Assembly: GCF_016811075.1 (NCBI RefSeq)
Contig: NZ_JAFBGL010000002.1
Span: 124,001 to 188,000, forward strand
Length of the DNA stretch: 64,000 nt
Reading direction: 5' to 3'
Origin: Oceaniferula flava
GTDB lineage: Bacteria > Verrucomicrobiota > Verrucomicrobiia > Verrucomicrobiales > Akkermansiaceae
Every line of letters starts with the position of its first letter. The first letter of the stretch is position 1. The notes under the pieces are model-generated. The model was not told the DNA's origin and did not search any database. It worked only from the letters and a program-made list of their open reading frames with translations. Positions 1 to 64,000 of this stretch are shown one piece after another. The translations under genes and the position numbers were made by a program.

Positions 1-1641
1 ACTGGAGTAAACCGGAGCGGCCACGGATTTGGCGGCATTGTTGTCGGGTGCCGGTGGCTGGGACACGCTGAGCAGCGCTTCCGCGGCGGATTGTTTTCCG
101 ATTCGTGCCAGAGCGACGGCGGAAGCGACCTGAACGCGTGGGTTCTCGTCCTTGATGCCGGCGATGAAGGGCGCGGTGTCCAGGCTGGTGGCGATCAGCT
201 TGCGATCGGCCATGGCGCGGAGTGCGGATTCGCGGACGCTGGCGTCTTTGGCAAGTTCTTGCAGGGAGTCAATCCCCTTGGAGCCCATCATCTGGGCGTA
301 GGTGAAGATCGCGGCTACCCGGGATTCGGCGCTGGCGGAGCTGTCTTTGGCGATCGCCAGAACGGCATCGCCATAGCTGTCCGGCTTGGCACGGCGCAGG
401 ATTTCTTGCGAGACGTGCAGGCGAGTGGTGGAACTAGGAGAGCGCAGCCCCTTGACCAGGGCGTCTTGGGAGAGTTTGCCGAGCTCAGGGAAGGGGGTGT
501 ATTTCCAATTCTTGGGTGTCACTTGCTGGATGAAGCCTTTCTTCGGGCTGCCCTTGTATCCGGCGCCATCCCAAGCGGCGAGGTAGAGTCGGCCGGAGCC
601 GTCGACGTCGACATCAGAGATCTGAGGGCTCTGGATGAAGTCTTCCGCTTGCTGCGTGTAGGTCGGGCCGTCAGGGGTGATACGGTGGATGTAGAGGTGG
701 TTGCGTCCCCAGTCCGCCATCATTGGCACATTGTTGTATTTCTCAGGCCAGCCTGGTTCCTGGAAGAAAAGAGCACCCGTTCCTGATCCTCCACCGAGGT
801 CCTTGAGGGCCGGAATGGCTTCGTGGGTGAAGTGCTTGAAGAGAACCGGGTAGCCATACTCACCGGACTGAATCTGGTGGATGAATCGCACATTCCAGCC
901 GCCACCATCGTTGGTGTTGCCGCGGGTGAAGATGTTCATGAAGGGGTCGATGGCGACATCGTAGATGTTGCGCAGGCCGTGGGTGTAGACTTCCATCTCT
1001 GTGCCGTCGGGACGCACACGGAGGATGCCACCGCCGAGCTGGGTGATCTTTTTCCCATCGGTGCCTTCAGCTCCGACAAATCCGAAATCGCCCACAGCGA
1101 TGTAAATCCAGCCGTCAATGCCCATGCGGATCCCATTGGTGGTGTGGTCTGCGCCACGTTTTTGGTTGGATTTCAGAGTGGAGACGTTTTTGACCAGTCG
1201 CTTAGCTGGACCATCGGCCTTGCCGTCGCCGTCAGCATCGGTGAAGACGCTGAGGTGCATGCCGGTCATTTTTTTCCCGGGAGGGATCACGGTGTGCAGC
1301 ACGTAAAGTTTGTCTCCAACGGCAAAGAGGCCGCGTGGGTTGTCGACCTTGGCAAAGACAGTATGCTTGTCCGCTTTGCCATCGTTGTCGGTGTCCACCA
1401 ATTTCACAATGCTTCCTTTGCCCGAGCCTTTGCCCAGTGAGCCAAGTAGATCCACCCCGACGTAGACGTCACCATTAGGGGCCGCTGATAAACAGGCTGG
1501 CGATGGAGTCACATCACTGTCGGCATACTTGGTGATGTCCAGTTCGGGTGGGTTGGCAAACAAGCTGCCGGTCGCGGTGGCGACGATCCCTGTGAGCAGG
1601 GAAGATCGCAACAAGGAGTTGATGAATGGTGGTCTCGTCAT
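1..1641 (-). CDS. PVC-type beta-propeller / HEAT-repeat protein ('membrane-bound dehydrogenase' family), 3' end outside window
   Basis: The minus strand is open from an ATG at 1641 to the window edge (547 codons visible). It begins MTRPPFINSLLRSSLL, a Sec-type signal peptide ending near SLFANPPELD, so the product is exported. Residues about 30-330 form a glucose/sorbosone-dehydrogenase-like beta-propeller with Asp-rich blades (VDTDNDGKAD, FTDADGDGKAD) and the typical block HTTNGIRMGIDGWIYIAVGD. From about residue 400 the sequence turns helical with HEAT-like repeats (SVRESALRAMADRKLI, NPRVQVASAVALARIG). This order is that of the large Planctomycetes/Verrucomicrobia proteins that often end in a c-type haem domain. 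The C-terminus lies beyond position 1, so a CXXCH motif cannot be checked. Function is probably periplasmic sugar or alcohol oxidation, by family inference only. No Shine-Dalgarno precedes the ATG. Confidence 0.85.
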   Translation of the reverse strand, partial: MTRPPFINSLLRSSLLTGIVATATGSLFANPPELDITKYADSDVTPSPACLSAAPNGDVYVGVDLLGSLGKGSGKGSIVKLVDTDNDGKADKHTVFAKVDNPRGLFAVGDKLYVLHTVIPPGKKMTGMHLSVFTDADGDGKADGPAKRLVKNVSTLKSNQKRGADHTTNGIRMGIDGWIYIAVGDFGFVGAEGTDGKKITQLGGGILRVRPDGTEMEVYTHGLRNIYDVAIDPFMNIFTRGNTNDGGGWNVRFIHQIQSGEYGYPVLFKHFTHEAIPALKDLGGGSGTGALFFQEPGWPEKYNNVPMMADWGRNHLYIHRITPDGPTYTQQAEDFIQSPQISDVDVDGSGRLYLAAWDGAGYKGSPKKGFIQQVTPKNWKYTPFPELGKLSQDALVKGLRSPSSTTRLHVSQEILRRAKPDSYGDAVLAIAKDSSASAESRVAAIFTYAQMMGSKGIDSLQELAKDASVRESALRAMADRKLIATSLDTAPFIAGIKDENPRVQVASAVALARIGKQSAAEALLSVSQPPAPDNNAAKSVAAPVYSS

Positions 1642-1735
1642 AAAAAAATGAGTTAGTGTGTTCGCAGAGCGCGATTCAAGATGAGTCGCCAGTGAATACT
1701 AGTCAAGCGGCACAAAGCTTTCTCTTTTTTTACTG

Positions 1736-3829
1736 TCAGGATCGGACCGCACCCCCCGCTGGTCCGTGATCGGTGAGCACCGCCACCAAGCATAAATCGT
1801 CGTCAAGTGGCCGGTTGCCAGTGAATTCGTTCAGGCGCTCCACCACCGCATGGGTCAGTTCATCCACCGGCAGCTGGCGGTGGGCGTGCACGGTCTCGAT
1901 GAGTTGACCGTCGCCAAACATCTCGCCCTCGGCATTTTCCGCTTCGATCAGGCCGTCGGTGAACAGCAGGTAGACATCGTCAGCCTGCAGGGCGCGGCTG
2001 TGGGCCTCATACTGGGCTCCCGGAATGAGACCGAGTGCGGGTTGGTTTTTCACCGCATGGAAGAGGTAATCGGTGTCGCCCGCGCTCCGGTTGGTGTAGA
2101 CTGGCGACGGGTGACCGGCGGTGACGTAGGTGACGGTTTCATCCTTGGTATCGAGCACGATGAAAAAGGCGGTGACAAAGATCGTCTGCCTGCTGCGCTC
2201 CATGATCTCCAGAAAATGCTGGTTCAGCTGCTGCATGAAGACCCCAGGATCGGCAGCGGCCTCGACCAGGCCCGGTAGCAAGGCTCGCAGGATGGCGGTG
2301 ACCAGAGCCGACCTCGCACCGTGCCCCATGACATCCGCAATGAACAGCCCGGCCCGATGTTCGGAAATCTGGAACATGTCGAAAAAGTCGCCCCCTAAGG
2401 TGTCGGCCGGCTGATAGAGGTGCCAGAAGTGCAGCTTGAGATGTTCTTCCTCAGGGCGGGGGCTGGGGACCTTGGGGTAGTGGTCGGGGAGCATCGCTTC
2501 CTGAAATTCCTTCGCCATTTCCAGATCCTGGTGAATCAATGCCGTCTTCTCAGCCACTTCACTTTCCAAATGGCGATGGTAACGCAGCACCCGTGAGCCC
2601 ATGGTGGCAAAGCTGCTGGCAAGCTCTTCTATCTCATCCCCGGTGCGGATGTCGTGCAGGTTCTCGACCACTTGGTGCGCCTGCTGCCGATCCGCCACCG
2701 TCTCGTCGCCGACCCGTAAACGTGCGCTGGCCGAAATACTCTGGGTGCCGTCACGAAGCTGTTCCAGGGGGCGGGTGATCTTGGCCTGAACGTAGAGCAG
2801 AACCGTGGTCAGGCAGAGCAGCAGCGCCATGCTGGATCCGAACAAAATCCAGCGGAGCTGATTCTGGATCGGCACGGTCACCTCCGCGGCAGGGATGGAG
2901 ACGACGACAAAGATCTGATGATCCGCCTCGGCATTGGCCCCCAAGCGTGCGCTGGCGGTGCCATACATACGCTCGCTGTTCGAGCTGGGGGCTGTGGCGA
3001 GAAACCACCCGCCGTTGCCTGTTTGCAGGACTTTGGCCATCACCGAATCCGCCAAGGAGTCACTGAGCGCCTGGTAGAGGGGCTGGTTGATGCGCGCCAG
3101 CACCGCACCCTGGGCGTCGACCACGTCTACCTGGTCGGCCCGGCCGTCCAAGGCGGCAGGAATAGTGGCAAACAGGGGAGCCACATTGAAAACCGCCTTC
3201 ATCACCCCCTGCAGATCTCCCCGCAGGTTGTAGATGGGCAAGACGATATCGAGCGAATACACCGCAGCACTTTCATCCTGATGCAGGCTGTCAAACCAGA
3301 TCCTGTTAGATTTTAGTTCCGTGCCGCGCTGCCACCAGAGTTCATCGCTCTGAATGTAATCGGAGGTTTTCTTCGTCGCCGCGATCACCCGGCCAGCGCG
3401 ATCGGTGATGAGGATTTCATTGACCAGCGGGTTGCCCGCTTGGAAGGTTCGCAGCTGTCGGGCGGCGGGGTTCTGCAAGATGGCGCGAAGCCGGCTGTCT
3501 TGTCCAGGCAGTGACGACCAGTTGTTTTCCAGCTCCTGGTCCGCTTCGGCGCGCTGGTCCTCGCTGCGGCTGGGATCGGCGACGTTGGCGGTCTCGGTGA
3601 ACGACTCGATGGTGGTGGAAATTTGCAGCAGCGATTGCAGCTGGGAGACCTCGCGGTTGACCGACTGGCTCAGGCTCTGCGCCGCGGCGTGCGCCTCGGT
3701 CCGATACAGCTGTCCGCGCTCAGCCAGCAGATGCCGGTAACCAAGCTGCTGCAGCACCAGCACCACGATCGCACTCGGCACTGCTGCCGCCAGGATCATC
3801 GCCAGAGAGAGTTTGTATTTCAATCGCAT
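1736..3829 (-). CDS. Membrane-bound SpoIIE/RsbU-type PP2C phosphatase with sensor and HAMP domains
   Basis: 697 aa. A transmembrane helix at about 10-30 is followed by an extracytoplasmic, dCACHE-like sensor domain (about 35-320), a second helix (ILFGSSMALLLCLTTVLLYV), a HAMP region (ITRPLEQLRDG onward), a short coiled coil and a C-terminal SpoIIE-type PP2C domain from about 470. The phosphatase motifs are GGDFFD, FIADVMGHGARSALVTA, LLFTDGLIEAEN and LDDDLCLVAVL, which supply the metal-binding Asp residues. Such proteins dephosphorylate an anti-anti-sigma factor (STAS protein) in response to an external signal. No anti-sigma or STAS gene is adjacent, so the target is unknown. It is separated from the TPR pair upstream by about 80 bp and may be transcribed alone. 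Confidence 0.88.
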   Translation of the reverse strand: MRLKYKLSLAMILAAAVPSAIVVLVLQQLGYRHLLAERGQLYRTEAHAAAQSLSQSVNREVSQLQSLLQISTTIESFTETANVADPSRSEDQRAEADQELENNWSSLPGQDSRLRAILQNPAARQLRTFQAGNPLVNEILITDRAGRVIAATKKTSDYIQSDELWWQRGTELKSNRIWFDSLHQDESAAVYSLDIVLPIYNLRGDLQGVMKAVFNVAPLFATIPAALDGRADQVDVVDAQGAVLARINQPLYQALSDSLADSVMAKVLQTGNGGWFLATAPSSNSERMYGTASARLGANAEADHQIFVVVSIPAAEVTVPIQNQLRWILFGSSMALLLCLTTVLLYVQAKITRPLEQLRDGTQSISASARLRVGDETVADRQQAHQVVENLHDIRTGDEIEELASSFATMGSRVLRYHRHLESEVAEKTALIHQDLEMAKEFQEAMLPDHYPKVPSPRPEEEHLKLHFWHLYQPADTLGGDFFDMFQISEHRAGLFIADVMGHGARSALVTAILRALLPGLVEAAADPGVFMQQLNQHFLEIMERSRQTIFVTAFFIVLDTKDETVTYVTAGHPSPVYTNRSAGDTDYLFHAVKNQPALGLIPGAQYEAHSRALQADDVYLLFTDGLIEAENAEGEMFGDGQLIETVHAHRQLPVDELTHAVVERLNEFTGNRPLDDDLCLVAVLTDHGPAGGAVRS

Positions 3830-3908
3830 CGCAACAAGTCAGGATAACAACTCGTTGGAATGGAGGGAAGTAGGAAATAATAGACCGCTTGGGAGTAGGC
3901 GGGAGCGG

Positions 3909-4202
3909 CTACCACGGGAGCTCGTCCGTGCGCGGGTAGCCATGACGATGTGATTTCTTTTGCGTGTGCCAATAGGCTCTGTCCAGAGCCCAAAGCGGCG
4001 CATAGACCATGCCGATCACCAGCTGTGGCACACCACCGGTGCTAATGCCTCTTGGATACCAGCGATAGAATTTCACACCATTGGTGCCATAGGCCGCCGG
4101 GCCGTAGGTCCCTAGTGAGCTCAGCAGCAGATAACTGATGAGATAAAATGCCACCGCTGCGAGCAAACTTCGGCGTATCGTGGAGGTTGGCTTGGCTCTC
4201 AT
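3909..4202 (-). CDS. Small membrane protein, unknown, coupled to the TPR protein
   Basis: 97 aa from the ATG at 4202 (MRAKPTSTIRRSLLAAV). A longer frame opens at 4277 inside the preceding gene, but the ATG at 4202 overlaps that gene's TGA as ATGA, the usual sign of translational coupling. One clear membrane helix lies at about 12-35 (LLAAVAFYLISYLLLSSLG), with a second weak hydrophobic stretch near 60-78 (GVPQLVIGMVYAPLWALD) and a basic, histidine-containing tail. No family is recognised. The coupling suggests it works with the TPR membrane protein upstream. Confidence 0.6.
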   Translation of the reverse strand: MRAKPTSTIRRSLLAAVAFYLISYLLLSSLGTYGPAAYGTNGVKFYRWYPRGISTGGVPQLVIGMVYAPLWALDRAYWHTQKKSHRHGYPRTDELPW

Positions 4203-5119
4203 TCTTGCTGGCTGTGTTGCTGATGTTCCAGGTAACTTTTGCGGCTGATAAAAAACCACTTTTTCCGAGACATCCAAACGAGCAGGCAGAGGACGGCGAT
4301 GACGCCAGCTGCGATCATCGCGTAACTTTTCACCCGGCGAATCATGATCATCCTCCGGTATTCCTCCTCCAGGGAGGCGAGCTGCTGCAGCTGCGGATAA
4401 CCGTATTCCCGGCTGAGCGCCAGCACGCCCAGGGCTTCTTCCAGGTTGCTGGTGTGTGCAATGACGCGGGCGTATGTGAATAATAGATCGGCCACCACCG
4501 GGTCGCTCGGTTTGACCAGGGTCATGCGCTCCTGCAGTTGATACCTCAACGCCTTGTCGATTTCGGAAATCGTCCGCGTCTGCCCGGCGATCTCCATGCG
4601 GGTGGAGCGATCAAAATGCTTGGGAAGTGGGATGATGGGGTTTTCTAACAGCGGGTCCGATTGCTGCTCCATGGCGATCTTTGTTTCCAAGATCGCAACG
4701 TGCAGCCACTCGGTGCCGTGATGGCTTTCCGGGTTTCTGCGGATCCCTTCGCTGATCCACTTCAGGGCCTTGCGGTTGTCGCCATGAAGTTCGTAAGCGG
4801 TGCCGAGATTGGCCGCACTGCTGTAGCGATTCGGGTGCTGGTGTTCCAGGCGTCTGAGTGTCTCGATGGCCGCTGCGGAATTGCCTTCGAGCAGGTTGGA
4901 GATCGCTTGCAGCTCGGTGTCAGTGATGTCGTCCGACTCGTCGCTGAGAATGAGCGCCTTAAGCAGCACGTCGTGCGGAGGAGTATCCATCGCCTTGCGC
5001 AGCACCTTGGCCTGGTTCCAGCCACCCACCGAAACATGCCGACCGTTCAAGGTCGTGCCATCCACCCAGAGGCAGGCCGGAGTCAGCGGGATCAGGATGG
5101 CAGCAAGCAGGGATTTCAT
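4199..5119 (-). CDS. TPR-repeat protein with signal sequence and C-terminal membrane anchor
   Basis: 306 aa. The N-terminus MKSLLAAILIPLTPACLW is a signal sequence with a possible but non-canonical lipobox (TPAC). TPR-like helix pairs follow at about 70-130 (EGNSAAAIETLRRLEHQHP, HGDNRKALKWISEGIRRNP) and again near 220-250 (LEEALGVLALSREYG). A membrane helix at about 267-284 (AMIAAGVIAVLCLLVWM) is followed by a basic cytoplasmic tail (SRKKWFFISRKSYLEHQ). The bulk is therefore extracytoplasmic and probably a scaffold. Its TGA overlaps the ATG of the small membrane gene after it. The enzymatic role, if any, cannot be seen. The gene is divergent from the ATP-grasp operon across about 190 bp. Confidence 0.75.
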   Translation of the reverse strand: MKSLLAAILIPLTPACLWVDGTTLNGRHVSVGGWNQAKVLRKAMDTPPHDVLLKALILSDESDDITDTELQAISNLLEGNSAAAIETLRRLEHQHPNRYSSAANLGTAYELHGDNRKALKWISEGIRRNPESHHGTEWLHVAILETKIAMEQQSDPLLENPIIPLPKHFDRSTRMEIAGQTRTISEIDKALRYQLQERMTLVKPSDPVVADLLFTYARVIAHTSNLEEALGVLALSREYGYPQLQQLASLEEEYRRMIMIRRVKSYAMIAAGVIAVLCLLVWMSRKKWFFISRKSYLEHQQHSQQE

Positions 5120-5270
5120 ACTAACAAGTTAAATCAAAGGGTGCTGTGAGAGCAATGTGAATCGTCTGTCGGCCGGGATCTTCTCCTGATCAGGCCAGGC
5201 GTCGGTGGCCGATTTGAACCCAGTGCCTGGCTGGCTGCATGGAGCTGCGGATCCGGCTGCGTGAGAATTT

Positions 5271-5299
5271 TTCTGATCAGGCACAGCTTGTGCTAGAAT
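5271..5299 (+). promoter_or_regulatory. Candidate promoter for the ATP-grasp / alpha-E / transglutaminase operon
   Basis: TTCTGA at 5271-5276 and TAGAAT at 5294-5299 are separated by 17 bp, a fair sigma-70-type match. The presumed start of transcription falls very close to the GTG at 5312, so the message would be nearly leaderless. Pattern match only. Confidence 0.35.
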
Positions 5300-5311
5300 G
5301 ATGAAATCACC

Positions 5312-6766
5312 GTGGCGAACAATATTTTTGCGCAGTATCAGACGGAGCATTTCTTCGATGAAATGTTCTCGGCGTCTGGGGGCGAGGTCCGTGACCATTA
5401 CCGATTGTTGATGGAGCGGCTGTCGAAACTGGAGGCCTCCGACATCGATGAAATCCAACAGCGGATCACCACCGGATTTCTGGAAAGTGGTATCACCTTC
5501 ACCGTTTATGGAGACGACCGGGGGACCGAGCGGATTTTCCCTTTCGACCTCTTCCCCCGCATCATCACCTCCGACGAGTGGGAGCAGATCGAGTATGGTC
5601 TGACGCAGCGGATCACGGCCTTGAACTTGTTCCTGCACGATGTCTATCACGATGGCAACATCATCAAGGACGGCATCATCCCGGAGGAGGTGGTCAAGTC
5701 GGCAGCGCATTACCGGCCGGAAATGGTCGGCTTTACTCCGCCAGGAGACGTCTACCTGCATATCTGTGGATCCGATTTAATCCGTGACGACCAGGGAAAT
5801 TATCTGGTGCTGGAGGACAACGGTCGCTGCCCGTCGGGAGTTTCCTATCTGTTGGAAAACCGTGAGGCCATGAAGCGGGCCTTCCCTGATCTGTATCGCA
5901 AATACGGTGTCTGTCCGGTCGATCAATACCCGGAGATCTTGCTGGAAACGATGCAGTATCTCTCTCCGCGCAAGGGGCAAACGCCCGTCTGTGTGCTGCT
6001 CACTCCCGGCGTCTATAATAGCGCGTATTTCGAACACACCTTTCTCGCTCACAAGATGGGGATCGAAATTGTCGAAGGTCCCGATCTGCTGGTGAAAGAT
6101 GCCCACGTCTACATGCGCACCACGCGTGGTCTGGTGCAGGTGGATGTGATCTACCGCCGACTCGATGACGATTTTCTCGACCCTCTAGCCTTCAAGGAGG
6201 ACTCGCTGTTAGGTGTGCCCGGACTGATGGACGCCTACCTGCGTGGCAATGTTTCGCTGGCCAATGCCGTGGGCACCGGTGTCGCGGACGACAAGGTGAC
6301 CTACGCCTACGTGCCGGACATGATCCGTTATTATCTCGATCAGGAACCGATCCTCAACAACGTGCCGACCTACCTCGCCTGGCGCGATGACGATCGGAAA
6401 TACATGCTCGATCACCTGCCGGAGCTGGTGGTGAAGGCGGCGAATGAATCCGGCGGCTACGGCATGCTCATGGGGCCATCTTCCACCAAGGAGGAGCAGG
6501 CGACTTTTGCCAAGCTGATCCAGGAGAACCCCAGAAACTACATCGCCCAGCCTGTGGTCTCGCTTTCCAGACACCCGACCTTCTGCGATGGCAACATGCC
6601 GGAGGGTCGCCACGTCGATCTTCGTCCCTTCGCCCTCTTCGGTGAGAAAATCAACATCATCCCCGGCGGACTGACCCGTGTCGCCCTGACCAAGGGCTCG
6701 CTAGTGGTCAATTCCTCCCAAGGTGGCGGCAGTAAGGACACCTGGGTGCTCCGCTCACAGCCCTAG
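5312..6766 (+). CDS. Circularly permuted ATP-grasp protein (DUF404/DUF407 type)
   Basis: 484 aa from a GTG start (the nearby ATGs at 5298 and 5301 are in another frame). The N-terminus [10 protein letters not shown], the blocks [15 protein letters not shown]-like ([18 protein letters not shown]), [10 protein letters not shown] and [16 protein letters not shown], and the glycine loop [15 protein letters not shown] are characteristic of CP_ATPgrasp_1 proteins. Length matches the family (about 470-490 aa). These enzymes are thought to form amide or peptide-like bonds, but the substrate is unknown. The gene is first in a co-directional set with an alpha-E protein and a transglutaminase, an arrangement conserved in many bacteria and proposed to make or trim a peptide product. 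Only 22 bp separate it from the next gene. Confidence 0.92.
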
Positions 6767-6788
6767 TTCATTCCTCACCTCGATCACC

Positions 6789-7787
6789 ATGCTTTCCAGA
6801 GTTGCAGACAGTCTTATTTGGCACAGCCGTTACATCGAACGGGCTGAGAACCTCGCGCGTCTCGTGGCGGTGAGCGATCATGACTCGCTGGATTCCGCCA
6901 CCATGATGAATCGCTCCACCGCCCCAGCCTTGTATGCCGCCGGCGCCGAGCAGGCCTATGCCGAAGCTCTGGGGGTGGCTGAGATGGACGAGCTGGAAAT
7001 TGGCAACTTCATCGCCTTTTCAGAGCTCAACCCGGATTCCATCCGCACCTGCATCGCCCATGCCAGGGAGAACGCACGCATGGTGCGCGATCAGATTTCC
7101 GACGACATGTGGCTGGAGTGCAACCGCTTCCATCTCTATGTAAAATCGGAGAAGGCGATGCAGCTGTGGAAGGCTCACCCCGATGAATTTTACAATCGGG
7201 TGATCAAATTTTGCCTGCTCTATCAGGGACTAACAGACTCCACGATTCTCCACGATGAAGGATGGCACTTTGTCCTCTTAGGGCGCTATTTGGAGCGGGT
7301 GGATAAGACCAGCCGGATCATCGACATGCTGCATGCGACATCGAACCCGGACCGTGCCCAGCTCATCTCGGTGCTCAGCTCTTGTTCCGGGTTCTCGGCA
7401 TTCCGCACCGAATACCGCGGCGATATCAACCTGGAAAATGTCGTTTCCTTCCTGCTGTTCTCGCAATCGTTTCCGCGCAGTATTCGCTTTTGTTTGCGAC
7501 AGCTGGACGACACCTTACACGCCGTCTCCGGAATGCCCAACGGCAGCTTTTCCAACGAGGCGGAACGGCTCACCGGCTCGCTGCTGGCGAAGTTAAATTA
7601 CACCAGCCTGTCGTCGATTTGGGAACAGGGGCTGCATCAGTTCATCGATGCGCTGCAGTCCGACCTCAATGAGATCGGCCAGCAGATCTTCGAGACCTAC
7701 GTCCTGCTCGCTCCCGACAGGGATGCCCCGCCCGTGGGCGCACCGATCTGGCAGCAGTATCAACAGCAACAACAACAGCAGCAGTAA
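6789..7787 (+). CDS. Alpha-E domain protein (DUF403)
   Basis: 332 aa. The start is the ATG at 6789 (MLSRVADSLIWHSRYIERAEN), which matches the conserved family N-terminus. The longer frame upstream runs back into the ATP-grasp gene and is rejected. The family signature is visible: ERAENLARLVAVSDHD at about 19-34 and HFVLLGRYLERVDKTSRI in the middle of the chain. The protein is all-helical and expected to be cytoplasmic, acting with the ATP-grasp enzyme and transglutaminase. The C-terminus is odd: it ends WQQYQQQQQQQQ, encoded by a CAG/CAA tract (about 7751-7785) directly before the stop and 7 bp before the next start codon. Confidence 0.92.
   Translation: MLSRVADSLIWHSRYIERAENLARLVAVSDHDSLDSATMMNRSTAPALYAAGAEQAYAEALGVAEMDELEIGNFIAFSELNPDSIRTCIAHARENARMVRDQISDDMWLECNRFHLYVKSEKAMQLWKAHPDEFYNRVIKFCLLYQGLTDSTILHDEGWHFVLLGRYLERVDKTSRIIDMLHATSNPDRAQLISVLSSCSGFSAFRTEYRGDINLENVVSFLLFSQSFPRSIRFCLRQLDDTLHAVSGMPNGSFSNEAERLTGSLLAKLNYTSLSSIWEQGLHQFIDALQSDLNEIGQQIFETYVLLAPDRDAPPVGAPIWQQYQQQQQQQQ
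7751..7785 (+). repeat. CAG/CAA trinucleotide tract encoding a poly-Gln tail
   Basis: A run of CAG and CAA codons interrupted once by TAT encodes QQYQQQQQQQQ at the end of the alpha-E protein. Such tracts are prone to slippage. The transglutaminase frame is also open across it. Confidence 0.85.
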
Positions 7788-7794
7788 CTTTCTC

Positions 7795-8670
7795 ATGCGC
7801 CTCAGCGTTCATCACCGCACGACCTACCACTATTCCTCACCAGTGAGCAATAGCGTCAATGAACTGCGCCTGAAACCCAAGGAAAGTCCCTGGCAGCACT
7901 GTGAGCAATCGCTGGTCTACACCCTGCCGGCGACCCGTCTGAGTCACTTCATCGATTTCAATCGGAACTACGTCCACCATCTGGAAATCCCCGGCGCCCA
8001 CGACTCCTTGACCATCGATAGCTCCTGCACCGTGGAGACGCGCAGCAAAGTCGATTTTGAAGACCTACCGTATGGATTTCAGCACCGCGACCTGGCGCAG
8101 CTGCAGCGATCCGAGGAATGCCATCCCTTTTTGCAAACCAGTCTCTACGTCACCTGGGATCCGGCCACTTGGCGCATGGCGGTGGATATCAAAGACAGCT
8201 CCGAAGATGTTTTCCAGACCAGCTACGCCATCATGGAGCACATCTATCAGCACTACTCCTATCAGACCGGTGTCACCTCGGTGGATACCGATGCCCAACA
8301 GGTCATCCGCAGGAAAGAAGGGGTGTGCCAGGACTTTGCGCATGCCATGTTAGCCCTCTGCCGCTCCCTGGGGATTCCCGCCCGCTACGTCAGCGGCTAC
8401 TTCTTTGACGCCACTCACGACAGTAGCCTACGCGGCGCCCAGGCATCCCACGCCTGGGTGGAAGTCTTCATCGCGGATCACGGCTGGATTGGCCTCGATC
8501 CCACCAACAATAAAATCACCGACGCTACCTACATCGTGCTCGCCACCGGCCGCGACTACAAAGACGTCTCCCCGATCTCCGGAACCTACTACGGCCACTC
8601 ACAAAGTTTCCTCGACGTCTTCGTCAAAATCGAACGCCTGCCAGACCGAGCTGTGAGTCGATTGGTTTAG
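7795..8670 (+). CDS. Transglutaminase-like cysteine protease family protein
   Basis: 291 aa from the ATG at 7795 (MRLSVHHRTTYHYSSPVSNS), the standard family N-terminus, which carries the bacterial transglutaminase-like N-terminal domain (about 1-110). The catalytic triad is visible: Cys in KEGVCQDFAHAMLALCRSLG, His in ASHAWVEVFI, and Asp in WIGLDPTNN. This is the third gene of the ATP-grasp / alpha-E / transglutaminase triad. It probably hydrolyses or cross-links an amide made by the ATP-grasp partner. The ORF stays open upstream to 7648 in this frame, but homology starts at 7795. Confidence 0.93.
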   Translation: MRLSVHHRTTYHYSSPVSNSVNELRLKPKESPWQHCEQSLVYTLPATRLSHFIDFNRNYVHHLEIPGAHDSLTIDSSCTVETRSKVDFEDLPYGFQHRDLAQLQRSEECHPFLQTSLYVTWDPATWRMAVDIKDSSEDVFQTSYAIMEHIYQHYSYQTGVTSVDTDAQQVIRRKEGVCQDFAHAMLALCRSLGIPARYVSGYFFDATHDSSLRGAQASHAWVEVFIADHGWIGLDPTNNKITDATYIVLATGRDYKDVSPISGTYYGHSQSFLDVFVKIERLPDRAVSRLV

Positions 8671-8734
8671 TATTAGTCATATCATTATTCTACTATCGCC
8701 TTGGGAGAACTGATGTGTTAGGTATGGATCTATA

Positions 8735-9391
8735 ATGATTTGGGCGTTTATTGATTATGAAAATGTAGGTTCGTTAGAGGAGCTGAACCTACAGAAATAC
8801 GATAGACTACTCGTCTTCGTAGGCCCTCGGCACAAACGCATTAATCTAGGTGATATTCCCACAGACTCATTCAGTCGGCTCGAGATCATCCGCATGGAGA
8901 CCACGGGCAACAACAACCTCGATTTCCATCTAACGTTCTACATGGGCGTTGCGCATCGAGCGGCGGATAATAAAATCAGCTTCCACGTGATCTCCCACGA
9001 CAAGGGTTTCGATGGGTTGATCAATCACCTCAAAAGCCAAGGGCGAACCTGTCTCAGAAAAGGCAGCGCGAAGAAGAAAGTGGCCAAAGCTGCAGCGAAG
9101 AAAACGGCCACTAAGAAAGTCGCGAAGAAGGTAGCCAAAAAGGCGGTGAAAAAGGTTGCGAAGAAAGCGGCGAAAAAAGGAATCGCTAGCAATACATCTA
9201 CTGCTAAGATTATTACTAAACTTCGACTTGTGGCCCAAGATAAGCGACCTAATACCGTAGCAAAGTTAGTTAATTGGATAGCTAACAGTTCTCCTGCCGG
9301 TAATGAAAATAACGCAAAGCAGATTCTCGAGAATCTGAAGCGGGAAGGAGTCGTTAGAGGTCAGGAGAATGGTAAGTGCGTCTACCCTTAG
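8735..9391 (+). CDS. PIN/NYN-like domain protein with Lys/Ala-rich tail and C-terminal winged-helix-like segment
   Basis: 218 aa. Residues 1-108 resemble PIN-like (NYN-type) nucleases: FIDYENVG with D7, GNNNLDFHLTFYMG with D63, and FHVISHDKGFDGLINHLKS with D89 and D93, giving the acidic set expected for a metal-dependent RNase. Residues 110-150 are a nearly pure Lys/Ala repeat (KKVAKKAVKKVAKKAAKK) like histone H1 tails. Residues about 153-218 form a small helical domain ending in a beta hairpin-like GVVRGQENGKCVYP, compatible with a winged helix. The codon choice is more AT-rich than in the genes on either side, which may mean recent acquisition. RNA or DNA binding through the basic tail is inferred. 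The substrate is unknown. Confidence 0.75.
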   Translation: MIWAFIDYENVGSLEELNLQKYDRLLVFVGPRHKRINLGDIPTDSFSRLEIIRMETTGNNNLDFHLTFYMGVAHRAADNKISFHVISHDKGFDGLINHLKSQGRTCLRKGSAKKKVAKAAAKKTATKKVAKKVAKKAVKKVAKKAAKKGIASNTSTAKIITKLRLVAQDKRPNTVAKLVNWIANSSPAGNENNAKQILENLKREGVVRGQENGKCVYP

Positions 9392-9399
9392 TCTGAAAT

Positions 9400-9831
9400 T
9401 TAATGCGCGTGCTCGGCGCAGCCGTGGCATTTCACCCAGATGCTGGTGCCATCGGTGTAGTGTTCTTTTTTCCAGATGGGGACGGTGTGTTTGATCTCGT
9501 CGATGATGGCGCGGCAGGCGGTGAAGGCGGCGGCGCGATGGGCGGCGGAGACGGCGATGGCGATGGCGATTTCGCCAATCTGGAGGTGACCGGTGCGGTG
9601 CTGGCAGCGGGCGGCGACGACATCGTGCTCGGCGCAGATTTTTTCGAGGATGCGATTGCCTTCTTTTTCGGCAAGGGCAGGGAAGGCCTCGTATTCTAAC
9701 GATGCGACATCGCGGCCTTGGTGGTGGTTGCGCACCCAGCCTTCGAAGCTGGCGAAGCCACCGGCGGAGGGATCACGGACGGCATCACAAAGTGCGCGCG
9801 GGTCGATGGTTTGATCGGTTAACTTGAACAC
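9400..9831 (-). CDS. moaE: Molybdopterin synthase catalytic subunit MoaE
   Basis: 143 aa from the GTG at 9831 (VFKLTDQTIDPRAL), which gives the usual MoaE length. A frame opening at 9936 would start inside the mobA-moaD gene and add an unrelated basic extension. Family blocks are GGFASFEGWVRNHHQGRDV near the N-terminus, LEYEAFPALAEKEGNRIL, HRTGHLQIGEIAIAIAVSAAHR, and PIWKKEHYTDGTSIWV with the catalytic lysine pair. With the MoaD domain encoded just upstream it converts cyclic pyranopterin monophosphate to molybdopterin. The tail VKCHGCAEHAH carries two Cys and two His close together, more metal-ligand-like than usual. Confidence 0.93.
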   Translation of the reverse strand: MFKLTDQTIDPRALCDAVRDPSAGGFASFEGWVRNHHQGRDVASLEYEAFPALAEKEGNRILEKICAEHDVVAARCQHRTGHLQIGEIAIAIAVSAAHRAAAFTACRAIIDEIKHTVPIWKKEHYTDGTSIWVKCHGCAEHAH

Positions 9832-9872
9832 GGGGAAATAAGCTTGGTGTTTGGAATTTGCAGTTTGATGGC

Positions 9873-10679
9873 CTAGCCACCGGCGACGGGGGGGATGAAG
9901 ACGAGTTCCTCGCCTTCTGTTAGCTGGTGTGACCAATCGGTGAAGTCTCCGTTGACGGCGACCATCATGCCTTTGCGTTTCAGGGGGATGCTGTGTTTGG
10001 CGCGGATTTCTTCGAACACTCCGGCGGGGGTGACGGAGTGGGTGCGGTGGCTTTCGAGGTCGGTGCCGGCGAGTTCACGCAGTTGGGCGAAGTAGGAAAG
10101 AGTGATGGTCTTCTCGTTGGTGCTGCCGTCGAGTCGGGCGCGGATTTCGATGGCGTCGGCTTCAGTGTTGGTGTTGGCCAGTGGCCAGAGACCGGGGGAT
10201 GGCAGCGCTTGGCCATTGAGGTTTTTGAGCACTGAGCGGGGGCAGCGTTTTCCTGATTGAATAGATTCTAACACATGGCTGACGGTGGTAGGCGACCAGA
10301 TGGCGCAGAGTGGTTCAGGTAGTCCATCGGTGGCGCTGGAAAAGTAGGTGGCGTCACACTCCGCTGTGTGGGCATCTGCGAGTGTTTGTAGGTGGCCTTT
10401 TTCTAACAGTGGGAGGTCGCAGGCTAGCACAAACCATGCGCTTTTTGGGTCATGCTTTTGGGCAGAGGCGATGGCACCAAGCGGACCCACATTTCCAAAA
10501 GCATCTGCGATGACACCATCGCCATCACCCTCGGCAACGGAAATGAATACTTCATCACAAACCAATTCTAACAATTGAACGCCTCGCTCGCGCTGGGTCA
10601 GTCCGTCGCGGAAGACGATCTCGGATTTGTCCTCACCCATGCGGGAGGATTTGCCGCCGACTAGTAATAGGCCTTTCAT
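9873..10679 (-). CDS. MobA-MoaD fusion: molybdenum cofactor nucleotidyltransferase joined to the molybdopterin synthase sulfur carrier
   Basis: 268 aa, two domains. Residues 1-185 are MobA-like: the N-terminal nucleotide loop GGKSSRMGEDKSEI (8-21), GPLGAI, the metal-binding ACDLPLL (D88), and LANTNTEADA (167-176) in place of the usual NVNTPED block. Residues 190-268 are a MoaD/ThiS-type ubiquitin fold starting TITLSYFAQLRELAG and ending FIPPVAGG, with the free C-terminal Gly-Gly needed for adenylation and thiocarboxylation. There is no stop or start codon between them, so one chain would carry both the GMP/CMP-transfer and sulfur-carrier functions. It lies between moaC and moaE. The activating MoeB-type enzyme is not in the window. 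Confidence 0.88.
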   Translation of the reverse strand: MKGLLLVGGKSSRMGEDKSEIVFRDGLTQRERGVQLLELVCDEVFISVAEGDGDGVIADAFGNVGPLGAIASAQKHDPKSAWFVLACDLPLLEKGHLQTLADAHTAECDATYFSSATDGLPEPLCAIWSPTTVSHVLESIQSGKRCPRSVLKNLNGQALPSPGLWPLANTNTEADAIEIRARLDGSTNEKTITLSYFAQLRELAGTDLESHRTHSVTPAGVFEEIRAKHSIPLKRKGMMVAVNGDFTDWSHQLTEGEELVFIPPVAGG

Positions 10680-10691
10680 GTGATTGTTGGC

Positions 10692-11171
10692 TTAGCTCGC
10701 TGCGTAGTCGCCGCTCTTGCCGCCGGTTTTCTCCAGCAGCTTGGTTTCGCGGATCACCATGGCCTTGTTCACGGCCTTGCACATGTCGTAGAGCGTCAGC
10801 GCGGCGCCGTTGACTCCGGCGAGCGCTTCCATCTCGATGCCGGTTTTTCCGGTGGTGACACAGGTGCAGGTGATGGTGATCTCGGTGCCCGAGCTGGCTT
10901 CGATGTTGAACTTGCAGCTGTGCAGCGGCAACGGGTGGCAGAAGGGGATGAGGTCGGAGGTTTTCTTCGCCGCCATGGTGCCGGCGATGATGGCGGTGTG
11001 GAAAACCGGGCCTTTTTTGCTCTGGATCTCGCCGTCTGTGAGGAGCGACATCACCTCGGCGCCGACCTCGACGATGCTCTGCGCGGTGGCGGTGCGGCGG
11101 GTGACATCCTTCGGTGAGACATCGACCATGCCAGGCTGGTTGTTTTCGTTGATGTGGGTGAGCTGGGACAT
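10692..11171 (-). CDS. moaC: Cyclic pyranopterin monophosphate synthase MoaC
   Basis: 159 aa from the ATG at 11171 (MSQLTHINENNQPGMVDVS), the standard length. The longer upstream frame is a non-conserved extension over moeA. Signature blocks are VDVSPKDVTRRTA, the central PFCHPLPLHSCKFNIE and GKTGIEMEALAGVNGAALTL, with the conserved Lys/Glu of the active site. MoaC completes conversion of the MoaA product into cPMP, the first Moco intermediate. The gene sits between moeA and mobA-moaD on the minus strand. Confidence 0.96.
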   Translation of the reverse strand: MSQLTHINENNQPGMVDVSPKDVTRRTATAQSIVEVGAEVMSLLTDGEIQSKKGPVFHTAIIAGTMAAKKTSDLIPFCHPLPLHSCKFNIEASSGTEITITCTCVTTGKTGIEMEALAGVNGAALTLYDMCKAVNKAMVIRETKLLEKTGGKSGDYAAS

Positions 11172-11211
11172 TGTTGTTTGGACAGAATTGACGGAATTTT
11201 TCAGAATTTTT

Positions 11212-12387
11212 TTACCACGGGTAGTAGTGGACGAGGGTGCCGGCTGGAGATGTGGCAGCAAGTTCGCAGATGCCGCTGGCTCCTGCAAGTGCTGTGTAGT
11301 CGCCAGAGTTCCGTGGCGGTTGAGCATGGACGCTGTTTCCGGCTAGCTGCGATGCCACGAGGCCGGGGAATGGGGCGTTCCAGCGGACGTCTTTGGCGAG
11401 TGGGTAAGTGCTGGGCTGCCAGCTTTCGCCGCGCATGTTGCGAAGGGCGGGCAGGATGTAGCGCGCCATGCAAGCCATGACGGAGACCGGGTTGCCCGGC
11501 AGGGCGATGACGGGTGTCTCGCCGGGCCAGAAGGCCAAGGGTTTTCCCGGCCGCTGGGCAATGCCATGGAAGAGCGGATCCCCGACGAGGGCCTTCATCA
11601 CGGGGGCGACGTAATCGAATTTTCCCATCGAGATCCCGCCGGTGAGCAGGATGAGGTCGGCCGTTTCCATGCCCTGCTGCAGGGCTGCGTTTAGCGCGTC
11701 GAGGGTGTCTGGAACGTGGATGTTTTCCAAGCAACCGAGCCGGTGACCGGTGATGCTTGCGCCGATAGCGGGTGCGTGGCTGCGACGGATCTGGTGCGGC
11801 TGGGGGGATTCGGCCGGCGGGATGACTTCATCGCCGGTGGTGATGAGCAGGATCTTGGGGAGTTTGAAAACGCTGAGCTCGGTTTGGCCGACGGAGGCGG
11901 CGATGGCGGCTTCCGGTGCGCCGATGATCGCGCCGACGGGGACCAGCACCGCGCCGGTGTCGCTATCACTGCCCATCGGGTGAATGTGCTGACCCGCTTG
12001 GGCGGGGCAGGTGGGGCTGAGGTGGGCGATGCCGTTTTCCACCCGAATGTCCTCGACCTTGATGACACAATCGCAGCCCTCCGGCAGCACGGCCCCGGTC
12101 ATGACTTCGAGGCAAGTTTCCGGGTTCTTGAGTGAGATCGGGGCTTGCCCGGCGGCTTGGGTGCCGGCGATGGCAAACTCGCGCAGCCCGGACGCAAAAC
12201 TGTCGTAGGCGATGGCAATGCCGTCCATCATCACGCGGTGGTAGGGTGGGATGGCACGGTCGGCAGTGATCGCCACCGCCAGTCGGCGCCCCAGTGCCTG
12301 GTCGGCGTCGATTTCCTCGCTGCCCATGGTCGGGAGCTTGGAGAGGAGATGTTTTTCGGCCTCGTGGATGGAAATGAGCGGCTGCAC
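11212..12387 (-). CDS. moeA: Molybdopterin molybdenumtransferase MoeA
   Basis: 391 aa from a GTG at 12387 (VQPLISIHEAEKHLL); a TTG at 12399 is an alternative start. Motifs are PPYHRVMMDGIAIAYDSF in domain I, EVMTGAVLPEGCDCVIKVED, LLITTGDEVIPP, LLTGGISMGKFDYV, and ALPGNPVSVMACMARYILP in the C-terminal half. Length and order match MoeA, which inserts molybdate into adenylated molybdopterin. The minus-strand order is moeA, moaC, mobA-moaD, moaE, consistent with one transcript. moaA is divergent across only about 50 bp, so both promoters must share that gap. Confidence 0.95.
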   Translation of the reverse strand: MQPLISIHEAEKHLLSKLPTMGSEEIDADQALGRRLAVAITADRAIPPYHRVMMDGIAIAYDSFASGLREFAIAGTQAAGQAPISLKNPETCLEVMTGAVLPEGCDCVIKVEDIRVENGIAHLSPTCPAQAGQHIHPMGSDSDTGAVLVPVGAIIGAPEAAIAASVGQTELSVFKLPKILLITTGDEVIPPAESPQPHQIRRSHAPAIGASITGHRLGCLENIHVPDTLDALNAALQQGMETADLILLTGGISMGKFDYVAPVMKALVGDPLFHGIAQRPGKPLAFWPGETPVIALPGNPVSVMACMARYILPALRNMRGESWQPSTYPLAKDVRWNAPFPGLVASQLAGNSVHAQPPRNSGDYTALAGASGICELAATSPAGTLVHYYPW

Positions 12388-12441
12388 AAGATGGATCAAA
12401 TCACGCTTGGCCTTTTTTGTCCATCCGTGCGAGTGTTTCGC

Positions 12442-13452
12442 ATGCAGTCGCCCAGCGATACCCTGTCACGGCCACTCCGCGATCTTCGGATCTCGGTGAC
12501 GGATCGCTGTAATTTCCGCTGTCGCTATTGCATGCCGGCGGAGGTGTTTGGCCCGGGCTATGCTTTTTTGCCCAAGCCGGAGATCCTGACCCATGAGGAA
12601 ATCGCCACACTGGCTGCTGTGTTCTGCACGCTGGGTGTGGAAAAATTACGCATCACCGGAGGCGAGCCCCTACTACGGCGGGGGCTGCATGAGCTGATCG
12701 AAATGCTGGACGCCATCCCCGGCGAGCGCGATCTGGCGATGACGACCAATGGTGTGTTGCTGGGACGTTTTGCCGAGGACCTGGTGGGTGCCGGGCTGCA
12801 GCGCGCCACGGTATCGCTGGATGCTCTCGACGCCGAGACCTTTGCCAAGATGAACGGCGTGGGCGCGACTCCCGACAAGGTGATCCGTGGCATCGACGCC
12901 GCCCTGTCCGCAGGATTGGGGGTGAAAATCAACTGCGTGGTGCAGAAGGGGGTGAATGAAAATGAGGTCAGCGCTTTGGCGGAATTCGCCCGCAGCCGTC
13001 GGGTGGCGCTGCGCTTCATCGAGTTCATGGACACCGGCAATACCAACCGTTGGAAACGCGACCAGGTGGTGCCGTCCGCCGACTTGCTGGCTGAGCTGCG
13101 CCGCCACTACGATCTCCAGCCTGTTGCCTCGCCTCGTGTGGGGGAAACGGCGAAACGTTTCCATCACGCCGATCTCCCCGACACCGAAGTGGGTTTTATT
13201 TCCTCGGTGACCCAACCCTTTTGCAGCGACTGCAATCGTGCCCGGCTCTCTGCCGATGGCCAGATCTTCACCTGCTTGTTTGCCACCAAGGGGCACGACA
13301 TCAAAACGATGCTGCGCGATGGCGCCAGTGCCGAGGAGCTGACGCAAAAGATCGCCGCGCTCTGGGGGAGACGCGACGATCGATATTCGGAGCTGCGGGC
13401 CGGTCTGGCCGAGCCGATTGAAAAACCTGAGATGTCCTACATCGGAGGTTAG
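12442..13452 (+). CDS. moaA: GTP 3',8-cyclase MoaA (radical SAM)
   Basis: 336 aa from the ATG at 12442 (MQSPSDTLSRPLRDLRIS); the same frame runs open far upstream over moeA, but homology begins here. The radical SAM cluster is CNFRCRYC (C23, C27, C30), followed by LRITGGEPLLRRGL. The second, C-terminal cluster is QPFCSDCNRARLSADGQ with a further Cys in IFTCLFA, and the chain ends SYIGG, the conserved double-Gly tail. It catalyses the first step of Moco biosynthesis on GTP. Its TAG and the TAA of the opposing kinase gene overlap within one TTAG. Confidence 0.97.
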   Translation: MQSPSDTLSRPLRDLRISVTDRCNFRCRYCMPAEVFGPGYAFLPKPEILTHEEIATLAAVFCTLGVEKLRITGGEPLLRRGLHELIEMLDAIPGERDLAMTTNGVLLGRFAEDLVGAGLQRATVSLDALDAETFAKMNGVGATPDKVIRGIDAALSAGLGVKINCVVQKGVNENEVSALAEFARSRRVALRFIEFMDTGNTNRWKRDQVVPSADLLAELRRHYDLQPVASPRVGETAKRFHHADLPDTEVGFISSVTQPFCSDCNRARLSADGQIFTCLFATKGHDIKTMLRDGASAEELTQKIAALWGRRDDRYSELRAGLAEPIEKPEMSYIGG

Positions 13453-14600
13453 CCGGCGGTGGCCATGCGGGACTCCACGAGCTCGCCGAGAAGGACCCAG
13501 TTGTCCATGGCGTCATTTTTGATGAGGTCGGTGGAAAGCAGTGAGCCTGAGTAGAGGTAATTGATGACATTTTCCCAGGTATGAGGGCCTCCGATTTCTG
13601 TGCCGCGAGCTACGACCCAGCTGTCATTTTCCTCAGTTTTGACCTCTTCGGTTTTGATCTCTTTCTGAGCCAAGGCATGGGTGGGAGAATCCAGGACACT
13701 GAGGAACTTTTCAGGAGAGCTGGTAAATCTCTGCATCAGTTCGAGGTAGGACTCCTTGACTGCTTTGGGGCTCTGCGGACGTTCCTTGGGGTTGCGAGCG
13801 AGAAGCCAGTGAACCCATTGGCAGAGCCACTCCGGAAGATCGGGACGGAGCTCTTGCAGCGGGGTGATCTGGCCGCGTAAATGCGAGGCCATGATTTCGA
13901 TATTTGCAGCGCCTGTGCATGGGAAGGTTCCGGTGAGCGCAAGGTAGTAAATACAACCCATGGCATAGGTGTCTGATGCTGTGCTGGGTGCGGTGCCTTC
14001 AAAGCGCTCTGGAGCCATGCAGTAAATCGACCCGTAGGCGGCGTAGTGGCTCTCGAGTGGCATCTTGGTCTTGGCGAAGATCGATTGATCAAAGTCCAGA
14101 AGCTTATACTGCAGCTCACCCTGCTCGTTGACAGTTTGGAGAATGTTGTGCGGGTTCAGATCGCCGTGAACAATCCCAGAAGACTCGGCGCTGGCCAGAG
14201 CAGATTGAGTCTGGAACATCAAAGTGGTCAGATCTTCGACGGAGAATTTGCCTTTGGCGAATACTTGATCCAGCGACTGTCCCCTGAGCGATTCCATGAC
14301 GATGCAGACGCGATTGTCTGTTTCGTAAACATCATAGATGGAAATAATGTTCGGATGATTGACGGCTGCCAGCATTAGGGCTTCCACGCGGAGCGTGTGA
14401 GATACTTCTGGCATGGTTGGGAGGAGACGTTTGACAGACACTTCGCGGTCAAGTTTCTCGTCGTGAGCCCGATTCACCACCGCGAGGCCGTTACCTCCCC
14501 CATGGTTCTCAAGAGTTTCTAAGATGGTGTAACGCGGTTCAGAAGCTGCAGCTTCGAGTTCGACAGGTTCTAGGCGGATGGGTTGTTCGAGCGTTGTCAT
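13449..14600 (-). CDS. Atypical Ser/Thr protein kinase with C-terminal GYF-like domain
   Basis: 383 aa. Residues about 23-290 form an eukaryotic-type kinase fold: VSVKRL with K57, E73 in the C-helix, HGDLNPHN (145-152) as the catalytic loop, DFD (169-171) where most kinases have DFG, and the APE equivalent APERFEG. The catalytic Asp (D147), Asn (N152) and metal Asp (D169) are kept, so activity is possible, but the glycine loop (NHGGGNG) and the HGDL and DFD motifs are unusual. Residues about 327-378 (WVVARGTEIGGPHTWENVI, then NWVLLGELV) resemble a GYF_2 domain, a peptide-binding module. There is no membrane helix, so the protein is cytoplasmic. It is convergent with moaA. Its substrate is unknown. 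Confidence 0.85.
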   Translation of the reverse strand: MTTLEQPIRLEPVELEAAASEPRYTILETLENHGGGNGLAVVNRAHDEKLDREVSVKRLLPTMPEVSHTLRVEALMLAAVNHPNIISIYDVYETDNRVCIVMESLRGQSLDQVFAKGKFSVEDLTTLMFQTQSALASAESSGIVHGDLNPHNILQTVNEQGELQYKLLDFDQSIFAKTKMPLESHYAAYGSIYCMAPERFEGTAPSTASDTYAMGCIYYLALTGTFPCTGAANIEIMASHLRGQITPLQELRPDLPEWLCQWVHWLLARNPKERPQSPKAVKESYLELMQRFTSSPEKFLSVLDSPTHALAQKEIKTEEVKTEENDSWVVARGTEIGGPHTWENVINYLYSGSLLSTDLIKNDAMDNWVLLGELVESRMATAG

Positions 14601-15007
14601 GGTCGGGTAGTGAGTCGTTGCTAGTTGTTTTGGAGGGAACTACGTAGAAGGTGAGCGGTGCGCTGCGCTCTGCGTTGATTTATAAAAAAGATACATTAAT
14701 GATCTGGGGTTACGAGAATTCATTACAAAAAAGCATTTAAAAACAGTCGTTTTGCTATCAAAATGTTAATTATAATACTCATCCTTTGCCGTAATATCAA
14801 CGTTTCTAGCTTGTTACAGAAAAACTGTTAAAAGTGCGCTGTGGTGCGACTTGGTTTAGTAAACTTTGATTAATTAAGTTGTAGTCAAGGCGATTCAGAA
14901 GGCTCCAAATCATCTTAGTGTATATTTTCTATAATCCTTATTCCCCTTGGCTGGAGCTTGTTGCGTGTCCCATTTCACTGCTTTTTGGCCGTGCAAGCGC
15001 AGTTGAT
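14601..15007. other. AT-rich intergenic region, divergent promoters expected
   Basis: About 400 bp without a convincing gene and clearly more AT-rich than its surroundings. It separates the kinase (minus) from the MOSC gene (plus). A perfect TATAAT lies at 14930-14935, about 75 bp before the MOSC ATG, and another TATAAT at 14771-14776. Neither has a good -35 at 17 bp. The MOSC frame is open from a GTG at 14918, but the added residues look unlike a protein start. Confidence 0.6.
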
Positions 15008-15535
15008 ATGAGGCAGCCTCGGCTTGTGAACGTGACTCTTAAACAACTCTATATTTCCCCCGGGCATAATTACTTTGGCCGACACGGTAAGGGGTCGATG
15101 GATCATGTGATCGAAGAAGTGGAGGTGATGCGCTGCGTCGCCGGCCATGGCATCGAGGGGGATCGCTTTTATGATTTCGAACCCGACTACAAGGGCCAGC
15201 TGACGTTTTTTGATTGGGCGGTTTACCAAGAGGTGCAGGAAGAGATTGTGAAGGGGGAGCTGAGTCCGAGCGCATTTAGAAGGAATGTGCTGATTGAAGG
15301 GGTGGATCTCAACGAACTGATCGGCAAACGATTCACCCTCGGCGGTCTGGAATTCACCGGTTCCGGCGAGTGCAAACCCTGTTACTGGATGGACGAAGCC
15401 TGTGCTCCTGGGGCCTTCGAATTTCTCAAGGGGCGTGGAGGCTTACGAACTCGCATCGTCCAAGGTGGAAAATTGACACCCGGTGACTATGAGCTGGAGG
15501 TGACCGGTGAAGTGGAACCTGATCCAGGTAAATGA
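15008..15535 (+). CDS. MOSC-domain protein
   Basis: 175 aa from the ATG at 15008 (MRQPRLVNVTLKQLYISPG). Blocks typical of MOSC proteins are HGIEGDRFYDFEPDYKGQLT, SPSAFRRNVLIEGVDLNELIGKRF-type (FRRNVLIEGVDLNELIGKRF) and FTGSGECKPCYWMDEACAPG, with the conserved Cys in CKPC. MOSC domains carry sulfur and bind the molybdenum cofactor. The TGA overlaps the ATG of fdhD as ATGA, so the two are translationally coupled and probably act together in cofactor sulfuration or transfer. Confidence 0.9.
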   Translation: MRQPRLVNVTLKQLYISPGHNYFGRHGKGSMDHVIEEVEVMRCVAGHGIEGDRFYDFEPDYKGQLTFFDWAVYQEVQEEIVKGELSPSAFRRNVLIEGVDLNELIGKRFTLGGLEFTGSGECKPCYWMDEACAPGAFEFLKGRGGLRTRIVQGGKLTPGDYELEVTGEVEPDPGK

Positions 15536-16332
15536 CGGGACAATCGACAGATTTCCAAATCTGGAAATACGGCGCTGGCAAGCTCTCCGAGCAGTCCGAT
15601 CATGCGGCAGCCGAAGAGCCGCTTCAGATCACCGTGGATGGCACTCCTGTGGCAGTGGTGATGCGCACGCCGGGGCACGATCTGGATCTGGTGACTGGGT
15701 TTTTGCTGACAGAGGGCTTGGTGGCCTCGGTGGCGGATGTCATGCGCATTGATTTAGAACAGAAAAAGAACCACGCGCTGGTTTTCTTGGCGGATGAGGT
15801 GGTGCTGGATCACGCCAAGCTAAGTCGGAATCTTTTCAGCGCTTCGTCCTGCGGCATTTGCGGCAAGGCGAGCATCGAGGCCATTCACCTTCAGGCCGCG
15901 CCCGTGGAGGATGGTTTTTCCGTTGATGCCGATATCTTGTTAACGATGCCCAAGGCGCTGCGTGCCGCTCAGGAGATCTTCGAGAGCACTGGTGGCTTGC
16001 ACGCCGCAGGTCTGGCCAATGCCCAAGGTGAGATCCTGGTGCTGCGCGAGGACGTAGGCAGACACAATGCTATCGATAAAGTCATTGGCTGGGCTGCGAT
16101 GGAAAAGGTGGATCTCTCCCTGACTCTGCTTCAGGTATCGGGTCGGGTCTCCTTCGAGGTCATGCAGAAAGCGCTGATGGCGCGCATTCCGATGGTGTCC
16201 GCGATCTCCGCGCCCTCGTCACTGGCCATCGAATTTGCCCGTGAAAGCCGGCAGAGCCTGGTGGGGTTCTTGCGTCCACCGACCTTCAACGTCTACGCCG
16301 GCCCCCAGCGGATCACTGGCGCTGAGCGATAA
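15532..16332 (+). CDS. fdhD: Formate dehydrogenase accessory sulfurtransferase FdhD
   Basis: 266 aa. The family motif SSCGICGKASIEAI near residue 105 holds the CXXC used to pass sulfur from a cysteine desulfurase to the Mo/W-bis-PGD cofactor. Other conserved blocks are MRTPGHDLDLVTGFLLTEG, GGLHAAGLANAQGEIL, REDVGRHNAIDKVIGWA and SGRVSFEVMQKALMARIP. It starts 4 bp inside the MOSC gene. No formate dehydrogenase structural gene is present in the window, so the client enzyme is encoded elsewhere. A cysteine desulfurase gene lies 23 kb away. Confidence 0.96.
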   Translation: MTGQSTDFQIWKYGAGKLSEQSDHAAAEEPLQITVDGTPVAVVMRTPGHDLDLVTGFLLTEGLVASVADVMRIDLEQKKNHALVFLADEVVLDHAKLSRNLFSASSCGICGKASIEAIHLQAAPVEDGFSVDADILLTMPKALRAAQEIFESTGGLHAAGLANAQGEILVLREDVGRHNAIDKVIGWAAMEKVDLSLTLLQVSGRVSFEVMQKALMARIPMVSAISAPSSLAIEFARESRQSLVGFLRPPTFNVYAGPQRITGAER

Positions 16333-16370
16333 AACTTGAGATTTCCCGCCCTTCGGACTACTCAGCGGGT

Positions 16371-17669
16371 ATGTCATTCCAGTCACTCGGACTCCACGAT
16401 CGCATCCTTCAGGCCACTGACGATGCCGGCTACAGCCAGCCGACTCCCATTCAGGCCAAAACCATCCCCGCCATTCTTTCCGGCCGGGATCTGATCGGTC
16501 TGGCTCAGACTGGCACCGGAAAAACAGCCGCATTTACACTGCCGCTGCTTTCCCAACTGGTGTCGAGCAATCACGATCTCACCGAGCGCGCCGCCCGGGT
16601 GCTGATCATCGCACCGACCCGTGAGCTGGTGCAGCAGATCAACCAAAGCATCCGCACCTACGGAAAATTCACCAACCTCCGCACCGCCATCGTCATGGGT
16701 GGGGCGAGTGAAAAGCATCAGATTGAAAAGCTGCAGAGCAACGTCGACATCGTCATTGCGACCCCTGGTCGACTGATGGCGCTGATGAAAGACGGACACT
16801 GCAACTTTGGCAAACTCACCCACCTGGTGCTGGACGAGGCCGACCGGATGCTGGATATGGGATTTCTTCCCGACATCCAGGCCATCACCGAGAGCCTGCC
16901 GAAGCGCCGTCAGAGCCTGCTGTTCTCCGCCACCTTCCCTCAGCAGGTGGAGCGCCTCGCGAAGACGATCCTCAAAGACCCGCATACCATCGAAGTGGGA
17001 GCGCGCAGCAATCCGGCGGAGACTGTGGATCAGTATCTCTACCCCGTGGAGCCGCACCTCAAGACGCCCTTGCTGATCGAGCTGCTGGAAGACCATCAAT
17101 TTTTCTCCGTCATCGCCTTCGTCCGCACTCGCGAAGATGCGGATCTGTTGACCAAGGATCTGCGCGGTGCCGGGATCGATACCGAAGCGATCCACAGCGA
17201 CCGCTCACAAAACCACCGCGCCCGCGCGCTGAGAGATTTCAAGGCGAGCAAACTGCGGGTTCTCGTCGCCACCGACATCGCCGCTCGTGGTTTGGACATC
17301 CCCAACGTCACCCACGTGGTGAACTATGATTTCCCCGGTCAGAGCGACGACTACATCCACCGCATCGGCCGCACCGGTCGCGCTGGAGCGGAAGGCTGTG
17401 CGATCACGTTCCTCACCGAAAACGATGGTGAACGTCTGAAAAAACTCGAGCGCCACATCGGCAAAACGCTCGCCAAGCGCTTCCTCGATGGCTTCAACTA
17501 CAAGGTGCCTGCACCGGAGGAAGAAAAGGAACGTCGTTTCGTCAAAAGGCAGCCCAAGCGCCACTCGTCGGACCGCTTCGAAAACTCCCCCCGCGGGAAG
17601 GCGAGAAAGACCGCCAAGAAAACCACCCAGAAACGCACCGACTGGCGCAAGCCGAAGAAGCGGAAGTGA
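16371..17669 (+). CDS. rhlE: DEAD-box RNA helicase, RhlE-like
   Basis: 432 aa. All superfamily 2 motifs are visible in order: Q motif GYSQPTPIQAKTIP, motif I AQTGTGKTAAF, Ia APTRELVQQI, Ib ATPGRL, II VLDEADRMLDMGF, III FSATF, IV FVRTREDADLL, V VATDIAARGLDIPNV and VI HRIGRTGRAG. A basic tail from about residue 375 (RRFVKRQPKRHSSDRF, then KARKTAKKTTQKR) is typical of RhlE proteins and should bind RNA. It acts in RNA remodelling such as ribosome assembly or RNA decay. RhlE rather than CsdA or SrmB is chosen from the length and tail. Confidence 0.93.
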   Translation: MSFQSLGLHDRILQATDDAGYSQPTPIQAKTIPAILSGRDLIGLAQTGTGKTAAFTLPLLSQLVSSNHDLTERAARVLIIAPTRELVQQINQSIRTYGKFTNLRTAIVMGGASEKHQIEKLQSNVDIVIATPGRLMALMKDGHCNFGKLTHLVLDEADRMLDMGFLPDIQAITESLPKRRQSLLFSATFPQQVERLAKTILKDPHTIEVGARSNPAETVDQYLYPVEPHLKTPLLIELLEDHQFFSVIAFVRTREDADLLTKDLRGAGIDTEAIHSDRSQNHRARALRDFKASKLRVLVATDIAARGLDIPNVTHVVNYDFPGQSDDYIHRIGRTGRAGAEGCAITFLTENDGERLKKLERHIGKTLAKRFLDGFNYKVPAPEEEKERRFVKRQPKRHSSDRFENSPRGKARKTAKKTTQKRTDWRKPKKRK

Positions 17670-18031
17670 TCGTGATAGGTCATCGTTAGGCATCCCTTCC
17701 CTGAACTCGGGTGCCGAGGTCTTCCCAAATCACGTCGGTAAAGACGGGGGCTAGGCCTCCTGGTTTTTCCCCTGAGTGGCTGCTCATGATGGCATGAATG
17801 CCCTCTGGTGTATGAAGGCGAGCGCCCCGCCAGCGAAGCTGTTCGGTGGTGCTGCTATGAGGCGCCTCCTTGTCGGGAGTGGATTCCACAGCGCTCAGTA
17901 GGAGACTCTGTCAGCTAACAGGAATGATCTTGATCCCTCGGGCAAATTAGGTTCGTCTGATAGTCGTTCATCTCGATGCGACCGATTCGTGGCGCTGATG
18001 GATGTGATTCAAGAAACCAAACACCCCTGAA
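17670..18031. other. Intergenic region without a convincing gene
   Basis: About 360 bp between the helicase and the secreted hydrolase-like gene. The minus strand holds a 67-codon open frame from a GTG at 17889 to 17686 with no recognisable domain and no supporting start signal. It could be a small gene or chance. No strong terminator hairpin was found. Confidence 0.5.
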
Positions 18032-19321
18032 ATGATGAAATGTCGCTCGCTTTTCCTTTGCTGTCTGATTGTCAACTCTGTGCTCCACGCGGCCAGCCCC
18101 ACTGAGATGCGCGAGTGGCAGACGAGCTCTGGCCACAAGGCTGAGGCTTCTGCCTTGCAGGTGGAGGACGGCACGGTTCATTTGAAAATGGGCAATGGTA
18201 AATTGGTCAAGCTGGCGATGGACAAGCTGGTCGAGAGTGATCAGAAATTTTTGCAGAAGCATTTTGCGATCCCTGATGCGACCGAGCCGGCAGCAGGCAG
18301 CGATGCGAAACCGGCGGAGGGTTTGGCCTATCCCCTGGGTCAAATGCAAGGCCCGGTCGACGCTGGTGGAGGGGCGTCTTACTTCGTCTATCTGCCGAAA
18401 AGTTTGAAGCAGGATCGTCCCGCGCCGTTGATCTTTTTCTGTGCTCCCTGGGGAGCCAAGAAGCCGGGGTTTATAAAAGGCATGACGGATGTTGCGGACC
18501 GTTTTGGCTGGGTGGTGGCCCTGTCCGTAAATTCATCGAATGCCCACAGCATGAAGAAGAACAGCGATTTCTGTAAAAAAAGCTTAGACCACCTTTTCGG
18601 AACCTTGCCGCTGGATGAAAAACGCGTTCATTACGCCGGTCATTCCGGTGGTGGTGCCCAATCATATGTCAATGCCAGCTTCAGACCTGCCTACGGTGTG
18701 ATGCCAAGCGCTGGTTATGTGTTGTCCGGCGTTAAACCTCGTGCGGAAGTGGTCTATGCGATTGGCGGCGGATATGATTTCAACCGTTATACGACCGCTA
18801 ATGCGGTAGCCGGTTTCAAAAAGAATGGCTTCCACCGCATCAGCCCCAAAGGGCACCCACGCGCAGCAAATAGCTACAGAGAGGACGGCGTTTTTTGGAT
18901 GGCCTGTCGATATCTTGGTGAGCAAAAAAGCGAGCACCTCGAAGAAGCCAAAGATTTTGAGCGCGCCGCACTGATCTGGCTGAAAGAGCTGCAGGAAAGC
19001 CATTCTATGCGAGCCTATTCGAATGCCATGGTGTTCAAAGAATACTATCAACCGGAGGGACACAATGGTCGGGCTCTGGAACTGCTGATTAAAGAACTGG
19101 AAAAGACACCCGACAATAAACTCTACCATGAAGCCCTGCATGCTCTGGATGAATTTTCCGATAAATATCTGGCAGGATCCGTTGTCGGGTCGGCGATGAA
19201 TCGTGTTGATCCGAAGGTGGCCAGGGGGACGGAAAAACTCAGGGAGAGCTACGGTCACATCCCCGAGATCGCAGCCATTCTGGATGCTTTGAATAAAAAA
19301 ACGGACTCGCTGAAAAAATAA
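18032..19321 (+). CDS. Secreted SHD1-like plus alpha/beta-hydrolase-like protein
   Basis: 429 aa (428 if the ATG at 18035 is used). MMKCRSLFLCCLIVNSVLHA is a Sec signal peptide. The mature N-terminus (REWQTSSGHKAEASALQVED, then VKLAMDKLVESDQKFLQKH) resembles the SHD1 domain found on many Verrucomicrobia and Planctomycetes exported proteins. The central part is like a PHB-depolymerase or esterase fold: YFVYLPKSLK, then VHYAGHSGGGAQSYV, with a GHSGG nucleophile elbow. The remaining C-terminal 150 residues are helical. The Asp and His of a hydrolase triad could not be placed with certainty, so activity is unproven. A Rho-independent terminator follows. Confidence 0.7.
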   Translation: MMKCRSLFLCCLIVNSVLHAASPTEMREWQTSSGHKAEASALQVEDGTVHLKMGNGKLVKLAMDKLVESDQKFLQKHFAIPDATEPAAGSDAKPAEGLAYPLGQMQGPVDAGGGASYFVYLPKSLKQDRPAPLIFFCAPWGAKKPGFIKGMTDVADRFGWVVALSVNSSNAHSMKKNSDFCKKSLDHLFGTLPLDEKRVHYAGHSGGGAQSYVNASFRPAYGVMPSAGYVLSGVKPRAEVVYAIGGGYDFNRYTTANAVAGFKKNGFHRISPKGHPRAANSYREDGVFWMACRYLGEQKSEHLEEAKDFERAALIWLKELQESHSMRAYSNAMVFKEYYQPEGHNGRALELLIKELEKTPDNKLYHEALHALDEFSDKYLAGSVVGSAMNRVDPKVARGTEKLRESYGHIPEIAAILDALNKKTDSLKK

Positions 19322-19339
19322 CTGTCTTGGAGAGCTCGC

Positions 19340-19367
19340 CGGGCTTTGATCGTGGCCCGTTTTTTTT
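19340..19367 (+). terminator. Rho-independent terminator
   Basis: CGGGC and GCCCG form a 5-bp GC stem with a 10-nt loop, followed by eight T residues. It lies 18 bp after the stop of the hydrolase-like gene and before the Gfo/Idh gene. Confidence 0.7.
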
Positions 19368-19403
19368 CTCGAAATCCCCAGCTCGCGAGAGAGCATCGTT
19401 TTT

Positions 19404-20333
19404 ATGAGAGAAAGAAAAGACCTAAGCTTGGGGTTAATCGGTTGTGGTGTATGGGGGCGCGTGATCCTGCGCGATTTGCTGAGCTTGGGCGTGCGAGTGC
19501 ACGTTATCGAGGCGAACGCCGAAGCCGCTGCCAAAGTGCAAGGAGCTCATCAGGTGTCGGCTGAGCTTCATGAGTTAGGTGCGGTGGATGGTGTGATTGT
19601 CGCCACGCCTGCGACGACTCATGCCGAGGTGATCACGGCACTGGATGCGCAAGGCTCTGAAGCACCTATTTTCTGTGAGAAACCATTGGCGGACAACTCT
19701 AGCGGCGCGCAAGTTTTGCTAGATCGTGAGGGGCCTCCTTTATTTGTGATGCACATCTGGTGCTTTCATCCTGGAGTTCGTACACTCAAAGAGCTGTATC
19801 AGCAGGGGCTCATTGGGGAACTCACGCAAATCCGCAGTGCGCGTTGTAATTGGACAAGTCCGCGAAGAGATGTCGATACCTTGGCCAACCTTGCACCGCA
19901 CGATTTATCTATTTTCCAATATATCCTTGGCGAGCTTCCAGAGCCTAGTTCAGCGATGGCGGAGGAGATCGATGGTCAAGTGGTCGGGTGCACGGTGTTT
20001 TTTAAGAACTCGGATGGGGCAGACTGCCTGCTCGATGTTTCTAACCGATATGCCAAAAAGCGAAGAGAGGTCAGGCTCCATGGCAGTGAAGGTGTGTTGG
20101 TTTTACCTGATGATACCGCGGGTGTGGTTCAACATATTGCTGCCGGAGGCTTTATTGAAGCTGATAGCACAACAGACTACGTCTATGCATCGGTATCGGC
20201 CTTGATCACTGAACTTGAGGCGTTTCTGGATGCCCTGATCAGTGGGGACTTTAGTTCGTTGTGCTCAGTGAGAGGTGGCGCGGAGGTCGTTTTCACGATT
20301 GACACGATCAGGAAACATATACTAGGTGGATAG
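19404..20333 (+). CDS. Gfo/Idh/MocA-family NAD(P)-dependent oxidoreductase
   Basis: 309 aa. The Rossmann motif GLIGCGVWGR is at residues 10-19, followed by DGVIVATPATTHAEVI and the family lysine in CEKPLADNS (EKP motif). The C-terminal half is the usual alpha/beta substrate domain, with HDLSIFQYILGELP supplying the conserved His-Asp. The likely role is oxidation or reduction of a nucleotide sugar or sugar acid. It is first in a run of four co-directional genes with an RmlC-like epimerase and a GT2 glycosyltransferase, which points to synthesis of an unusual surface sugar. Its stop codon lies before the next ATG by 28 bp. Confidence 0.88.
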   Translation: MRERKDLSLGLIGCGVWGRVILRDLLSLGVRVHVIEANAEAAAKVQGAHQVSAELHELGAVDGVIVATPATTHAEVITALDAQGSEAPIFCEKPLADNSSGAQVLLDREGPPLFVMHIWCFHPGVRTLKELYQQGLIGELTQIRSARCNWTSPRRDVDTLANLAPHDLSIFQYILGELPEPSSAMAEEIDGQVVGCTVFFKNSDGADCLLDVSNRYAKKRREVRLHGSEGVLVLPDDTAGVVQHIAAGGFIEADSTTDYVYASVSALITELEAFLDALISGDFSSLCSVRGGAEVVFTIDTIRKHILGG

Positions 20334-20361
20334 GTTGCCAAGTTGCAATCCCCCCACACAC

Positions 20362-20922
20362 ATGAAATCATATTTAGTTAAAGGGCAAGTTATTGAAGGT
20401 GTCGATCTCGCCAACTGTCAGATGCATAAGGATGATCGAGGTTCCTTTACCGAAGTATTTCAAGATTCTTGGGGGACGGCAATTGACCCGTGTCAGTGGA
20501 GTGTTGTTAGTTCTGAGGCGAATGTTTTCCGTGGTTGCCACATCCACTTGAGGCACGACGAGTATTTTTGTCTTTTGTCAGGTGAGGCATCAGTCGGTTT
20601 GCGCGATGAACGCCCTGACTCTCCGACCTTTGGTCATTGGCAGCTGTATCGATTATTTGGTGCGGATCTGGCGGCTCTAACTTTCCCTGTAGGAATTGTG
20701 CACGGTTGGTATTTCCACACGCCATCGATGCATTTGCAGGCGGTCTCAGAGAGTTATGTTGACTACGGGGCTGACGACAACATTGGGGTGCACTGGGCTG
20801 ATCCAGCGTTGGAAATTCCATGGGAATTTTCTGACCCGGTGATTGCGCAACGTGCAGCCGAGTTTGGTTCGCTCGAGAATCTCCGATCTGAAGTCGAAGC
20901 ATTAAGAGGGAGCATGAGTTAG
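20362..20922 (+). CDS. RmlC-like cupin, probable dTDP-4-dehydrorhamnose 3,5-epimerase family
   Basis: 186 aa from the ATG at 20362 (MKSYLVKGQVIEGVDLANC); an upstream GTG/ATG frame at 20326 overlaps the previous gene. The cupin core is visible: DDRGSFTEVFQDSW at the N-terminus, FRGCHIHLRHDEYFCLLSG where RmlC has its catalytic His, and FPVGIVHGWYFHTPSMHLQ. Typical RmlC enzymes have RGLHYQ and an active Tyr pair. Here the sequence is divergent, so a related sugar isomerase is possible. It is between a Gfo/Idh oxidoreductase and a GT2 enzyme. Confidence 0.72.
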   Translation: MKSYLVKGQVIEGVDLANCQMHKDDRGSFTEVFQDSWGTAIDPCQWSVVSSEANVFRGCHIHLRHDEYFCLLSGEASVGLRDERPDSPTFGHWQLYRLFGADLAALTFPVGIVHGWYFHTPSMHLQAVSESYVDYGADDNIGVHWADPALEIPWEFSDPVIAQRAAEFGSLENLRSEVEALRGSMS

Positions 20923-20926
20923 GTTG

Positions 20927-21766
20927 ATGAAGGCTACGATTCTACTGCCCACTACCGCGGATCGTGGCCCTGTGCTTCAACATGCGGTGACCAGTGTGCG
21001 GCGCCAGACGATGAAGGAATGGGAGCTGTTCATTGTCGGTGATGGTGTGAGCGAAGAGACTCGTGCATGTGCTGAAGCTTTGGTCGCCAGTGATTCAAGG
21101 GTTCGCTTTTTCGATTTCCCCAAAGATGAATCGCGGGGGGAGCTGAACAGGCATGCATTGCTCTCGAATGAGGCGCAAGGTGAGGTTGTGGGTTATCTTT
21201 GTGACCGTGATTTGTATTTAGAAAACCACCTTGAGCTCATGTTCCGCGAGTTACAGTCCTGTGATATGGCTCACTCGATGTTGACGGTGCTACGAGACGA
21301 TGGAGAAATCCGCCACCTTAATTCGCCGGACACCTCATTGGCACCTGCGGAAAGGGCCCGGGCGGCTAGGCAACAGGAGATGATCAAGATCCCTCTATCT
21401 TTTGTAATGCATCGCTTAGATGCCTACAAAAAGCTGCCTCATGGCTGGCGCGTGACACCTACAGGATTGTTTACTGATAGCTACATGTGGCAGCAGTTCT
21501 ATGCTTGCGACTGGCTGCGCACATCCACGGTTTGGTTCCCTACCGTGGTTTATTTGAAAAGGGGCAATTTCCCGGGGCTCTCCACCCCCGAGAGGGCGGC
21601 AGAGTCTCGCAAGTATATCGAGCTGTATGGGGTGCCGGGAGGGAGCGCAGACTATCAGGCTGCCGTGAACAAATCCATTCTCGATCAGAGAGCTCGTTAT
21701 GATCAACGGATCTTGAAATACAAACGGCGGTCACAGCCGATCTGGAAGCGCTTTTTCAAATCGTAA
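20927..21766 (+). CDS. GT2-family glycosyltransferase
   Basis: 279 aa from the ATG at 20927. KATILLPTTADRGPVLQHAV and SVRRQTMKEWELFIVGDGVS are the canonical GT2 nucleotide-sugar-binding start, with the GDG loop. GEVVGYLCDRDLYLENHLEL takes the place of the usual DDD/DXD motif, with DRD as the probable metal site. There are no membrane helices; the tail KYKRRSQPIWKRFFKS is basic and could touch the membrane. It should transfer a sugar made by the two genes upstream onto a lipid or protein acceptor. Acceptor and donor are unknown. The start is 4 bp after the preceding stop. Confidence 0.85.
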   Translation: MKATILLPTTADRGPVLQHAVTSVRRQTMKEWELFIVGDGVSEETRACAEALVASDSRVRFFDFPKDESRGELNRHALLSNEAQGEVVGYLCDRDLYLENHLELMFRELQSCDMAHSMLTVLRDDGEIRHLNSPDTSLAPAERARAARQQEMIKIPLSFVMHRLDAYKKLPHGWRVTPTGLFTDSYMWQQFYACDWLRTSTVWFPTVVYLKRGNFPGLSTPERAAESRKYIELYGVPGGSADYQAAVNKSILDQRARYDQRILKYKRRSQPIWKRFFKS

Positions 21767-21778
21767 CAACAAAGCACT

Positions 21779-22291
21779 ATGGGACTCCTTAAGAAATTCA
21801 GAAAAGCTGTGAAGCGGAGACGTTCCTGTATGGGGCTGCTTCGTGGTCCGGGGCGGGACTTGGACCGAACGTTTCCTGATCGACGCGACCTCAAACGTTA
21901 TTCAATTAGCCCGGAGGTTTGCATCGATGTTTATTGGAAGCATGTGAATCAAGTGGGTGACGGCACGGCTCTGTCTCTCTATGTGCTGGGACATGAGGTG
22001 TTGAAGTTTGATTGTCTGGGTCCTGATGACGGGCATTTTCATGCCGAATTTATGAGCCCGGACAAGCCGCGGGAAAGTCGGCTTTTTTTCGCCGAAAAAT
22101 CACATGCTGCGCAGATTGATCGCACGCTTTTCGAGCTATTGCATAATGTTCCCTACTATCTGCAGAGGCATCCCAATCGAGACGTGAGAGCGCTTGTTTT
22201 CCCTGTCGAAAAGGTGAGCGGATTAGAGGCTGAGCTGCGGCCTCTGATGCTGGAGTATCAGGAGCGTGTCGAACGGTCGTGCTCTAGCTAG
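21779..22291 (+). CDS. Hypothetical protein at the end of the glycan operon
   Basis: 170 aa, 12 bp after the GT2 gene. A very basic start (MGLLKKFRKAVKRRRSCMG) is followed by a mixed alpha/beta sequence: VCIDVYWKHVNQVGDGTALS, YVLGHEVLKFDCLGPDDGHF, then FHAEFMSPDKPRESRLFF. I do not recognise a family. There is no signal peptide or membrane helix. Position and spacing suggest co-transcription with the sugar genes and a role in the same pathway. A bidirectional terminator follows. Confidence 0.65.
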   Translation: MGLLKKFRKAVKRRRSCMGLLRGPGRDLDRTFPDRRDLKRYSISPEVCIDVYWKHVNQVGDGTALSLYVLGHEVLKFDCLGPDDGHFHAEFMSPDKPRESRLFFAEKSHAAQIDRTLFELLHNVPYYLQRHPNRDVRALVFPVEKVSGLEAELRPLMLEYQERVERSCSS

Positions 22292-22361
22292 AGCGTTTTG
22301 TGTGCTCGCTTATTAGCTTATTAGCTTTGCGGAGCAAAATCATTCTAGCGTCTCTCATAAA

Positions 22362-22393
22362 AAACCCCGCCGTGCACGAGGCAGGCGGGGTTT
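22362..22393. terminator. Bidirectional Rho-independent terminator
   Basis: AAACCCCGCC at 22362-22371 and GGCGGGGTTT at 22384-22393 form a perfect 10-bp stem with a 12-nt loop and A/T-rich flanks on both sides. It sits between the convergent glycan operon and tsf and can serve both. Confidence 0.9.
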
Positions 22394-22431
22394 GAAAGGT
22401 TGCGGAAAAGGGCTTGGAAAGCCCTTTGGCC

Positions 22432-23298
22432 TTACGCTCCGATGTTGAAGCGGGCGAAGCGACGGATGGTGAGGGTGTCACCGATCTCTTTGCCGACAGC
22501 TGCGAGCTGCTGCTTGACGCTGACCTTGTCGTCTTTGACGAAGGCTTGGTCGATCAGGCAGGACTCGGAGAAGTACTTGTTGATCTTGCCGATGAGGATC
22601 TTTTCGATGATCTCGGCAGGCTTGCCTTCAGCTTCGAGCTGCTTGCGGTTGATTTCGTTCTCTTCCTCGATGGTGGAGGCGTCGATGTCGTCGCGGCTCA
22701 GGCCGGCTGGGTTGAGTGCTGCGATGTGCAGGCAGATGTCGCGTGAAAGCTGTTGGAAGGCTTCGTTGGAAGCGGTCTCTTCTTTCTCGGCACCAAGTTC
22801 GAGGAGGACGCCGACTTTGCCACCCATGTGGATGTAGCTGTCGATGGCGCCGTTGCCTTCGAGGTTGTAACGAGCGACACGCTTGATCTTGATCACTTCA
22901 CCGAGCTCGGTGAACTTGGCGCCCAGTGCGTCTTGCACGGTGCCGTCAGCGTAGGAAACAGCAGCAGCTGCCTCGGCGTCAGCGGCGTCGGATTCGGCGA
23001 TGGTTTTGGTGATGTCGGTGACAAATGCGCCGAAGTCTTCGTTTTTAGCAACGAAGTCGGTCTCGCAGTTGACTTCAGCGAGCAGGCCGCTCTTGCCACA
23101 CTCGGAAACGTGAGCGGACACAAGGCCTTCGGATGTTTCGCGATCGGAACGACCGGCGGATTTGACGATGCCTTTCTCGCGGAGGAGTTTCACGGCGGCG
23201 TCCATGTCGCCTTCAGTTTCGGTGAGGGCTTTCTTACAGGCCATCATGCCTGCGTTGGTGATTTTGCGGAGCTCTTGAACAGCGGATGCGGTGATCAT
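22432..23298 (-). CDS. tsf: Translation elongation factor Ts
   Basis: 288 aa. The N-terminal UBA-like domain and core begin TASAVQELRKITNAGMMACK, KALTETEGDMDAAVKLLREK, with the EF-Tu-contacting block CETDFVAKNEDF in the core. The second core repeat and the C-terminal module (AVGKEIGDTLTIRRFARFN) are present, and the length is normal. EF-Ts recycles EF-Tu by GDP/GTP exchange. It is 67 bp downstream of rpsB on the same strand, the near-universal pair. No Shine-Dalgarno precedes the ATG (AACTCAAATC) although the gene must be highly expressed. Confidence 0.98.
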   Translation of the reverse strand: MITASAVQELRKITNAGMMACKKALTETEGDMDAAVKLLREKGIVKSAGRSDRETSEGLVSAHVSECGKSGLLAEVNCETDFVAKNEDFGAFVTDITKTIAESDAADAEAAAAVSYADGTVQDALGAKFTELGEVIKIKRVARYNLEGNGAIDSYIHMGGKVGVLLELGAEKEETASNEAFQQLSRDICLHIAALNPAGLSRDDIDASTIEEENEINRKQLEAEGKPAEIIEKILIGKINKYFSESCLIDQAFVKDDKVSVKQQLAAVGKEIGDTLTIRRFARFNIGA

Positions 23299-23365
23299 GA
23301 TTTGAGTTATCTGTTGTTAGTTAATCGATGATAATGACTGCCGACTGATGCCGGCAGTCGTAGAA

Positions 23366-24046
23366 TTAGTCTTTTTTGACGGCGATGGAGTCGACCAGGT
23401 TCTGAAGGATCAGACGGATCGAGCGGGTAGCATCGTCGTTACCGGGAATCGGGTAGTCGATCACGCCTGGGTCGGCATTGGTATCGACGATGGCGATCAC
23501 TGGGATGTTCAAGCGGCGGGCTTCGGCGACAGCGATGGTCTCACGAGCGGAGTCGACGATGACCATGGCGGCAGGAAGGTTTTCCATGTCGCGCACACCA
23601 CGGAGGTTGCGCAGAAGCTTATCGCGCTCACGGCCGAGAGCGGAGAGTTCCTTCTTGGACATTTTCTTGAAGTCAGGGGACTTCTCGATGTCTTCGAGGT
23701 ATTTCAGGCGCTCAACAGAGCGGCGGATGGTGGCGAGGTTGGTGAGGGTGCCACCGAGCCAGCGGTGATTCACGTAGTGCTGGCCAATGGCTTCAGCAGC
23801 TTCGCGAACGGCGTCTTGGGCTTGGCGCTTGCAGCCAACGAAGAGGACTTTCTTGCCTTTGCTGGAGAGCTCACCGAGGAAATCGGATGCTTTGTCGAGG
23901 CACTTCACAGTTTCCTCGAGGTTGATGATGTAGATCCCGCCTTTGTCCTTCATGAGGTAAGGCTTCATTTTCGGGTTCCATTTGCGGGTCTGGTGTCCGT
24001 AATGAACACCAGCGTCTACCATTTCGTTAATCAGTTCGTTGACCAT
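23366..24046 (-). CDS. rpsB: 30S ribosomal protein S2
   Basis: 226 aa. Diagnostic blocks are INEMVDAGVHYGHQTRKWNP, KMKPYLMKDKGGIYIINLEE, YVNHRWLGGTLTNLATIRRS, NLPAAMVIVDSARETIAVAE and NIPVIAIVDTNADPGVIDYP. It is slightly shorter than many S2 proteins and ends soon after the last core helix (NLVDSIAVKKD). rpsB and tsf form the standard operon; the usual following pyrH and frr are absent, since tsf is followed by the terminator. The upstream sequence lacks a Shine-Dalgarno. Confidence 0.98.
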   Translation of the reverse strand: MVNELINEMVDAGVHYGHQTRKWNPKMKPYLMKDKGGIYIINLEETVKCLDKASDFLGELSSKGKKVLFVGCKRQAQDAVREAAEAIGQHYVNHRWLGGTLTNLATIRRSVERLKYLEDIEKSPDFKKMSKKELSALGRERDKLLRNLRGVRDMENLPAAMVIVDSARETIAVAEARRLNIPVIAIVDTNADPGVIDYPIPGNDDATRSIRLILQNLVDSIAVKKD

Positions 24047-24300
24047 TGTATTAGTTGTGTCCGCCCTTGAATCAGGGAGGCTCTGGGTTGTTGGGGAATC
24101 AGCCGCTTCTGTAGCTCAATCAAGAATCTGATTGGGCTAAGTCCTTCAATTCCCCGTAGTTGACAAGGCGGCGTGCCAAAGGCTGGCGGGTTCCTAGTGG
24201 ATGAACCTAGATTTGACAAGGTATTTTTGGTTCCGAGCAGGAAAAATCGAACAGATCCAGCTAGGGCGATGTCTGTGATAGGAAGAGTCCAAATATCCTC

Positions 24301-24903
24301 ATGATAAAACTATTTAGAAAAGTTAACTTGTTGGCGATCGTCTTCGCCGTGCTATCGCTCCACACGCCCGCCTTCGCAGCGAAGATTAAATCTGGCGATG
24401 CGGTTCAGCTTTCTCTCCGAGGTGTGCCGGCGGCTGAGCAGGTGAAGGTCAACGGGGAATACCGCGTCCGTGAATCTGGCAACATCCGGATTCCGATCAT
24501 CAATCAGAATGTGATGGCCGCGGGAAAAACTCCCGAGCAGGTCGAGCGCAGCATTGAAGCGGCACTAATTAATGCCGGAATCTACACGGCTCCAACGATC
24601 TCGCTGCAGGTGATTGAGGGGGAGAAGGTCTTGGTGCAAAAGGTCCTCAGTGTGGGTGGACAGGTGAAAAAACCGGGTCGGGTGCAATTCCGCGAAGGTA
24701 TGACCTTGGCCGAGGCGATCCAGCAGGCAGGCGATCGCACGCCATTTGCCAGCAAGTTCCTTTACCTGACTCGGAGAAACAGCGAGGGTAAACTGATGCG
24801 TCATAAGTATAATTTCACGGATGCTAAAGTGCAGACGTTGAAGGTTTACCCCAATGATCTGATTAATGTGCCGCAGCGGATCGGACTATTCGATCGAGGT
24901 TAG
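24301..24903 (+). CDS. Small Wza-like polysaccharide export protein (Poly_export plus SLBB)
   Basis: 200 aa. A Sec signal peptide (LLAIVFAVLSLHTPAFA) precedes a polysaccharide-export domain (IKSGDAVQLSLRGVPAAEQV, YRVRESGNIRIPIINQNVMA) and one SLBB domain (VLSVGGQVKKPGRVQFREGM, TLAEAIQQAGDRTPFAS). It lacks a lipobox and the C-terminal amphipathic helix of classical Wza, so it is a minimal periplasmic or outer-membrane-associated version. A paralogue with the same layout lies at 37961-38545 (shared features: KGVPASEQT-like start, SVGGxVKxPG, TLxxAIxxAG, VYPNDxINVPQ). Role: exopolysaccharide export. Confidence 0.88.
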   Translation: MIKLFRKVNLLAIVFAVLSLHTPAFAAKIKSGDAVQLSLRGVPAAEQVKVNGEYRVRESGNIRIPIINQNVMAAGKTPEQVERSIEAALINAGIYTAPTISLQVIEGEKVLVQKVLSVGGQVKKPGRVQFREGMTLAEAIQQAGDRTPFASKFLYLTRRNSEGKLMRHKYNFTDAKVQTLKVYPNDLINVPQRIGLFDRG

Positions 24904-25305
24904 GTTCTCCATCCATTGAGCTCACAATTTGTCCGAATCGGCGCTGTTTGCTGGGGAATCGGTCTGTGGAAATTAACTAATTCAGGATATTGTTGGTTCA
25001 GTTATTGACCCTATTGGCAGAGATTGGACGGTTTGCTTTCCCATGTGTCTAGCTGTCATGGAGTTAGCGTGATACCGCCCAAACCCTATAAACATTGAGA
25101 TGAGCTGCCTACGCCTCAAACTTGAGGAGCCCTTGAACGGGGTAATGAAATCTGCTGGAGAGGGTTTGGGGAGCACTGAAATGTTTCTTGCCGACTTCTA
25201 GAGGTATTTCAGTATGGAACGTATCTAATTTCCATTCATAGGCGAATCATCTTTGGAAGGTTCTCACTGTGAATGGGATGACGAGTAATTGCATAACACA
25301 ATATC
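24904..25305. other. Intergenic region, no gene seen
   Basis: About 400 bp between the export gene and the PEP-CTERM gene. Both strands contain only short broken frames. A short inverted repeat (CCTCAA/TTGAGG) lies near 25116. A promoter for the PEP-CTERM gene must lie here, but no convincing -35/-10 or sigma-54 (GG-N10-GC) pair was found. Confidence 0.5.
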
Positions 25306-26097
25306 ATGACTATTCAGATACGAACAAAAATTGAACTCGCGTTGTCTGCTGCGGCACTTCTGACCCTTGGGTCGGCCACAGCAAGCACCGTGATCGTCGA
25401 GGAGACATTCGGCGGTGCCGGTGGAGCGCTTGACAGCAGCACGGCTGAGACCTTCGACGCGGGGGTCGGCGCGGCAGGCGGCTCGAGTGCTTGGGTTTCC
25501 TCCGATACGTTTTTCGACGATGGCTCGGTTGTCGTTGGGACCTCGGCGATCTCATCGGCCTACCTCAACCTCGGAAGCTACATCAACGATACCAAAGGCT
25601 CCGCCAATGGGGTCTTTATCCTAACAATGACCATCGGGGATGTCACTGGCTCCGGTAATACATGGCTCTCCATGGGGTTTTCCGCACTCAACGAGCCGTC
25701 GACTACCAGCCATTTTTTAAACCAGCAGGGCACGGGTTCGATTATTTTACGAGGCTCGGGTGAATTGGATATGTGGGGTGGTCCGGGTGGCTCTGTGGCT
25801 ATCGACGGTCCGGACGGGAACGCTGGGGATCGCACTCTGACAGTTACCGTGGATCTGTCCGATTACAATGGGGTTGATAATTTTGGTTCGGTGACTTGGA
25901 CCGATAGCCAAATTGCCGGAGTGCTGGCGAGTCATGATTACGCCTCGGATGTCGACTTCAGTTCGATTTACATCTCCGAGGCCAATGGAACGCTCAGCAC
26001 CCTCAGCGGTCTGAGCCTGACGCAAGTTCCCGAGCCAAGTTCTGTGGCGCTTTTGGGGCTTGGATCTCTCTCCATGATGTTCCGCCGGCGGAAATAG
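25306..26097 (+). CDS. PEP-CTERM sorting-signal protein
   Basis: 263 aa. The signal peptide (LALSAAALLTLGSATA) is followed by an extracellular, Gly/Ser/Thr/Asp-rich beta-sandwich-like body (VIVEETFGGAGGALDSSTAE, DVTGSGNTWLSMGFSALNEP). The C-terminus is a textbook PEP-CTERM signal: VPEPSSVALLGLGSLSMMF then RRRK. That signal is recognised by an exosortase (EpsH family), which is normally linked to exopolysaccharide production. The body's function is unknown; it may be a lectin-like or adhesin domain. No exosortase gene lies in this window. A large hairpin follows the stop. Confidence 0.9.
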   Translation: MTIQIRTKIELALSAAALLTLGSATASTVIVEETFGGAGGALDSSTAETFDAGVGAAGGSSAWVSSDTFFDDGSVVVGTSAISSAYLNLGSYINDTKGSANGVFILTMTIGDVTGSGNTWLSMGFSALNEPSTTSHFLNQQGTGSIILRGSGELDMWGGPGGSVAIDGPDGNAGDRTLTVTVDLSDYNGVDNFGSVTWTDSQIAGVLASHDYASDVDFSSIYISEANGTLSTLSGLSLTQVPEPSSVALLGLGSLSMMFRRRK

Positions 26098-26127
26098 AGC
26101 TTCGAAGCTGTTTTTTTTACTGGGGTT

Positions 26128-26169
26128 GGGGTTGAGGGAGGGCTGGCGCTCGTGTTCTCCCTCGGCCCC
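26128..26169. terminator. Large stem-loop after the PEP-CTERM gene, probable terminator
   Basis: GGGGTTGAGGGAG at 26128-26140 pairs with CTCCCTCGGCCCC at 26157-26169 (13 bp including two G-T pairs, 16-nt loop). The following T run is only three long, so terminator function is likely but not certain. Confidence 0.55.
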
Positions 26170-26249
26170 ATTTCTGGCCTGCTGCTCAGGCTTGTAGCGA
26201 GGCTCTACGTGTTATATCCTTACTTTTTTAGTTAACTGACATAGTATCG

Positions 26250-26690
26250 ATGCACCCTGGGCGACTACTGATCGAAGCTGTGCTGGCTCTTCATGCCGGT
26301 GGCTATGGGAAATTACGTCTGGGTGCCGGGCTTTCCCCAAGTGGTGGACACTGGCGCTATCGGCTGCATGTCCTTGATTCGAATACGCGTGGCCCTCACG
26401 GCTCAATCGGCGACAGCTCTGTATTTGACTGGGGCGGGGAGAGGTGCCGGACACCTAAAGAGCTGGCGTCCGGTATCCAGCGGCAATTCCCAGACCTAAT
26501 GGCTGCGGCGATAGGTGACGATGCTGCATACCGTAGCTGGCTGGAGGCCATCGTTGAAGCCAGTGCTCCAGACGGGTTATTCATCGAGCTCTGGGATAAT
26601 TACGAGGGGAAATGTGATCACGTGCGACTGATCAACTGTCGCTCAACGGAAACATTCCCACACGCACCTCCGCCCGCGGGCATGTCATGA
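26250..26690 (+). CDS. Hypothetical protein, conserved-looking
   Basis: 146 aa. It begins MHPGRLLIEAVLALHAGGYG, then KLRLGAGLSPSGGHWRYRLH, and ends in a proline-rich HAPPPAGMS. The composition (WRYRLHVLDS, WDNYEGKCDHVRLINC) is protein-like and the frame is free of rare codon clusters. I do not recognise a domain. There is no signal peptide or membrane helix, so it is probably cytoplasmic. It stands alone between the PEP-CTERM gene and the beta-helix gene. Confidence 0.6.
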   Translation: MHPGRLLIEAVLALHAGGYGKLRLGAGLSPSGGHWRYRLHVLDSNTRGPHGSIGDSSVFDWGGERCRTPKELASGIQRQFPDLMAAAIGDDAAYRSWLEAIVEASAPDGLFIELWDNYEGKCDHVRLINCRSTETFPHAPPPAGMS

Positions 26691-26792
26691 TAAGTGTGAT
26701 AGAGATGTGAAACCGCAGCTGTAATAGCGTCAGTAACCCTCAATTGACTGGCTCATTTCACTGGTTTTGTTAGGAGGGCACTGATTATTGTG

Positions 26793-28136
26793 ATGAAGAA
26801 CTCCTCAATTCCCCCCCATTCACGGCGTAAACAACTCCTCTCCAGCATCAGCCTCATGCTCGGCTTGATGATGGCTGGGCTGGTTCAAGCCGAGAGCAAA
26901 GTGACCGTGCAAAGTCTCGAAGAGCTGCGTCAAGCTGTAACCAAGAGCGATCAGGCGGTCGTTCTCGCTGCGGGCGACTACAACCTTGCGGACCTTTCGA
27001 AAAAAAATCGTTACGTTGAAGTCAGCGGTTCTAACAATAAGATTGACCTCACTGGAGTCATGCTGGAAGCGCCTGTGGGCTCGACGAAATCCTGCTATTT
27101 CCGCGTGACCGGAGATCACAATATGATCAAAGGGGGTACTTTCGAAGACACCTACGAGAACGGCTTGCAGGAGGTGAAGGATTTCAGCCAATATAATATG
27201 GAACGCAGGAAGCTAGCGAGCGGACTGCGTGGCGACCCAGTGGTGAAAGTCTCAGGCGATCACAACCAGATCCACGGCCTGAAGCTCACGGTACGTGGAT
27301 CTTTTCCTTATGGCTATGGCAGCATTTACGGCATCGGTCGCGATAATGTGTTTGGCTTGGATAAACGCTGCGGCATTTTGCTCACTGGCAGGCACAACAT
27401 GCTGCAACGCTGTGAGATTCAGATGCGTGCATTTGGCCACGGCATCTACATGCAAGCTCCGGCCGATCATTCAGTGATCAAGCATTGCTACGTCGAGGGG
27501 CGGATGCGTGCGAGCAAGGAGCTCTACGCGGAGACTCATGCGAAGGATCTGCCGAAGCGATCCAAATACCGCAGCGATGGCCGACCGATCCCACGCGATG
27601 TGATGCTGCCACTTTCCGAGGATGGGATCCGTTCCTATGCCCGCAGTGGTCACGTGACGGTGGAAAACTGCCGGGTGAAACAGATGCGGGGAGGTGTGCG
27701 CCTGTACTTGGCCCGATCCGCCACCGTCAAGGACACCATTGCGATCGATTGTGGAGCCACCAATTTCAACATGCCGAAAAAAGGAAAGGTCTCCGGATCG
27801 TTTGGCAATTTTTCCTACGCACCGCTCAGCGACTTTCGTTTATCCCGCTCGGTGCAGGATCTGGACATCACGATTATTCGGTCGCCCGAAATCGTCGGTC
27901 CGCACAACCTCGCGGATATTCAAGGAGACAAGCACAAGATTATTTTCCGTCGGCAGCCGGGGGCGGAGGATGAAAACCTGCGACCGATCGTGGTGACCGG
28001 AAAAGGCTCCAACATTATCAATGCCACGGAGTACCCGATCATTCTCGAATCCAGTTCCAGCGGCAACACCATCCTCAGCAGTGGGGAAGTGACGGATCGA
28101 GGGAAAAATAACAAGGTTACCATCCGCAAGCCCTAA
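26793..28136 (+). CDS. Secreted right-handed beta-helix protein, possibly a polysaccharide-acting enzyme
   Basis: 447 aa from the ATG at 26793 (a GTG at 26790 is in frame). It is one of the few genes here with a strong AGGAGG (26772-26777), although 15 nt from the ATG. A signal peptide (LLSSISLMLGLMMAGLVQA) is followed by beta-helix coils marked by repeats such as SGSNNKIDLTGV, TGDHNMIKGGTF, SGDHNQIHGLKL, TGRHNMLQRCEI and GHVTVENCRVKQM. Basic and acidic residues line one central region (RCGILLTGRHN, then SEDGIRSYARSG). Polysaccharide lyases and rhamnogalacturonases share this fold, but no lyase signature is certain. It is alone between terminatory and opposing signals. Confidence 0.72.
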   Translation: MKNSSIPPHSRRKQLLSSISLMLGLMMAGLVQAESKVTVQSLEELRQAVTKSDQAVVLAAGDYNLADLSKKNRYVEVSGSNNKIDLTGVMLEAPVGSTKSCYFRVTGDHNMIKGGTFEDTYENGLQEVKDFSQYNMERRKLASGLRGDPVVKVSGDHNQIHGLKLTVRGSFPYGYGSIYGIGRDNVFGLDKRCGILLTGRHNMLQRCEIQMRAFGHGIYMQAPADHSVIKHCYVEGRMRASKELYAETHAKDLPKRSKYRSDGRPIPRDVMLPLSEDGIRSYARSGHVTVENCRVKQMRGGVRLYLARSATVKDTIAIDCGATNFNMPKKGKVSGSFGNFSYAPLSDFRLSRSVQDLDITIIRSPEIVGPHNLADIQGDKHKIIFRRQPGAEDENLRPIVVTGKGSNIINATEYPIILESSSSGNTILSSGEVTDRGKNNKVTIRKP

Positions 28137-28206
28137 GGTGAGGGCAGCGAAGCTGATCTAATCGCCACGGTGGAGTGAACAAACCAGCGCTCCAGGAGAG
28201 CTCTAA

Positions 28207-28926
28207 TTACCAGTGGAAGATCACCGGAGCGGGGATGATGCGGACGCGACCCGGGCCGTTGTTTTTCTTGCGGGTCACGGAGGTCACGGTGTTGTTATCG
28301 AACTCGATGGTGGTGCGTGAACGTTCTTCTGTGGTGATGTGGGAGAGCTGACGGTAGATGCCGCCGGTGCTGGGGTCTCGGATGGTGCGGTAGTGTTTTT
28401 GCTCCTCGGTGATCACGAAGTCCCACTGGCCGGATTCGCCCTCGCGGGTCTGTTTGACCTCGGTTTCGGTGGGTTCTCCCAGTGATTGTCTGACCTCGGA
28501 GAGGGTCATGCCGATGGCCACCTCATGGTTGGCGATGAGTTCCTTCACCGCCATCTGGCGTTCGTAGAGTTTTTTCAGGTTTACGATGAAGTTTTTATCC
28601 TTGGAAGCTACCAACTGCGGGCTGATCCAGCCACTGACCCCGGCATGGGTGGCCTGACCTTTCACCCGGTAGGCCCGATCGGTGATGGCGATGAGCTCCA
28701 CCTTGGTGTCCGGGCTGAAGGTGCCCAGCTTGCGACCTCCTTTTTTCGTGGCGTAAATCGTCGCCGGTTTGATCACTAGCAGGTGAATGGTGCGGTTGAT
28801 GTGCTCGTTCAGGTAGATCACATCCGGGTCGTTGTTCAGCAGGGATTTTTTCGGGGCGGCATCGCTTTGCTCAGTCGTGGCGAGGGCCGCGAACAAGGCG
28901 ACGAGGATGGAGGTGGCAGTTTTCAT
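28207..28926 (-). CDS. Secreted SH3-like plus BamE-like domain protein
   Basis: 239 aa from the ATG at 28926. The signal peptide (SILVALFAALATTEQSDA) is followed by an SH3-type beta barrel (about 45-110, including ATIYATKKGGRKLGTFSPDT and GVSGWISPQLVASKD). A segment with GMTLSEVRQSLGEPTETEV follows, as in SmpA/BamE-type domains, then WDFVITEEQKHYRTI and TTIEFDNNTVTSV beta strands. It is a periplasmic or cell-surface protein of unknown role. The convergent beta-helix gene ends 70 bp away. Confidence 0.72.
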   Translation of the reverse strand: MKTATSILVALFAALATTEQSDAAPKKSLLNNDPDVIYLNEHINRTIHLLVIKPATIYATKKGGRKLGTFSPDTKVELIAITDRAYRVKGQATHAGVSGWISPQLVASKDKNFIVNLKKLYERQMAVKELIANHEVAIGMTLSEVRQSLGEPTETEVKQTREGESGQWDFVITEEQKHYRTIRDPSTGGIYRQLSHITTEERSRTTIEFDNNTVTSVTRKKNNGPGRVRIIPAPVIFHW

Positions 28927-29115
28927 CACAGGGTAGCTTAGTGTAGGGTCGGTTTGAAATCCACCGGAAAATCTGCGCTGGGCAGCTCGTGGATGTGAGT
29001 TCGACGATTACTTTTCCCGCTTTATTCAAGCCAATGTGGATTGCATGGTTGAGGGCTTGCATTGCCTCGGCTGGGCTTTCATGTTGGCGGCGCCGGTTCT
29101 CGGCACGATTTTACC

Positions 29116-30399
29116 ATGAAAAGAGATATTTCCAGCAAGTTGTTCAAGGCTGCCAAGCAGGTGATCCCCGGAGGTGTGAATTCCCCGGTCAGAGCATTCA
29201 AAAATGTCGATGGCGACCCGTTTTTCGTCCGTCGCGCCATGGGCTGTCGCATCGAGGATGTCGACGGCAATGAAATGATCGATTACGTCGGCACCTGGGG
29301 GCCCGCGATCTTGGGCCACGCTCCCGAGTGTGTGGTGGAGGCTGTGCAGTCGGCCGCGAAGGAAGGGGTGTCGTTCGGCACCCCCAACCCCTACGAGGTG
29401 GACATGGCGGAAACAATCGTCGATTGGGTGCCGTCGGTGGAAAAAGTCCGCATGGTGAACTCCGGAACCGAAGCGACGATGAGCGCCATTCGACTGGCTC
29501 GCGGGTTTACCGGTCGCGACAAGGTGATTAAATTTGTCGGTTGCTACCACGGTCACGTCGATAGCCTCTTGGTTGCCGCCGGATCGGGAGCGCTCACCCA
29601 CGGCAAGCCTGATTCTGCCGGTGTGCCTGCCTCCTTTGCCGCGGAAACCATCATCCTGCCCTACAACGACATCGAAAAGGTGAATGCTGTATTTGCCGAG
29701 ATGGGCGATCAGATTGCCGCCGTGATTGTGGAAAGTTACCCCGCCAATGCCGGCTTGATTTTCCCCAAGGAAGGATACCTGCAGGGCCTCCGTGACATCA
29801 CCGCGAAACATGGTGCGGTGTTTATTTTTGACGAAGTCATGACTGGCTTCCGCGTGGCCAAAGGTGGGGTGCAAGAGCTGGAAGGTATTACTCCCGACCT
29901 CACAGCCATGGGCAAAGTTATCGGCGGCGGATTGCCGGTCGGCGCCTTCGGCGGCAAGGCGGAGATTATGGATTACTTGGCGCCGGACGGTCCAGTCTAC
30001 CAAGCCGGCACCCTCAGTGGTAACCCGCTGGCCATGGCGGCAGGTTTGGCCCAGCTGCGCGAGATGGAACGCCAAGACGGCTATGCGAAATTGGACCAGC
30101 TGGGCGCCCGACTGGAAGCCGGCGTGCGTGCGCTGCTGCAGGAGAAGTCACTGGATTACCAATTCAACCGGGTCGGCTCGATGTTCTGCCTGTTCTTCAC
30201 CGGGGAGGAAATTGTCGACCTGGACTCCGTCATGACCGCGGACACGGCGGCATTCCGCAAATTCTTCACCGAGATGCTGGAGCAGGGTGTTTACACCGCA
30301 CCAAGCCCCTACGAAACCGGCTTCATCTCCGTGTCGCACGGCGAAGCTGAGATTGATCGGACGCTCGAAGCTATGTCGGCGGCCTTGGCGAAAATCTAA
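29116..30399 (+). CDS. hemL: Glutamate-1-semialdehyde 2,1-aminomutase HemL
   Basis: 427 aa from the ATG at 29116 (MKRDISSKLFKAAKQVIPGG), the conserved start; an upstream frame from 29062 adds nothing conserved. The PLP enzyme motifs are NSPVRAFKNVDGDPFFV, MVNSGTEATMSAIRLARGFT, FIFDEVMTGFRV and AMGKVIGGGLPVGAFGG with the Schiff-base Lys near residue 266. It makes 5-aminolevulinate from glutamate-1-semialdehyde in the C5 haem pathway. It stands alone, upstream of tRNA-Leu. The other C5 enzymes are not nearby. Confidence 0.97.
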   Translation: MKRDISSKLFKAAKQVIPGGVNSPVRAFKNVDGDPFFVRRAMGCRIEDVDGNEMIDYVGTWGPAILGHAPECVVEAVQSAAKEGVSFGTPNPYEVDMAETIVDWVPSVEKVRMVNSGTEATMSAIRLARGFTGRDKVIKFVGCYHGHVDSLLVAAGSGALTHGKPDSAGVPASFAAETIILPYNDIEKVNAVFAEMGDQIAAVIVESYPANAGLIFPKEGYLQGLRDITAKHGAVFIFDEVMTGFRVAKGGVQELEGITPDLTAMGKVIGGGLPVGAFGGKAEIMDYLAPDGPVYQAGTLSGNPLAMAAGLAQLREMERQDGYAKLDQLGARLEAGVRALLQEKSLDYQFNRVGSMFCLFFTGEEIVDLDSVMTADTAAFRKFFTEMLEQGVYTAPSPYETGFISVSHGEAEIDRTLEAMSAALAKI

Positions 30400-30463
30400 A
30401 AATAAGGGGCTTACGGGTGCTTGTTTTAATCGGTTCTTAGTTGAAAAATGAGCAAGAAACCCG

Positions 30464-30491
30464 TTGCCAAAGTTCGAAGTTCTCATATAGT
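30464..30491 (+). promoter_or_regulatory. Promoter of tRNA-Leu
   Basis: TTGCCA at 30464-30469 and TATAGT at 30486-30491 have a 16-bp spacer and end 13 bp before the mature tRNA-Leu. Confidence 0.65.
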
Positions 30492-30504
30492 CACGTCGCT
30501 CCAC

Positions 30505-30587
30505 GCCGGGATGGTGGAATTGGTAGACACGCTAGATTTAGGATCTAGTGCCCTTTGGGCGTGCAGGTTCGACCCCTGTTCCCGGTA
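30505..30587 (+). tRNA. tRNA-Leu (anticodon UAG)
   Basis: 83 nt folding as a class II tRNA. The acceptor GCCGGGA pairs with TCCCGGT (one G-T). There is a D-loop with GGTAGACAC, anticodon stem CTAGA/TCTAG around loop TTTAGGA (anticodon TAG), a long variable arm GCCC..GGGC, and a T arm GCAGG/CCTGT with TTCGACC. The CCA end is not encoded (ACTT follows). Confidence 0.97.
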
Positions 30588-30617
30588 CTTCTCACCACAA
30601 ACTACTCACTTAATATC

Positions 30618-30818
30618 ATGGACGAATTAAAAGCACAATTGACCGCAAAATTAGGCCTCAGCGAAGAGATGAGCCAGCAAGCCATTGATTTGGTGCTTGG
30701 TTTCGTCAAAGACAAGCTGCCCGAGGGCATGCAAGATATCGTCAACTCCGCAGTGAACGGTGAGATGCCAGACACGGATGGTCTGCTCGATAAGGCCAAA
30801 GGCCTCTTCGGTGGCTAG
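30618..30818 (+). CDS. Small helical protein, unknown
   Basis: 66 aa from the ATG at 30618, 30 bp after tRNA-Leu. It is wholly alpha-helical and acidic: MDELKAQLTAKLGLSEEMSQ, QAIDLVLGFVKDKLPEGMQD, ending LLDKAKGLFGG. The pattern of two helices and a GLFGG tail resembles small DUF2267/DUF2780-like proteins. There is no signal peptide. It may be co-transcribed with the tRNA. No function is assigned. Confidence 0.7.
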   Translation: MDELKAQLTAKLGLSEEMSQQAIDLVLGFVKDKLPEGMQDIVNSAVNGEMPDTDGLLDKAKGLFGG

Positions 30819-30935
30819 GTGATCGAAGCTCTCCGGACTTTATTGATTTCCAAGCGCGTTCGTCATTCTGGCGGGTGCGCTTTTTTTGAGCTTGAAAATA
30901 AGTTACTTGGGTGCGAACGAGTGCCTGTCTACACC

Positions 30936-31214
30936 ATGGAAGCACGTAAAAAACATACCCTGATTGGTTTCAGCCTGATTTTGTTCTTCTTTGTCATGCT
31001 GGGGGCAGTTGCGGCATCGGCTTACCTGCCCGGTTTTGCCGGTGAACTTGGGCGGATGTGTCTAGCTCTGATCACCAGCCCCTTCTTGATGGAGACCGCG
31101 ATCTTCTTTTTGGCTCTGACCCTGCTCTTTGCGATCAATGGTTGGCGTAGGAATCGTGAAGGGGATGATTGGGTTGCGCTGGACGAAAATGGCGTGCCTG
31201 TGCGTGATAAATAA
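30936..31214 (+). CDS. Small two-helix membrane protein, unknown
   Basis: 92 aa from the ATG at 30936 (MEARKKHTLIGFSLILFF). The frame is open back to 30819, but the extra residues are not membrane- or signal-like. Two transmembrane helices are seen, LIGFSLILFFFVMLGAVAAS and METAIFFLALTLLFAINGW, with a charged C-terminal tail NREGDDWVALDENGVPVRDK. It precedes the VKOR-DsbA gene by about 57 bp and could be in the same transcript. No family is recognised. Confidence 0.6.
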   Translation: MEARKKHTLIGFSLILFFFVMLGAVAASAYLPGFAGELGRMCLALITSPFLMETAIFFLALTLLFAINGWRRNREGDDWVALDENGVPVRDK

Positions 31215-31271
31215 GCTGCTTCTGTCAATCTGCTCTGGTCACAGTGGCCATGCGCGCCAATGTTGTCGCCC

Positions 31272-32468
31272 ATGAAGACAAACCAGGATCTGAGCACAAA
31301 ATGGAAGGTGGTGATTGCCGTTCTGGCAATACTTGCTGCCGGCTTGAGCCTTTGGCTGACGATTGAAAAACTGAATGGCTCGATCAGCGCCCTAGCTGGC
31401 TGTGGCGGAGGTAGCGACTGCGCCAATGTGCTGGGTAGTAAGTGGTCGATGGTCTTTGGAGTCATTCCTGTTTCGGTTTTTTCCCTTATCCTCTATTTGG
31501 GAGTTCTCGCAAGCGTCGTCATGCGAGGTGAGCTGGTGAGTTGGTACAGGCAGCTTGCAGCCTGGCTGGTGCTTGCCGCCGCAGTTTGGTTTTGTGTGTT
31601 GCAGATCGTAGCGCTGGAAAGTATCTGCAAATACTGCATGACCATGCATGCGGTGGGTTTCCTGCTGGCGGCTGCGATCTTGCTGGCTGATTTCAAGAAT
31701 AGAGGCCGCTTCCTTCGGCAGTCGGCCGCCCTGGTTCCCTGCGCTCTCATGCTAGTGGCAGCTCTTGCGCTGATGCAATACTTTGGCCCCGCGCCCCAAA
31801 GCCACCAACTGGAAGAGATCAGCTTGGGCAAAGTTGATGACGAAGCGGAATCCAGCGACGTTCATGCCCAGGGCGATGGGCGGCTGGTGAAGTTTTTTGA
31901 TGGAGGCAAAGCCTATCGAGTGGATGCTTTGCCGCACATTGGTCGACCGGATGCAGAGCATGTGCTGGTGAAATACTACGATTACACCTGTGATGCCTGC
32001 CGTGGGCTACACGAGAATCTGAATGGCCTGCTGGAAAAATACCCGGACAAAATTTGCATCGTGTTATTGCCTGCGCCAATTAATCAAAAGTGCAATCCTT
32101 ACCTGCCGGAGGGAGTGAAGGATCAGCCCATGGCCTGTGAATTTGCCCAATTGGGTTTGGCTGTTTGGCAGGCAGATCGAACGAAATTCGCTGAGTTTCA
32201 TCACTGGCTTTTCGAAAACAATCAAGTTCCTGTCGAAGCCGCAGAAGCGATGGCAGCAAGCTTGGTGGGAGATGCTGAGTTCAATTGGGAAAACAATCCG
32301 TGGATCCAATCGATACTCAAACAGGATGCTGCGGATTACAAAGAGTTCGCCCAAAAAACTCCGGTGATGCCTAAGTTGCTGATCAAAAAGGCCGTCATGA
32401 TGCAGGGAAATACCCGCTCGGCTAAGGAACTTGAGCAGATGTTGCAGAACCAGTTAGGTATTAGATGA
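31272..32468 (+). CDS. VKOR-DsbA fusion: disulfide-forming membrane oxidoreductase
   Basis: 398 aa from the ATG at 31272 (an ATG at 31260 is in frame). The N-terminal half is a vitamin K epoxide reductase domain with about five membrane helices. It has the loop cysteines in CGGGSDCANVLGSKWS and the quinone-site CXXC in ESICKYCMTMHAVGF. The C-terminal half is a periplasmic thioredoxin/DsbA-like domain with KYYDYTCDACRGLHENL (CDAC active site) and a cis-Pro loop TPVMPKLLIKKAV. One chain therefore both oxidises substrates and passes electrons to quinone, replacing DsbA plus DsbB. It acts in folding of exported cysteine-containing proteins. Confidence 0.9.
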   Translation: MKTNQDLSTKWKVVIAVLAILAAGLSLWLTIEKLNGSISALAGCGGGSDCANVLGSKWSMVFGVIPVSVFSLILYLGVLASVVMRGELVSWYRQLAAWLVLAAAVWFCVLQIVALESICKYCMTMHAVGFLLAAAILLADFKNRGRFLRQSAALVPCALMLVAALALMQYFGPAPQSHQLEEISLGKVDDEAESSDVHAQGDGRLVKFFDGGKAYRVDALPHIGRPDAEHVLVKYYDYTCDACRGLHENLNGLLEKYPDKICIVLLPAPINQKCNPYLPEGVKDQPMACEFAQLGLAVWQADRTKFAEFHHWLFENNQVPVEAAEAMAASLVGDAEFNWENNPWIQSILKQDAADYKEFAQKTPVMPKLLIKKAVMMQGNTRSAKELEQMLQNQLGIR

Positions 32469-32548
32469 AAACTTTTCATGCTGAATTGAGCACTTCGACC
32501 AAGTTTTTTTGATGTCGTTTTAAAATAAGCTCAGCTTAGATTGTCGGC

Positions 32549-33304
32549 ATGGCCCAACTTTCGGATATTACTACGTTTCTCGATCAAGAACTCAACATTG
32601 CGGAGATTCCCGACTACTCAGGCGCTGTCAATGGCTTGCAAATTGACTCCCACAGCGAGGTTCTGCGCGTCGGTGCCGCTGTTGATGCCTCGCTGCCCGT
32701 GTTCGAAAAAGCGGTGGCTCAAGGGGTAGATTTGCTGATCGTTCACCATGGCATGTTCTGGCAGGGCGCGCAGACCATCACTGGGGCCATGTATCGCAAA
32801 CTCAAACTGGCGGTGGATTCTGGCATGGCCCTCTACAGCGCCCACATCCCACTGGATGTGCATGCTCAATATGGTAATAACCGGCTGCTTGCTAATGCCC
32901 TGGAGATGGGGGATGCCGTGCCATTTTTTGATTGGAAAGGGATCCAGCTTGGACTCAAACAGCAGATGGATGTCGACCTCGACACCTTGCATCAACGCCT
33001 GACTGATGCCGTTGCTGGGCCCGTCCACGTTTGTGTCGGAGGGGCAAATAGCGTCGGCAGGGTGGGGGTCATCACCGGTGGGGCTGGATCGGAAGTTGCT
33101 GCGATGGCCGCGGAAGGCATCGATACCTTCATCACAGGGGAAGGGCCGCATTGGAGCTTCCCGCTCGCCGAGGAGTTGGGCGTAAACTTGCTTTACGCAG
33201 GGCACTACGCAACGGAAACATTTGGGGTCAAGGCACTGGCGACCCTGCTTTCCGAGCGGTTCAAACTCCAGTCCACATTCATCGATCACCCCACGGGCTT
33301 ATAG
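32549..33304 (+). CDS. Nif3-like dinuclear metal-centre protein (DUF34 family)
   Basis: 251 aa, full length for the short bacterial type. Metal ligands and family blocks are DYSGAVNGLQID, LLIVHHGMFWQG (the HH pair), MALYSAHIPLDVHAQYGNN, RVGVITGGAGSEVAAMAAEG, DTFITGEGPHWSFPLAEELG and LLYAGHYATETFGVKALATL. Such proteins are often listed as GTP cyclohydrolase I type 2, but the true activity is unsettled. It is a cytoplasmic hexamer in characterised homologues. It is not in an obvious operon: about 80 bp from VKOR-DsbA upstream. Confidence 0.92.
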   Translation: MAQLSDITTFLDQELNIAEIPDYSGAVNGLQIDSHSEVLRVGAAVDASLPVFEKAVAQGVDLLIVHHGMFWQGAQTITGAMYRKLKLAVDSGMALYSAHIPLDVHAQYGNNRLLANALEMGDAVPFFDWKGIQLGLKQQMDVDLDTLHQRLTDAVAGPVHVCVGGANSVGRVGVITGGAGSEVAAMAAEGIDTFITGEGPHWSFPLAEELGVNLLYAGHYATETFGVKALATLLSERFKLQSTFIDHPTGL

Positions 33305-33448
33305 CTTAAAAAAATCACTCCTAACAGAAAAAGAGAAGTGTTCTAAAAGTTGTTTGATCCGGCTAAGCCAGCAAAATACAATACTTTGAGCGTTTGTGAG
33401 ATTGCTTCTGGGAATTTTAAAAATAAGAAAGAAAAGACGATTTAGTAC

Positions 33449-33477
33449 TTGTCGGCATACTTTGCTGGGGTTTTAAT
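33449..33477 (+). promoter_or_regulatory. Promoter of tRNA-Gly
   Basis: TTGTCG at 33449-33454, a 17-bp spacer and TTTAAT at 33472-33477, ending 12 bp before the tRNA. It may also drive the secreted protein gene just downstream. Confidence 0.65.
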
Positions 33478-33489
33478 GCCCTCACCTTT

Positions 33490-33560
33490 GCGGGTATAGC
33501 TTAATGGTAAAGCTCCAGCCTTCCAAGCTGATCATGCGAGTTCGATTCTCGCTACCCGCT
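33490..33560 (+). tRNA. tRNA-Gly (anticodon UCC)
   Basis: 71 nt. The acceptor GCGGGTA pairs with TACCCGC. The anticodon arm CAGC-CTTCCAA-GCTG carries TCC. The T arm is GCGAG/CTCGC around TTCGATT. CCA is not encoded (T discriminator then TTTT). Confidence 0.97.
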
Positions 33561-33614
33561 TTTTCTATGACAGGAAAAACACACCATCTGTTCACCCAGA
33601 AAGGATTATATACT

Positions 33615-34220
33615 ATGAAAAACACTATGAAATACGCACTGTTCGGTGCTGTATTGGCTTTGGTTACACCAGCCCATGCAGCTGCGCCTGATTGTTATAA
33701 AGTTTCGACAGCTGTGAAAAAAGCAGTTGCCGCAAATCCAGAAAACGTCCTCGAGCTGGTCGCAACTCAAGTGGCTCAAAACGAGTCCTGCGCTTGCGAG
33801 ATCGTCAAGGCCGCAATCGTCGCTTCCGATGCAGACAAGAAACTGGTGGCAGACATCGTCTCCGCAGCAGTCACTTCAGCTCCTGAAAAAGTGCGTATTA
33901 TCGGACAGTGTGCCGTCGCAGTCGCTCCTGACGCTTTGGCCGAGGTTCAAGCTGTGGTCACCAAATTCGGTGCCAATGCTGGTGACGGCTACAGTGCTAA
34001 AGGCGGAAGCGCCAAGGGTGGTAAGGAAGTTGTTGTTCCTCCTGTTGCCTCTAATCCTCTCGATTTTCCCGGTAGCGGTCCAGAAGGTCCCACTCCTGGT
34101 GGCCCCGGCGGTTTCCCTCTGTTCCCTCCAGGTCTTCAGCCTCCTGTTGTGACTCCTCCATCATCTACAAGCGAGGACGAGCAAATCATGGACAAAATGG
34201 ATTATCTTATCCCTAGATAG
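33615..34220 (+). CDS. Secreted helical protein with Pro/Gly-rich tail, unknown; heads the polysaccharide export locus
   Basis: 201 aa from the ATG at 33615, preceded by AAAGGA (33600-33605), one of the few weak Shine-Dalgarno matches. The signal peptide is MKYALFGAVLALVTPAHA. The mature part has helical repeats of about 35 residues (VSTAVKKAVAANPENVLELV, CEIVKAAIVASDADKKLVAD, VRIIGQCAVAVAPDALAEVQ) with four cysteines (DC, CAC, QC). A Gly/Pro tail (GSGPEGPTPGGPGGFPLFPP) and an acidic end (SEDEQIMDKMDYLIPR) follow. No family is recognised. It comes directly before the outer membrane barrel gene and shares its codon style, so it is probably an envelope component of the same system. Confidence 0.75.
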   Translation: MKNTMKYALFGAVLALVTPAHAAAPDCYKVSTAVKKAVAANPENVLELVATQVAQNESCACEIVKAAIVASDADKKLVADIVSAAVTSAPEKVRIIGQCAVAVAPDALAEVQAVVTKFGANAGDGYSAKGGSAKGGKEVVVPPVASNPLDFPGSGPEGPTPGGPGGFPLFPPGLQPPVVTPPSSTSEDEQIMDKMDYLIPR

Positions 34221-34276
34221 CCCGTTGATTTTAGCTGATATAAACCATTAACTTTACTGAAAATAATTTAGAATCT

Positions 34277-35521
34277 ATGAAAAAACAACTAATCACAGGA
34301 GCATTTGCACTGGCTTCTCTCGGTGCAGCTTCCGCGCAAGGTTTGTATGACATCGCACCTAACGACGATGCTCAGGAAAGCTCCCCATTGAAGTGGAACG
34401 CAGGTGTTAGCTTCGGCTACGATGATAACGTGAGCCCTACCGTTCTTTCCGGTCCTGGCTCCGAAGACGATGTGACCTACGTCAACGCTTACGTTGGTGC
34501 ATCACTCGTGAGCATCACACCTCAAACCACTTGGGACGTTTATGCTCGTGTTGGTGGCACTTACTACTTCGATGCTCCTGCTGCCTCCGGTAGCGATGAC
34601 ATGTATGCTCAAGGTCGCCTCGGTATTAACTGGGCACACCGCGTGAGCGAGCGACTTCGTTTCAGCAGCCGCAACTACGTTGCATATGAGCTTGAGCCAG
34701 ATTACAGCTACGGTTTCTCCACCGATCGTCAAATTGGTGAGTATCTTCACTATCAATCAGACAATGCTGTCGGTTACCGCTGGAGTGAGCGTTTTGCTAC
34801 CTACACCGGTTTCAAAGTGCGTGGTCTTGATTACCAGAGCGACCTGAGCGGCAACGATCGTATGATCTACAGCGTTTACAATCAGTTCCGCTACCGTGCT
34901 TCCGAGCAAACGGTTTGGACTCTTGATTACCGCTACAGCTGGACCGATGCCGACGGCACCGCCGGTGATTCCACCAACCACTACATCACTGCAGGTATTG
35001 AGCACCGCTTCAGCCCGAACTCTGTTCTCGCCCTTAAAGGTGGTGTGCAGATCCGCGACGTCGATGGCGGTTCTGACGGAGATAGCCCATTCTTCGAAGC
35101 CGCTATTCGCACCCGTGTGAATGAGCAGTTCAGCGTGCGTGCATTCGCTCGCTACAGCGTGGAAGATTACGGCACCAGCTTCGCTGGCTACACTTACGAT
35201 TCCAACAACACCCTTCGTGTGGGCGTTTCCGCTGACTACATCGTCTCACCTGATCTCACCCTGCATGCAGGTGTGAACTACATCATGACTGACATGGAAG
35301 ATGGTCGCACCGTTCCTGTTGCAGGTGGCGCTATTGCCGATCTCGACCAGGACCTCCTGAACCTCTACCTCGGTTTCTCCTACAAGATTAACGATGGTAT
35401 GTATGTCACAGGTTCCTACAACTGGACCGACAGTGACGCAAGCAACGGAGTAGGCACATCAGCTGCCTCACGCACCTACGAGCGCAACCGCGCTTCTCTG
35501 GGGCTCCGCGTTGAGTTCTAA
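34277..35521 (+). CDS. Outer membrane beta-barrel protein of the export locus
   Basis: 414 aa. The signal peptide (LITGAFALASLGAASA) is followed by an amphipathic beta-strand pattern throughout, with alternating aromatic residues (WNAGVSFGYDDNV, WDVYARVGGTYYF, TVWTLDYRYSWTDA, MYVTGSYNWTDSDASNG). The last residue is Phe in LGLRVEF, the classic outer-membrane insertion signal. Acidic turns are frequent. The family looks like the exopolysaccharide-associated outer membrane proteins found with Wzc/Wza-type genes. It could be the export pore partner for the small Wza-like proteins, which lack their own barrel-forming helix. A strong terminator follows, so it is transcribed apart from the kinase gene. 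Confidence 0.85.
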   Translation: MKKQLITGAFALASLGAASAQGLYDIAPNDDAQESSPLKWNAGVSFGYDDNVSPTVLSGPGSEDDVTYVNAYVGASLVSITPQTTWDVYARVGGTYYFDAPAASGSDDMYAQGRLGINWAHRVSERLRFSSRNYVAYELEPDYSYGFSTDRQIGEYLHYQSDNAVGYRWSERFATYTGFKVRGLDYQSDLSGNDRMIYSVYNQFRYRASEQTVWTLDYRYSWTDADGTAGDSTNHYITAGIEHRFSPNSVLALKGGVQIRDVDGGSDGDSPFFEAAIRTRVNEQFSVRAFARYSVEDYGTSFAGYTYDSNNTLRVGVSADYIVSPDLTLHAGVNYIMTDMEDGRTVPVAGGAIADLDQDLLNLYLGFSYKINDGMYVTGSYNWTDSDASNGVGTSAASRTYERNRASLGLRVEF

Positions 35522-35550
35522 TTTTCCTGTCTAAAAAATCCGAACATATC

Positions 35551-35585
35551 AGCCGTCGCAATGTCTTACATTGCGACGGCTTTTT
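35551..35585 (+). terminator. Strong Rho-independent terminator
   Basis: AGCCGTCGCAATGT and ACATTGCGACGGCT form a 14-bp perfect stem with a 3-nt loop (CTT), followed by TTTTT. It ends the outer membrane barrel transcript. Confidence 0.93.
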
Positions 35586-35698
35586 GATTTACAAATCTGA
35601 AGTTCTCATAGAAAAACATCCAGCTAGCTCGTGTGCTAATCGCGAGCGATAGCAAGATTTCACCATCTGCCTCAAAACAGCCCAGTATAGATCTGAAT

Positions 35699-37843
35699 AT
35701 GCAACAGCAAAACATCAATCAAAACGAATCATCACTCCATGCCATTGATTACTGGCAGGTTCTTAAAAACCGCTATGGAGTTATTCTCCTCACTTTCCTT
35801 TTGGTGTTTCTTACTGCGGCGGTGATCACCTACGTGATGCCCAAAAAATATGAGAGCTCGGCACTGGTTGAGGTGAAGCCAATTAATGATGTTTCACCCA
35901 CCATGATGCAAACTGCAGGAACTGGACCGGTGATGACCCGTCAGTTCATGAATACCCAGTTCGAGATCATCGTCGCACCATCGACCCTCGAGTTGGCGAT
36001 TGATAAGAAGCAGCTGGAGACACGCTGGGGTCAGGATCGCAAGACGGTGCTGAATACCTTGCGAGGCATCGTTCAAACCAATCAACGTCGTGGCACCGAC
36101 CTGATCGAAATTTCAGTCAGACACCGTAAAAAAGAGGATGCTCAAGCAGTAGCCGAAGCCGTTTATCAGGCCTACGAGCAACGCCGGAATGACTTGGAAA
36201 TGGGTATTCGCAGAGAGCAATTGAAAGCTATTCAAGTTGAACTGCAGAACAAGAGCGACCGAGTTGCCGAAATGCGTAAACGCCTGATGGATATCGCTGA
36301 AAAAGTCGGTGTCATTTGGGTCGAGAGCGAAAGAGGTGGAGAAATGATTGGTGGCCAGCTTGAGTTGCGGAACCTTGCCGAGAAACAGCTTTATGAAGCC
36401 AACCGTGAAAAAGAGCAGCTGTCATTCCAGATCAACAAACTGCTGACTTTGGACGATGATGAGCTTGTGGCCGTGGCTGCCGAGCTTCCTGAGGTGGGTT
36501 TTAGTGATAACTACAATCAATTCGTGGCTGCAAAAAGAGATCTTCAAGTCATGCTCGCTCAAGGTTTGGGACCACAGCACCCGGATATCAAAGCGCGTAA
36601 GGCAAGTATCGCCGAACTTGATTCCAGTTTGAAAAAGCGTGCCGTCAACGTGCGTGAATCCTTGAAATACAAGCTTAAGCTCGTTGAAGGTCGCGTTGAG
36701 AAAATGGAAGAGGTTCTTAATGACCAACAAGACCGAGGCACAGAGAAAGCTCGGTCATTCCAAGAGTTCAACTTGGCCCGAAAAGAATACCAAACGGCGC
36801 AAAGCATCAAGGATCAGATGGAAGTGAAGTATGACCTGGAGAAAGCCAAGCTGGTGATGCCTCCAACCAACATTATTTTGCACCAGGTGCCTGAAATCCA
36901 GGACACTCCTGTGAGCCCCAACGTTCCACTTAACCTGGCTCTTGGCGCTGTAGTCGGTTTGATCTTCGGCGTGGGTATCGCATTCTGTTTGGAATATCTG
37001 GATACCTCAGTGAAGAGCCTTGAGGACGTCGAACGTTTCCTGAACGTTCCTGTGTTGGCGGTGATTCCCAAAGATGTGGGAGTCCTGCACAAGCAAAGTG
37101 GCATGAGCCCGGATGCAGAAGCGTATCGAATTCTACGAACCAACATCGAATTCAACCGGAAGAACCCGGAGGACAACTCCATCACTGTGGTTTCCGGTGG
37201 TGCTGGTGAGGGTAAATCGACCACATTGGTGAACTTGGCATACATCTGTGCTCAGGGTGGTTACACGACCCTGATGATCGATGCCGACCTTCGTCGTCCG
37301 CGTCTACACACCTTCTTCGATATCAATAATTCAGTGGGTCTCACCAATTACCTCACCACTGACCTTCTGCTTGAGGATGTGATTCTTCAGACTCCGGTGG
37401 ACAACCTTTACTTTATGCCCTCGGGGATTCTTCCTGCGGATGCTGCGGGGATTCTGAACTCGCGCCGGATGTCCGAGCTTATTCAGGACGTGAAGCAGCG
37501 TTTCGACCTGGTGCTGGTGGACTCCCCACCGATCCTGGGTGTCAGTGACGCTTCGGTTCTGGCCAGTGAGGTGGATCTGACCATGATTGTGGTTCAGCAT
37601 CGGAAACTACCACGTAACATGCTCCTTCGCGTGAAGCAGGCAGTGGAAAATGTGGGTGGCCAAGTCATTGGGGTGGTTCTCAACAACGTCGATGTCCGCA
37701 GTGATAACCAATACCAATACTACACTAGTTACTACACTTACTACGCCCCAACCAGTGGCGAGGACAATCAGCAGAACGTTCAAGCCTCAACTAACGCCAA
37801 GCAGCAGAGTAAATCAGCCTCGTCTGACGAGGACCTCTATTGA
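35699..37843 (+). CDS. Wzc-like polysaccharide co-polymerase / bacterial tyrosine kinase
   Basis: 714 aa from the ATG at 35699; a GTG at 35633 in frame would add 22 residues. A Wzz domain starts after residue 20 with a first helix (YGVILLTFLLVFLTAAVITY), a long periplasmic coiled coil (about 140-390), and a second helix (NLALGAVVGLIFGVGIAFCL). The cytoplasmic BY-kinase carries Walker A GGAGEGKSTT (about 500), Walker A' LMIDADLRRPR (about 524) and Walker B LVLVDSPPILG (about 604). It ends in a Tyr cluster (YQYYTSYYTYY, about 671-682) for autophosphorylation. It controls chain length and export of exopolysaccharide with the Wza-like protein 117 bp downstream. Confidence 0.94.
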   Translation: MQQQNINQNESSLHAIDYWQVLKNRYGVILLTFLLVFLTAAVITYVMPKKYESSALVEVKPINDVSPTMMQTAGTGPVMTRQFMNTQFEIIVAPSTLELAIDKKQLETRWGQDRKTVLNTLRGIVQTNQRRGTDLIEISVRHRKKEDAQAVAEAVYQAYEQRRNDLEMGIRREQLKAIQVELQNKSDRVAEMRKRLMDIAEKVGVIWVESERGGEMIGGQLELRNLAEKQLYEANREKEQLSFQINKLLTLDDDELVAVAAELPEVGFSDNYNQFVAAKRDLQVMLAQGLGPQHPDIKARKASIAELDSSLKKRAVNVRESLKYKLKLVEGRVEKMEEVLNDQQDRGTEKARSFQEFNLARKEYQTAQSIKDQMEVKYDLEKAKLVMPPTNIILHQVPEIQDTPVSPNVPLNLALGAVVGLIFGVGIAFCLEYLDTSVKSLEDVERFLNVPVLAVIPKDVGVLHKQSGMSPDAEAYRILRTNIEFNRKNPEDNSITVVSGGAGEGKSTTLVNLAYICAQGGYTTLMIDADLRRPRLHTFFDINNSVGLTNYLTTDLLLEDVILQTPVDNLYFMPSGILPADAAGILNSRRMSELIQDVKQRFDLVLVDSPPILGVSDASVLASEVDLTMIVVQHRKLPRNMLLRVKQAVENVGGQVIGVVLNNVDVRSDNQYQYYTSYYTYYAPTSGEDNQQNVQASTNAKQQSKSASSDEDLY

Positions 37844-37960
37844 TCGTTACCGAACCGCAGGGATGTTGACATGTGCCGCGCCAAGCGTATGCTCATTGTC
37901 CAACCTCCATGAGTTTGGCGACTCATTCTGAATCAAAACCCCAGACGAATTTTACCGACT

Positions 37961-38545
37961 ATGAAAAAATTATCTCAATTCCTAGCCCTTGCTTTGGCTG
38001 CCGTGACCTTGTGTTCCGGCGTAGCGGTGGCTCAATCTATTTCCACTAAGGAAATACTCAGCATTACGATCAAAGGAGTGCCTGCTTCTGAACAGACCCG
38101 CATCAGTGGTGAGTATGTGGTCAGTCCAGATGGTCATGTGTATCTTCCTCTCCTCCAAGGCGGAATTAAAGCCAGTGGGATGTCGAGCTCGGCACTCGCT
38201 CGCCGTATCGAAAGCAGCTACCGCGCCGCGCAGATGTATCAAAACCCCCGCATCACAGTGGTTTCACGTAAAGACAGTGCGGCTTCGCAGATTGATGCTC
38301 AGCTCATTAGTGTCGGTGGTTTTGTGAAGTCTCCGGGGCAGAAGCCATACACCCGAGGAATGACTCTGTTCCAAGCAATTTCGGCTGCAGGTGGCGAAAC
38401 GGCCTTTGGATCCATTCGTCGTGTGGAGCTGCACCGCAATGGAAAAAAATACACTTACGATATGAGAAATGCAGCTCACATGCGTGTGAAGGTGTATCCC
38501 AACGATACAATTAACGTGCCACAGAAGAAGTGGAACGGGACCTAA
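37961..38545 (+). CDS. Small Wza-like polysaccharide export protein (second paralogue)
   Basis: 194 aa. The signal peptide (LALALAAVTLCSGVAVA) precedes an export domain (SISTKEILSITIKGVPASEQ, YVVSPDGHVYLPLLQGGIKA) and one SLBB domain (LISVGGFVKSPGQKPYTRGM, TLFQAISAAGGETAFGS). The chain ends KVYPNDTINVPQKKW. It is a paralogue of the protein at 24301-24903, with the same size, domain layout and lack of a lipobox. Adjacent to the Wzc-like kinase, it is probably the export partner of this locus. A terminator follows 20 bp after the stop. Confidence 0.9.
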   Translation: MKKLSQFLALALAAVTLCSGVAVAQSISTKEILSITIKGVPASEQTRISGEYVVSPDGHVYLPLLQGGIKASGMSSSALARRIESSYRAAQMYQNPRITVVSRKDSAASQIDAQLISVGGFVKSPGQKPYTRGMTLFQAISAAGGETAFGSIRRVELHRNGKKYTYDMRNAAHMRVKVYPNDTINVPQKKWNGT

Positions 38546-38565
38546 TCGATTAAGTTTTACAAAAT

Positions 38566-38601
38566 GGCCGGTGGTATTGCGATATCACCGGCTATTTTTT
38601 T
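38566..38601 (+). terminator. Rho-independent terminator
   Basis: GCCGGTGGTAT at 38567-38577 pairs with ATATCACCGGC at 38582-38592 (one mismatch or bulge near the loop), followed by a T-rich run ATTTTTTTT. It closes the Wzc/Wza pair. Confidence 0.85.
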
Positions 38602-38968
38602 GCCTGCTCGTCACTCCCTGGCGGACGTATGGCATAGAGCGCTTACAATAAGTGTGGCTGCACCCTGTGCACAGCCGTAGCTTCGGCCCGTCATGAATGG
38701 CCAAGCTCAGATTTAATAGATATTTTGCCAGTCCTTACACCCAGCCAATCATGGCGCAGACGTTGTAGACGGAGAAAACGAAGAGGCAAAAAAGAACGAC
38801 AACGAAAGCTTTGGCGCAGGCTTCAATGGATGTGCGGGTCATATCGTAAATTGGATAGTTTCTGAGAGGCGCTGCGCTTATAGGCAGAGTGACCAGCAAG
38901 GTCAAGACCCTGCTTTGACGACTACTTTTCCAGTTTTCGCAGCGGCGCCATTGCGCTAGGCTTCGGCC
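38602..38968. other. Intergenic gap between export locus and rlpA-like gene
   Basis: About 365 bp. Apart from the possible 35-codon membrane ORF on minus I see no gene, tRNA or clear promoter. Confidence 0.5.
38735..38842 (-). CDS. Possible 35-residue single-span membrane protein
   Basis: An ATG at 38842 on minus opens a 36-codon frame ending TAA at 38735. The product begins MTRTSIEACAKAFVVVLFCL, continues FVFSVYNVCAMIGWV, and has one strong transmembrane helix and three cysteines. It is the only coherent frame in the 420-bp gap between the export genes and rlpA. Small proteins of this look are common in membranes. There is no Shine-Dalgarno, but that is the rule in this window. Chance cannot be excluded at this length. 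Confidence 0.45.
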   Translation of the reverse strand: MTRTSIEACAKAFVVVLFCLFVFSVYNVCAMIGWV

Positions 38969-39469
38969 ATGTTCCCTGTGTTGCGCTGGATGTTGATCCC
39001 CCTACTGTGTTGTTTTTTTGTCTCTTGTGGAGGTGGTTACAGCGGTTACATGCAGAGGTCCTACACGATCAAGGGGCAACGCTACCACCCCATGTCGGTG
39101 GAGCAGGCTTTGAATTACAGTGAAGACGGAATTGCCTCATGGTATGATGAAAGCAAATTTTTCGGACTGAAACGGGGGAATACTTCACTGGGTGAGAAGG
39201 TGATGCCCTGGCATGTCTCGGCGGCACACAAGACTTTGCCGCTCCCATGTGTGGTCAAGGTGACCAATCTCTCGAATGGGAAGTCGGTGAAAATGCGGGT
39301 CAACGATCGGGGCCCATTCATTCCCCGGCGGATCATCGATGTCACACCGCGGGCGGCATCCAAGCTTGGTTTTAAAGAACATGGGCTCACCCAAGTCCGC
39401 GTGGAGGTGGTCAGCGTGGGGGATGGAAAATACAAACGTAAAGCCAAGAGATCCTGGTTCTGGTGGTAG
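38969..39469 (+). CDS. rlpA: RlpA-like lipoprotein (septal-ring double-psi beta-barrel)
   Basis: 166 aa. Signal peptide II with lipobox FVSC (Cys20) and GGG after it. The double-psi barrel shows GIASWYDESKFFGLKRGNTS, then HKTLPLPCVVKVTNLSNGKS, VKMRVNDRGPFIPRRIIDVT and AASKLGFKEHGLTQVRVEVV, with the catalytic Asp in NDRGPF. No SPOR domain follows; the chain ends in a basic aromatic tail (KRKAKRSWFWW). RlpA proteins cleave denuded peptidoglycan strands or localise at septa. A short RlpA without SPOR may lack the septal targeting of the E. coli protein. Confidence 0.9.
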   Translation: MFPVLRWMLIPLLCCFFVSCGGGYSGYMQRSYTIKGQRYHPMSVEQALNYSEDGIASWYDESKFFGLKRGNTSLGEKVMPWHVSAAHKTLPLPCVVKVTNLSNGKSVKMRVNDRGPFIPRRIIDVTPRAASKLGFKEHGLTQVRVEVVSVGDGKYKRKAKRSWFWW

Positions 39470-39530
39470 ACGCACGATCTAGGCATGGCCTTGTTCTTGC
39501 GGCGAGCCGCTCCACAGGTTACATATCGGC

Positions 39531-40709
39531 ATGATCTACCTCGACTCGAATGCGACTACTCAGGTGCACCCGGATGTGCTTGAGGTGATGCTCCCGTTTC
39601 TGACCGACCAGTGGTATAACCCGTCCAGTGGCTATCGCGCGGCGAAGGTGGTGCGGAAGGCATTGGAGACGGCCCATGAACAAGTGGCGGCGTTGATCCA
39701 TGCCAAGCCTGAGGAAATTGTCATGACCGGTTGCGGCACCGAGTCCAATAACGCGGTGCTCTCCTTCGCCATGGCCGGTGGCGGAACGATGGTCACCAGT
39801 GAGATCGAGCACAGCGCCATCTTGCGCTACAGCGATGCGCTGTGTGAAAAATATGGCGTGAAGCTGGAGAAGGTGGGCGTCGATGCCGAGGGGCGACTGC
39901 TGATCGATGATTTCGCCGCTGCGGTGAAAAATGATGCCTGTGCGCTGGCCTCGGTCATGTGGGCAAACAATGAAACCGGGGTCATTCAGCCGATTCAAGA
40001 AGCGGCGATCCTTGCCCACGAGGCGGGTGTGCCATTCCACAGCGATGCCATCCAAGCGGTGGGCAAAATGCCGGTGGATGTCAGTCAGGTGCCAGTCGAT
40101 TTCCTTTCGATTTCAGGTCACAAATTCCACGCTCCGAAAGGTGTCGGAGCGATCTATGTGCGTGAGGGCGTGCGCTTCGATCCCATGCTGCGTGGCGGTG
40201 GCCAAGAGGGTGGGCGACGCAGTGGCACTGAGAACGTAGCGTCAATTGTGGGCATGGGGAAGGCGGCCGAGATTATGAAGGCAAAGCTCGATGCCGATGC
40301 CCATGCTCCAATCGTGCAGCTGCGCGATCATTTTGAAAAACGTCTGACCACAGAGCTCGACGGCGTCACCGTCAATGGTTCACTGACCCATCGCAGCGTG
40401 AACACCAGTCATGTATCCTTCCAAGGCTGTGAGGCGGCAGGTTTATTGATTCTTTTGGATGAATACGGCGTTCAGTGCTCGGCTGGCAGCGCTTGCATGA
40501 CAGGGAAGCAACAGCCGTCCCATGTCCAGACCGCCATGGGGATCTCTGCCCAACAGGCGAAGAGTAGCTTGCGGGTATCCTTTTCCATCTTCAGCACCCA
40601 GGAGGAATGCGATGCTGCTGTGGAGGCGGTGAAGAAGGCGGTGGGAAAACTGCGCAGCGTGCAAGGCGGCCCGGGAGTTGGGCCGGTGCAGGTTTACACA
40701 GGGAGTTAG
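39531..40709 (+). CDS. Cysteine desulfurase (NifS/IscS family)
   Basis: 392 aa. It begins MIYLDSNATTQVHPDVLEVM. PLP and substrate motifs are GCGTESNNAVLSFA, SEIEHSAIL, VMWANNETGVIQPI, FHSDAIQAVGKMPV, and SGHKFHAPKGVGAIYVR with the Schiff-base Lys near residue 200. The sulfur-carrying Cys is in CSAGSACMTGKQQPSHV (near residue 322). It supplies sulfur for Fe-S clusters, thiolated tRNA or, through FdhD, molybdenum enzymes. No iscU or sufE lies next to it. Its stop is 10 bp from that of the opposing hom gene. Confidence 0.95.
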   Translation: MIYLDSNATTQVHPDVLEVMLPFLTDQWYNPSSGYRAAKVVRKALETAHEQVAALIHAKPEEIVMTGCGTESNNAVLSFAMAGGGTMVTSEIEHSAILRYSDALCEKYGVKLEKVGVDAEGRLLIDDFAAAVKNDACALASVMWANNETGVIQPIQEAAILAHEAGVPFHSDAIQAVGKMPVDVSQVPVDFLSISGHKFHAPKGVGAIYVREGVRFDPMLRGGGQEGGRRSGTENVASIVGMGKAAEIMKAKLDADAHAPIVQLRDHFEKRLTTELDGVTVNGSLTHRSVNTSHVSFQGCEAAGLLILLDEYGVQCSAGSACMTGKQQPSHVQTAMGISAQQAKSSLRVSFSIFSTQEECDAAVEAVKKAVGKLRSVQGGPGVGPVQVYTGS

Positions 40710-40719
40710 ATCTCCGCCC

Positions 40720-42033
40720 TTAGGTCAGGTTTTCGATACGGAACACGACGGGGCGCGCATTGACACAGCTCAGAGCCTCGATCTTTTTCAAGGTGTCTTT
40801 CAACAGGCCAAAACGGCAGGTGTGGAGCTGGAAGACCATATCGACGAAGTCCGCGTCCGGGTCGTCCGCATTCACAGGCGAGTGCGTGCCGGCGATACCA
40901 ATGCCGGCGATCGCCAGTTCGTTGGCGATTTTGGCAACGACACCAGGCTCATCGGTGACATCGAATCGGACGTAGTAAGGCGTTTGCGTGTCCTCGATAT
41001 CCATGATCTTGCCCTCGTCTTTGTAGGGCAGGAAACCGCGGTGGCTGCCGGGTTTCATCTCGCCCACACTGCGGGCAGCTTCCACGATGTCGGCCACCAC
41101 CGAGGAGGCGGTAGGATCTTTCCCGGCACCACGACCGTAAAAGAGTGATTCTCCGGCGGCATCGCCGATCACGGCGACGGCATTGAACACGCCATTGACG
41201 CTCGCCAATACGTGGCTGCCCGGGATGAAGGAGGGCTGGGTGCGGAGCTCGATGGTGCCATCCTCATGCTCGCGCACCACGCAGAGCAGCTTGACGACGA
41301 AACCGAGACGTTTGGCAAATTCAATATCCGTGCTGCGCACACGCTCGATGCCGCGGACGTAGACCTTAGTGGGGTCAATGATGAAGCCGTAGGCGAGGGT
41401 GGCTAACAGGATCGCTTTATGCGCTGCGTCCCAGCCGTTGACGTCCAAGGTAGGGTCAGCTTCGGCGTAACCTAACTGCTGGGCTTCTCCGAGTGCTTCC
41501 TCGTAGCCGAGTCCGGCTTCGGTCATCCGCTGTAGGATGTAGTTTGAGGTGCCGTTGATGATCCCGGCCATGGATTCGATTTGGTTCCCCACGAAGGAAT
41601 CCTGCACCGTCTTGATGATGGGGATGCCTCCGGCGACGGCGGCTTCAAAGTGGATGGGGGTGTCTTTTTCCAATGACAGACTGAACAGCTCCTTGCCGCG
41701 TTCTGCGAGCAGGGCTTTGTTGCCGGTGACCACGGGTTTACCCGCGCTGAGGGCCGAGGCGACGATGTCAAATGCGGTGGTGGTGCCACCGATGAGCTCC
41801 ACCACGATATCGACGTCCGGATCGTTGACCACCTCTAACCAATCGGTGGTGAAAGCCTCGGTGGGCACGTCTTTGAGGCGGGCTTTCTTGGGGTCGCGCA
41901 CGGCGATCCGTTTGATTTCCACTTCCACGCCAGTGCGTTTCAGAATGAGTTCCAGATTGCGCTCCAGAGTTTCCCAGACACCGGTGCCTACGGTGCCGAA
42001 TCCTGCGAGTCCTATGCCGAGAGTTTTTTCCAT
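40720..42033 (-). CDS. hom: Homoserine dehydrogenase
   Basis: 437 aa from the ATG at 42033 (MEKTLGIGLAGFGTVGTGVW); the frame extends to 42198 without conserved residues. Motifs are the Rossmann GFGTVGTG, PVVTGNKALLAERG, AAVAGGIPIIKTVQD, MAGIINGTSNYILQRM and YAEADPTLDVNGWDAAHKA with the catalytic Lys. A C-terminal ACT domain (about 355-437: YYVRFDVTDEPGVVAKIANE) suggests feedback regulation by threonine. It reduces aspartate semialdehyde to homoserine, the branch point to Thr and Met. It is not linked to thrB or thrC here. Confidence 0.96.
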   Translation of the reverse strand: MEKTLGIGLAGFGTVGTGVWETLERNLELILKRTGVEVEIKRIAVRDPKKARLKDVPTEAFTTDWLEVVNDPDVDIVVELIGGTTTAFDIVASALSAGKPVVTGNKALLAERGKELFSLSLEKDTPIHFEAAVAGGIPIIKTVQDSFVGNQIESMAGIINGTSNYILQRMTEAGLGYEEALGEAQQLGYAEADPTLDVNGWDAAHKAILLATLAYGFIIDPTKVYVRGIERVRSTDIEFAKRLGFVVKLLCVVREHEDGTIELRTQPSFIPGSHVLASVNGVFNAVAVIGDAAGESLFYGRGAGKDPTASSVVADIVEAARSVGEMKPGSHRGFLPYKDEGKIMDIEDTQTPYYVRFDVTDEPGVVAKIANELAIAGIGIAGTHSPVNADDPDADFVDMVFQLHTCRFGLLKDTLKKIEALSCVNARPVVFRIENLT

Positions 42034-42188
42034 ATCGTTGAAGGCCTGTGGCCGCCCCTGTTGTGGCGCAGCTGTTTGGTTTTCGAAAGGGTAAAGTGGG
42101 GCATGTTTCAGACTGTTTGGTGAAAGTGTTCTTGTTGAGGTGGTAGACATTGACAGATAAGGCGATCCTGTGGGACTAATTCCATGCC

Positions 42189-42893
42189 ATGAGCGCACGC
42201 CAAGTGACTATCCCTGATCAACCCCTCGTGGTGGGGTCCGTAGCATCGTTGAACCACCTTGCGTGCTTGCAGCCGATTGAGCTGCCAGAGCAATGTGATC
42301 TGTTGGAGGTCCGGCTTGATGCCATGGTGGGCCATGAGGAGGCGCTGATGATCGAGCTTGATCGCTTTAAGAACTTCCCTTTGCTGTTTACCGCACGGGC
42401 CGTGAGCGAAGGTGGCTTGGTTGCCTTGTCGGCTGAGGAAAGATCTGAACTGCTGCTGTCTGTGGCCGACCGCGCGACGTGGATCGACGTCGAATTGGCC
42501 TCCTATGATTCCATGCGCGACGCCATTCATGAGATCCGCCTGAAAGAGGTCGGGCTGATTCTTTCCTATCACAATTTTGAAGAGACCCCCGAGGAGTATT
42601 CATTGCAACGGACCGTGGAATTGGCCGAGGAGGCCGACATCGTGAAGCTGGCGGTGATGCACCGCGAGGTGGATGACTTTGCCCGATGCACCCGAGTGCT
42701 GCGGAGAAATGATCACCCGATGTCCTTGATGGGCATGGGGCCGTTAGGTGCGGTTTCCAGATTGCTCTACGCGCAGCATGGATCGTTACTGAACTACGGA
42801 TACCTCGGCGACACTCCTACCGCTCCCGGTCAGTGGCCGGCCAAGATGCTGAAGCAGGCGATTGCGGCTCTCGAACCGATTGTTCGCGTATAG
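42189..42893 (+). CDS. aroD: 3-dehydroquinate dehydratase, type I
   Basis: 234 aa, normal for the type I enzyme. The N-terminal substrate block DLLEVRLDAMVGHEE carries the conserved Glu/Arg. The catalytic base is His in LILSYHNFEETPEE, the Schiff-base Lys is in ADIVKLAVMHREVDDF, and the closing loop is in MSLMGMGPLGAVSRLLYAQH, followed by YGYLGDTPTAPGQWPAKML. It forms 3-dehydroshikimate in the shikimate pathway. It is divergent from hom across about 155 bp and convergent with the helicase gene with 8 bp between stops. No other aro gene is close. Confidence 0.93.
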   Translation: MSARQVTIPDQPLVVGSVASLNHLACLQPIELPEQCDLLEVRLDAMVGHEEALMIELDRFKNFPLLFTARAVSEGGLVALSAEERSELLLSVADRATWIDVELASYDSMRDAIHEIRLKEVGLILSYHNFEETPEEYSLQRTVELAEEADIVKLAVMHREVDDFARCTRVLRRNDHPMSLMGMGPLGAVSRLLYAQHGSLLNYGYLGDTPTAPGQWPAKMLKQAIAALEPIVRV

Positions 42894-42901
42894 CGGAGCA
42901 C

Positions 42902-44911
42902 TCAGTCCTTGATCTGCTGGTTGACCACCTTGATGGGGGCGTCCGGCATGGAGCTGAGGAAGGTTTTGCCGTAAGGTTTGGTCACCACGCGGTTGTCTAA
43001 CAGGACGACCATGCCGCTGTCTTTTTTCGTCCGAATCAAGCGACCTACCCCCTGGCGAAGTTTCAGCACGGCTTCGGGCACCGAGTAATCGACAAATGAG
43101 TTCCCGCCGTCTGCTTCGATCGCTTCCAGCCGAGATGCCACCAAGGGGTGGTCTGGCACGGCGAAGGGGAGTCGCGTTACGATGACATTGGAGAGCGCTT
43201 CGCCCGGCACGTCCACCCCGGCCCAGAAACTATCGGTGCCGAACAGCACGCTGTGGATGTCCTTGCGGAAAATCTCCACCATCTTGTGGCGCGGTGTGCC
43301 GTCGCCTTGCACCAGCAGTCGCCAGTCGTGGTCGAAAAAGAAGTCTTCCATGGCCTCAGCCACATTGCGCATCAGCCGATAGCTGGTGAAGAGCACAAAG
43401 GCCTTGCCTTCAGTGTATTTCAGCACGCGTCCAATCCAGTGGACCAGCGCCTTTTCGTAATCGTCGTGTGAGGGATCGGGCATGGATTTGATCACGTAGA
43501 TCTTCATCTGCTCCTTGTAGTTGAATGGACTGCCAATTTTGACGGCCACGGAGTTTTCGGCTCCCACGCGTTTTCGAAAGTAGCTGAGGTCATCGTCTCC
43601 GGTGCCGAGGGTGGCACTGGTCATGATGCAGGTGCGGCCATCGCCGAACATCATCCGTCGGAGTCGATCCGCCACACGCACCGGTGCGGCGTGAATGCTG
43701 AGCAGGTTACCGTCGCGGCCGCCTTTTTGCACCCAGTAGACGCTGTCATCGTCTTCCTGATCGAGGAAAATTCGGATTCCGGCGTGGATTTCGCGCATTC
43801 GTCGGGCGCCATCCATGAGTTCATTCCTGGTGGTGGAGTCTTTTTCCAAGGCGTCTGCACAATTTTCCACCTCGGTCCATAGCTGACGCAGTGGTTCTGC
43901 GATGGTGTTCTCCACGAAGTCCGGATTGCGCACTCGGAATTCCTTGCTGAACTGGCCGAACTTCACCTGGTGGGAGATGCTGTCGTAAAATTCATCAGCT
44001 GCCTCCAGCGCGCGCTCGGCCGCTTTCATCGACCCGGGATGACGCAGGGCGCGCAGGAGGCCCTTGCGGTTTTTCGGATTGTAGAGCCTTTGGATATCGA
44101 ACTTCAGCCCGGCATGGCTCTGGCTCAGCCCCAGCTGAACGGCGGCCACATGCTCGAGGGTGTGGGCCTCATCGAAGATGACAAAGTCGTCTGGAAAGAG
44201 ATAGCCAAGATCATCATCCGCCAGTTCACCCAGCGCGAAGAGCGAGAAGAACAGGGTGTGATTGAGCACCACCACGTGGGCTTCTTCCATCTGCTTGCGG
44301 GCCTTTTGGTAAAAGCAATTGCCATTGCGGCCGCAGGTTCTGATGGTGCAGACACTGCCTTCACTGCAGACTTGGCTCCAGACTTTGGGGGACGGTTGGA
44401 AATCGAGATCGCTTTTGGTGCCATCATTGGTGCCTTCGGCCCAGTCCCAGATGGCCTTGAGTTCTTCCCCCTCGCTGGTGCTGAAGAGATCACCGGTTTG
44501 GTCCATCGCCCGGCGCAGTCTCAGCGGGCAGAGGTAGTTGCCACGGCCTTTCAGCAGCGCCGCTTTCAAGCCGCCACCGAGGATCTTGTTCGCCAGCGGA
44601 ATGTCCTTGGAGACCAGCTGCTCCTGCAGGTTGATGGTGTGGGTGGAGATCACGGCCTTCCTGCCACTTTCCAAGGCATACTTGGCTGCGGGCAGTAGGT
44701 AGGCGAGCGATTTCCCCACTCCGGTGCCCGCTTCGGCGCAGAGCACGTGCCGATCTTCCAAGGCCTCGGACACCGCCATCGCCATCTGCTGCTGCTCGGG
44801 GCGGAATTCGAAATCAGGCGATGCCGAGAGGCGGCCTGTTTCTGAAAACATGGCTTCCATTTCCTTCAGCAGCTCACCGGGAGCGGCACCTTGTTCTGCA
44901 AATCCGATCAT
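42902..44911 (-). CDS. dinG: DinG-family ATP-dependent DNA helicase (XPD-like, Fe-S)
   Basis: 669 aa. Motif I is CAEAGTGVGKSLAYLLPAAK, then VISTHTINLQEQL (Ia) and VIFDEAHTLEHV (DEAH). The Fe-S domain cysteines are in VCSEGSVCTIRTCGRNGNCF, and the C-terminal motifs include AFVLFTSYRLMRNVAEAMED, VLFGTDSFWAGVDVPGEALS and LRQGVGRLIRTKKDSGMVV. The start MIGFAEQGAAPGELLKEMEA is well placed. Such 5'-3' helicases resolve R-loops, forks or damaged DNA. The gene is divergent from ppc, with about 145 bp between. Confidence 0.93.
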   Translation of the reverse strand: MIGFAEQGAAPGELLKEMEAMFSETGRLSASPDFEFRPEQQQMAMAVSEALEDRHVLCAEAGTGVGKSLAYLLPAAKYALESGRKAVISTHTINLQEQLVSKDIPLANKILGGGLKAALLKGRGNYLCPLRLRRAMDQTGDLFSTSEGEELKAIWDWAEGTNDGTKSDLDFQPSPKVWSQVCSEGSVCTIRTCGRNGNCFYQKARKQMEEAHVVVLNHTLFFSLFALGELADDDLGYLFPDDFVIFDEAHTLEHVAAVQLGLSQSHAGLKFDIQRLYNPKNRKGLLRALRHPGSMKAAERALEAADEFYDSISHQVKFGQFSKEFRVRNPDFVENTIAEPLRQLWTEVENCADALEKDSTTRNELMDGARRMREIHAGIRIFLDQEDDDSVYWVQKGGRDGNLLSIHAAPVRVADRLRRMMFGDGRTCIMTSATLGTGDDDLSYFRKRVGAENSVAVKIGSPFNYKEQMKIYVIKSMPDPSHDDYEKALVHWIGRVLKYTEGKAFVLFTSYRLMRNVAEAMEDFFFDHDWRLLVQGDGTPRHKMVEIFRKDIHSVLFGTDSFWAGVDVPGEALSNVIVTRLPFAVPDHPLVASRLEAIEADGGNSFVDYSVPEAVLKLRQGVGRLIRTKKDSGMVVLLDNRVVTKPYGKTFLSSMPDAPIKVVNQQIKD

Positions 44912-45056
44912 CGTCCGACACAGTCCTACCTCATCGTTTGAACATCGTCCATCACCAACCGCGATTCCTCATGACTAAACTGATCTGGATTCTTTCTCGA
45001 CTCACTCCAAGCTGTCACTGAGGATAAGGCCACGCTGTTTAAACCACGACATTTTC

Positions 45057-47846
45057 ATGAGCCAAGATTCTTCCCTCAACACCACCTCCGAGAAACTCCG
45101 CATTGCCAACCAAGACTATCGCCGTGATGGTTTTGGTGAGCTGGAAGAGCGCCTGCGCTGCCTGATGGATATGCTGGCTGGGTTGCTGGGCAAATCCTCT
45201 CATCTCGCCGAGAGCATTCCGTGGCGTGGCCAGGATATTCGCGATTGCACCAAGGAGCCGGACGAAGCTGCTGTCACCGCCCAGTTGCAGGCGATCTGTT
45301 TTGAAATCCTCAACATGGTCGAGGAGAGGACCTCGCTGAAAATCCGCAACCTTCGCCGTCGTGAGCAAGGGCTGGATGCCGAGCAGGGGATGTTCGCCCA
45401 GGTTCTGAACCGATTGAAAAAGCAAGGGTTCTCCGAGGATGAAGTGCTTGAAGTGCTGCCCACTATTTCGGTCAACCCAGTGCTCACTGCCCACCCGACC
45501 GAGGCCAAGCGCCCGACCGTGCGCGAACGCCACCTGGCACTCTACAAAGACCTCGCGAAGTGGGATCGGAATATTGACGACCAGGAGAAACTGGAGGCCG
45601 TTTTCGAGTCGATCAACGTCACGCTGGAAACGCTCTGGCACACGGGTGAAATCCACGCTGCGCGCCCGAGCTTAGTCGGAGAGCTGCGCCATATCATTTA
45701 CTATCTGCGCGAAGTTTACCCCAATGTCATCGCCCGTCTCGATGCCTCGCTGGAGTCCGCTTGGAAGTGCGCTGGCTGGGATGTGGAAAAACTTCGCGAG
45801 TCTGGAGCTTACCCCAAACTTTGCTTCGGAACCTGGGTGGGTGGGGATCGTGATGGTCACCCGCTGGTCACTGCCGATGTCACCGAGGACACCTTGCTCC
45901 GCCTGCACAGGCACGCGCTACACATCCACGAGCGCGAACTGCGTGCCGCCGCCAATGTGCTAACCCTTTCACCGAACGAAGAGGCGATCCCCGCCGAGCT
46001 GACTGCCCGTATCACCGAGCTCACCGAGAACTTGGGTGCCAAAGGTCAGCGTATCGCGGAAACGAATCCGCGCGAGCCGTGGCGCTGCCTCACCTACCTG
46101 ATGCGCGAGCACTTGATGGGCAAGCAAGGATACACAGGGGTGAGCGAATACTTGGACGATCTGAGCCTGCTGGAAACCACACTCCGCCAGATTGGCGCTG
46201 AGCACACTGCGCGGAATGTGATTCACCCGCTGCGCCGCCTGGCCGAGGTCTTCGGCTTCCATCTGGCGTCTCTCGATATTCGTCAGAACTCCGCCTTCCA
46301 CGACAATGCCGCTGCCCAGATGCTTACCATTGCGGGAGTGGAAGACGGTGAGAACTTTGCCGACTGGCCGGAGGAAAAACGCGTCTCCTTCCTGCTGGAG
46401 GAGTTGCAGAACGAGCGCTTGTTCGCTCCGTGGAAAAGCGATTCGGAGAGCGAGTCTGGAAAAATCATGGACTGCTTTGGCGTCCTGCGGCGTCACGTCC
46501 GCGTCCACGGCCGCGTCTGCCTCGGACCGTATGTGGTCAGCATGACCCGTCAGGTTTCTGACATGCTGTTAGTGCATCTTTTTGCCCGCGAAGGGCTGAT
46601 GGCCGATTACAAGGACGGCTTCTGGGTGAGCCGTATGCCGGTTTGTCCTCTCTTTGAAACTGGCGACGATCTCGATCGTGCAGGTGGCATGGTGAAGTCC
46701 TACCTCTCACTTCCAGCCGGGAAACATTACCTGCGCAAGACCCCCAGTGGACTGTCTTGCATGCCCATCATGGTGGGCTACAGCGATTCTAACAAGGATA
46801 GTGGATTGCTCTCCGGTCAGTGGTCACTGCAGAAAGCGCAGACTGAAATCACCAACGCCTGTTATACCGCGGGTGCTAGCTGCGAGTTTTTCCACGGTCG
46901 TGGTGGCACTATCAGTCGTGGTGCCGGTCCGGTTCAGTGGTTCCTGCGTTCGTTGCCAGCCGGTAGCTTGCGGGGATCGATGCGGGTCACCGAGCAGGGC
47001 GAAGTTATCCCTCGCAAGTACGCTCATCACGCGAATGCTGCGTATAATCTGGAGCTCCTGCTTGCCGGAGTCACCGGTGTCACGGTGGGCAATACCAAGT
47101 TGGAGGCCCCCGAAGGAGCTTCGGCAGATCTCGGCGGTGCCCATTACCAGAAGGTCATGGAATGGCTCTCGACCGAAAGCCGCGCCTATTATCGGACCTT
47201 GTTAGAAGACCCTGGTTTTATCCCGTTTTTCCGCACAGCCACACCGATCGATGCCCTGGAGCACGGTTGTTTTGGTTCCCGTCCATCACGTCGCACCGGC
47301 ACCGCATCGCTCGATGACTTGCGCGCCATTCCTTGGGTGTTTAGCTGGACCCAGGCACGTTATTACATGCCCGGTTGGTTTGGTGTGGGCACCGCCTTGG
47401 AGAAATTGCAGGCGGAAAAACCGGAGGATTTCGACTCCTTGTCGAAGCTGGTCCACGAGGAGCCATTCCTGCGCTACTTGCTGACCAATGTGGAGACCAA
47501 TCTGGTGAGCGCCGACCTCGAGTTGATGACCGCCTATTCCAAATTGGTCCCCGACGAGGAGCTACGCGATCGTTTGCACGGTAAGATTGTCGATGAGTTC
47601 AAACGCACAGAGAAGATGATCAACCAGATCTTCGGATCGTCCTTTGCCGAGCGCCGTCCTCGGATGCTGCGGACTTTGGAAATGCGCGATCTGCCGCTGC
47701 GCTTGCTGCACCAACAACAAGTGAGCCTGCTGAAAGATTGGCGCGCGGCCCAAGAGGCCGGTGACGCCGATGCCCAGGCCACCTTGCTGAATGCCCTGCA
47801 GTATTCGGTCAATGCCATTGCCAGCGGTCTACGCACCACCGGTTAA
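45057..47846 (+). CDS. ppc: Phosphoenolpyruvate carboxylase
   Basis: 929 aa, full length. Catalytic motifs appear in order: VLTAHPTEAKRPTVRERH (His near 143), LVGELRHIIYYLREVYPNVI, FGTWVGGDRDGHPLVT (near 265), MVGYSDSNKDSGLLSGQW (near 575), FFHGRGGTISRGAGP (near 620), GSLRGSMRVTEQGEVIPRKY, SRRTGTASLDDLRAIPWV and FSWTQARYYMPGWFGVG. It carboxylates PEP to oxaloacetate and refills the TCA cycle. The C-terminus ends IASGLRTTG instead of the usual (N)TG, which is normal. There is no Shine-Dalgarno before the ATG (ACATTTTC). Confidence 0.97.
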   Translation: MSQDSSLNTTSEKLRIANQDYRRDGFGELEERLRCLMDMLAGLLGKSSHLAESIPWRGQDIRDCTKEPDEAAVTAQLQAICFEILNMVEERTSLKIRNLRRREQGLDAEQGMFAQVLNRLKKQGFSEDEVLEVLPTISVNPVLTAHPTEAKRPTVRERHLALYKDLAKWDRNIDDQEKLEAVFESINVTLETLWHTGEIHAARPSLVGELRHIIYYLREVYPNVIARLDASLESAWKCAGWDVEKLRESGAYPKLCFGTWVGGDRDGHPLVTADVTEDTLLRLHRHALHIHERELRAAANVLTLSPNEEAIPAELTARITELTENLGAKGQRIAETNPREPWRCLTYLMREHLMGKQGYTGVSEYLDDLSLLETTLRQIGAEHTARNVIHPLRRLAEVFGFHLASLDIRQNSAFHDNAAAQMLTIAGVEDGENFADWPEEKRVSFLLEELQNERLFAPWKSDSESESGKIMDCFGVLRRHVRVHGRVCLGPYVVSMTRQVSDMLLVHLFAREGLMADYKDGFWVSRMPVCPLFETGDDLDRAGGMVKSYLSLPAGKHYLRKTPSGLSCMPIMVGYSDSNKDSGLLSGQWSLQKAQTEITNACYTAGASCEFFHGRGGTISRGAGPVQWFLRSLPAGSLRGSMRVTEQGEVIPRKYAHHANAAYNLELLLAGVTGVTVGNTKLEAPEGASADLGGAHYQKVMEWLSTESRAYYRTLLEDPGFIPFFRTATPIDALEHGCFGSRPSRRTGTASLDDLRAIPWVFSWTQARYYMPGWFGVGTALEKLQAEKPEDFDSLSKLVHEEPFLRYLLTNVETNLVSADLELMTAYSKLVPDEELRDRLHGKIVDEFKRTEKMINQIFGSSFAERRPRMLRTLEMRDLPLRLLHQQQVSLLKDWRAAQEAGDADAQATLLNALQYSVNAIASGLRTTG

Positions 47847-47933
47847 TCACGGCGCAGTGTGCAGATAAATTGAATGGAAATTCGTCGCGACGCGTCGAAT
47901 CGGCTGTATCGTATGATCCAGCCCTCATTCATT

Positions 47934-50045
47934 ATGAAAAAATACACCTCCCTTCTCGCCGCCTCGTCGGTGACCTTGATCTTTTCCGCCTGCGATAAAC
48001 CATCGGTGGCCTCATCGGATCAGCAAGAGTCTCCGTCCATCGAGCATGCCTCCAACCCGGAGCAAAATCAGCTCATTGCGGATCAGGCGGCTAGAATTCG
48101 GGAGTTGGAGGAGAAGGAGCGTCAGGCCCAGGCGGCGCGGATCAAGGAGCTGGAACAGCGCGAACGCGATTTGCTCGCGAGCATCGAAGAGCAAAAACGT
48201 TTGGATGCCATCGCCGCTGAGGATTTAATCGAAGATCAGCCGGTGAAAGCGATCGAGGTGCCGGAGGATGAAATCGTGGAGACTCCAGCCCCATTGGAGG
48301 GGAACTTGGCACTTAGCGAGATCGATTCGGTCTATGAACTGGAGGGAAATCCTTATTTGCCGGAATATCAGCCGCCGTTGGTGGAGGAGATCGATTACAA
48401 TGCCTACGTCGTCTACGATTGGTATCAGCAAGACATCGCTCAAGAACGCGCCTACGCGGAAGCAGAAGCGCGTTGTGAAGTGAGCGTCCGCACAATTATT
48501 CTGACGATCCTTCAGGCTCGCTTGGCCTATGAGAAACATGGCCGGATCGAGCCCCGTCACCGTCGTAGCGACTGGTCTCATCGCCAAAAGCAGTTGGAAC
48601 GTGAGTGGTATGCAGCGAAGCAGCGTGAGAAGGAGTTGGCACAGCTTCGTGAGAAATACAAACGACTGCACGCCAGTCGCGAGCGGATTCGTCAGGAACG
48701 CGAAAGGAAGCTGCGTGAGGCTCGTCGCCGCCATGACTGGCAGCATTATGAAACGGATCGTCGTAAGCAGGTGGAGCGGAATCGCAAGGAAGTGGCCGAG
48801 CGCTGGGAGCGGGAGAAACAACTCCGTGAGCAACGCGCTCGCTTATTCAAGGAACGCAAAGGACGTGATGTCAGCTCACGCACCCGACCCGACGACCGCC
48901 ACGACCGCGCCAAGATGAGCGAGGCAGAGAGGCTGAAACTGGAACTCGAAAAACGCCGTGCCGAACTGGCGCGCCAGGTGGCGGAGCGGAAGAGAAAGGA
49001 TGAAACCGAGCAGCGGAAGCGGGAGGCTGAGCAGTCGGCGCGAAAAAGGAAATACGAAGAGGACCGGGCGAAGCAACAGCGCAAGCTGAACGAGGCTCGT
49101 GCTCAAGAAGCGAGAGAACGCGCAGCTCGCGAAAAAGCAGAGGCTGAACGACTGGAACGCATTCGCCAAATGCGCAAGAAGCCCGCTGGCAATCTCAAGA
49201 AAGCTCAGGAACAACGCGAGCGTGAGCAGGCTGAACAGGCTGCCAAAGAACGCGCCGCCAAGGAGCGCATGGTCAGAGAGAAAGCCGCCCGTGACAAGGC
49301 GGCTCGCGAGAAAGCGGCAGCCGATGAGCGTGCGAAGGCAAAACGTAAGATGGAGGAAGTCCGCGAGCAGGCGGCAAGAGAAAAAGCCGCCCGCGACAAG
49401 GCCGAGGCCGAACGGCTGGAGCGTATCCGCCGGATGCGGAAGAAACCCTCTGGTAATCTGAAGAAGGCTCAGGAACAACGCGAGCAGGCCGAACAAGCCG
49501 CCAAGGAACGCGCTGCCAAGGAGCGCATGGCGAAGGAAAAAGCAGCTCGTGAAAAAGCAGCTGCCGAAGATCGTGCGAAACGTGAACGGCAGGAGGCGGA
49601 ACGCCGCAAGAAGGAGGCTGAGCAAAACGCCCGCGAAGCCAGAGAGAAAAAAGAACGCGACGAACGCCGGGCGAAAGAAAAGCAATCACGCGAGGCCGCC
49701 GAGCGGGCTGTGAGAGAGCGCAAAGCCAAAGAGATGGCCGAGCGAGCCAAGGCCGCACGGGAGCGTGAAAAACGTCAGCGAGCCGCCGAAGAGCAGAAGG
49801 CCCGCGAGGAAGCCGCCCGAAAGCGCGCTGAGGAGGAAGCTAAAAAAGCCCGCCAAGAACGCGAGCGCCAGGAGAAGCTACGCCGTGAGAGAGAACGCCA
49901 GAAGAAGGCCGCCGAGGACGCCGAGCGGGCTAGAAAAGCTCGCGAAAAGGCAGAGCAGGAACGGAAACAAGCCGAAGAAGCCAGGCAGAAGCAGCAACGG
50001 GAAGAGGCTGAGAAGCGTCGGAAAAAGCCCGGTAAACGCAGCTGA
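47934..50045 (+). CDS. Large coiled-coil lipoprotein, Glu/Lys/Arg/Ala-rich with internal duplication
   Basis: 703 aa from the ATG at 47934. The signal peptide II LLAASSVTLIFSAC gives a lipobox FSAC. Residues about 25-170 are mixed with acidic stretches (DSVYELEGNPYLPEYQPPLV). From about 210 the chain is almost pure charged coiled coil of E, K, R and A. A block of about 70 residues is duplicated: KAEAERLERIRQMRKKPAGN followed by LKKAQEQREREQAEQAAKER (DNA about 49126-49340), and again KAEAERLERIRRMRKKPSGN with LKKAQEQREQAEQAAKERAA (about 49375-49580). The second copy is three residues shorter. It probably spans the periplasm or stiffens the envelope. No enzymatic domain is seen. Confidence 0.8.
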   Translation: MKKYTSLLAASSVTLIFSACDKPSVASSDQQESPSIEHASNPEQNQLIADQAARIRELEEKERQAQAARIKELEQRERDLLASIEEQKRLDAIAAEDLIEDQPVKAIEVPEDEIVETPAPLEGNLALSEIDSVYELEGNPYLPEYQPPLVEEIDYNAYVVYDWYQQDIAQERAYAEAEARCEVSVRTIILTILQARLAYEKHGRIEPRHRRSDWSHRQKQLEREWYAAKQREKELAQLREKYKRLHASRERIRQERERKLREARRRHDWQHYETDRRKQVERNRKEVAERWEREKQLREQRARLFKERKGRDVSSRTRPDDRHDRAKMSEAERLKLELEKRRAELARQVAERKRKDETEQRKREAEQSARKRKYEEDRAKQQRKLNEARAQEARERAAREKAEAERLERIRQMRKKPAGNLKKAQEQREREQAEQAAKERAAKERMVREKAARDKAAREKAAADERAKAKRKMEEVREQAAREKAARDKAEAERLERIRRMRKKPSGNLKKAQEQREQAEQAAKERAAKERMAKEKAAREKAAAEDRAKRERQEAERRKKEAEQNAREAREKKERDERRAKEKQSREAAERAVRERKAKEMAERAKAAREREKRQRAAEEQKAREEAARKRAEEEAKKARQERERQEKLRRERERQKKAAEDAERARKAREKAEQERKQAEEARQKQQREEAEKRRKKPGKRS
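49126..49580 (+). repeat. Tandem duplication of about 210 bp inside the coiled-coil gene
   Basis: Two in-frame copies (about 49126-49340 and 49375-49580) encode nearly the same 70 residues, recognisable by RIRxMRKKPxGNLKKAQEQR. Base differences between the copies are frequent, so the duplication is not recent. Confidence 0.8.
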
Positions 50046-50046
50046 T

Positions 50047-50718
50047 CTAGTCGACAGGCACCAGCTCCGCCAGCGACTTGGTTTGCCAGTCGGCCTCGCT
50101 GAAGTCCAGGACGGAGGTCAATCGGTTGGGCACGACGACCACCTGCATCCCTGCTTGGTGGGCGGAGATCATGCCGTTCATTGAGTCTTCGATCACCAGG
50201 CAATCGGAGGGGGCCACGCCCAGCTGCCTGGCGGCTTCCAGATAAAGATCAGGCGCTGGTTTGATCCGTGGGGCATCACCTCTGCAGACGGTGGTGTTGA
50301 AGTTCTTGCTTAGGTCGAGTTTTTCCAACCATCCGTCCACCCAGTGGTGGGACGAGCTGGAAACCACGGCGGTGAGAATGTCAGGGTGTTCGGCCAGGCA
50401 CTCGATCAGTGGCACAGCTCCGGGCATCGCCGGGCTGCCTTCCAAGTTCTTGAGGATGTCCACCTGCCGAGCCGCGTTTTCCGTTTCCCAGTCAAACTGC
50501 TTCCCAGTGAGTTCTTCCAGGTAGGTTTCTGGCGACCAGGTATCAAAATCGCTGCCGATGCATTTCACATAGATCTCCGGTGGCAGCTCCTGACCTTCGC
50601 GCTCGAAGAGGGCTTTCCAGGTCATGTAGATGGGCCATTCCGTGTCTAACACAATGCCGTCAAAATCGAAGAGGACAGCTTTGGCTTCCGTGAAGGCGGG
50701 GTGCAGGTCAGTGATCAT
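50047..50718 (-). CDS. HAD-superfamily phosphatase/phosphoglucomutase-like protein
   Basis: 223 aa. HAD motif I is VLFDFDGIVLDTEWP (DFDG), motif II VVSSSSHHW, the Lys of motif III in RIKPAPDLYLEAARQLGV, and motif IV VIEDSMNGMISAHQAGM. The cap domain is of the beta-phosphoglucomutase type. It likely acts on a sugar phosphate. The gene begins inside the end of the mutarotase gene (ATGA overlap), so the two are translationally coupled in hexose-phosphate metabolism. It is convergent with the coiled-coil gene with 1 bp between stops. Confidence 0.9.
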   Translation of the reverse strand: MITDLHPAFTEAKAVLFDFDGIVLDTEWPIYMTWKALFEREGQELPPEIYVKCIGSDFDTWSPETYLEELTGKQFDWETENAARQVDILKNLEGSPAMPGAVPLIECLAEHPDILTAVVSSSSHHWVDGWLEKLDLSKNFNTTVCRGDAPRIKPAPDLYLEAARQLGVAPSDCLVIEDSMNGMISAHQAGMQVVVVPNRLTSVLDFSEADWQTKSLAELVPVD

Positions 50719-51587
50719 GATGTGGTGGATATGGTGAGGGTGATGGAGTGGGAGTCGCCGGGTGCTAGGGTGATGCTTTGCTCGCGCACATTGCCGGCTT
50801 CGACACAGATGAAGGAGTGAATTTGCTCATCGCTGAGGTCACTCATCGCCTGGCCTTTTTCCTGCCCCGGATTCCAGGTGATGGTGCTGCCGCTTTGTGA
50901 TTTGGCAAGTTGAATTCGTCGGTCGCTATCTGGATCCACGATCGTGAGCCCGGAGGTGGAGCTGTAGATGCGATCGATCTCGTCAGGAAATGTTAAAGCG
51001 CCCTGCTGAATGCCGAGGCTTTCTTCGCCCACGGTGTTGATGTAGTGGCTGCCGTCCAGTCCGAGGACTTCCGTTCGTCGGCTGTCGGCAACATGGAAAT
51101 AACTATGCAGCGCCTCGCTGAATGTTTGCGGCTCGGTGCCGCTGTTGTGGCTGGTCAAGGTGAGCTCGAGCTCTGGCCCGACCACCACTTCCAGTGCTGC
51201 GGTCAGTCCGCCGTCGTCCTGAGGAGGGAGGGAAAAGCGGAGTCGGGTGTGGTCGTCCCCACTGCTGACGCTGTCCAATTGCCAAAATGATATCCGCGCA
51301 TAGCCGTGCGATGGCGATTTCTCAGGATGCGCATTGAACCATGGCCAGCAGATCGGAATACCGCCGCGGATGGCTTTGCCCTCACGAAAAACGGCGGCCC
51401 GGCTGGTGAAAATGACCGGGTCTTGAGCGGTGGGGCAGTAATCGATCAGGTGGGCGCCATGCAGCGCAATGCTGGCGCTGGCGTGCGCGTTGCGAATGTG
51501 CACCACCGGGTATCCCTCGGCTACTTCTTCGAACCAAATGGCGTTCTCAATGCCAAAGCGCTCAGTGAGTTGATTGATCGTCTGCAC
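50715..51587 (-). CDS. D-hexose-6-phosphate mutarotase (aldose 1-epimerase family, YeaD-like)
   Basis: 290 aa from a GTG at 51587 (VQTINQLTERFGIENAIWFE); a TTG at 51623 is in frame. Family blocks are ASASIALHGAHLIDYCPTAQ, GKAIRGGIPICWPWFNAHPE, SHGYARISFWQLDSV, TFSEALHSYFHVADSRRTEV and SFICVEAGNVREQSITLAPG, with the conserved His residues and the Glu in CVEAGN. It interconverts alpha- and beta-glucose-6-phosphate or similar hexose phosphates. It is followed, with ATGA overlap, by a HAD hydrolase. It is divergent from an esterase gene. Confidence 0.9.
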   Translation of the reverse strand: MQTINQLTERFGIENAIWFEEVAEGYPVVHIRNAHASASIALHGAHLIDYCPTAQDPVIFTSRAAVFREGKAIRGGIPICWPWFNAHPEKSPSHGYARISFWQLDSVSSGDDHTRLRFSLPPQDDGGLTAALEVVVGPELELTLTSHNSGTEPQTFSEALHSYFHVADSRRTEVLGLDGSHYINTVGEESLGIQQGALTFPDEIDRIYSSTSGLTIVDPDSDRRIQLAKSQSGSTITWNPGQEKGQAMSDLSDEQIHSFICVEAGNVREQSITLAPGDSHSITLTISTTS

Positions 51588-51794
51588 GGAGAAGACCAGT
51601 AAAGGAGAACCCTGAGGAGGCAAGAAAAAGTGCTTGGGGGAGGTGAAGTTTGCGCATCGACTCAGGGTGGGCGATCGCGGCGATGTCTTTCTAACTCCCG
51701 TCCGAGGTCATGCTTGTGCGTTGCAAGGAGGTAGAAAACTTGCTAATGCCCATATTTGTCAAAATAGAAGCTATCTAGCTTCGCCATCCCACCT

Positions 51795-52646
51795 ATGTTC
51801 TCTCTTCCTCAACCCAGATTTCTGAGCTTCCTGCTAGTCATGGTGTGTTGCGCTGTCGTTTGCAGTAGCTGCGGTAGTTCGCTGAGTCTCGGTGGACATT
51901 CTACGAGTCGGTTGAAGGAGGTGGTCTACACGCCCGACGACTGGCCGGAGGCATTGCCGGCACATCTTTATCAGCCTGAATCGGAATCGCCGACACCCGC
52001 CGTGCTCTTGGTGCATGGGGGGAGCTGGGCGCTCGGCGACGATCGCTATCAGATGTCGGCCATCGCCAGAAGGTTGGCGAAGCGGGGGTATCTGGTGATG
52101 AATGTGACGTATCGGATGACGCCGGAGTGGTTCTTCCCGGATCCGGTGGACGATCTGAAACAGGCACTCGCATGGCTCCGCAGCCATGCCGGCGAACTCA
52201 ACGTGGACGCTGGTCGCATTGGTCTCTTTGGCTATTCGGCCGGTGGTCAGCTGGTCGCCATGCTCGGCTTGGCGGGGGATGAACCTGGGGTTAGGGCCAT
52301 CGTGGCGGGCTCGACCCCACACGACATGACCCTGGTCGCGGACGAGGATGTGGTGAAGGTGTTCCTGCGGGGGACCTACGAGGAATACCCGGATGGCTAC
52401 CGGGCGGCGTCTCCTCTTTTCAACGTCACCGTCTCCAGCCCGTCGATGTTTTTATACCACGGCACCCGGGACGATGTCGTGGTGCCGGAGCACAGCGTGA
52501 AAATGCAGCGCGAGCTGGCGCGAAAAGGAATCCCGCACGAGCTCCACTGGGTGAAGGGTAGGGGGCATGTGGGCACTTTCCTGTTTCCAGGAAAGGCCAT
52601 GGATCACGCCATCGATTTCTTGGATCGCGAGCTCAGCGCGGAGTGA
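51795..52646 (+). CDS. Lipoprotein esterase of the alpha/beta-hydrolase fold (BD-FAE/HSL-like)
   Basis: 283 aa. The signal peptide II is LSFLLVMVCCAVVCSSC followed by GSS. Hydrolase motifs are VLLVHGGSWALGDDRYQ (oxyanion hole HGGSW), GRIGLFGYSAGGQLVAM with nucleophile Ser in GYSAG, the Asp in YHGTRDDVVVPEHS and the His in KGRGHVGTFLFPG. All three catalytic residues are present. It should be anchored to a membrane and hydrolyse ester side groups of polysaccharides or similar. It is convergent with the NADH dehydrogenase gene, 3 bp between stops. Confidence 0.9.
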   Translation: MFSLPQPRFLSFLLVMVCCAVVCSSCGSSLSLGGHSTSRLKEVVYTPDDWPEALPAHLYQPESESPTPAVLLVHGGSWALGDDRYQMSAIARRLAKRGYLVMNVTYRMTPEWFFPDPVDDLKQALAWLRSHAGELNVDAGRIGLFGYSAGGQLVAMLGLAGDEPGVRAIVAGSTPHDMTLVADEDVVKVFLRGTYEEYPDGYRAASPLFNVTVSSPSMFLYHGTRDDVVVPEHSVKMQRELARKGIPHELHWVKGRGHVGTFLFPGKAMDHAIDFLDRELSAE

Positions 52647-52649
52647 AGG

Positions 52650-53918
52650 TCACTTCCTCTGGTAGCCGAAGACGCGCGCGCCGGGGGCATCGCTGATATA
52701 CGCCCAGGCCCACTGCAGCAGCACGGCCACCTTCGAACGGTAATCGACCAGGAAGGCAATGTGGATGAACAGCCAGGCGAGCCAGGCGATGAATCCGGTG
52801 AGCTTCATTTTGCCAAATTCCACCACCGCCTGAGAGCGACCGATGATGGCCATCGATCCTTTGTCGAGGTATTTGAAACCAGGGCGCACTGCGTTGCCGC
52901 CGGATTTGCTTTCTTTCAGCAGCAGCTTGGCAATGTGGCGTCCCATTTGGCTGGCAGCCGGGGCGACGCCGGGCACAGGCTTGTCGGCGATGTCTTTCAT
53001 GAAGACCAAGTCGCCAGCGACAAAAATATTCGGGTGTCCGGGGAGCGAGAGATCGGCCTCGGGGGTCACCTTGCCGGCGCGGTTGCGCTCGCAGGGTAAG
53101 TGCGCGGTGATGCCTTCGGCTTCGATGCCGGCGGCCCATAGGATCGCACCGCATTCGATTTCCTCGTCCTTGGTGATGATTTTGTTCGCTTGGATGTCGC
53201 TGACCATGGTGCTGGTGCGGACTTCCACGCCGATTTTTTCCAAGCGTTTCTGTGCGTAGGCTGAGTTGGTTTCTTTATACGGTGGCAGCACGCGTGGTCC
53301 GGCTTCCACGAGCAACACCTTGATATCGTGCACATCGAGACGACGGAAATTCCGGTGCATCGAGCGTTTGATCAGCTCCACGAAGGCTCCGGCGAGTTCG
53401 ACACCGGTCGGTCCGCCACCAACGATGACGATGGTCATCAGTCGCTGGCGCTCGGCAGGATCGTCGGTGCGCTCGGCGGCTTCCAAGTTTTCGAGGACTT
53501 TTTTCCGCACTGAGTAAGCATCGCTGAGCGATTTCAAGCCGATCGTGTGCTCGCCCCAGTGGTTATTTCCGAAGTAGCCTGTTTTGGCTCCGGCGGCGAC
53601 GACCAGTGTGTCATACGGATACTCTTTGCCGGATTCGCCGGTCACTTTCTTGCTGTCGCTGTCGATGCCGCAGACGTTGTCCATGAACACAGTGACGTTC
53701 TTGGCTTTTTCCAAAATACCGCGAAGGGAGCGCGCTACGTCCGGTGCTGCCAAGGTGGCGGTGGCCACTTGGTAGAGCAATGGCTGGAAGAGATGGTGGT
53801 TGGTCCGGTCGAGCAAGGTGACTTCAAATCCCGGTTTATTGGCTAGATTGCGGGCGCATTCCAGGCCGGCAAATCCGCCGCCGATGATGACTACTCGCTG
53901 CACGTTCTTGTGACTCAT
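52650..53918 (-). CDS. ndh: NAD(P)/FAD-dependent oxidoreductase, type II NADH dehydrogenase-like
   Basis: 422 aa. The N-terminal FAD dinucleotide motif is VVIIGGGFAGLECARNLANK and the second Rossmann motif is VIVGGGPTGVELAGAFVE. The FAD-binding GDLVFMKDIADK (near 300) and a conserved VAPAASQMGRHIAK follow. The C-terminus has hydrophobic segments (GFIAWLAWLFIHIAFLVDY, then VAVLLQWAWAYISD) that attach it to the membrane as in NDH-2. It passes electrons from NADH to quinone without pumping protons. Length and motifs match. A sulfide:quinone reductase is less likely because the catalytic cysteines are absent. Confidence 0.9.
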   Translation of the reverse strand: MSHKNVQRVVIIGGGFAGLECARNLANKPGFEVTLLDRTNHHLFQPLLYQVATATLAAPDVARSLRGILEKAKNVTVFMDNVCGIDSDSKKVTGESGKEYPYDTLVVAAGAKTGYFGNNHWGEHTIGLKSLSDAYSVRKKVLENLEAAERTDDPAERQRLMTIVIVGGGPTGVELAGAFVELIKRSMHRNFRRLDVHDIKVLLVEAGPRVLPPYKETNSAYAQKRLEKIGVEVRTSTMVSDIQANKIITKDEEIECGAILWAAGIEAEGITAHLPCERNRAGKVTPEADLSLPGHPNIFVAGDLVFMKDIADKPVPGVAPAASQMGRHIAKLLLKESKSGGNAVRPGFKYLDKGSMAIIGRSQAVVEFGKMKLTGFIAWLAWLFIHIAFLVDYRSKVAVLLQWAWAYISDAPGARVFGYQRK

Positions 53919-53998
53919 GCGGGACGCTTAGTATACATTTGGACAATCTGCAATCCACACTTGGCAATTAGTGTCAGCCCTGCTGCCATGTGCCCCCC

Positions 53999-56900
53999 AT
54001 GTCCGCCGCCCCAAAGATTAAATACCCCGACCTCCCCGTGGCCAAACGCCGCGATGAGATCATGGCTGCCATGCGCAAGCACCAGGTGGTCATTGTGGTG
54101 GGGGAGACAGGCAGCGGAAAGACGACTCAGCTGCCGAAAATGGCTTATGAATTGGCGGTTGAGGAGGGCAAAGACGGCCGTGTAGGCTGCACCCAGCCGC
54201 GCCGTCTGGCCGCCGCAACGGTGGCGAAGCGTGTGGCCGAGGAAATGGGCACAGCTCTCGGCGATCGCGTGGGCTACCAGGTGCGCTTTGTTGAAAAAGT
54301 CCAAGGCGAAACGTCGATCAAGTTCATGACCGATGGGATTTTGCTCGCCGAAACCCAGCGCGATCGCGATCTGCGGCAGTATGACACCTTGATCATCGAT
54401 GAAGCCCACGAGCGCAGCCTGAATATCGATTTTGTTCTGGGTTACCTCAAGAACCTGCTCAAACGCCGCAAGGATCTCCGCATCGTGGTCAGTTCCGCCA
54501 CCATGGACTCAGGAAAGTTCTCCGAGTATTTTAACGATGCGCCGATCGTCAATGTGGAGGGACGAACATTTCCAGTCGAGGATTTCTACTTACCGCCGCA
54601 CAGTGATGGTGAAGACCTGGCGCGCCACGTTGCCCGCGGTGTTGAATGGGTCACCGACATGGACGCCACCGGGGATGTGCTGATTTTCCTTCCCGGTGAA
54701 CGTGAGATCCGTGAGTGCGCCGATACGCTGGAGGGGAAAAATTTCCCACGCACGGAAATCCTGCCACTTTTCGCTCGCCTCGGCCTCGATGAGCAACAGC
54801 GCGTTTTTTCAACTGGCGGAGCGAACAGGCGAGTGGTGCTGGCTACCAACGTCGCGGAAACATCCGTGACCATTCCGGGCATCGTTTATGTGATCGATAG
54901 CGGTCAGGCCCGAGTCAGCCGCTGGAACCCTGCGCGACAGATCCAGCGTTTGCAGATCGAGCAGATCAGCCAGGCCAGTGCCCGCCAGCGGCGCGGCCGA
55001 TGCGGTCGGGTGCAAGAGGGCGTCTGTGTGCGGCTCTACGATGAGGAAGTCCACGATGCCGCCGATGAATACACCGATCCAGAAATCCGCCGCAGCTCGC
55101 TCGCGGGGGTGATTCTACGGATGAAGTCGCTGAAGCTGCCGGATGTCCGCGAGTTTCCCTTCCTCAGTCCGCCATCGGCAAAAGCGATCAGTGAAGGCCA
55201 TCGCACCTTGGAAGAAGTGGGTGCGATTGAAAAAGATGGCTACCTCACAAGGATCGGTCACCAGCTGGCGCGACTCCCTCTGGATCCACGCCTGGGCCGG
55301 ATGTTGATCGAGGCGAAGGAGCGCAAGGTGCTCGATGCCGTGCTCGTTATGGTGGGGGGGATGAGCGTGATGGATGTGCGCGAGCGACCGCAGGAAAAGC
55401 AAGCGGAGGCCGACAAGGCACATGTGAAATTCAACGATGAGGAATCCGATTTTCTCACCCTGCTGCATATCTGGTCGGCGGTGAACACCTTCCGTGAAAA
55501 GCGCCGGTTCAAGCGCAACCAGCTGCGAAAATTTTGCAAACAGAACTTCATCAGCTTCCGCCGCGTGATGGAGTGGGATCAGGTGGTCAATGAGCTGGGC
55601 CGCTTGGTTCGCGATACGCTGAAAGTGAAAACTTCTCCCTTGGCCAGCGAGCGCAGCCAGTGGGGCGACGAGGCGGAAATGCACAAGTCCCTGCTCGCTG
55701 GCATCCCCAAGCAGTTTGGCTTCTGGGACAAGGAGAAACGCATCTACCGCAGCACCGGCGGTCGCGAGTTTTCTGTGTTCCCCGGTTCAGGCTTGTTTGG
55801 CAAAAAACGCCACGAATGGCTGATTGCTTACGAGCTGGTGGAGACCAGCCGTGTCTTTGCTCGTAAGGTGGCTTTGTTAGATGTCCGCTGGGTCGAGGAG
55901 GTGGTGCCGCACCTTTGTCGTCATCGCTACCATTCTCCCACTTGGAATGAAAAACAGGGCGCGGTCTACGGCAAGGAAACGGTCATTTGTGGCGGGCTGA
56001 CTTTGGTCGATGGACGTCAGGTGTTTTACGGCCGAGTCAATCCGAAGGAGGCTCACGAGGTTTTCATTCGCGAAGCGGTGTTAGAGTCTGGGCTGCGGAC
56101 CAAAGGAAAGTTCATGCACCGTCTGGCCGAGGTGAAAGCCGAGGTCGAGGATGCCGAACACAAGCTGCGCCGCCGGGGCGGGTTGTGGTCGGACGAGGCG
56201 GTTTACGATTTCTTCCTCGAGCGCATTCCCACAAACATTTGCACCGCCAAAGCTTTTCAAAAGTGGCGCACCACCGGCAATAACGAGGATCAGCTGATGA
56301 TCACCGTGGAGGATTGCATCTGGGGTGAAATTGAGGACCTGAATGCTTTTCCGGATCTTGTCTGGCATGGTGAAACGGGCTACCATGTCAGCTACAATGA
56401 CACCCCCGGCGAGCGGGAGGACGGCATGGTGTTCGAGCTCGGCTTGGGCGATGTCGCGGAGTTCCCCGATTTTCTTCCCTCGTGGGTGGTGCCTGGTTTA
56501 CTGGAAGAGCGCGTCTATCTGCTGATCCGCTCGCTGCCAAAAAGTCAGCGCCAGGCATGTTCTCCAGCGCGAGATGTCACCACCGCCTTTCTCGAGGAAT
56601 GGCACGGCTGGGTGCCGGCGCGGGATTTGCTCACCGAGCTGGCCGCCTTCCTCAGCAAGCGCACCGGCCATGTCATCGATGCCGCAATGTTCGATGAGTC
56701 GCGGCTTCCCGATGGCTATCGCGCCAAGATCCGCATTTGGAGCGATGACGACGAAGAACTGGCATTCGGCACCGACATCAACGAACTTCGTCAAAAACTC
56801 ACCGGTCTGATGCGTGAGCGACTGGAGCTGCATGTGAACCAAGAGTGGGAAATGACCGGCGGCGAAGGCTGGGACTTTGGCGAGATTCCTCGGGTGACCG

Positions 56901-57685
56901 ACGATGGAGTATTTCCCGCCTTGGTCGATGAAGGGGATACCGTCGGCATGCGTGCTTATTTGAACGAAACCGAAGCCGCCGAAAGCCACCGTGCCGGCTG
57001 TGTGAGGTTGTTCCAGATAGTGGAACCGAAGCAGACCGATTACGTCCGCCGCAAGTTCCCGCTCGGCATGATGGCCAAGGTGATGCTGCCGATGATGGAC
57101 GCTGGCGATGGCCAGTTGATCATCGATCTCCTGAGGGTTTCCTGCGAGGGGGCGATGGGAAAAAGTCTCCCGCGAAATGCCGAACAGTTCGCTGCCGCTA
57201 TCGATCACGGTCGGGGAGAGCTCTTCGCCTGCGCCGATCGTGTTTGCCGCGGTTTCGAAGAGATGTTAGAATCTTACCGCGTGATTTCAGATTGGATCGA
57301 AGACAATGCCTCGGACCGCCACCTGAACCTGATTGCCCGCGATTTGGCGGAGGAAATTGAGTGGTTGTTAGGGTCCGGTTTTGCCTGGCGTGCTGGTTAC
57401 GATCGGCTGCGGGATTACGGTCGCTATTTCCAAGCCATGGAAGAGCGGCTTAAGCGACTCGAAAGCCTGCCGTTGGTCAAAGACGATGAGAAGCGCGAGC
57501 GTGTCTGTCGTCTCTGGGACGATTGGTTTGTCATCTGGAAAAAATCCCCGGATAACGTTAATCTATGGCCGATTGGCTGGCAGCTGATGGAATGGCGCGT
57601 CGCCGAGTTTGCGCCGTCATTGCCTCGCAAAATCAAGGTTTCCGAAAAGAAAATTGAAACCGCCATGGCTAGTCTGATGGCGTAA
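53999..57685 (+). CDS. hrpA: HrpA-type DEAH-box ATP-dependent RNA helicase
   Basis: 1228 aa from the ATG at 53999 (MSAAPKIKYPDLPVAKRRDE); a GTG at 53990 is in frame. Motifs are VVGETGSGKTTQLPKMAYEL (I), TQPRRLAA (Ia), LIIDEAHERSLNIDFVLGYL (II, DEAH), VVSSATMDSGKFS (III), DVLIFLPGEREIREC (IV), VLATNVAETSVTIPGIVYVI (V) and RQRRGRCGRVQEGVCVRLY (VI). The winged-helix and ratchet domains and the long bacterial C-terminus (DUF3418-like, from about 620) follow. It resembles E. coli HrpA in size and order. In E. coli HrpA resolves stalled ribosomes and acts on mRNA processing. Confidence 0.95.
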   Translation: MSAAPKIKYPDLPVAKRRDEIMAAMRKHQVVIVVGETGSGKTTQLPKMAYELAVEEGKDGRVGCTQPRRLAAATVAKRVAEEMGTALGDRVGYQVRFVEKVQGETSIKFMTDGILLAETQRDRDLRQYDTLIIDEAHERSLNIDFVLGYLKNLLKRRKDLRIVVSSATMDSGKFSEYFNDAPIVNVEGRTFPVEDFYLPPHSDGEDLARHVARGVEWVTDMDATGDVLIFLPGEREIRECADTLEGKNFPRTEILPLFARLGLDEQQRVFSTGGANRRVVLATNVAETSVTIPGIVYVIDSGQARVSRWNPARQIQRLQIEQISQASARQRRGRCGRVQEGVCVRLYDEEVHDAADEYTDPEIRRSSLAGVILRMKSLKLPDVREFPFLSPPSAKAISEGHRTLEEVGAIEKDGYLTRIGHQLARLPLDPRLGRMLIEAKERKVLDAVLVMVGGMSVMDVRERPQEKQAEADKAHVKFNDEESDFLTLLHIWSAVNTFREKRRFKRNQLRKFCKQNFISFRRVMEWDQVVNELGRLVRDTLKVKTSPLASERSQWGDEAEMHKSLLAGIPKQFGFWDKEKRIYRSTGGREFSVFPGSGLFGKKRHEWLIAYELVETSRVFARKVALLDVRWVEEVVPHLCRHRYHSPTWNEKQGAVYGKETVICGGLTLVDGRQVFYGRVNPKEAHEVFIREAVLESGLRTKGKFMHRLAEVKAEVEDAEHKLRRRGGLWSDEAVYDFFLERIPTNICTAKAFQKWRTTGNNEDQLMITVEDCIWGEIEDLNAFPDLVWHGETGYHVSYNDTPGEREDGMVFELGLGDVAEFPDFLPSWVVPGLLEERVYLLIRSLPKSQRQACSPARDVTTAFLEEWHGWVPARDLLTELAAFLSKRTGHVIDAAMFDESRLPDGYRAKIRIWSDDDEELAFGTDINELRQKLTGLMRERLELHVNQEWEMTGGEGWDFGEIPRVTDDGVFPALVDEGDTVGMRAYLNETEAAESHRAGCVRLFQIVEPKQTDYVRRKFPLGMMAKVMLPMMDAGDGQLIIDLLRVSCEGAMGKSLPRNAEQFAAAIDHGRGELFACADRVCRGFEEMLESYRVISDWIEDNASDRHLNLIARDLAEEIEWLLGSGFAWRAGYDRLRDYGRYFQAMEERLKRLESLPLVKDDEKRERVCRLWDDWFVIWKKSPDNVNLWPIGWQLMEWRVAEFAPSLPRKIKVSEKKIETAMASLMA

Positions 57686-57766
57686 AAAAAACTGTTTAAT
57701 TTCGTTAGAATGAAATATGATGAAGCTCGCTCCGTTAGAACCCTCCTCATGATGTTCCTATCCCCT

Positions 57767-58936
57767 ATGAAAAACCTACTTGTTGCAGGTGTAAGCCTGC
57801 TGATCTGCTGTGATTACGCCCTGGCGCGAACCTGGACCGATGTCAAAGGTCGGAGCCTGGAAGCTGAGATCGTTGGGAAATCCGATCAAACGGTGGACCT
57901 CAAACTCAGCAGTGGCAAAACGGTGACTATCAAAACCGCGACGCTGAGTCAGAAGGACCGGGAATTCGTTGCCAATTGGGCCCCGAAGACTGCGGACAAG
58001 GATGCGCTGGGCGGAGATATCGAGCGTTACTTCTCCAGCGAATGGCCAAGGCTGATATCAGCTGATGTGGGCATGGAGATCGATGAGTCCCGCGGTGACG
58101 AAGGGGAGTTTATTTACACCAGCCCCCACTACGAATTCATCAGCAATGCCGAACTGAGCAAATCGGTGGTGAAACGTTTCGCTCTCCTGTTCGAGGCCAC
58201 TTACCTGTATGTTAAGGCTCTGCCTCTGGGGAACTCGAAGGCACACGTGGCGTCTGGCCAGCGCTATAAGATCTATCTCTTCGAGAAGATGGAGCAATAC
58301 TACCGCGCCGGTGGTCCAGTCGGTTCGGCCGGTGTGTTCATGGGCGGCAAGGAGATCATCATGGTGCCGTTCCGCAGCTTGGGCTTGATCAAAGGCTCGA
58401 GCTCCTGGCGGGTAGATTATGATCGCACCAACAAAACCTTACCGCACGAGATCACTCACCAGATCACGGATCGCGAATACTACGCCCAGGGTGCACGTGG
58501 ATGGTATACCGAGGGGCTGGCAGAATATGTTGCCGCGACCCCCTACCGCAGTGGCAAGTTCAGTGTGAATGCCGCAGATCGCGCGATCGAACAATATGTG
58601 ACCGGTTTTTCCCGATCGGATAACCGTGGTCGCAATTTGGGAACCGATATCAAGGCTCCGGATCTGAAGCAGTTCATGGATCAGTCGTATGCCAGTTTCA
58701 CCGGCGGCAATGGCAACTACAACTATGGTTTCAGCGCATTGTTAGTGACCTACTTCTGCCACTACGACGGCGACGAAGATGCTGCCAATTTAAAGAACTT
58801 CCTCAGGGCTCTGAAGGCGGGCAAGAAGGGGGCCGAAGCTCAGAAGGAATTACTTGCAGGCCGCAGCTGGGACGAGCTCGAAGCTGAGATCTCCAAAGGC
58901 TGGAGCCGGAGAGGCGTGAAGATCGAGTTCAAGTAA
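57767..58936 (+). CDS. Secreted HExxH metalloprotease-like protein with SHD1-like N-terminus
   Basis: 389 aa from the ATG at 57767, where the signal peptide MKNLLVAGVSLLICCDYALA begins; the frame is open from 57710. After cleavage RTWTDVKGRSLEAEIVGKSD, QTVDLKLSSGKTVTIKTATL and SQKDREFV match the SHD1-like module seen also at 18032-19321. The rest has a zinc-protease motif LPHEITHQITDREYY (HEITH, near residue 226) with a downstream Glu in GWYTEGLAEYVA, a gluzincin arrangement as in DUF1570-type proteins. It is exported and may cleave peptides or be a non-catalytic relative. No operon partner. Confidence 0.75.
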   Translation: MKNLLVAGVSLLICCDYALARTWTDVKGRSLEAEIVGKSDQTVDLKLSSGKTVTIKTATLSQKDREFVANWAPKTADKDALGGDIERYFSSEWPRLISADVGMEIDESRGDEGEFIYTSPHYEFISNAELSKSVVKRFALLFEATYLYVKALPLGNSKAHVASGQRYKIYLFEKMEQYYRAGGPVGSAGVFMGGKEIIMVPFRSLGLIKGSSSWRVDYDRTNKTLPHEITHQITDREYYAQGARGWYTEGLAEYVAATPYRSGKFSVNAADRAIEQYVTGFSRSDNRGRNLGTDIKAPDLKQFMDQSYASFTGGNGNYNYGFSALLVTYFCHYDGDEDAANLKNFLRALKAGKKGAEAQKELLAGRSWDELEAEISKGWSRRGVKIEFK

Positions 58937-58949
58937 GACTCGCGGAGTT

Positions 58950-60068
58950 TTAACCAAGCACTCGCTCGATCACCCAGTAGCTGGCGGTCAGGGCGATGAT
59001 GGCCGAGAGCCCTTTGAGCAGGGTGGGGAAAAACTTCTTCTCCCTCGCCCAGTAAAGCGCCAGCAAGGTGACGCCGATCACGGTGATCTGCCCCAGCTCG
59101 ACACCGAGGTTGGCGGCGGTGAGTGGCAGGGTGATGTCGGTGGCTGCACGGATCTTGTCCCCCAGCACCGAGGCAAAGCCCAAGCCGTGAATCAGGCCAA
59201 AGACAAAGATCATCAGCAGCCGGTGCGCCCGGACTTTTTGACTGAGGATATTTTCAACGGCCACATAGAGAATGGTGGCGGCGATCAGGACCTCGATCCA
59301 TTTCATCCAATTGTCGTCTGGTGTCGAGACAGTGCCAGTGACCACCAGGCCCAGTGTAATGGTGTGGCCGACGGTGAAAATGAGCGACTGGCTGAGCAGC
59401 GGCTTCCACGCGAAGGTGAGGCAAACCAAGGCGAGAATAAACAAGACATGATCCCAGCCCTCGGGGATGACGTGGCGGTAGCCGTAGTCGAGAAAGTTGA
59501 GAAAGGAATCGGATTCCGTCGGGGCTGTATTGGATCGGTTGATCAACGTCAGCGATTTCCTGGGGTAGGCTGTGAGGATGGTGCCATTGTCAAAGCCGAT
59601 CGCTAGGTCTGGGTGATTGCCATCCGGGATGAATAGCCGCAGTTCGCCTGCCTCAGCGGGGATGTTGCCTGTGATGATGACGTCGTAGTAAGCGCAGCCG
59701 GTGTCGGTGAAGCGGGGGGTGAACGACGGTGGGGAGGTCTGCCAGGCCGGGAAGCTGCAGTCGAAGGCGAGACGCTCGATTTTTCCCCCCTCGGAAAACA
59801 CCCAGCTAGGCTGAAGGTATGTGTGCAGGTATTGCTCCGTTTCTCGCTTCATGTCAGCGAGCTGCGAAGGCGTCCTCGACAACAGCCAGGCACGTTTCGG
59901 CTGCGGCGTGTTTTTATCCTGCCGCATCTCGGGCAGCGCCAGGCCGGCGTCAAAGCGTAGCTTCAGCGACCACGATTTCTCGCTGCGTGAGAAATCGGCG
60001 AAGAGCTGCTCGACGACGTGAGCCTGCAGGCCACCGCACAGCAGCAAAAGGAGGAGGGCGACTTTCAT
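58950..60068 (-). CDS. HupE/UreJ-family membrane protein with large extracytoplasmic domain
   Basis: 372 aa from the ATG at 60068 (signal MKVALLLLLLCGGLQAHVVE; the frame is open to 60098). Residues about 20-185 are a beta-rich exported domain (VEQLFADFSRSEKSWSLKLR; RLFIPDGNHPDLAIGFDNG). From about 200 there are five or six membrane helices with the HupE/UreJ_2 signature FLDYGYRHVIPEGWDHVLFI, FTVGHTITLGLVVTG, LIHGLGFASVLGDKI and ANLGVELGQITVIGV. The conserved His/Asp pairs (HVIPEGWDH, VGHT, IHGLGF) probably bind a transition metal such as Ni or Co. Metal uptake is inferred. Function unproven. Confidence 0.85.
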   Translation of the reverse strand: MKVALLLLLLCGGLQAHVVEQLFADFSRSEKSWSLKLRFDAGLALPEMRQDKNTPQPKRAWLLSRTPSQLADMKRETEQYLHTYLQPSWVFSEGGKIERLAFDCSFPAWQTSPPSFTPRFTDTGCAYYDVIITGNIPAEAGELRLFIPDGNHPDLAIGFDNGTILTAYPRKSLTLINRSNTAPTESDSFLNFLDYGYRHVIPEGWDHVLFILALVCLTFAWKPLLSQSLIFTVGHTITLGLVVTGTVSTPDDNWMKWIEVLIAATILYVAVENILSQKVRAHRLLMIFVFGLIHGLGFASVLGDKIRAATDITLPLTAANLGVELGQITVIGVTLLALYWAREKKFFPTLLKGLSAIIALTASYWVIERVLG

Positions 60069-60104
60069 GGGGGAGCTGAATAATCGTGCAGATGTCACTG
60101 TGAA

Positions 60105-61385
60105 CTACTCCACCATGCAAGGCACCAGGATGCCGTCTTTCATGCCGTGGATTTTCTTTTTGTCCGCGGGCACGATGGTGGCGAGGCAGCCGCCGAAGCC
60201 AGTCTTACCGTTCTGATCGGTGAAGAAGTAGGGGCAGAGACGGGCGCGTCCTTGCATGATTTTTTCTTCGCCGGTGTCGGGATCGAAATACGGATGCTCG
60301 ATGATCTGGCCGGCGTGATACTGCTGCATCATGCGCGGTTGGGAATCGAAAGCGGCCATGGCTTCGTGGATTTTTTCCGCCCACTCGTTGCCAGGCATGT
60401 CGTGGCCGATGTAAACGCCACGGGACCCCCACGCCAGCTCGGAGAAGCCGCTGATTTTCAGCACGAGACGACGTTCTGTCTGGGAGAAATTAGCCACCTC
60501 GTCCCATGAATGCACATCGATCCGCGGAAGTGCGCCCTGCGGGGGCAGCGGTGTGGGATCGACCACCCAGCTGAACGGCACAATCTCACGCACGCGTTTG
60601 AGGTGATTACCGCGAAGTTCCTTTTCCCAAACCCCACGCAGCGCGGGCGACCAAAGCAGGGCGAGCCAGAGCTTTTCCTCGAGGTGCGGTTTGCAGGGGG
60701 ACGTGAGCTGGGGGGAAGCCGCAAGCTGCTGGGCGGCGGGGATGTTTTTCCAGTCGAACCATTCGAAAAAGCGGTAGGCTGGAGAGTCGTCTCCTGAGTC
60801 GGCTTCGGCGGATTCCACCGTGATGTTAGAACACTGCTCGGCAAGCCATTCGAGCTCCGGTTGATAATCGCCAGACTCCTCACTGACGAGCACTCGACCG
60901 CCTTCGTGAAGCAGCGATTGAAAACCGTCGCGGATGCCATTTTCGCCACCTAACACATCGTAGCCATGTTGCGAATACAGTTGGGAAAGCCAGAGGGTGA
61001 TCCCCATGCCGCCGGGCACAGAGTCGAGCTCGGTGAGGGCGAAGGAGGATTGTTCTTTGTCTCCTGTTAGGATGAGGTCGGGGCGGATCACGCGCGGCAT
61101 GTTCTGGCTGATCTCAGCAGAGCGTTGCGCTTCGATGATCCATTCCGGTTTGCCGGCATCGAGCACTTGGTGAATCCAGCTGGAGAGTTTGCCCTTGGCA
61201 CTGCGTTGGTAGATGGAATCGGATGCCTGCTGGAACTGGGCCAGAGGATGGCCGAGTCGGGTCATGGTCTTGGCCGTTTTTTTGTCCAGCTGAAGCGGTT
61301 TCGGGGAGAACAACCATCCGCCGTCGTGGCGAAGTTGGGATTCCGGCATGGCCGCTTTGATCGATTCTAAAGATAGTTGAGGCAC
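60105..61385 (-). CDS. ATP-grasp-like protein, unknown substrate
   Basis: 426 aa from a GTG at 61385. Recognisable features are DLILTGDKEQSSFALTELDS with VPGGMGITLWLSQLY, WGSRGVYIGHDMPGNEWAEK and the C-terminal strand pattern QPRMMQQYHAGQIIEHPYFD, which together resemble ATP-grasp ligases of the glutathionylspermidine-synthase/circularly permuted type. No signal peptide is present. I do not recognise a named family, and the assignment rests on fold-like motifs. The gene is divergent from the sulfatase cluster. Confidence 0.55.
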   Translation of the reverse strand: MPQLSLESIKAAMPESQLRHDGGWLFSPKPLQLDKKTAKTMTRLGHPLAQFQQASDSIYQRSAKGKLSSWIHQVLDAGKPEWIIEAQRSAEISQNMPRVIRPDLILTGDKEQSSFALTELDSVPGGMGITLWLSQLYSQHGYDVLGGENGIRDGFQSLLHEGGRVLVSEESGDYQPELEWLAEQCSNITVESAEADSGDDSPAYRFFEWFDWKNIPAAQQLAASPQLTSPCKPHLEEKLWLALLWSPALRGVWEKELRGNHLKRVREIVPFSWVVDPTPLPPQGALPRIDVHSWDEVANFSQTERRLVLKISGFSELAWGSRGVYIGHDMPGNEWAEKIHEAMAAFDSQPRMMQQYHAGQIIEHPYFDPDTGEEKIMQGRARLCPYFFTDQNGKTGFGGCLATIVPADKKKIHGMKDGILVPCMVE

Positions 61386-61513
61386 GCAGCCAATGTGTGT
61401 TTGATCCCCTCATTGGTCAAGTTCGGTTGTCGGACCGCCCAGTTCGGCTGGACGATGTCAGTCTGAAGGCGAAATTGTGTTCAAGATTCTGCGATTTGCG
61501 ACGTAGTCTGGTG

Positions 61514-63055
61514 ATGATGAAAGCATGGAAATTACGGCCAGTGATGCTCGGCCTCTGTCTTTGGGCGGCGGGACTGTGTCATGGACTCGCCGCTGGGAGC
61601 AGCGATCGGCCTAATCTGATTTTCATCATGACCGATGACCAGGGGTATCCGGTGCTGGGGGCGCACGGGCACCCGTGGATTCGCACACCGCAGCTGGACA
61701 AGATGCACGCCCAATCCATCCGCTTCGATCGCTTCATGATGGGCTCGACCTGCGCGCCGAGCCGGGCGGGGATCATGACCGGGGTGCACTCGATCAAAAA
61801 CGGGGTGACCCACACGATTTATGAGCGCGAGCGGCTGAACTTGAAGGCGGTGACGATTCCGGAGGTCCTGCAAACGCGCGGTTACCGGTCGGGCTACTTC
61901 GGAAAGTGGCATCTCGGCGATGAAGCCCCCTACCAGCCGGAAAATAGAGGGTTTGACGAAGTGTTCATCCACGGTGCGGGCGGCATCGGTCAGGCTTATC
62001 CTGGATCTTGCGCCGACGTGCCGAACAATGGCTACTTCAACCCGGTGTTCAAACACAATGGTCGCTTCGTGAAAACCGAGGGCTACTGCACGGATGTGCT
62101 TTTCAAGGCGACCCTGGGTTGGGTCGACTCCATCAGGGATTCCGAAGAGCCATTTTTCGCCTTTCTTTCCACCAATGCACCGCACAGCCCCTTCGTGGCG
62201 CCGCCGAAGTATCAGCAGCATTTCCAAGACCTTGGGTTTAACAGCAAGGCGGCCGGGTTCTACGGCATGATTGAGCATATCGATGACTGCATGGGGCAGA
62301 TGTTCAGGCAGCTTGACGAGTGGGGATTGATGGAGAACACCGTGGTCATTTTTACCTCTGACAATGGGATGACGACCAGTGGCTGTGGGTTGAAAGGGAA
62401 GGCGGGGCGACCTCAGGTCAAGCTCGGCAGCGATGCCGCTGGAAAGCCGATGATGTCCTACAATGCGGGGATGAAAGGTCTCAAGGGGACCGTGCATGAG
62501 GGTGGGGTGAGGGTGCCGTTTTTCGTCCGCTGGGATGGCGTGATCGAGCAGGGCCGGACCGTGGACAGGGTGGTGAGCTATCTGGATATTCTCCCCACCT
62601 TGGCGGATTTTGCGGGTGCGAAACTGCCGGCCAACCAGGCATTCGAAGGGCGGAGCTTGAAACCTCTGCTGCTGGAGGAGAAGCCAGCCTGGCCGGACCG
62701 TTACCACTTTCAACATGTGACCCGCTGGAAACGAGGGGCCGACCCAGACCAGTTCAAATGGCAGAATTACTCCGTGAGGAATCAGAAGTTCCGACTGGTG
62801 GAAGGTGTGCTCTACGACATGGAAAACGATCTTGAGCAGACGGTGGATGTCACCGCCAAGCACCCTGAGCTGGTGGCGGAAATGAAGAAAGCCTACGAAC
62901 AGTTCTGGACTGAGGCACGGCCACTGATGATCAATGACGGCGTGCCCTTGGCTGAGGAAAAGCCGTTTCACGTCGATTACCGAGCGCAGAAAGCCAGCAC
63001 CGGCATCCCTGCCTGGGACGCGCCCGAAATTCGCTGGCAGGATTCCACCGAATAA
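61514..63055 (+). CDS. Secreted sulfatase, Cys-type formylglycine
   Basis: 513 aa from the ATG at 61514 (ATG at 61517 also possible; frame open from 61397). A signal peptide (VMLGLCLWAAGLCHGLAAG) is followed by the metal site NLIFIMTDDQGYPVLGAHG and the sulfatase signature MGSTCAPSRAGIMTG, whose Cys (near residue 80) is oxidised to formylglycine. Other blocks are YFGKWHLGDEAPYQP and NTVVIFTSDNGMTTSG with the C-terminal metal DN. It should remove sulfate from a carbohydrate such as a marine or mucosal polysaccharide. The formylglycine-maturing enzyme is not in the window. The first gene of a co-directional sulfatase series. Confidence 0.95.
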   Translation: MMKAWKLRPVMLGLCLWAAGLCHGLAAGSSDRPNLIFIMTDDQGYPVLGAHGHPWIRTPQLDKMHAQSIRFDRFMMGSTCAPSRAGIMTGVHSIKNGVTHTIYERERLNLKAVTIPEVLQTRGYRSGYFGKWHLGDEAPYQPENRGFDEVFIHGAGGIGQAYPGSCADVPNNGYFNPVFKHNGRFVKTEGYCTDVLFKATLGWVDSIRDSEEPFFAFLSTNAPHSPFVAPPKYQQHFQDLGFNSKAAGFYGMIEHIDDCMGQMFRQLDEWGLMENTVVIFTSDNGMTTSGCGLKGKAGRPQVKLGSDAAGKPMMSYNAGMKGLKGTVHEGGVRVPFFVRWDGVIEQGRTVDRVVSYLDILPTLADFAGAKLPANQAFEGRSLKPLLLEEKPAWPDRYHFQHVTRWKRGADPDQFKWQNYSVRNQKFRLVEGVLYDMENDLEQTVDVTAKHPELVAEMKKAYEQFWTEARPLMINDGVPLAEEKPFHVDYRAQKASTGIPAWDAPEIRWQDSTE

Positions 63056-63091
63056 GGGGGAGCAAGCAAGAGAGCAACACCAGAGAGGCCT

Positions 63092-63362
63092 ATGAAAACA
63101 AAGATTGTGAAATTGTTCGCCGGCATCAGCCTGCTTGCTGCAACTGCCCACGCAGAATCGAGCCGAGCCAACATGATCCTGATGATGGCGGATGATGACG
63201 GCTGGGGCGACGTCAGGAGCTTCAATGTGGAGTCGCCGAGCCTGCCGAGAAAATGGACATCCCCGGAAGCATCCGGAAGTCGTCGCGGAGCTGGCGAAAA
63301 AATTCGAGGCTTGGCGGGCGTCCTGTAAAAAGAGTAACCAAAGAGAAGATTATGAAGAGTAA
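63092..63362 (+). pseudogene. Collapsed sulfatase remnant (internal deletion plus frameshift)
   Basis: The 5' part reads KTKIVKLFAGISLLAATAHA (signal peptide) then SRANMILMMADDDGWGDV, the N-terminal metal site of a sulfatase. After about 45 codons the match ends. From about 63268 a second frame gives a sulfatase-type C-terminus, HPEVVAELAKKFEAWRASCK, ending at TAA 63360-63362. The roughly 400 codons between, including the CXPSR signature, are missing and the two ends are out of frame. The remaining 78-codon frame cannot make an active enzyme. The end overlaps the start of the next sulfatase. Confidence 0.85.
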
Positions 63363-64000
63363 GAACACAATGAGCACGGCCATCGGAGCGATCGCTGTGG
63401 GATTGACCCTCACTAGCGCGGTCGCAGCAGATGAGAACCCAATCCCAAGGAAACCCAATGTCGTGATCCTTTATGCCGATGACATGGGGGTCGGGGATGT
63501 TTCCTACGGTGACCCCAAGGCAAAAATCATCACGCCTAACATCGATCGGCTCGCCAGCCAGGGCATGACCTTCAGTGATGGCCATAGCTCGTCCGGCATT
63601 TGCACGCCGAGCCGCTTTGCCATGCTCACCGGCCAGCACCACTGGCGCCGTTTTCACGGCATTGTCAATGCCTTTGGGAAGTCCGTGTTCAAGAAAGACG
63701 AGTTCACCCTCGCTCGCATGTTCAAGCAGCAGGGCTACGCCACCGGATGCTTCGGCAAGTGGCACCTCGGCTGGGACTGGGACGCCATCCGCAAGCCGGG
63801 TGTGAAGAAGGAAGACTACAAACACGCTGCCTCCTACGATTGGTCCAAGCGTTTCCCCGGTGGCCCGATCGATCAAGGCTTCGATTACTATTTCGGCGAT
63901 GGCACCATCAACTTTCCTCCCTACTGCTGGATTGAAAATGATCGCTTCAAAACCATTCCCACCAAGCCGGTTATCAAATCGCGCCCGCTCGCAGGCGGCG
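63352..64000 (+). CDS. Secreted sulfatase, 3' part outside the window
   Basis: Open from an ATG at 63352 (MKSKNTMSTAIGAIAVGLTL; an ATG at 63370 is also possible) to the window end, 216 codons visible. The signal peptide ends near TSAVAADEN. Sulfatase blocks follow: PNVVILYADDMGVGDVSYGD, ITPNIDRLASQGMTFSDGHS, SSGICTPSRFAMLTGQHHW with the Cys of CTPSR, and YATGCFGKWHLGWDWDAI. Cys-type formylglycine sulfatase. It overlaps the remnant in front by 11 bp. Confidence 0.95.
   Translation, partial: MKSKNTMSTAIGAIAVGLTLTSAVAADENPIPRKPNVVILYADDMGVGDVSYGDPKAKIITPNIDRLASQGMTFSDGHSSSGICTPSRFAMLTGQHHWRRFHGIVNAFGKSVFKKDEFTLARMFKQQGYATGCFGKWHLGWDWDAIRKPGVKKEDYKHAASYDWSKRFPGGPIDQGFDYYFGDGTINFPPYCWIENDRFKTIPTKPVIKSRPLAGG

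Follow-up and report, generated by a model that had tools for sequence, protein, structure and literature searches.

A MobA-MoaD fusion in the molybdenum cofactor operon of Oceaniferula flava, a probable bifunctional protein from joined operon genes

Fusions of molybdenum cofactor (Moco) genes within a conserved operon are already known. The sulfur carrier MoaD has been reported joined to MoaE, and to MoeB or MoeBR, in the available portion of a screen of Archaea (PMC11237513). In MoaX and other MoaD-MoaE fusions, MoaD is attached to a second Moco-synthesis protein, as it is in the gene described here, but MoaE blocks the Gly-Gly tail and the fusion has to be cleaved (PMC4326299 and PMC11237513, as far as the accessible text of each goes), whereas in our gene MoaD is C-terminal and its tail is free. 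In the MoaD-MoeB fusions of Thaumarchaeota and others, the same portion of PMC11237513 shows MoaD joined to its own activating enzyme, whereas here the partner is the enzyme of the last step, MobA. Models for MobA fusions in NCBIfam likewise join MobA to a Moco protein: PRK14490 and PRK14489 combine it with MobB, and PRK14500 is a MoaC/MobA model. Also close are the split mobA and moaD genes of moaC-mobA-moaD-moaE operons, such as those of Dyella and Rhodanobacter, where the same two proteins follow in the same order but in two reading frames. The MobA-MoaD pairing itself is new to the literature searched, a search that left subscription papers largely outside its scope. It is not described in the portions available of PMC6147048, PMC11237513, PMC2700814, PMC7759655, PMC6650914, PMC5406005 or PMC4326299.

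The gene lies in a 64,000-nucleotide stretch of the Oceaniferula flava genome, the whole of which we refer to as the window. The first-pass annotation of this DNA had placed a complete MobA and a MoaD domain in one frame at 9873-10679, leaving the strand unstated; the coordinates proved exact, and the frame runs on the minus strand. Two Pfam domains are recognized: NTP_transf_3 (PF12804), which spans residues 3-154 and scores 81.5 bits against a cut-off of 27 (E 9.8e-23), and ThiS (PF02597), which spans residues 195-268 and scores 53.1 bits against a cut-off of 22.5 (E 4.8e-14). The protein holds the motifs GGKSSRMGEDKS, ACDLPLL, LANTNTEADA and PPVAGG. Residues G8, G9, S11, R13, M14, G15, K18 and D88 are invariant in 26/26 aligned fusions. 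We take the GGxSxRMGxDK loop to bind the nucleotide and the Asp of ACDLP to contribute a metal site. The order of the domains was also rightly said to leave the MoaD C-terminus free, as the Gly-Gly pair forms the last two residues, directly before the stop codon, and is likewise invariant in all 26. We put the probability at roughly 85% that this is a single bifunctional Moco protein acting as both MoaD and MobA, which would have come from joined operon genes and would bring either co-production or no benefit at all. Coordinates of the gene and its Moco neighbors are collected in the table below.

Features of the mobA-moaD gene and the neighboring Moco genes (positions within the window)
Feature	Coordinates	Strand	Details
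mobA-moaD fusion gene	9873..10679	minus (10679 -> 9873)	268 aa, ATG..TAG
MobA domain, residues 1-180	10140..10679	minus	GGKSSRMGxDK loop, GPLGAI, ACDLP; AF2 model aligns to E. coli MobA
Linker, ~residues 181-190	10110..10139	minus	
MoaD domain, residues 191-268	9876..10109	minus	PPVAGG at extreme C-terminus
moaE, MPT synthase large subunit	9400..9831	minus	start read as GTG at 9831
moaC ORF	10692..11327	minus	Pfam MoaC E 9.6e-50; TIGR00581 175.6 bits, cut-off 141.5
moeA, molybdotransferase	11212..12399	minus	Pfam MoeA_N 2.1e-34, MoCF_biosynth 7.1e-26
moaA, GTP 3',8-cyclase, domain from ~residue 105	12145..13452	plus	TIGR02666 375.7 bits, cut-off 284.05
MOSC-domain protein	14918..15535	plus	Pfam MOSC E 5.6e-11
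fdhD, formate dehydrogenase accessory sulfurtransferase	15532..16332	plus	TIGR00129 182.2 bits, cut-off 140.9

Neither half reaches its NCBIfam equivalog cut-off: the MobA half scores 53.3 bits against TIGR02665 (curated cut-off 151.85) and the MoaD half 51.2 bits against TIGR01682 (curated cut-off 66.15). The names MobA and MoaD therefore rest on the Pfam domains, motifs, fold and genomic context. The top NCBIfam matches of the MobA half are the MobA fusion models PRK14490 and PRK14500, both below cut-off, and neither the window protein nor a Gluconobacter fusion (L049) matched any NCBIfam model for MobA/MoaD. The MoaD half matches E. coli MoaD (1fm0_D) at E 2e-8 in phmmer. An AF2 model built from an alignment of 26 fused proteins has a mean pLDDT of 92.2, and in it the MobA half matches the structure of E. 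coli MobA (1h4d) over 174 residues with Z 18.2 and rmsd 3.1. That structure comparison covered mainly residues 1-187, so the assignment of the MoaD fold draws on sequence.

The gene sits within a Moco operon. On the minus strand the order is moeA, moaC, mobA-moaD, moaE, with moaA divergent and the MOSC-domain gene and fdhD nearby on the plus strand. MoaE was matched by Pfam at E 8.1e-36 on a longer ORF (9400-9936) and by NCBIfam MoaE models below their cut-offs. The true moaC start is probably an internal ATG near 11171, the MoaC match beginning at about residue 52. Adjoining the operon at 8735-9391 (plus strand) is a gene for a PIN7-domain protein (PF18475, E 1.4e-25) that continues into a lysine/alanine-rich, histone-H1-like stretch. 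Genes for circularly permuted ATP-grasp, Alpha-E and transglutaminase proteins, a conserved trio, cluster at 5312-8670 (plus strand), and their three listed ORFs overlap. The ORF at 13449-14600 (minus strand), which encodes a protein-kinase-like protein (Pkinase E 4.3e-36), runs up to the end of moaA.

No MobA and no MoaD other than the fusion was found in the draft genome (3.95 Mb in 51 contigs, 98.5% complete), so the stand-alone copies that the first-pass annotation had named as a possible refutation did not turn up; a draft of this kind may still conceal a second mobA or moaD. The sole other ThiS-family match is ThiS itself (66 aa, TIGR01683 55.1 bits, cut-off 37.45). Five other proteins match NTP_transf_3: one is IspD, one is KdsB, two resemble sugar-phosphate nucleotidyltransferases below NCBIfam cut-offs, and the fifth falls under the Pfam cut-off and has no NCBIfam match at 1e-20. 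The genome also encodes a MoeB-type protein (PRK05690 310.7 bits, cut-off 266), which also matches models of MoeZ-type adenylyltransferase/sulfurtransferases across its whole length, below cut-off, and there is a second ThiF-family match (L040). Stand-alone MogA/MoaB was not found in the draft genome, where PF00994 matches only MoeA and a CinA-type protein (L227, G000:C5:143800-144309). The PF00384 matches are a formate-dehydrogenase/nitrate-reductase-like oxidoreductase, an FdhF/YdeP-family oxidoreductase and NuoG, and no enzymes of the XO or SO families were detected in this genome. We take the two molybdoenzymes to belong to the DMSO-reductase family and to use bis-MGD. Among the three families searched, the molybdoenzymes found are thus of the bis-MGD-using kind, and the fusion gene is the sole source found of two activities needed to make this cofactor.

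Among 58 genomes searched, 45 matched the query, the window's own included, and 26, again with its own, carry an uninterrupted full-length fusion. These carriers comprise 25/36 genomes of the window's family and one genome of another family; the 25 other fusions are 33-74% identical to the window protein. Two more fusions are cut by contig ends, and two genomes (G025, G043) have separate adjacent genes; the contig-edge partial matches L031 and L033 were left out of the fused count. The first-pass annotation had named a sequencing error as what might undo the fusion. Some other genomes do have the two genes separate and side by side, as a masked stop and start between two genes would suppose, but the frame is uninterrupted in 25 further genomes and in isolate records such as those of Gluconobacter, and we regard such an error, whether of sequencing or assembly, as having a negligible chance of explaining the gene. 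Twenty genomes of one genus of the window's family (g3; 2.2-3.5 Mb) gave no match to the fusion in the phylum search, and this genus may have lost the locus or never had it.

Each of the 26 fusion genomes gave a single query match, which means none has a second MobA close to that of the window. Besides the fusion, 25 of 27 ThiS-family proteins match ThiS; the 27 are the window genome's ThiS and 26 proteins from 24 genomes, namely 23 with a full fusion and one whose fusion copy is cut (G002). Two of these 24 relatives, G028 (L202) and G013 (L221), have an extra small MoaD/SAMP1-like protein ending in PPMSGG or PPMAGG. A second MoaD/SAMP-like protein is likewise found in 2/14 fused genomes reached through named loci (L054, L064), the other additional above-cut-off ThiS-family matches scanned in those 14 being ThiS. 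By eye, L193 resembles L191.

Both halves of the fusion are under purifying selection. In eight pairs, of which two have one row in common and one has saturated dS, dN/dS is 0.08-0.38 for the MobA half and 0.02-0.24 for the MoaD half, below 0.4 in both halves in 8/8. These low values, the invariant motifs in both halves and the finding of no other copy of either domain in the window's own genome make it very unlikely that either half is a non-functional remnant beside a working partner, a reading to which the unmet NCBIfam equivalog cut-offs of both halves would lend themselves.

Two routes could in principle yield a free MoaD from the fused gene. The first, an internal translation start, is unlikely for the window gene. 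It has no in-frame ATG, GTG or TTG in codons 151-220, which leaves the 40 codons ahead of the MoaD domain without a start codon; the nearest upstream is GTG at codon 150, inside MobA, where initiation is conceivable. With in-frame starts absent across codons 151-220, translation is not expected to begin at the former gene boundary and yield a free MoaD. For the family as a whole such a start is possible: between codons -8 and +3 relative to the beginning of the MoaD domain, 12/49 fused genes have an ATG and 31/49 have some start codon. The second route is a protease that cuts the linker and releases two proteins to work separately, as for MoaX, a MoaD-MoaE fusion that requires cleavage according to the accessible part of PMC4326299. 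In MoaX, however, the MoaD C-terminus is blocked by MoaE, while in the MobA-MoaD fusion it is free, and the linker sequence varies among fusions so that no shared cleavage motif is obvious. We consider such processing improbable and favor both activities residing in one uncleaved chain, as the free tail and the variable linker suggest.

How widespread such NTP_transf_3 plus ThiS proteins are could be judged from broader searches. A scan of genome contigs kept the best 80 of 427 relatives. Fusions among these 80 came from Akkermansiaceae, Luteolibacter, Opitutae, Fibrobacteres, Gluconobacter, Steroidobacteraceae and other Gammaproteobacteria records, and separate adjacent genes from Dyella, Rhodanobacter, an Acetobacteraceae bacterium, Lentisphaera, Hydrogenedentota and Omnitrophica. 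Many other loci of the 80, mostly from Bacteroidota, showed a MobA match alone or a moaD far off. In a phylum sample, 73/240 genomes matched (own included), and 20 regions with both halves close together divided into 2 fused and 18 split; outside these 20 lay the adjacent pairs G218 and G283 and the unlinked pair G170. Plasmid records gave 15 matches, 2 of them across at least 80% of the query, and the best, from Komagataeibacter xylinus, has both annotated as separate genes. Altogether we collected 79 distinct side-by-side loci (82 rows minus the three duplicates L046, L060 and L156), 49 fused and 30 with separate genes in the same order, numbers that describe a sample and not a census, since the contig search took the best 80 of 427 relatives. 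The fused loci come from Verrucomicrobiota, Proteobacteria and one Fibrobacteres record. The description of the fusion as unusual calls for some tempering, given 49 distinct fused loci in this sample.

In a neighbor scan of the 79 loci with eight modelled genes, moaC was found within 1 kb upstream in 65 (41/49 fused, 24/30 split) and moaE within 1.2 kb downstream in 72 (43/49 fused, 29/30 split). The gap between domain bounds is 12-51 nt in fused loci and 8-102 nt in split loci. As read by eye, the mobA stop overlaps the moaD start in 10/13 split junctions examined.

Fused and split states have changed repeatedly. A tree of both domains without the linker, from which loci with a single domain or with the two domains at least 150 nt apart were left out, has 7 fused/split changes, at least 4 of them forced by supported branches, and a single change was seen in 0/200 bootstrap trees. 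Constraining all 49 fused rows to one clade costs 145 log units (p-AU 2.9e-11), and constraining just the main Verrucomicrobial fusions (30) and the proteobacterial ones (15) to one clade costs 87.5 log units (p-AU 1.7e-5), the tested groups having been named after the first tree had been viewed. A single fused clade is therefore rejected, at p-AU 2.9e-11, and so is the joint Verrucomicrobial and proteobacterial one, at p-AU 1.7e-5, while counts of changes do not distinguish gain from loss. The simplest account is that neighboring genes of the operon were joined on more than one occasion, in Verrucomicrobiota as well as Proteobacteria. We favor this view because, where the two genes are split, they lie side by side and often overlap. 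One gain followed by several losses by fission is possible, and fission is a possible account of G043 in particular, as this split locus adjoins the fused G040 inside an otherwise fused clade. Five Gluconobacter fusions retain an ATG at about the old moaD start, which would fit a rather recent loss of the mobA stop. Repeated independent fusion might also reflect an assembly line of MPT synthase, MoeA and MobA, in which MobA is carried to the site where molybdopterin is made; to us this seems a doubtful prospect.

The fusion would work as follows. Its C-terminal MoaD domain would be activated at the free Gly-Gly by the genome's own MoeB-type protein, would dock into MoaE and would give its sulfur to cPMP, yielding molybdopterin. 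The N-terminal MobA domain would later add GMP to the molybdenum-loaded cofactor, toward the bis-MGD of the two DMSO-reductase-family enzymes. In the known pathway, MoaD leaves MoaE after donating its sulfur, is re-armed on MoeB and returns, and molybdenum insertion falls between the MPT synthase step and the MobA step (both from the portion of PMC6650914 available). MobA would thus be a passenger on the amino terminus of MoaD while MoaD shuttles between MoeB and MoaE. A direct hand-over from MoaD to MobA is not expected, as the substrate of MobA exists only after molybdenum has been inserted. The gene itself would have arisen by joining adjacent genes of the conserved moaC-mobA-moaD-moaE operon, probably several times.

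The first-pass annotation had proposed that the fusion could channel molybdopterin from the synthase to nucleotide transfer. On such a channelling or scaffolding reading, the fusion would keep MobA beside MPT synthase, and MoeA with it, so that molybdopterin reaches MobA without release. The AF2 model of the window protein is in keeping with a fixed arrangement (pTM 0.87, linker pLDDT above 90, judged without PAE), and the alternation of fused and split forms on the tree could reflect repeated selection for fusion. The intervening molybdenum insertion, from the same part of PMC6650914, speaks against it. So does the model of a Gluconobacter fusion, which has a pTM of 0.68 and a low-confidence linker (pLDDT about 60) from a shallower alignment of 14 rows. 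Alignment A3 holds 14 of the tree's 15 proteobacterial fusions, the truncated L066 having been left out. High pTM in one model was not repeated in the second, so the two models do not agree in predicting a fixed arrangement of the domains, and we rejected fixed geometry as a general feature. The variable spacing between domain bounds in fused loci and the 30/79 loci that keep the genes separate likewise tell against channelling, which we judge quite unlikely.

We also rejected the idea that the fusion serves genomes that make only MGD and so tracks the lack of XO-family enzymes: XO-family matches occur in 17/44 fused and 14/30 split genomes, in a comparison that includes 29 genomes reached through named loci without a completeness figure, SO-family enzymes having been searched for in the window's own genome. 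With no direct hand-over, no shared geometry and no link to the lack of XO-family enzymes, a bifunctional protein with simple co-production, possibly of neutral origin, is favored. The benefit is likely to be co-production at a 1:1 ratio, which is fixed because the domains are fused, or none at all if the joining was neutral, rather than channelling.

What sets this locus apart is that a sulfur carrier is joined to the final nucleotide-transfer enzyme with its tail unblocked, on several branches, and as the sole source found of both activities. The fusion offers a natural way to ask if MobA and MPT synthase come together in living cells. Should they stay apart, it would be a clean example of the neutral joining of operon genes. 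If MPT synthase, MoeA and MobA do form an assembly line, the last enzyme of bis-MGD synthesis and the carrier of an early step would gain from being held together.
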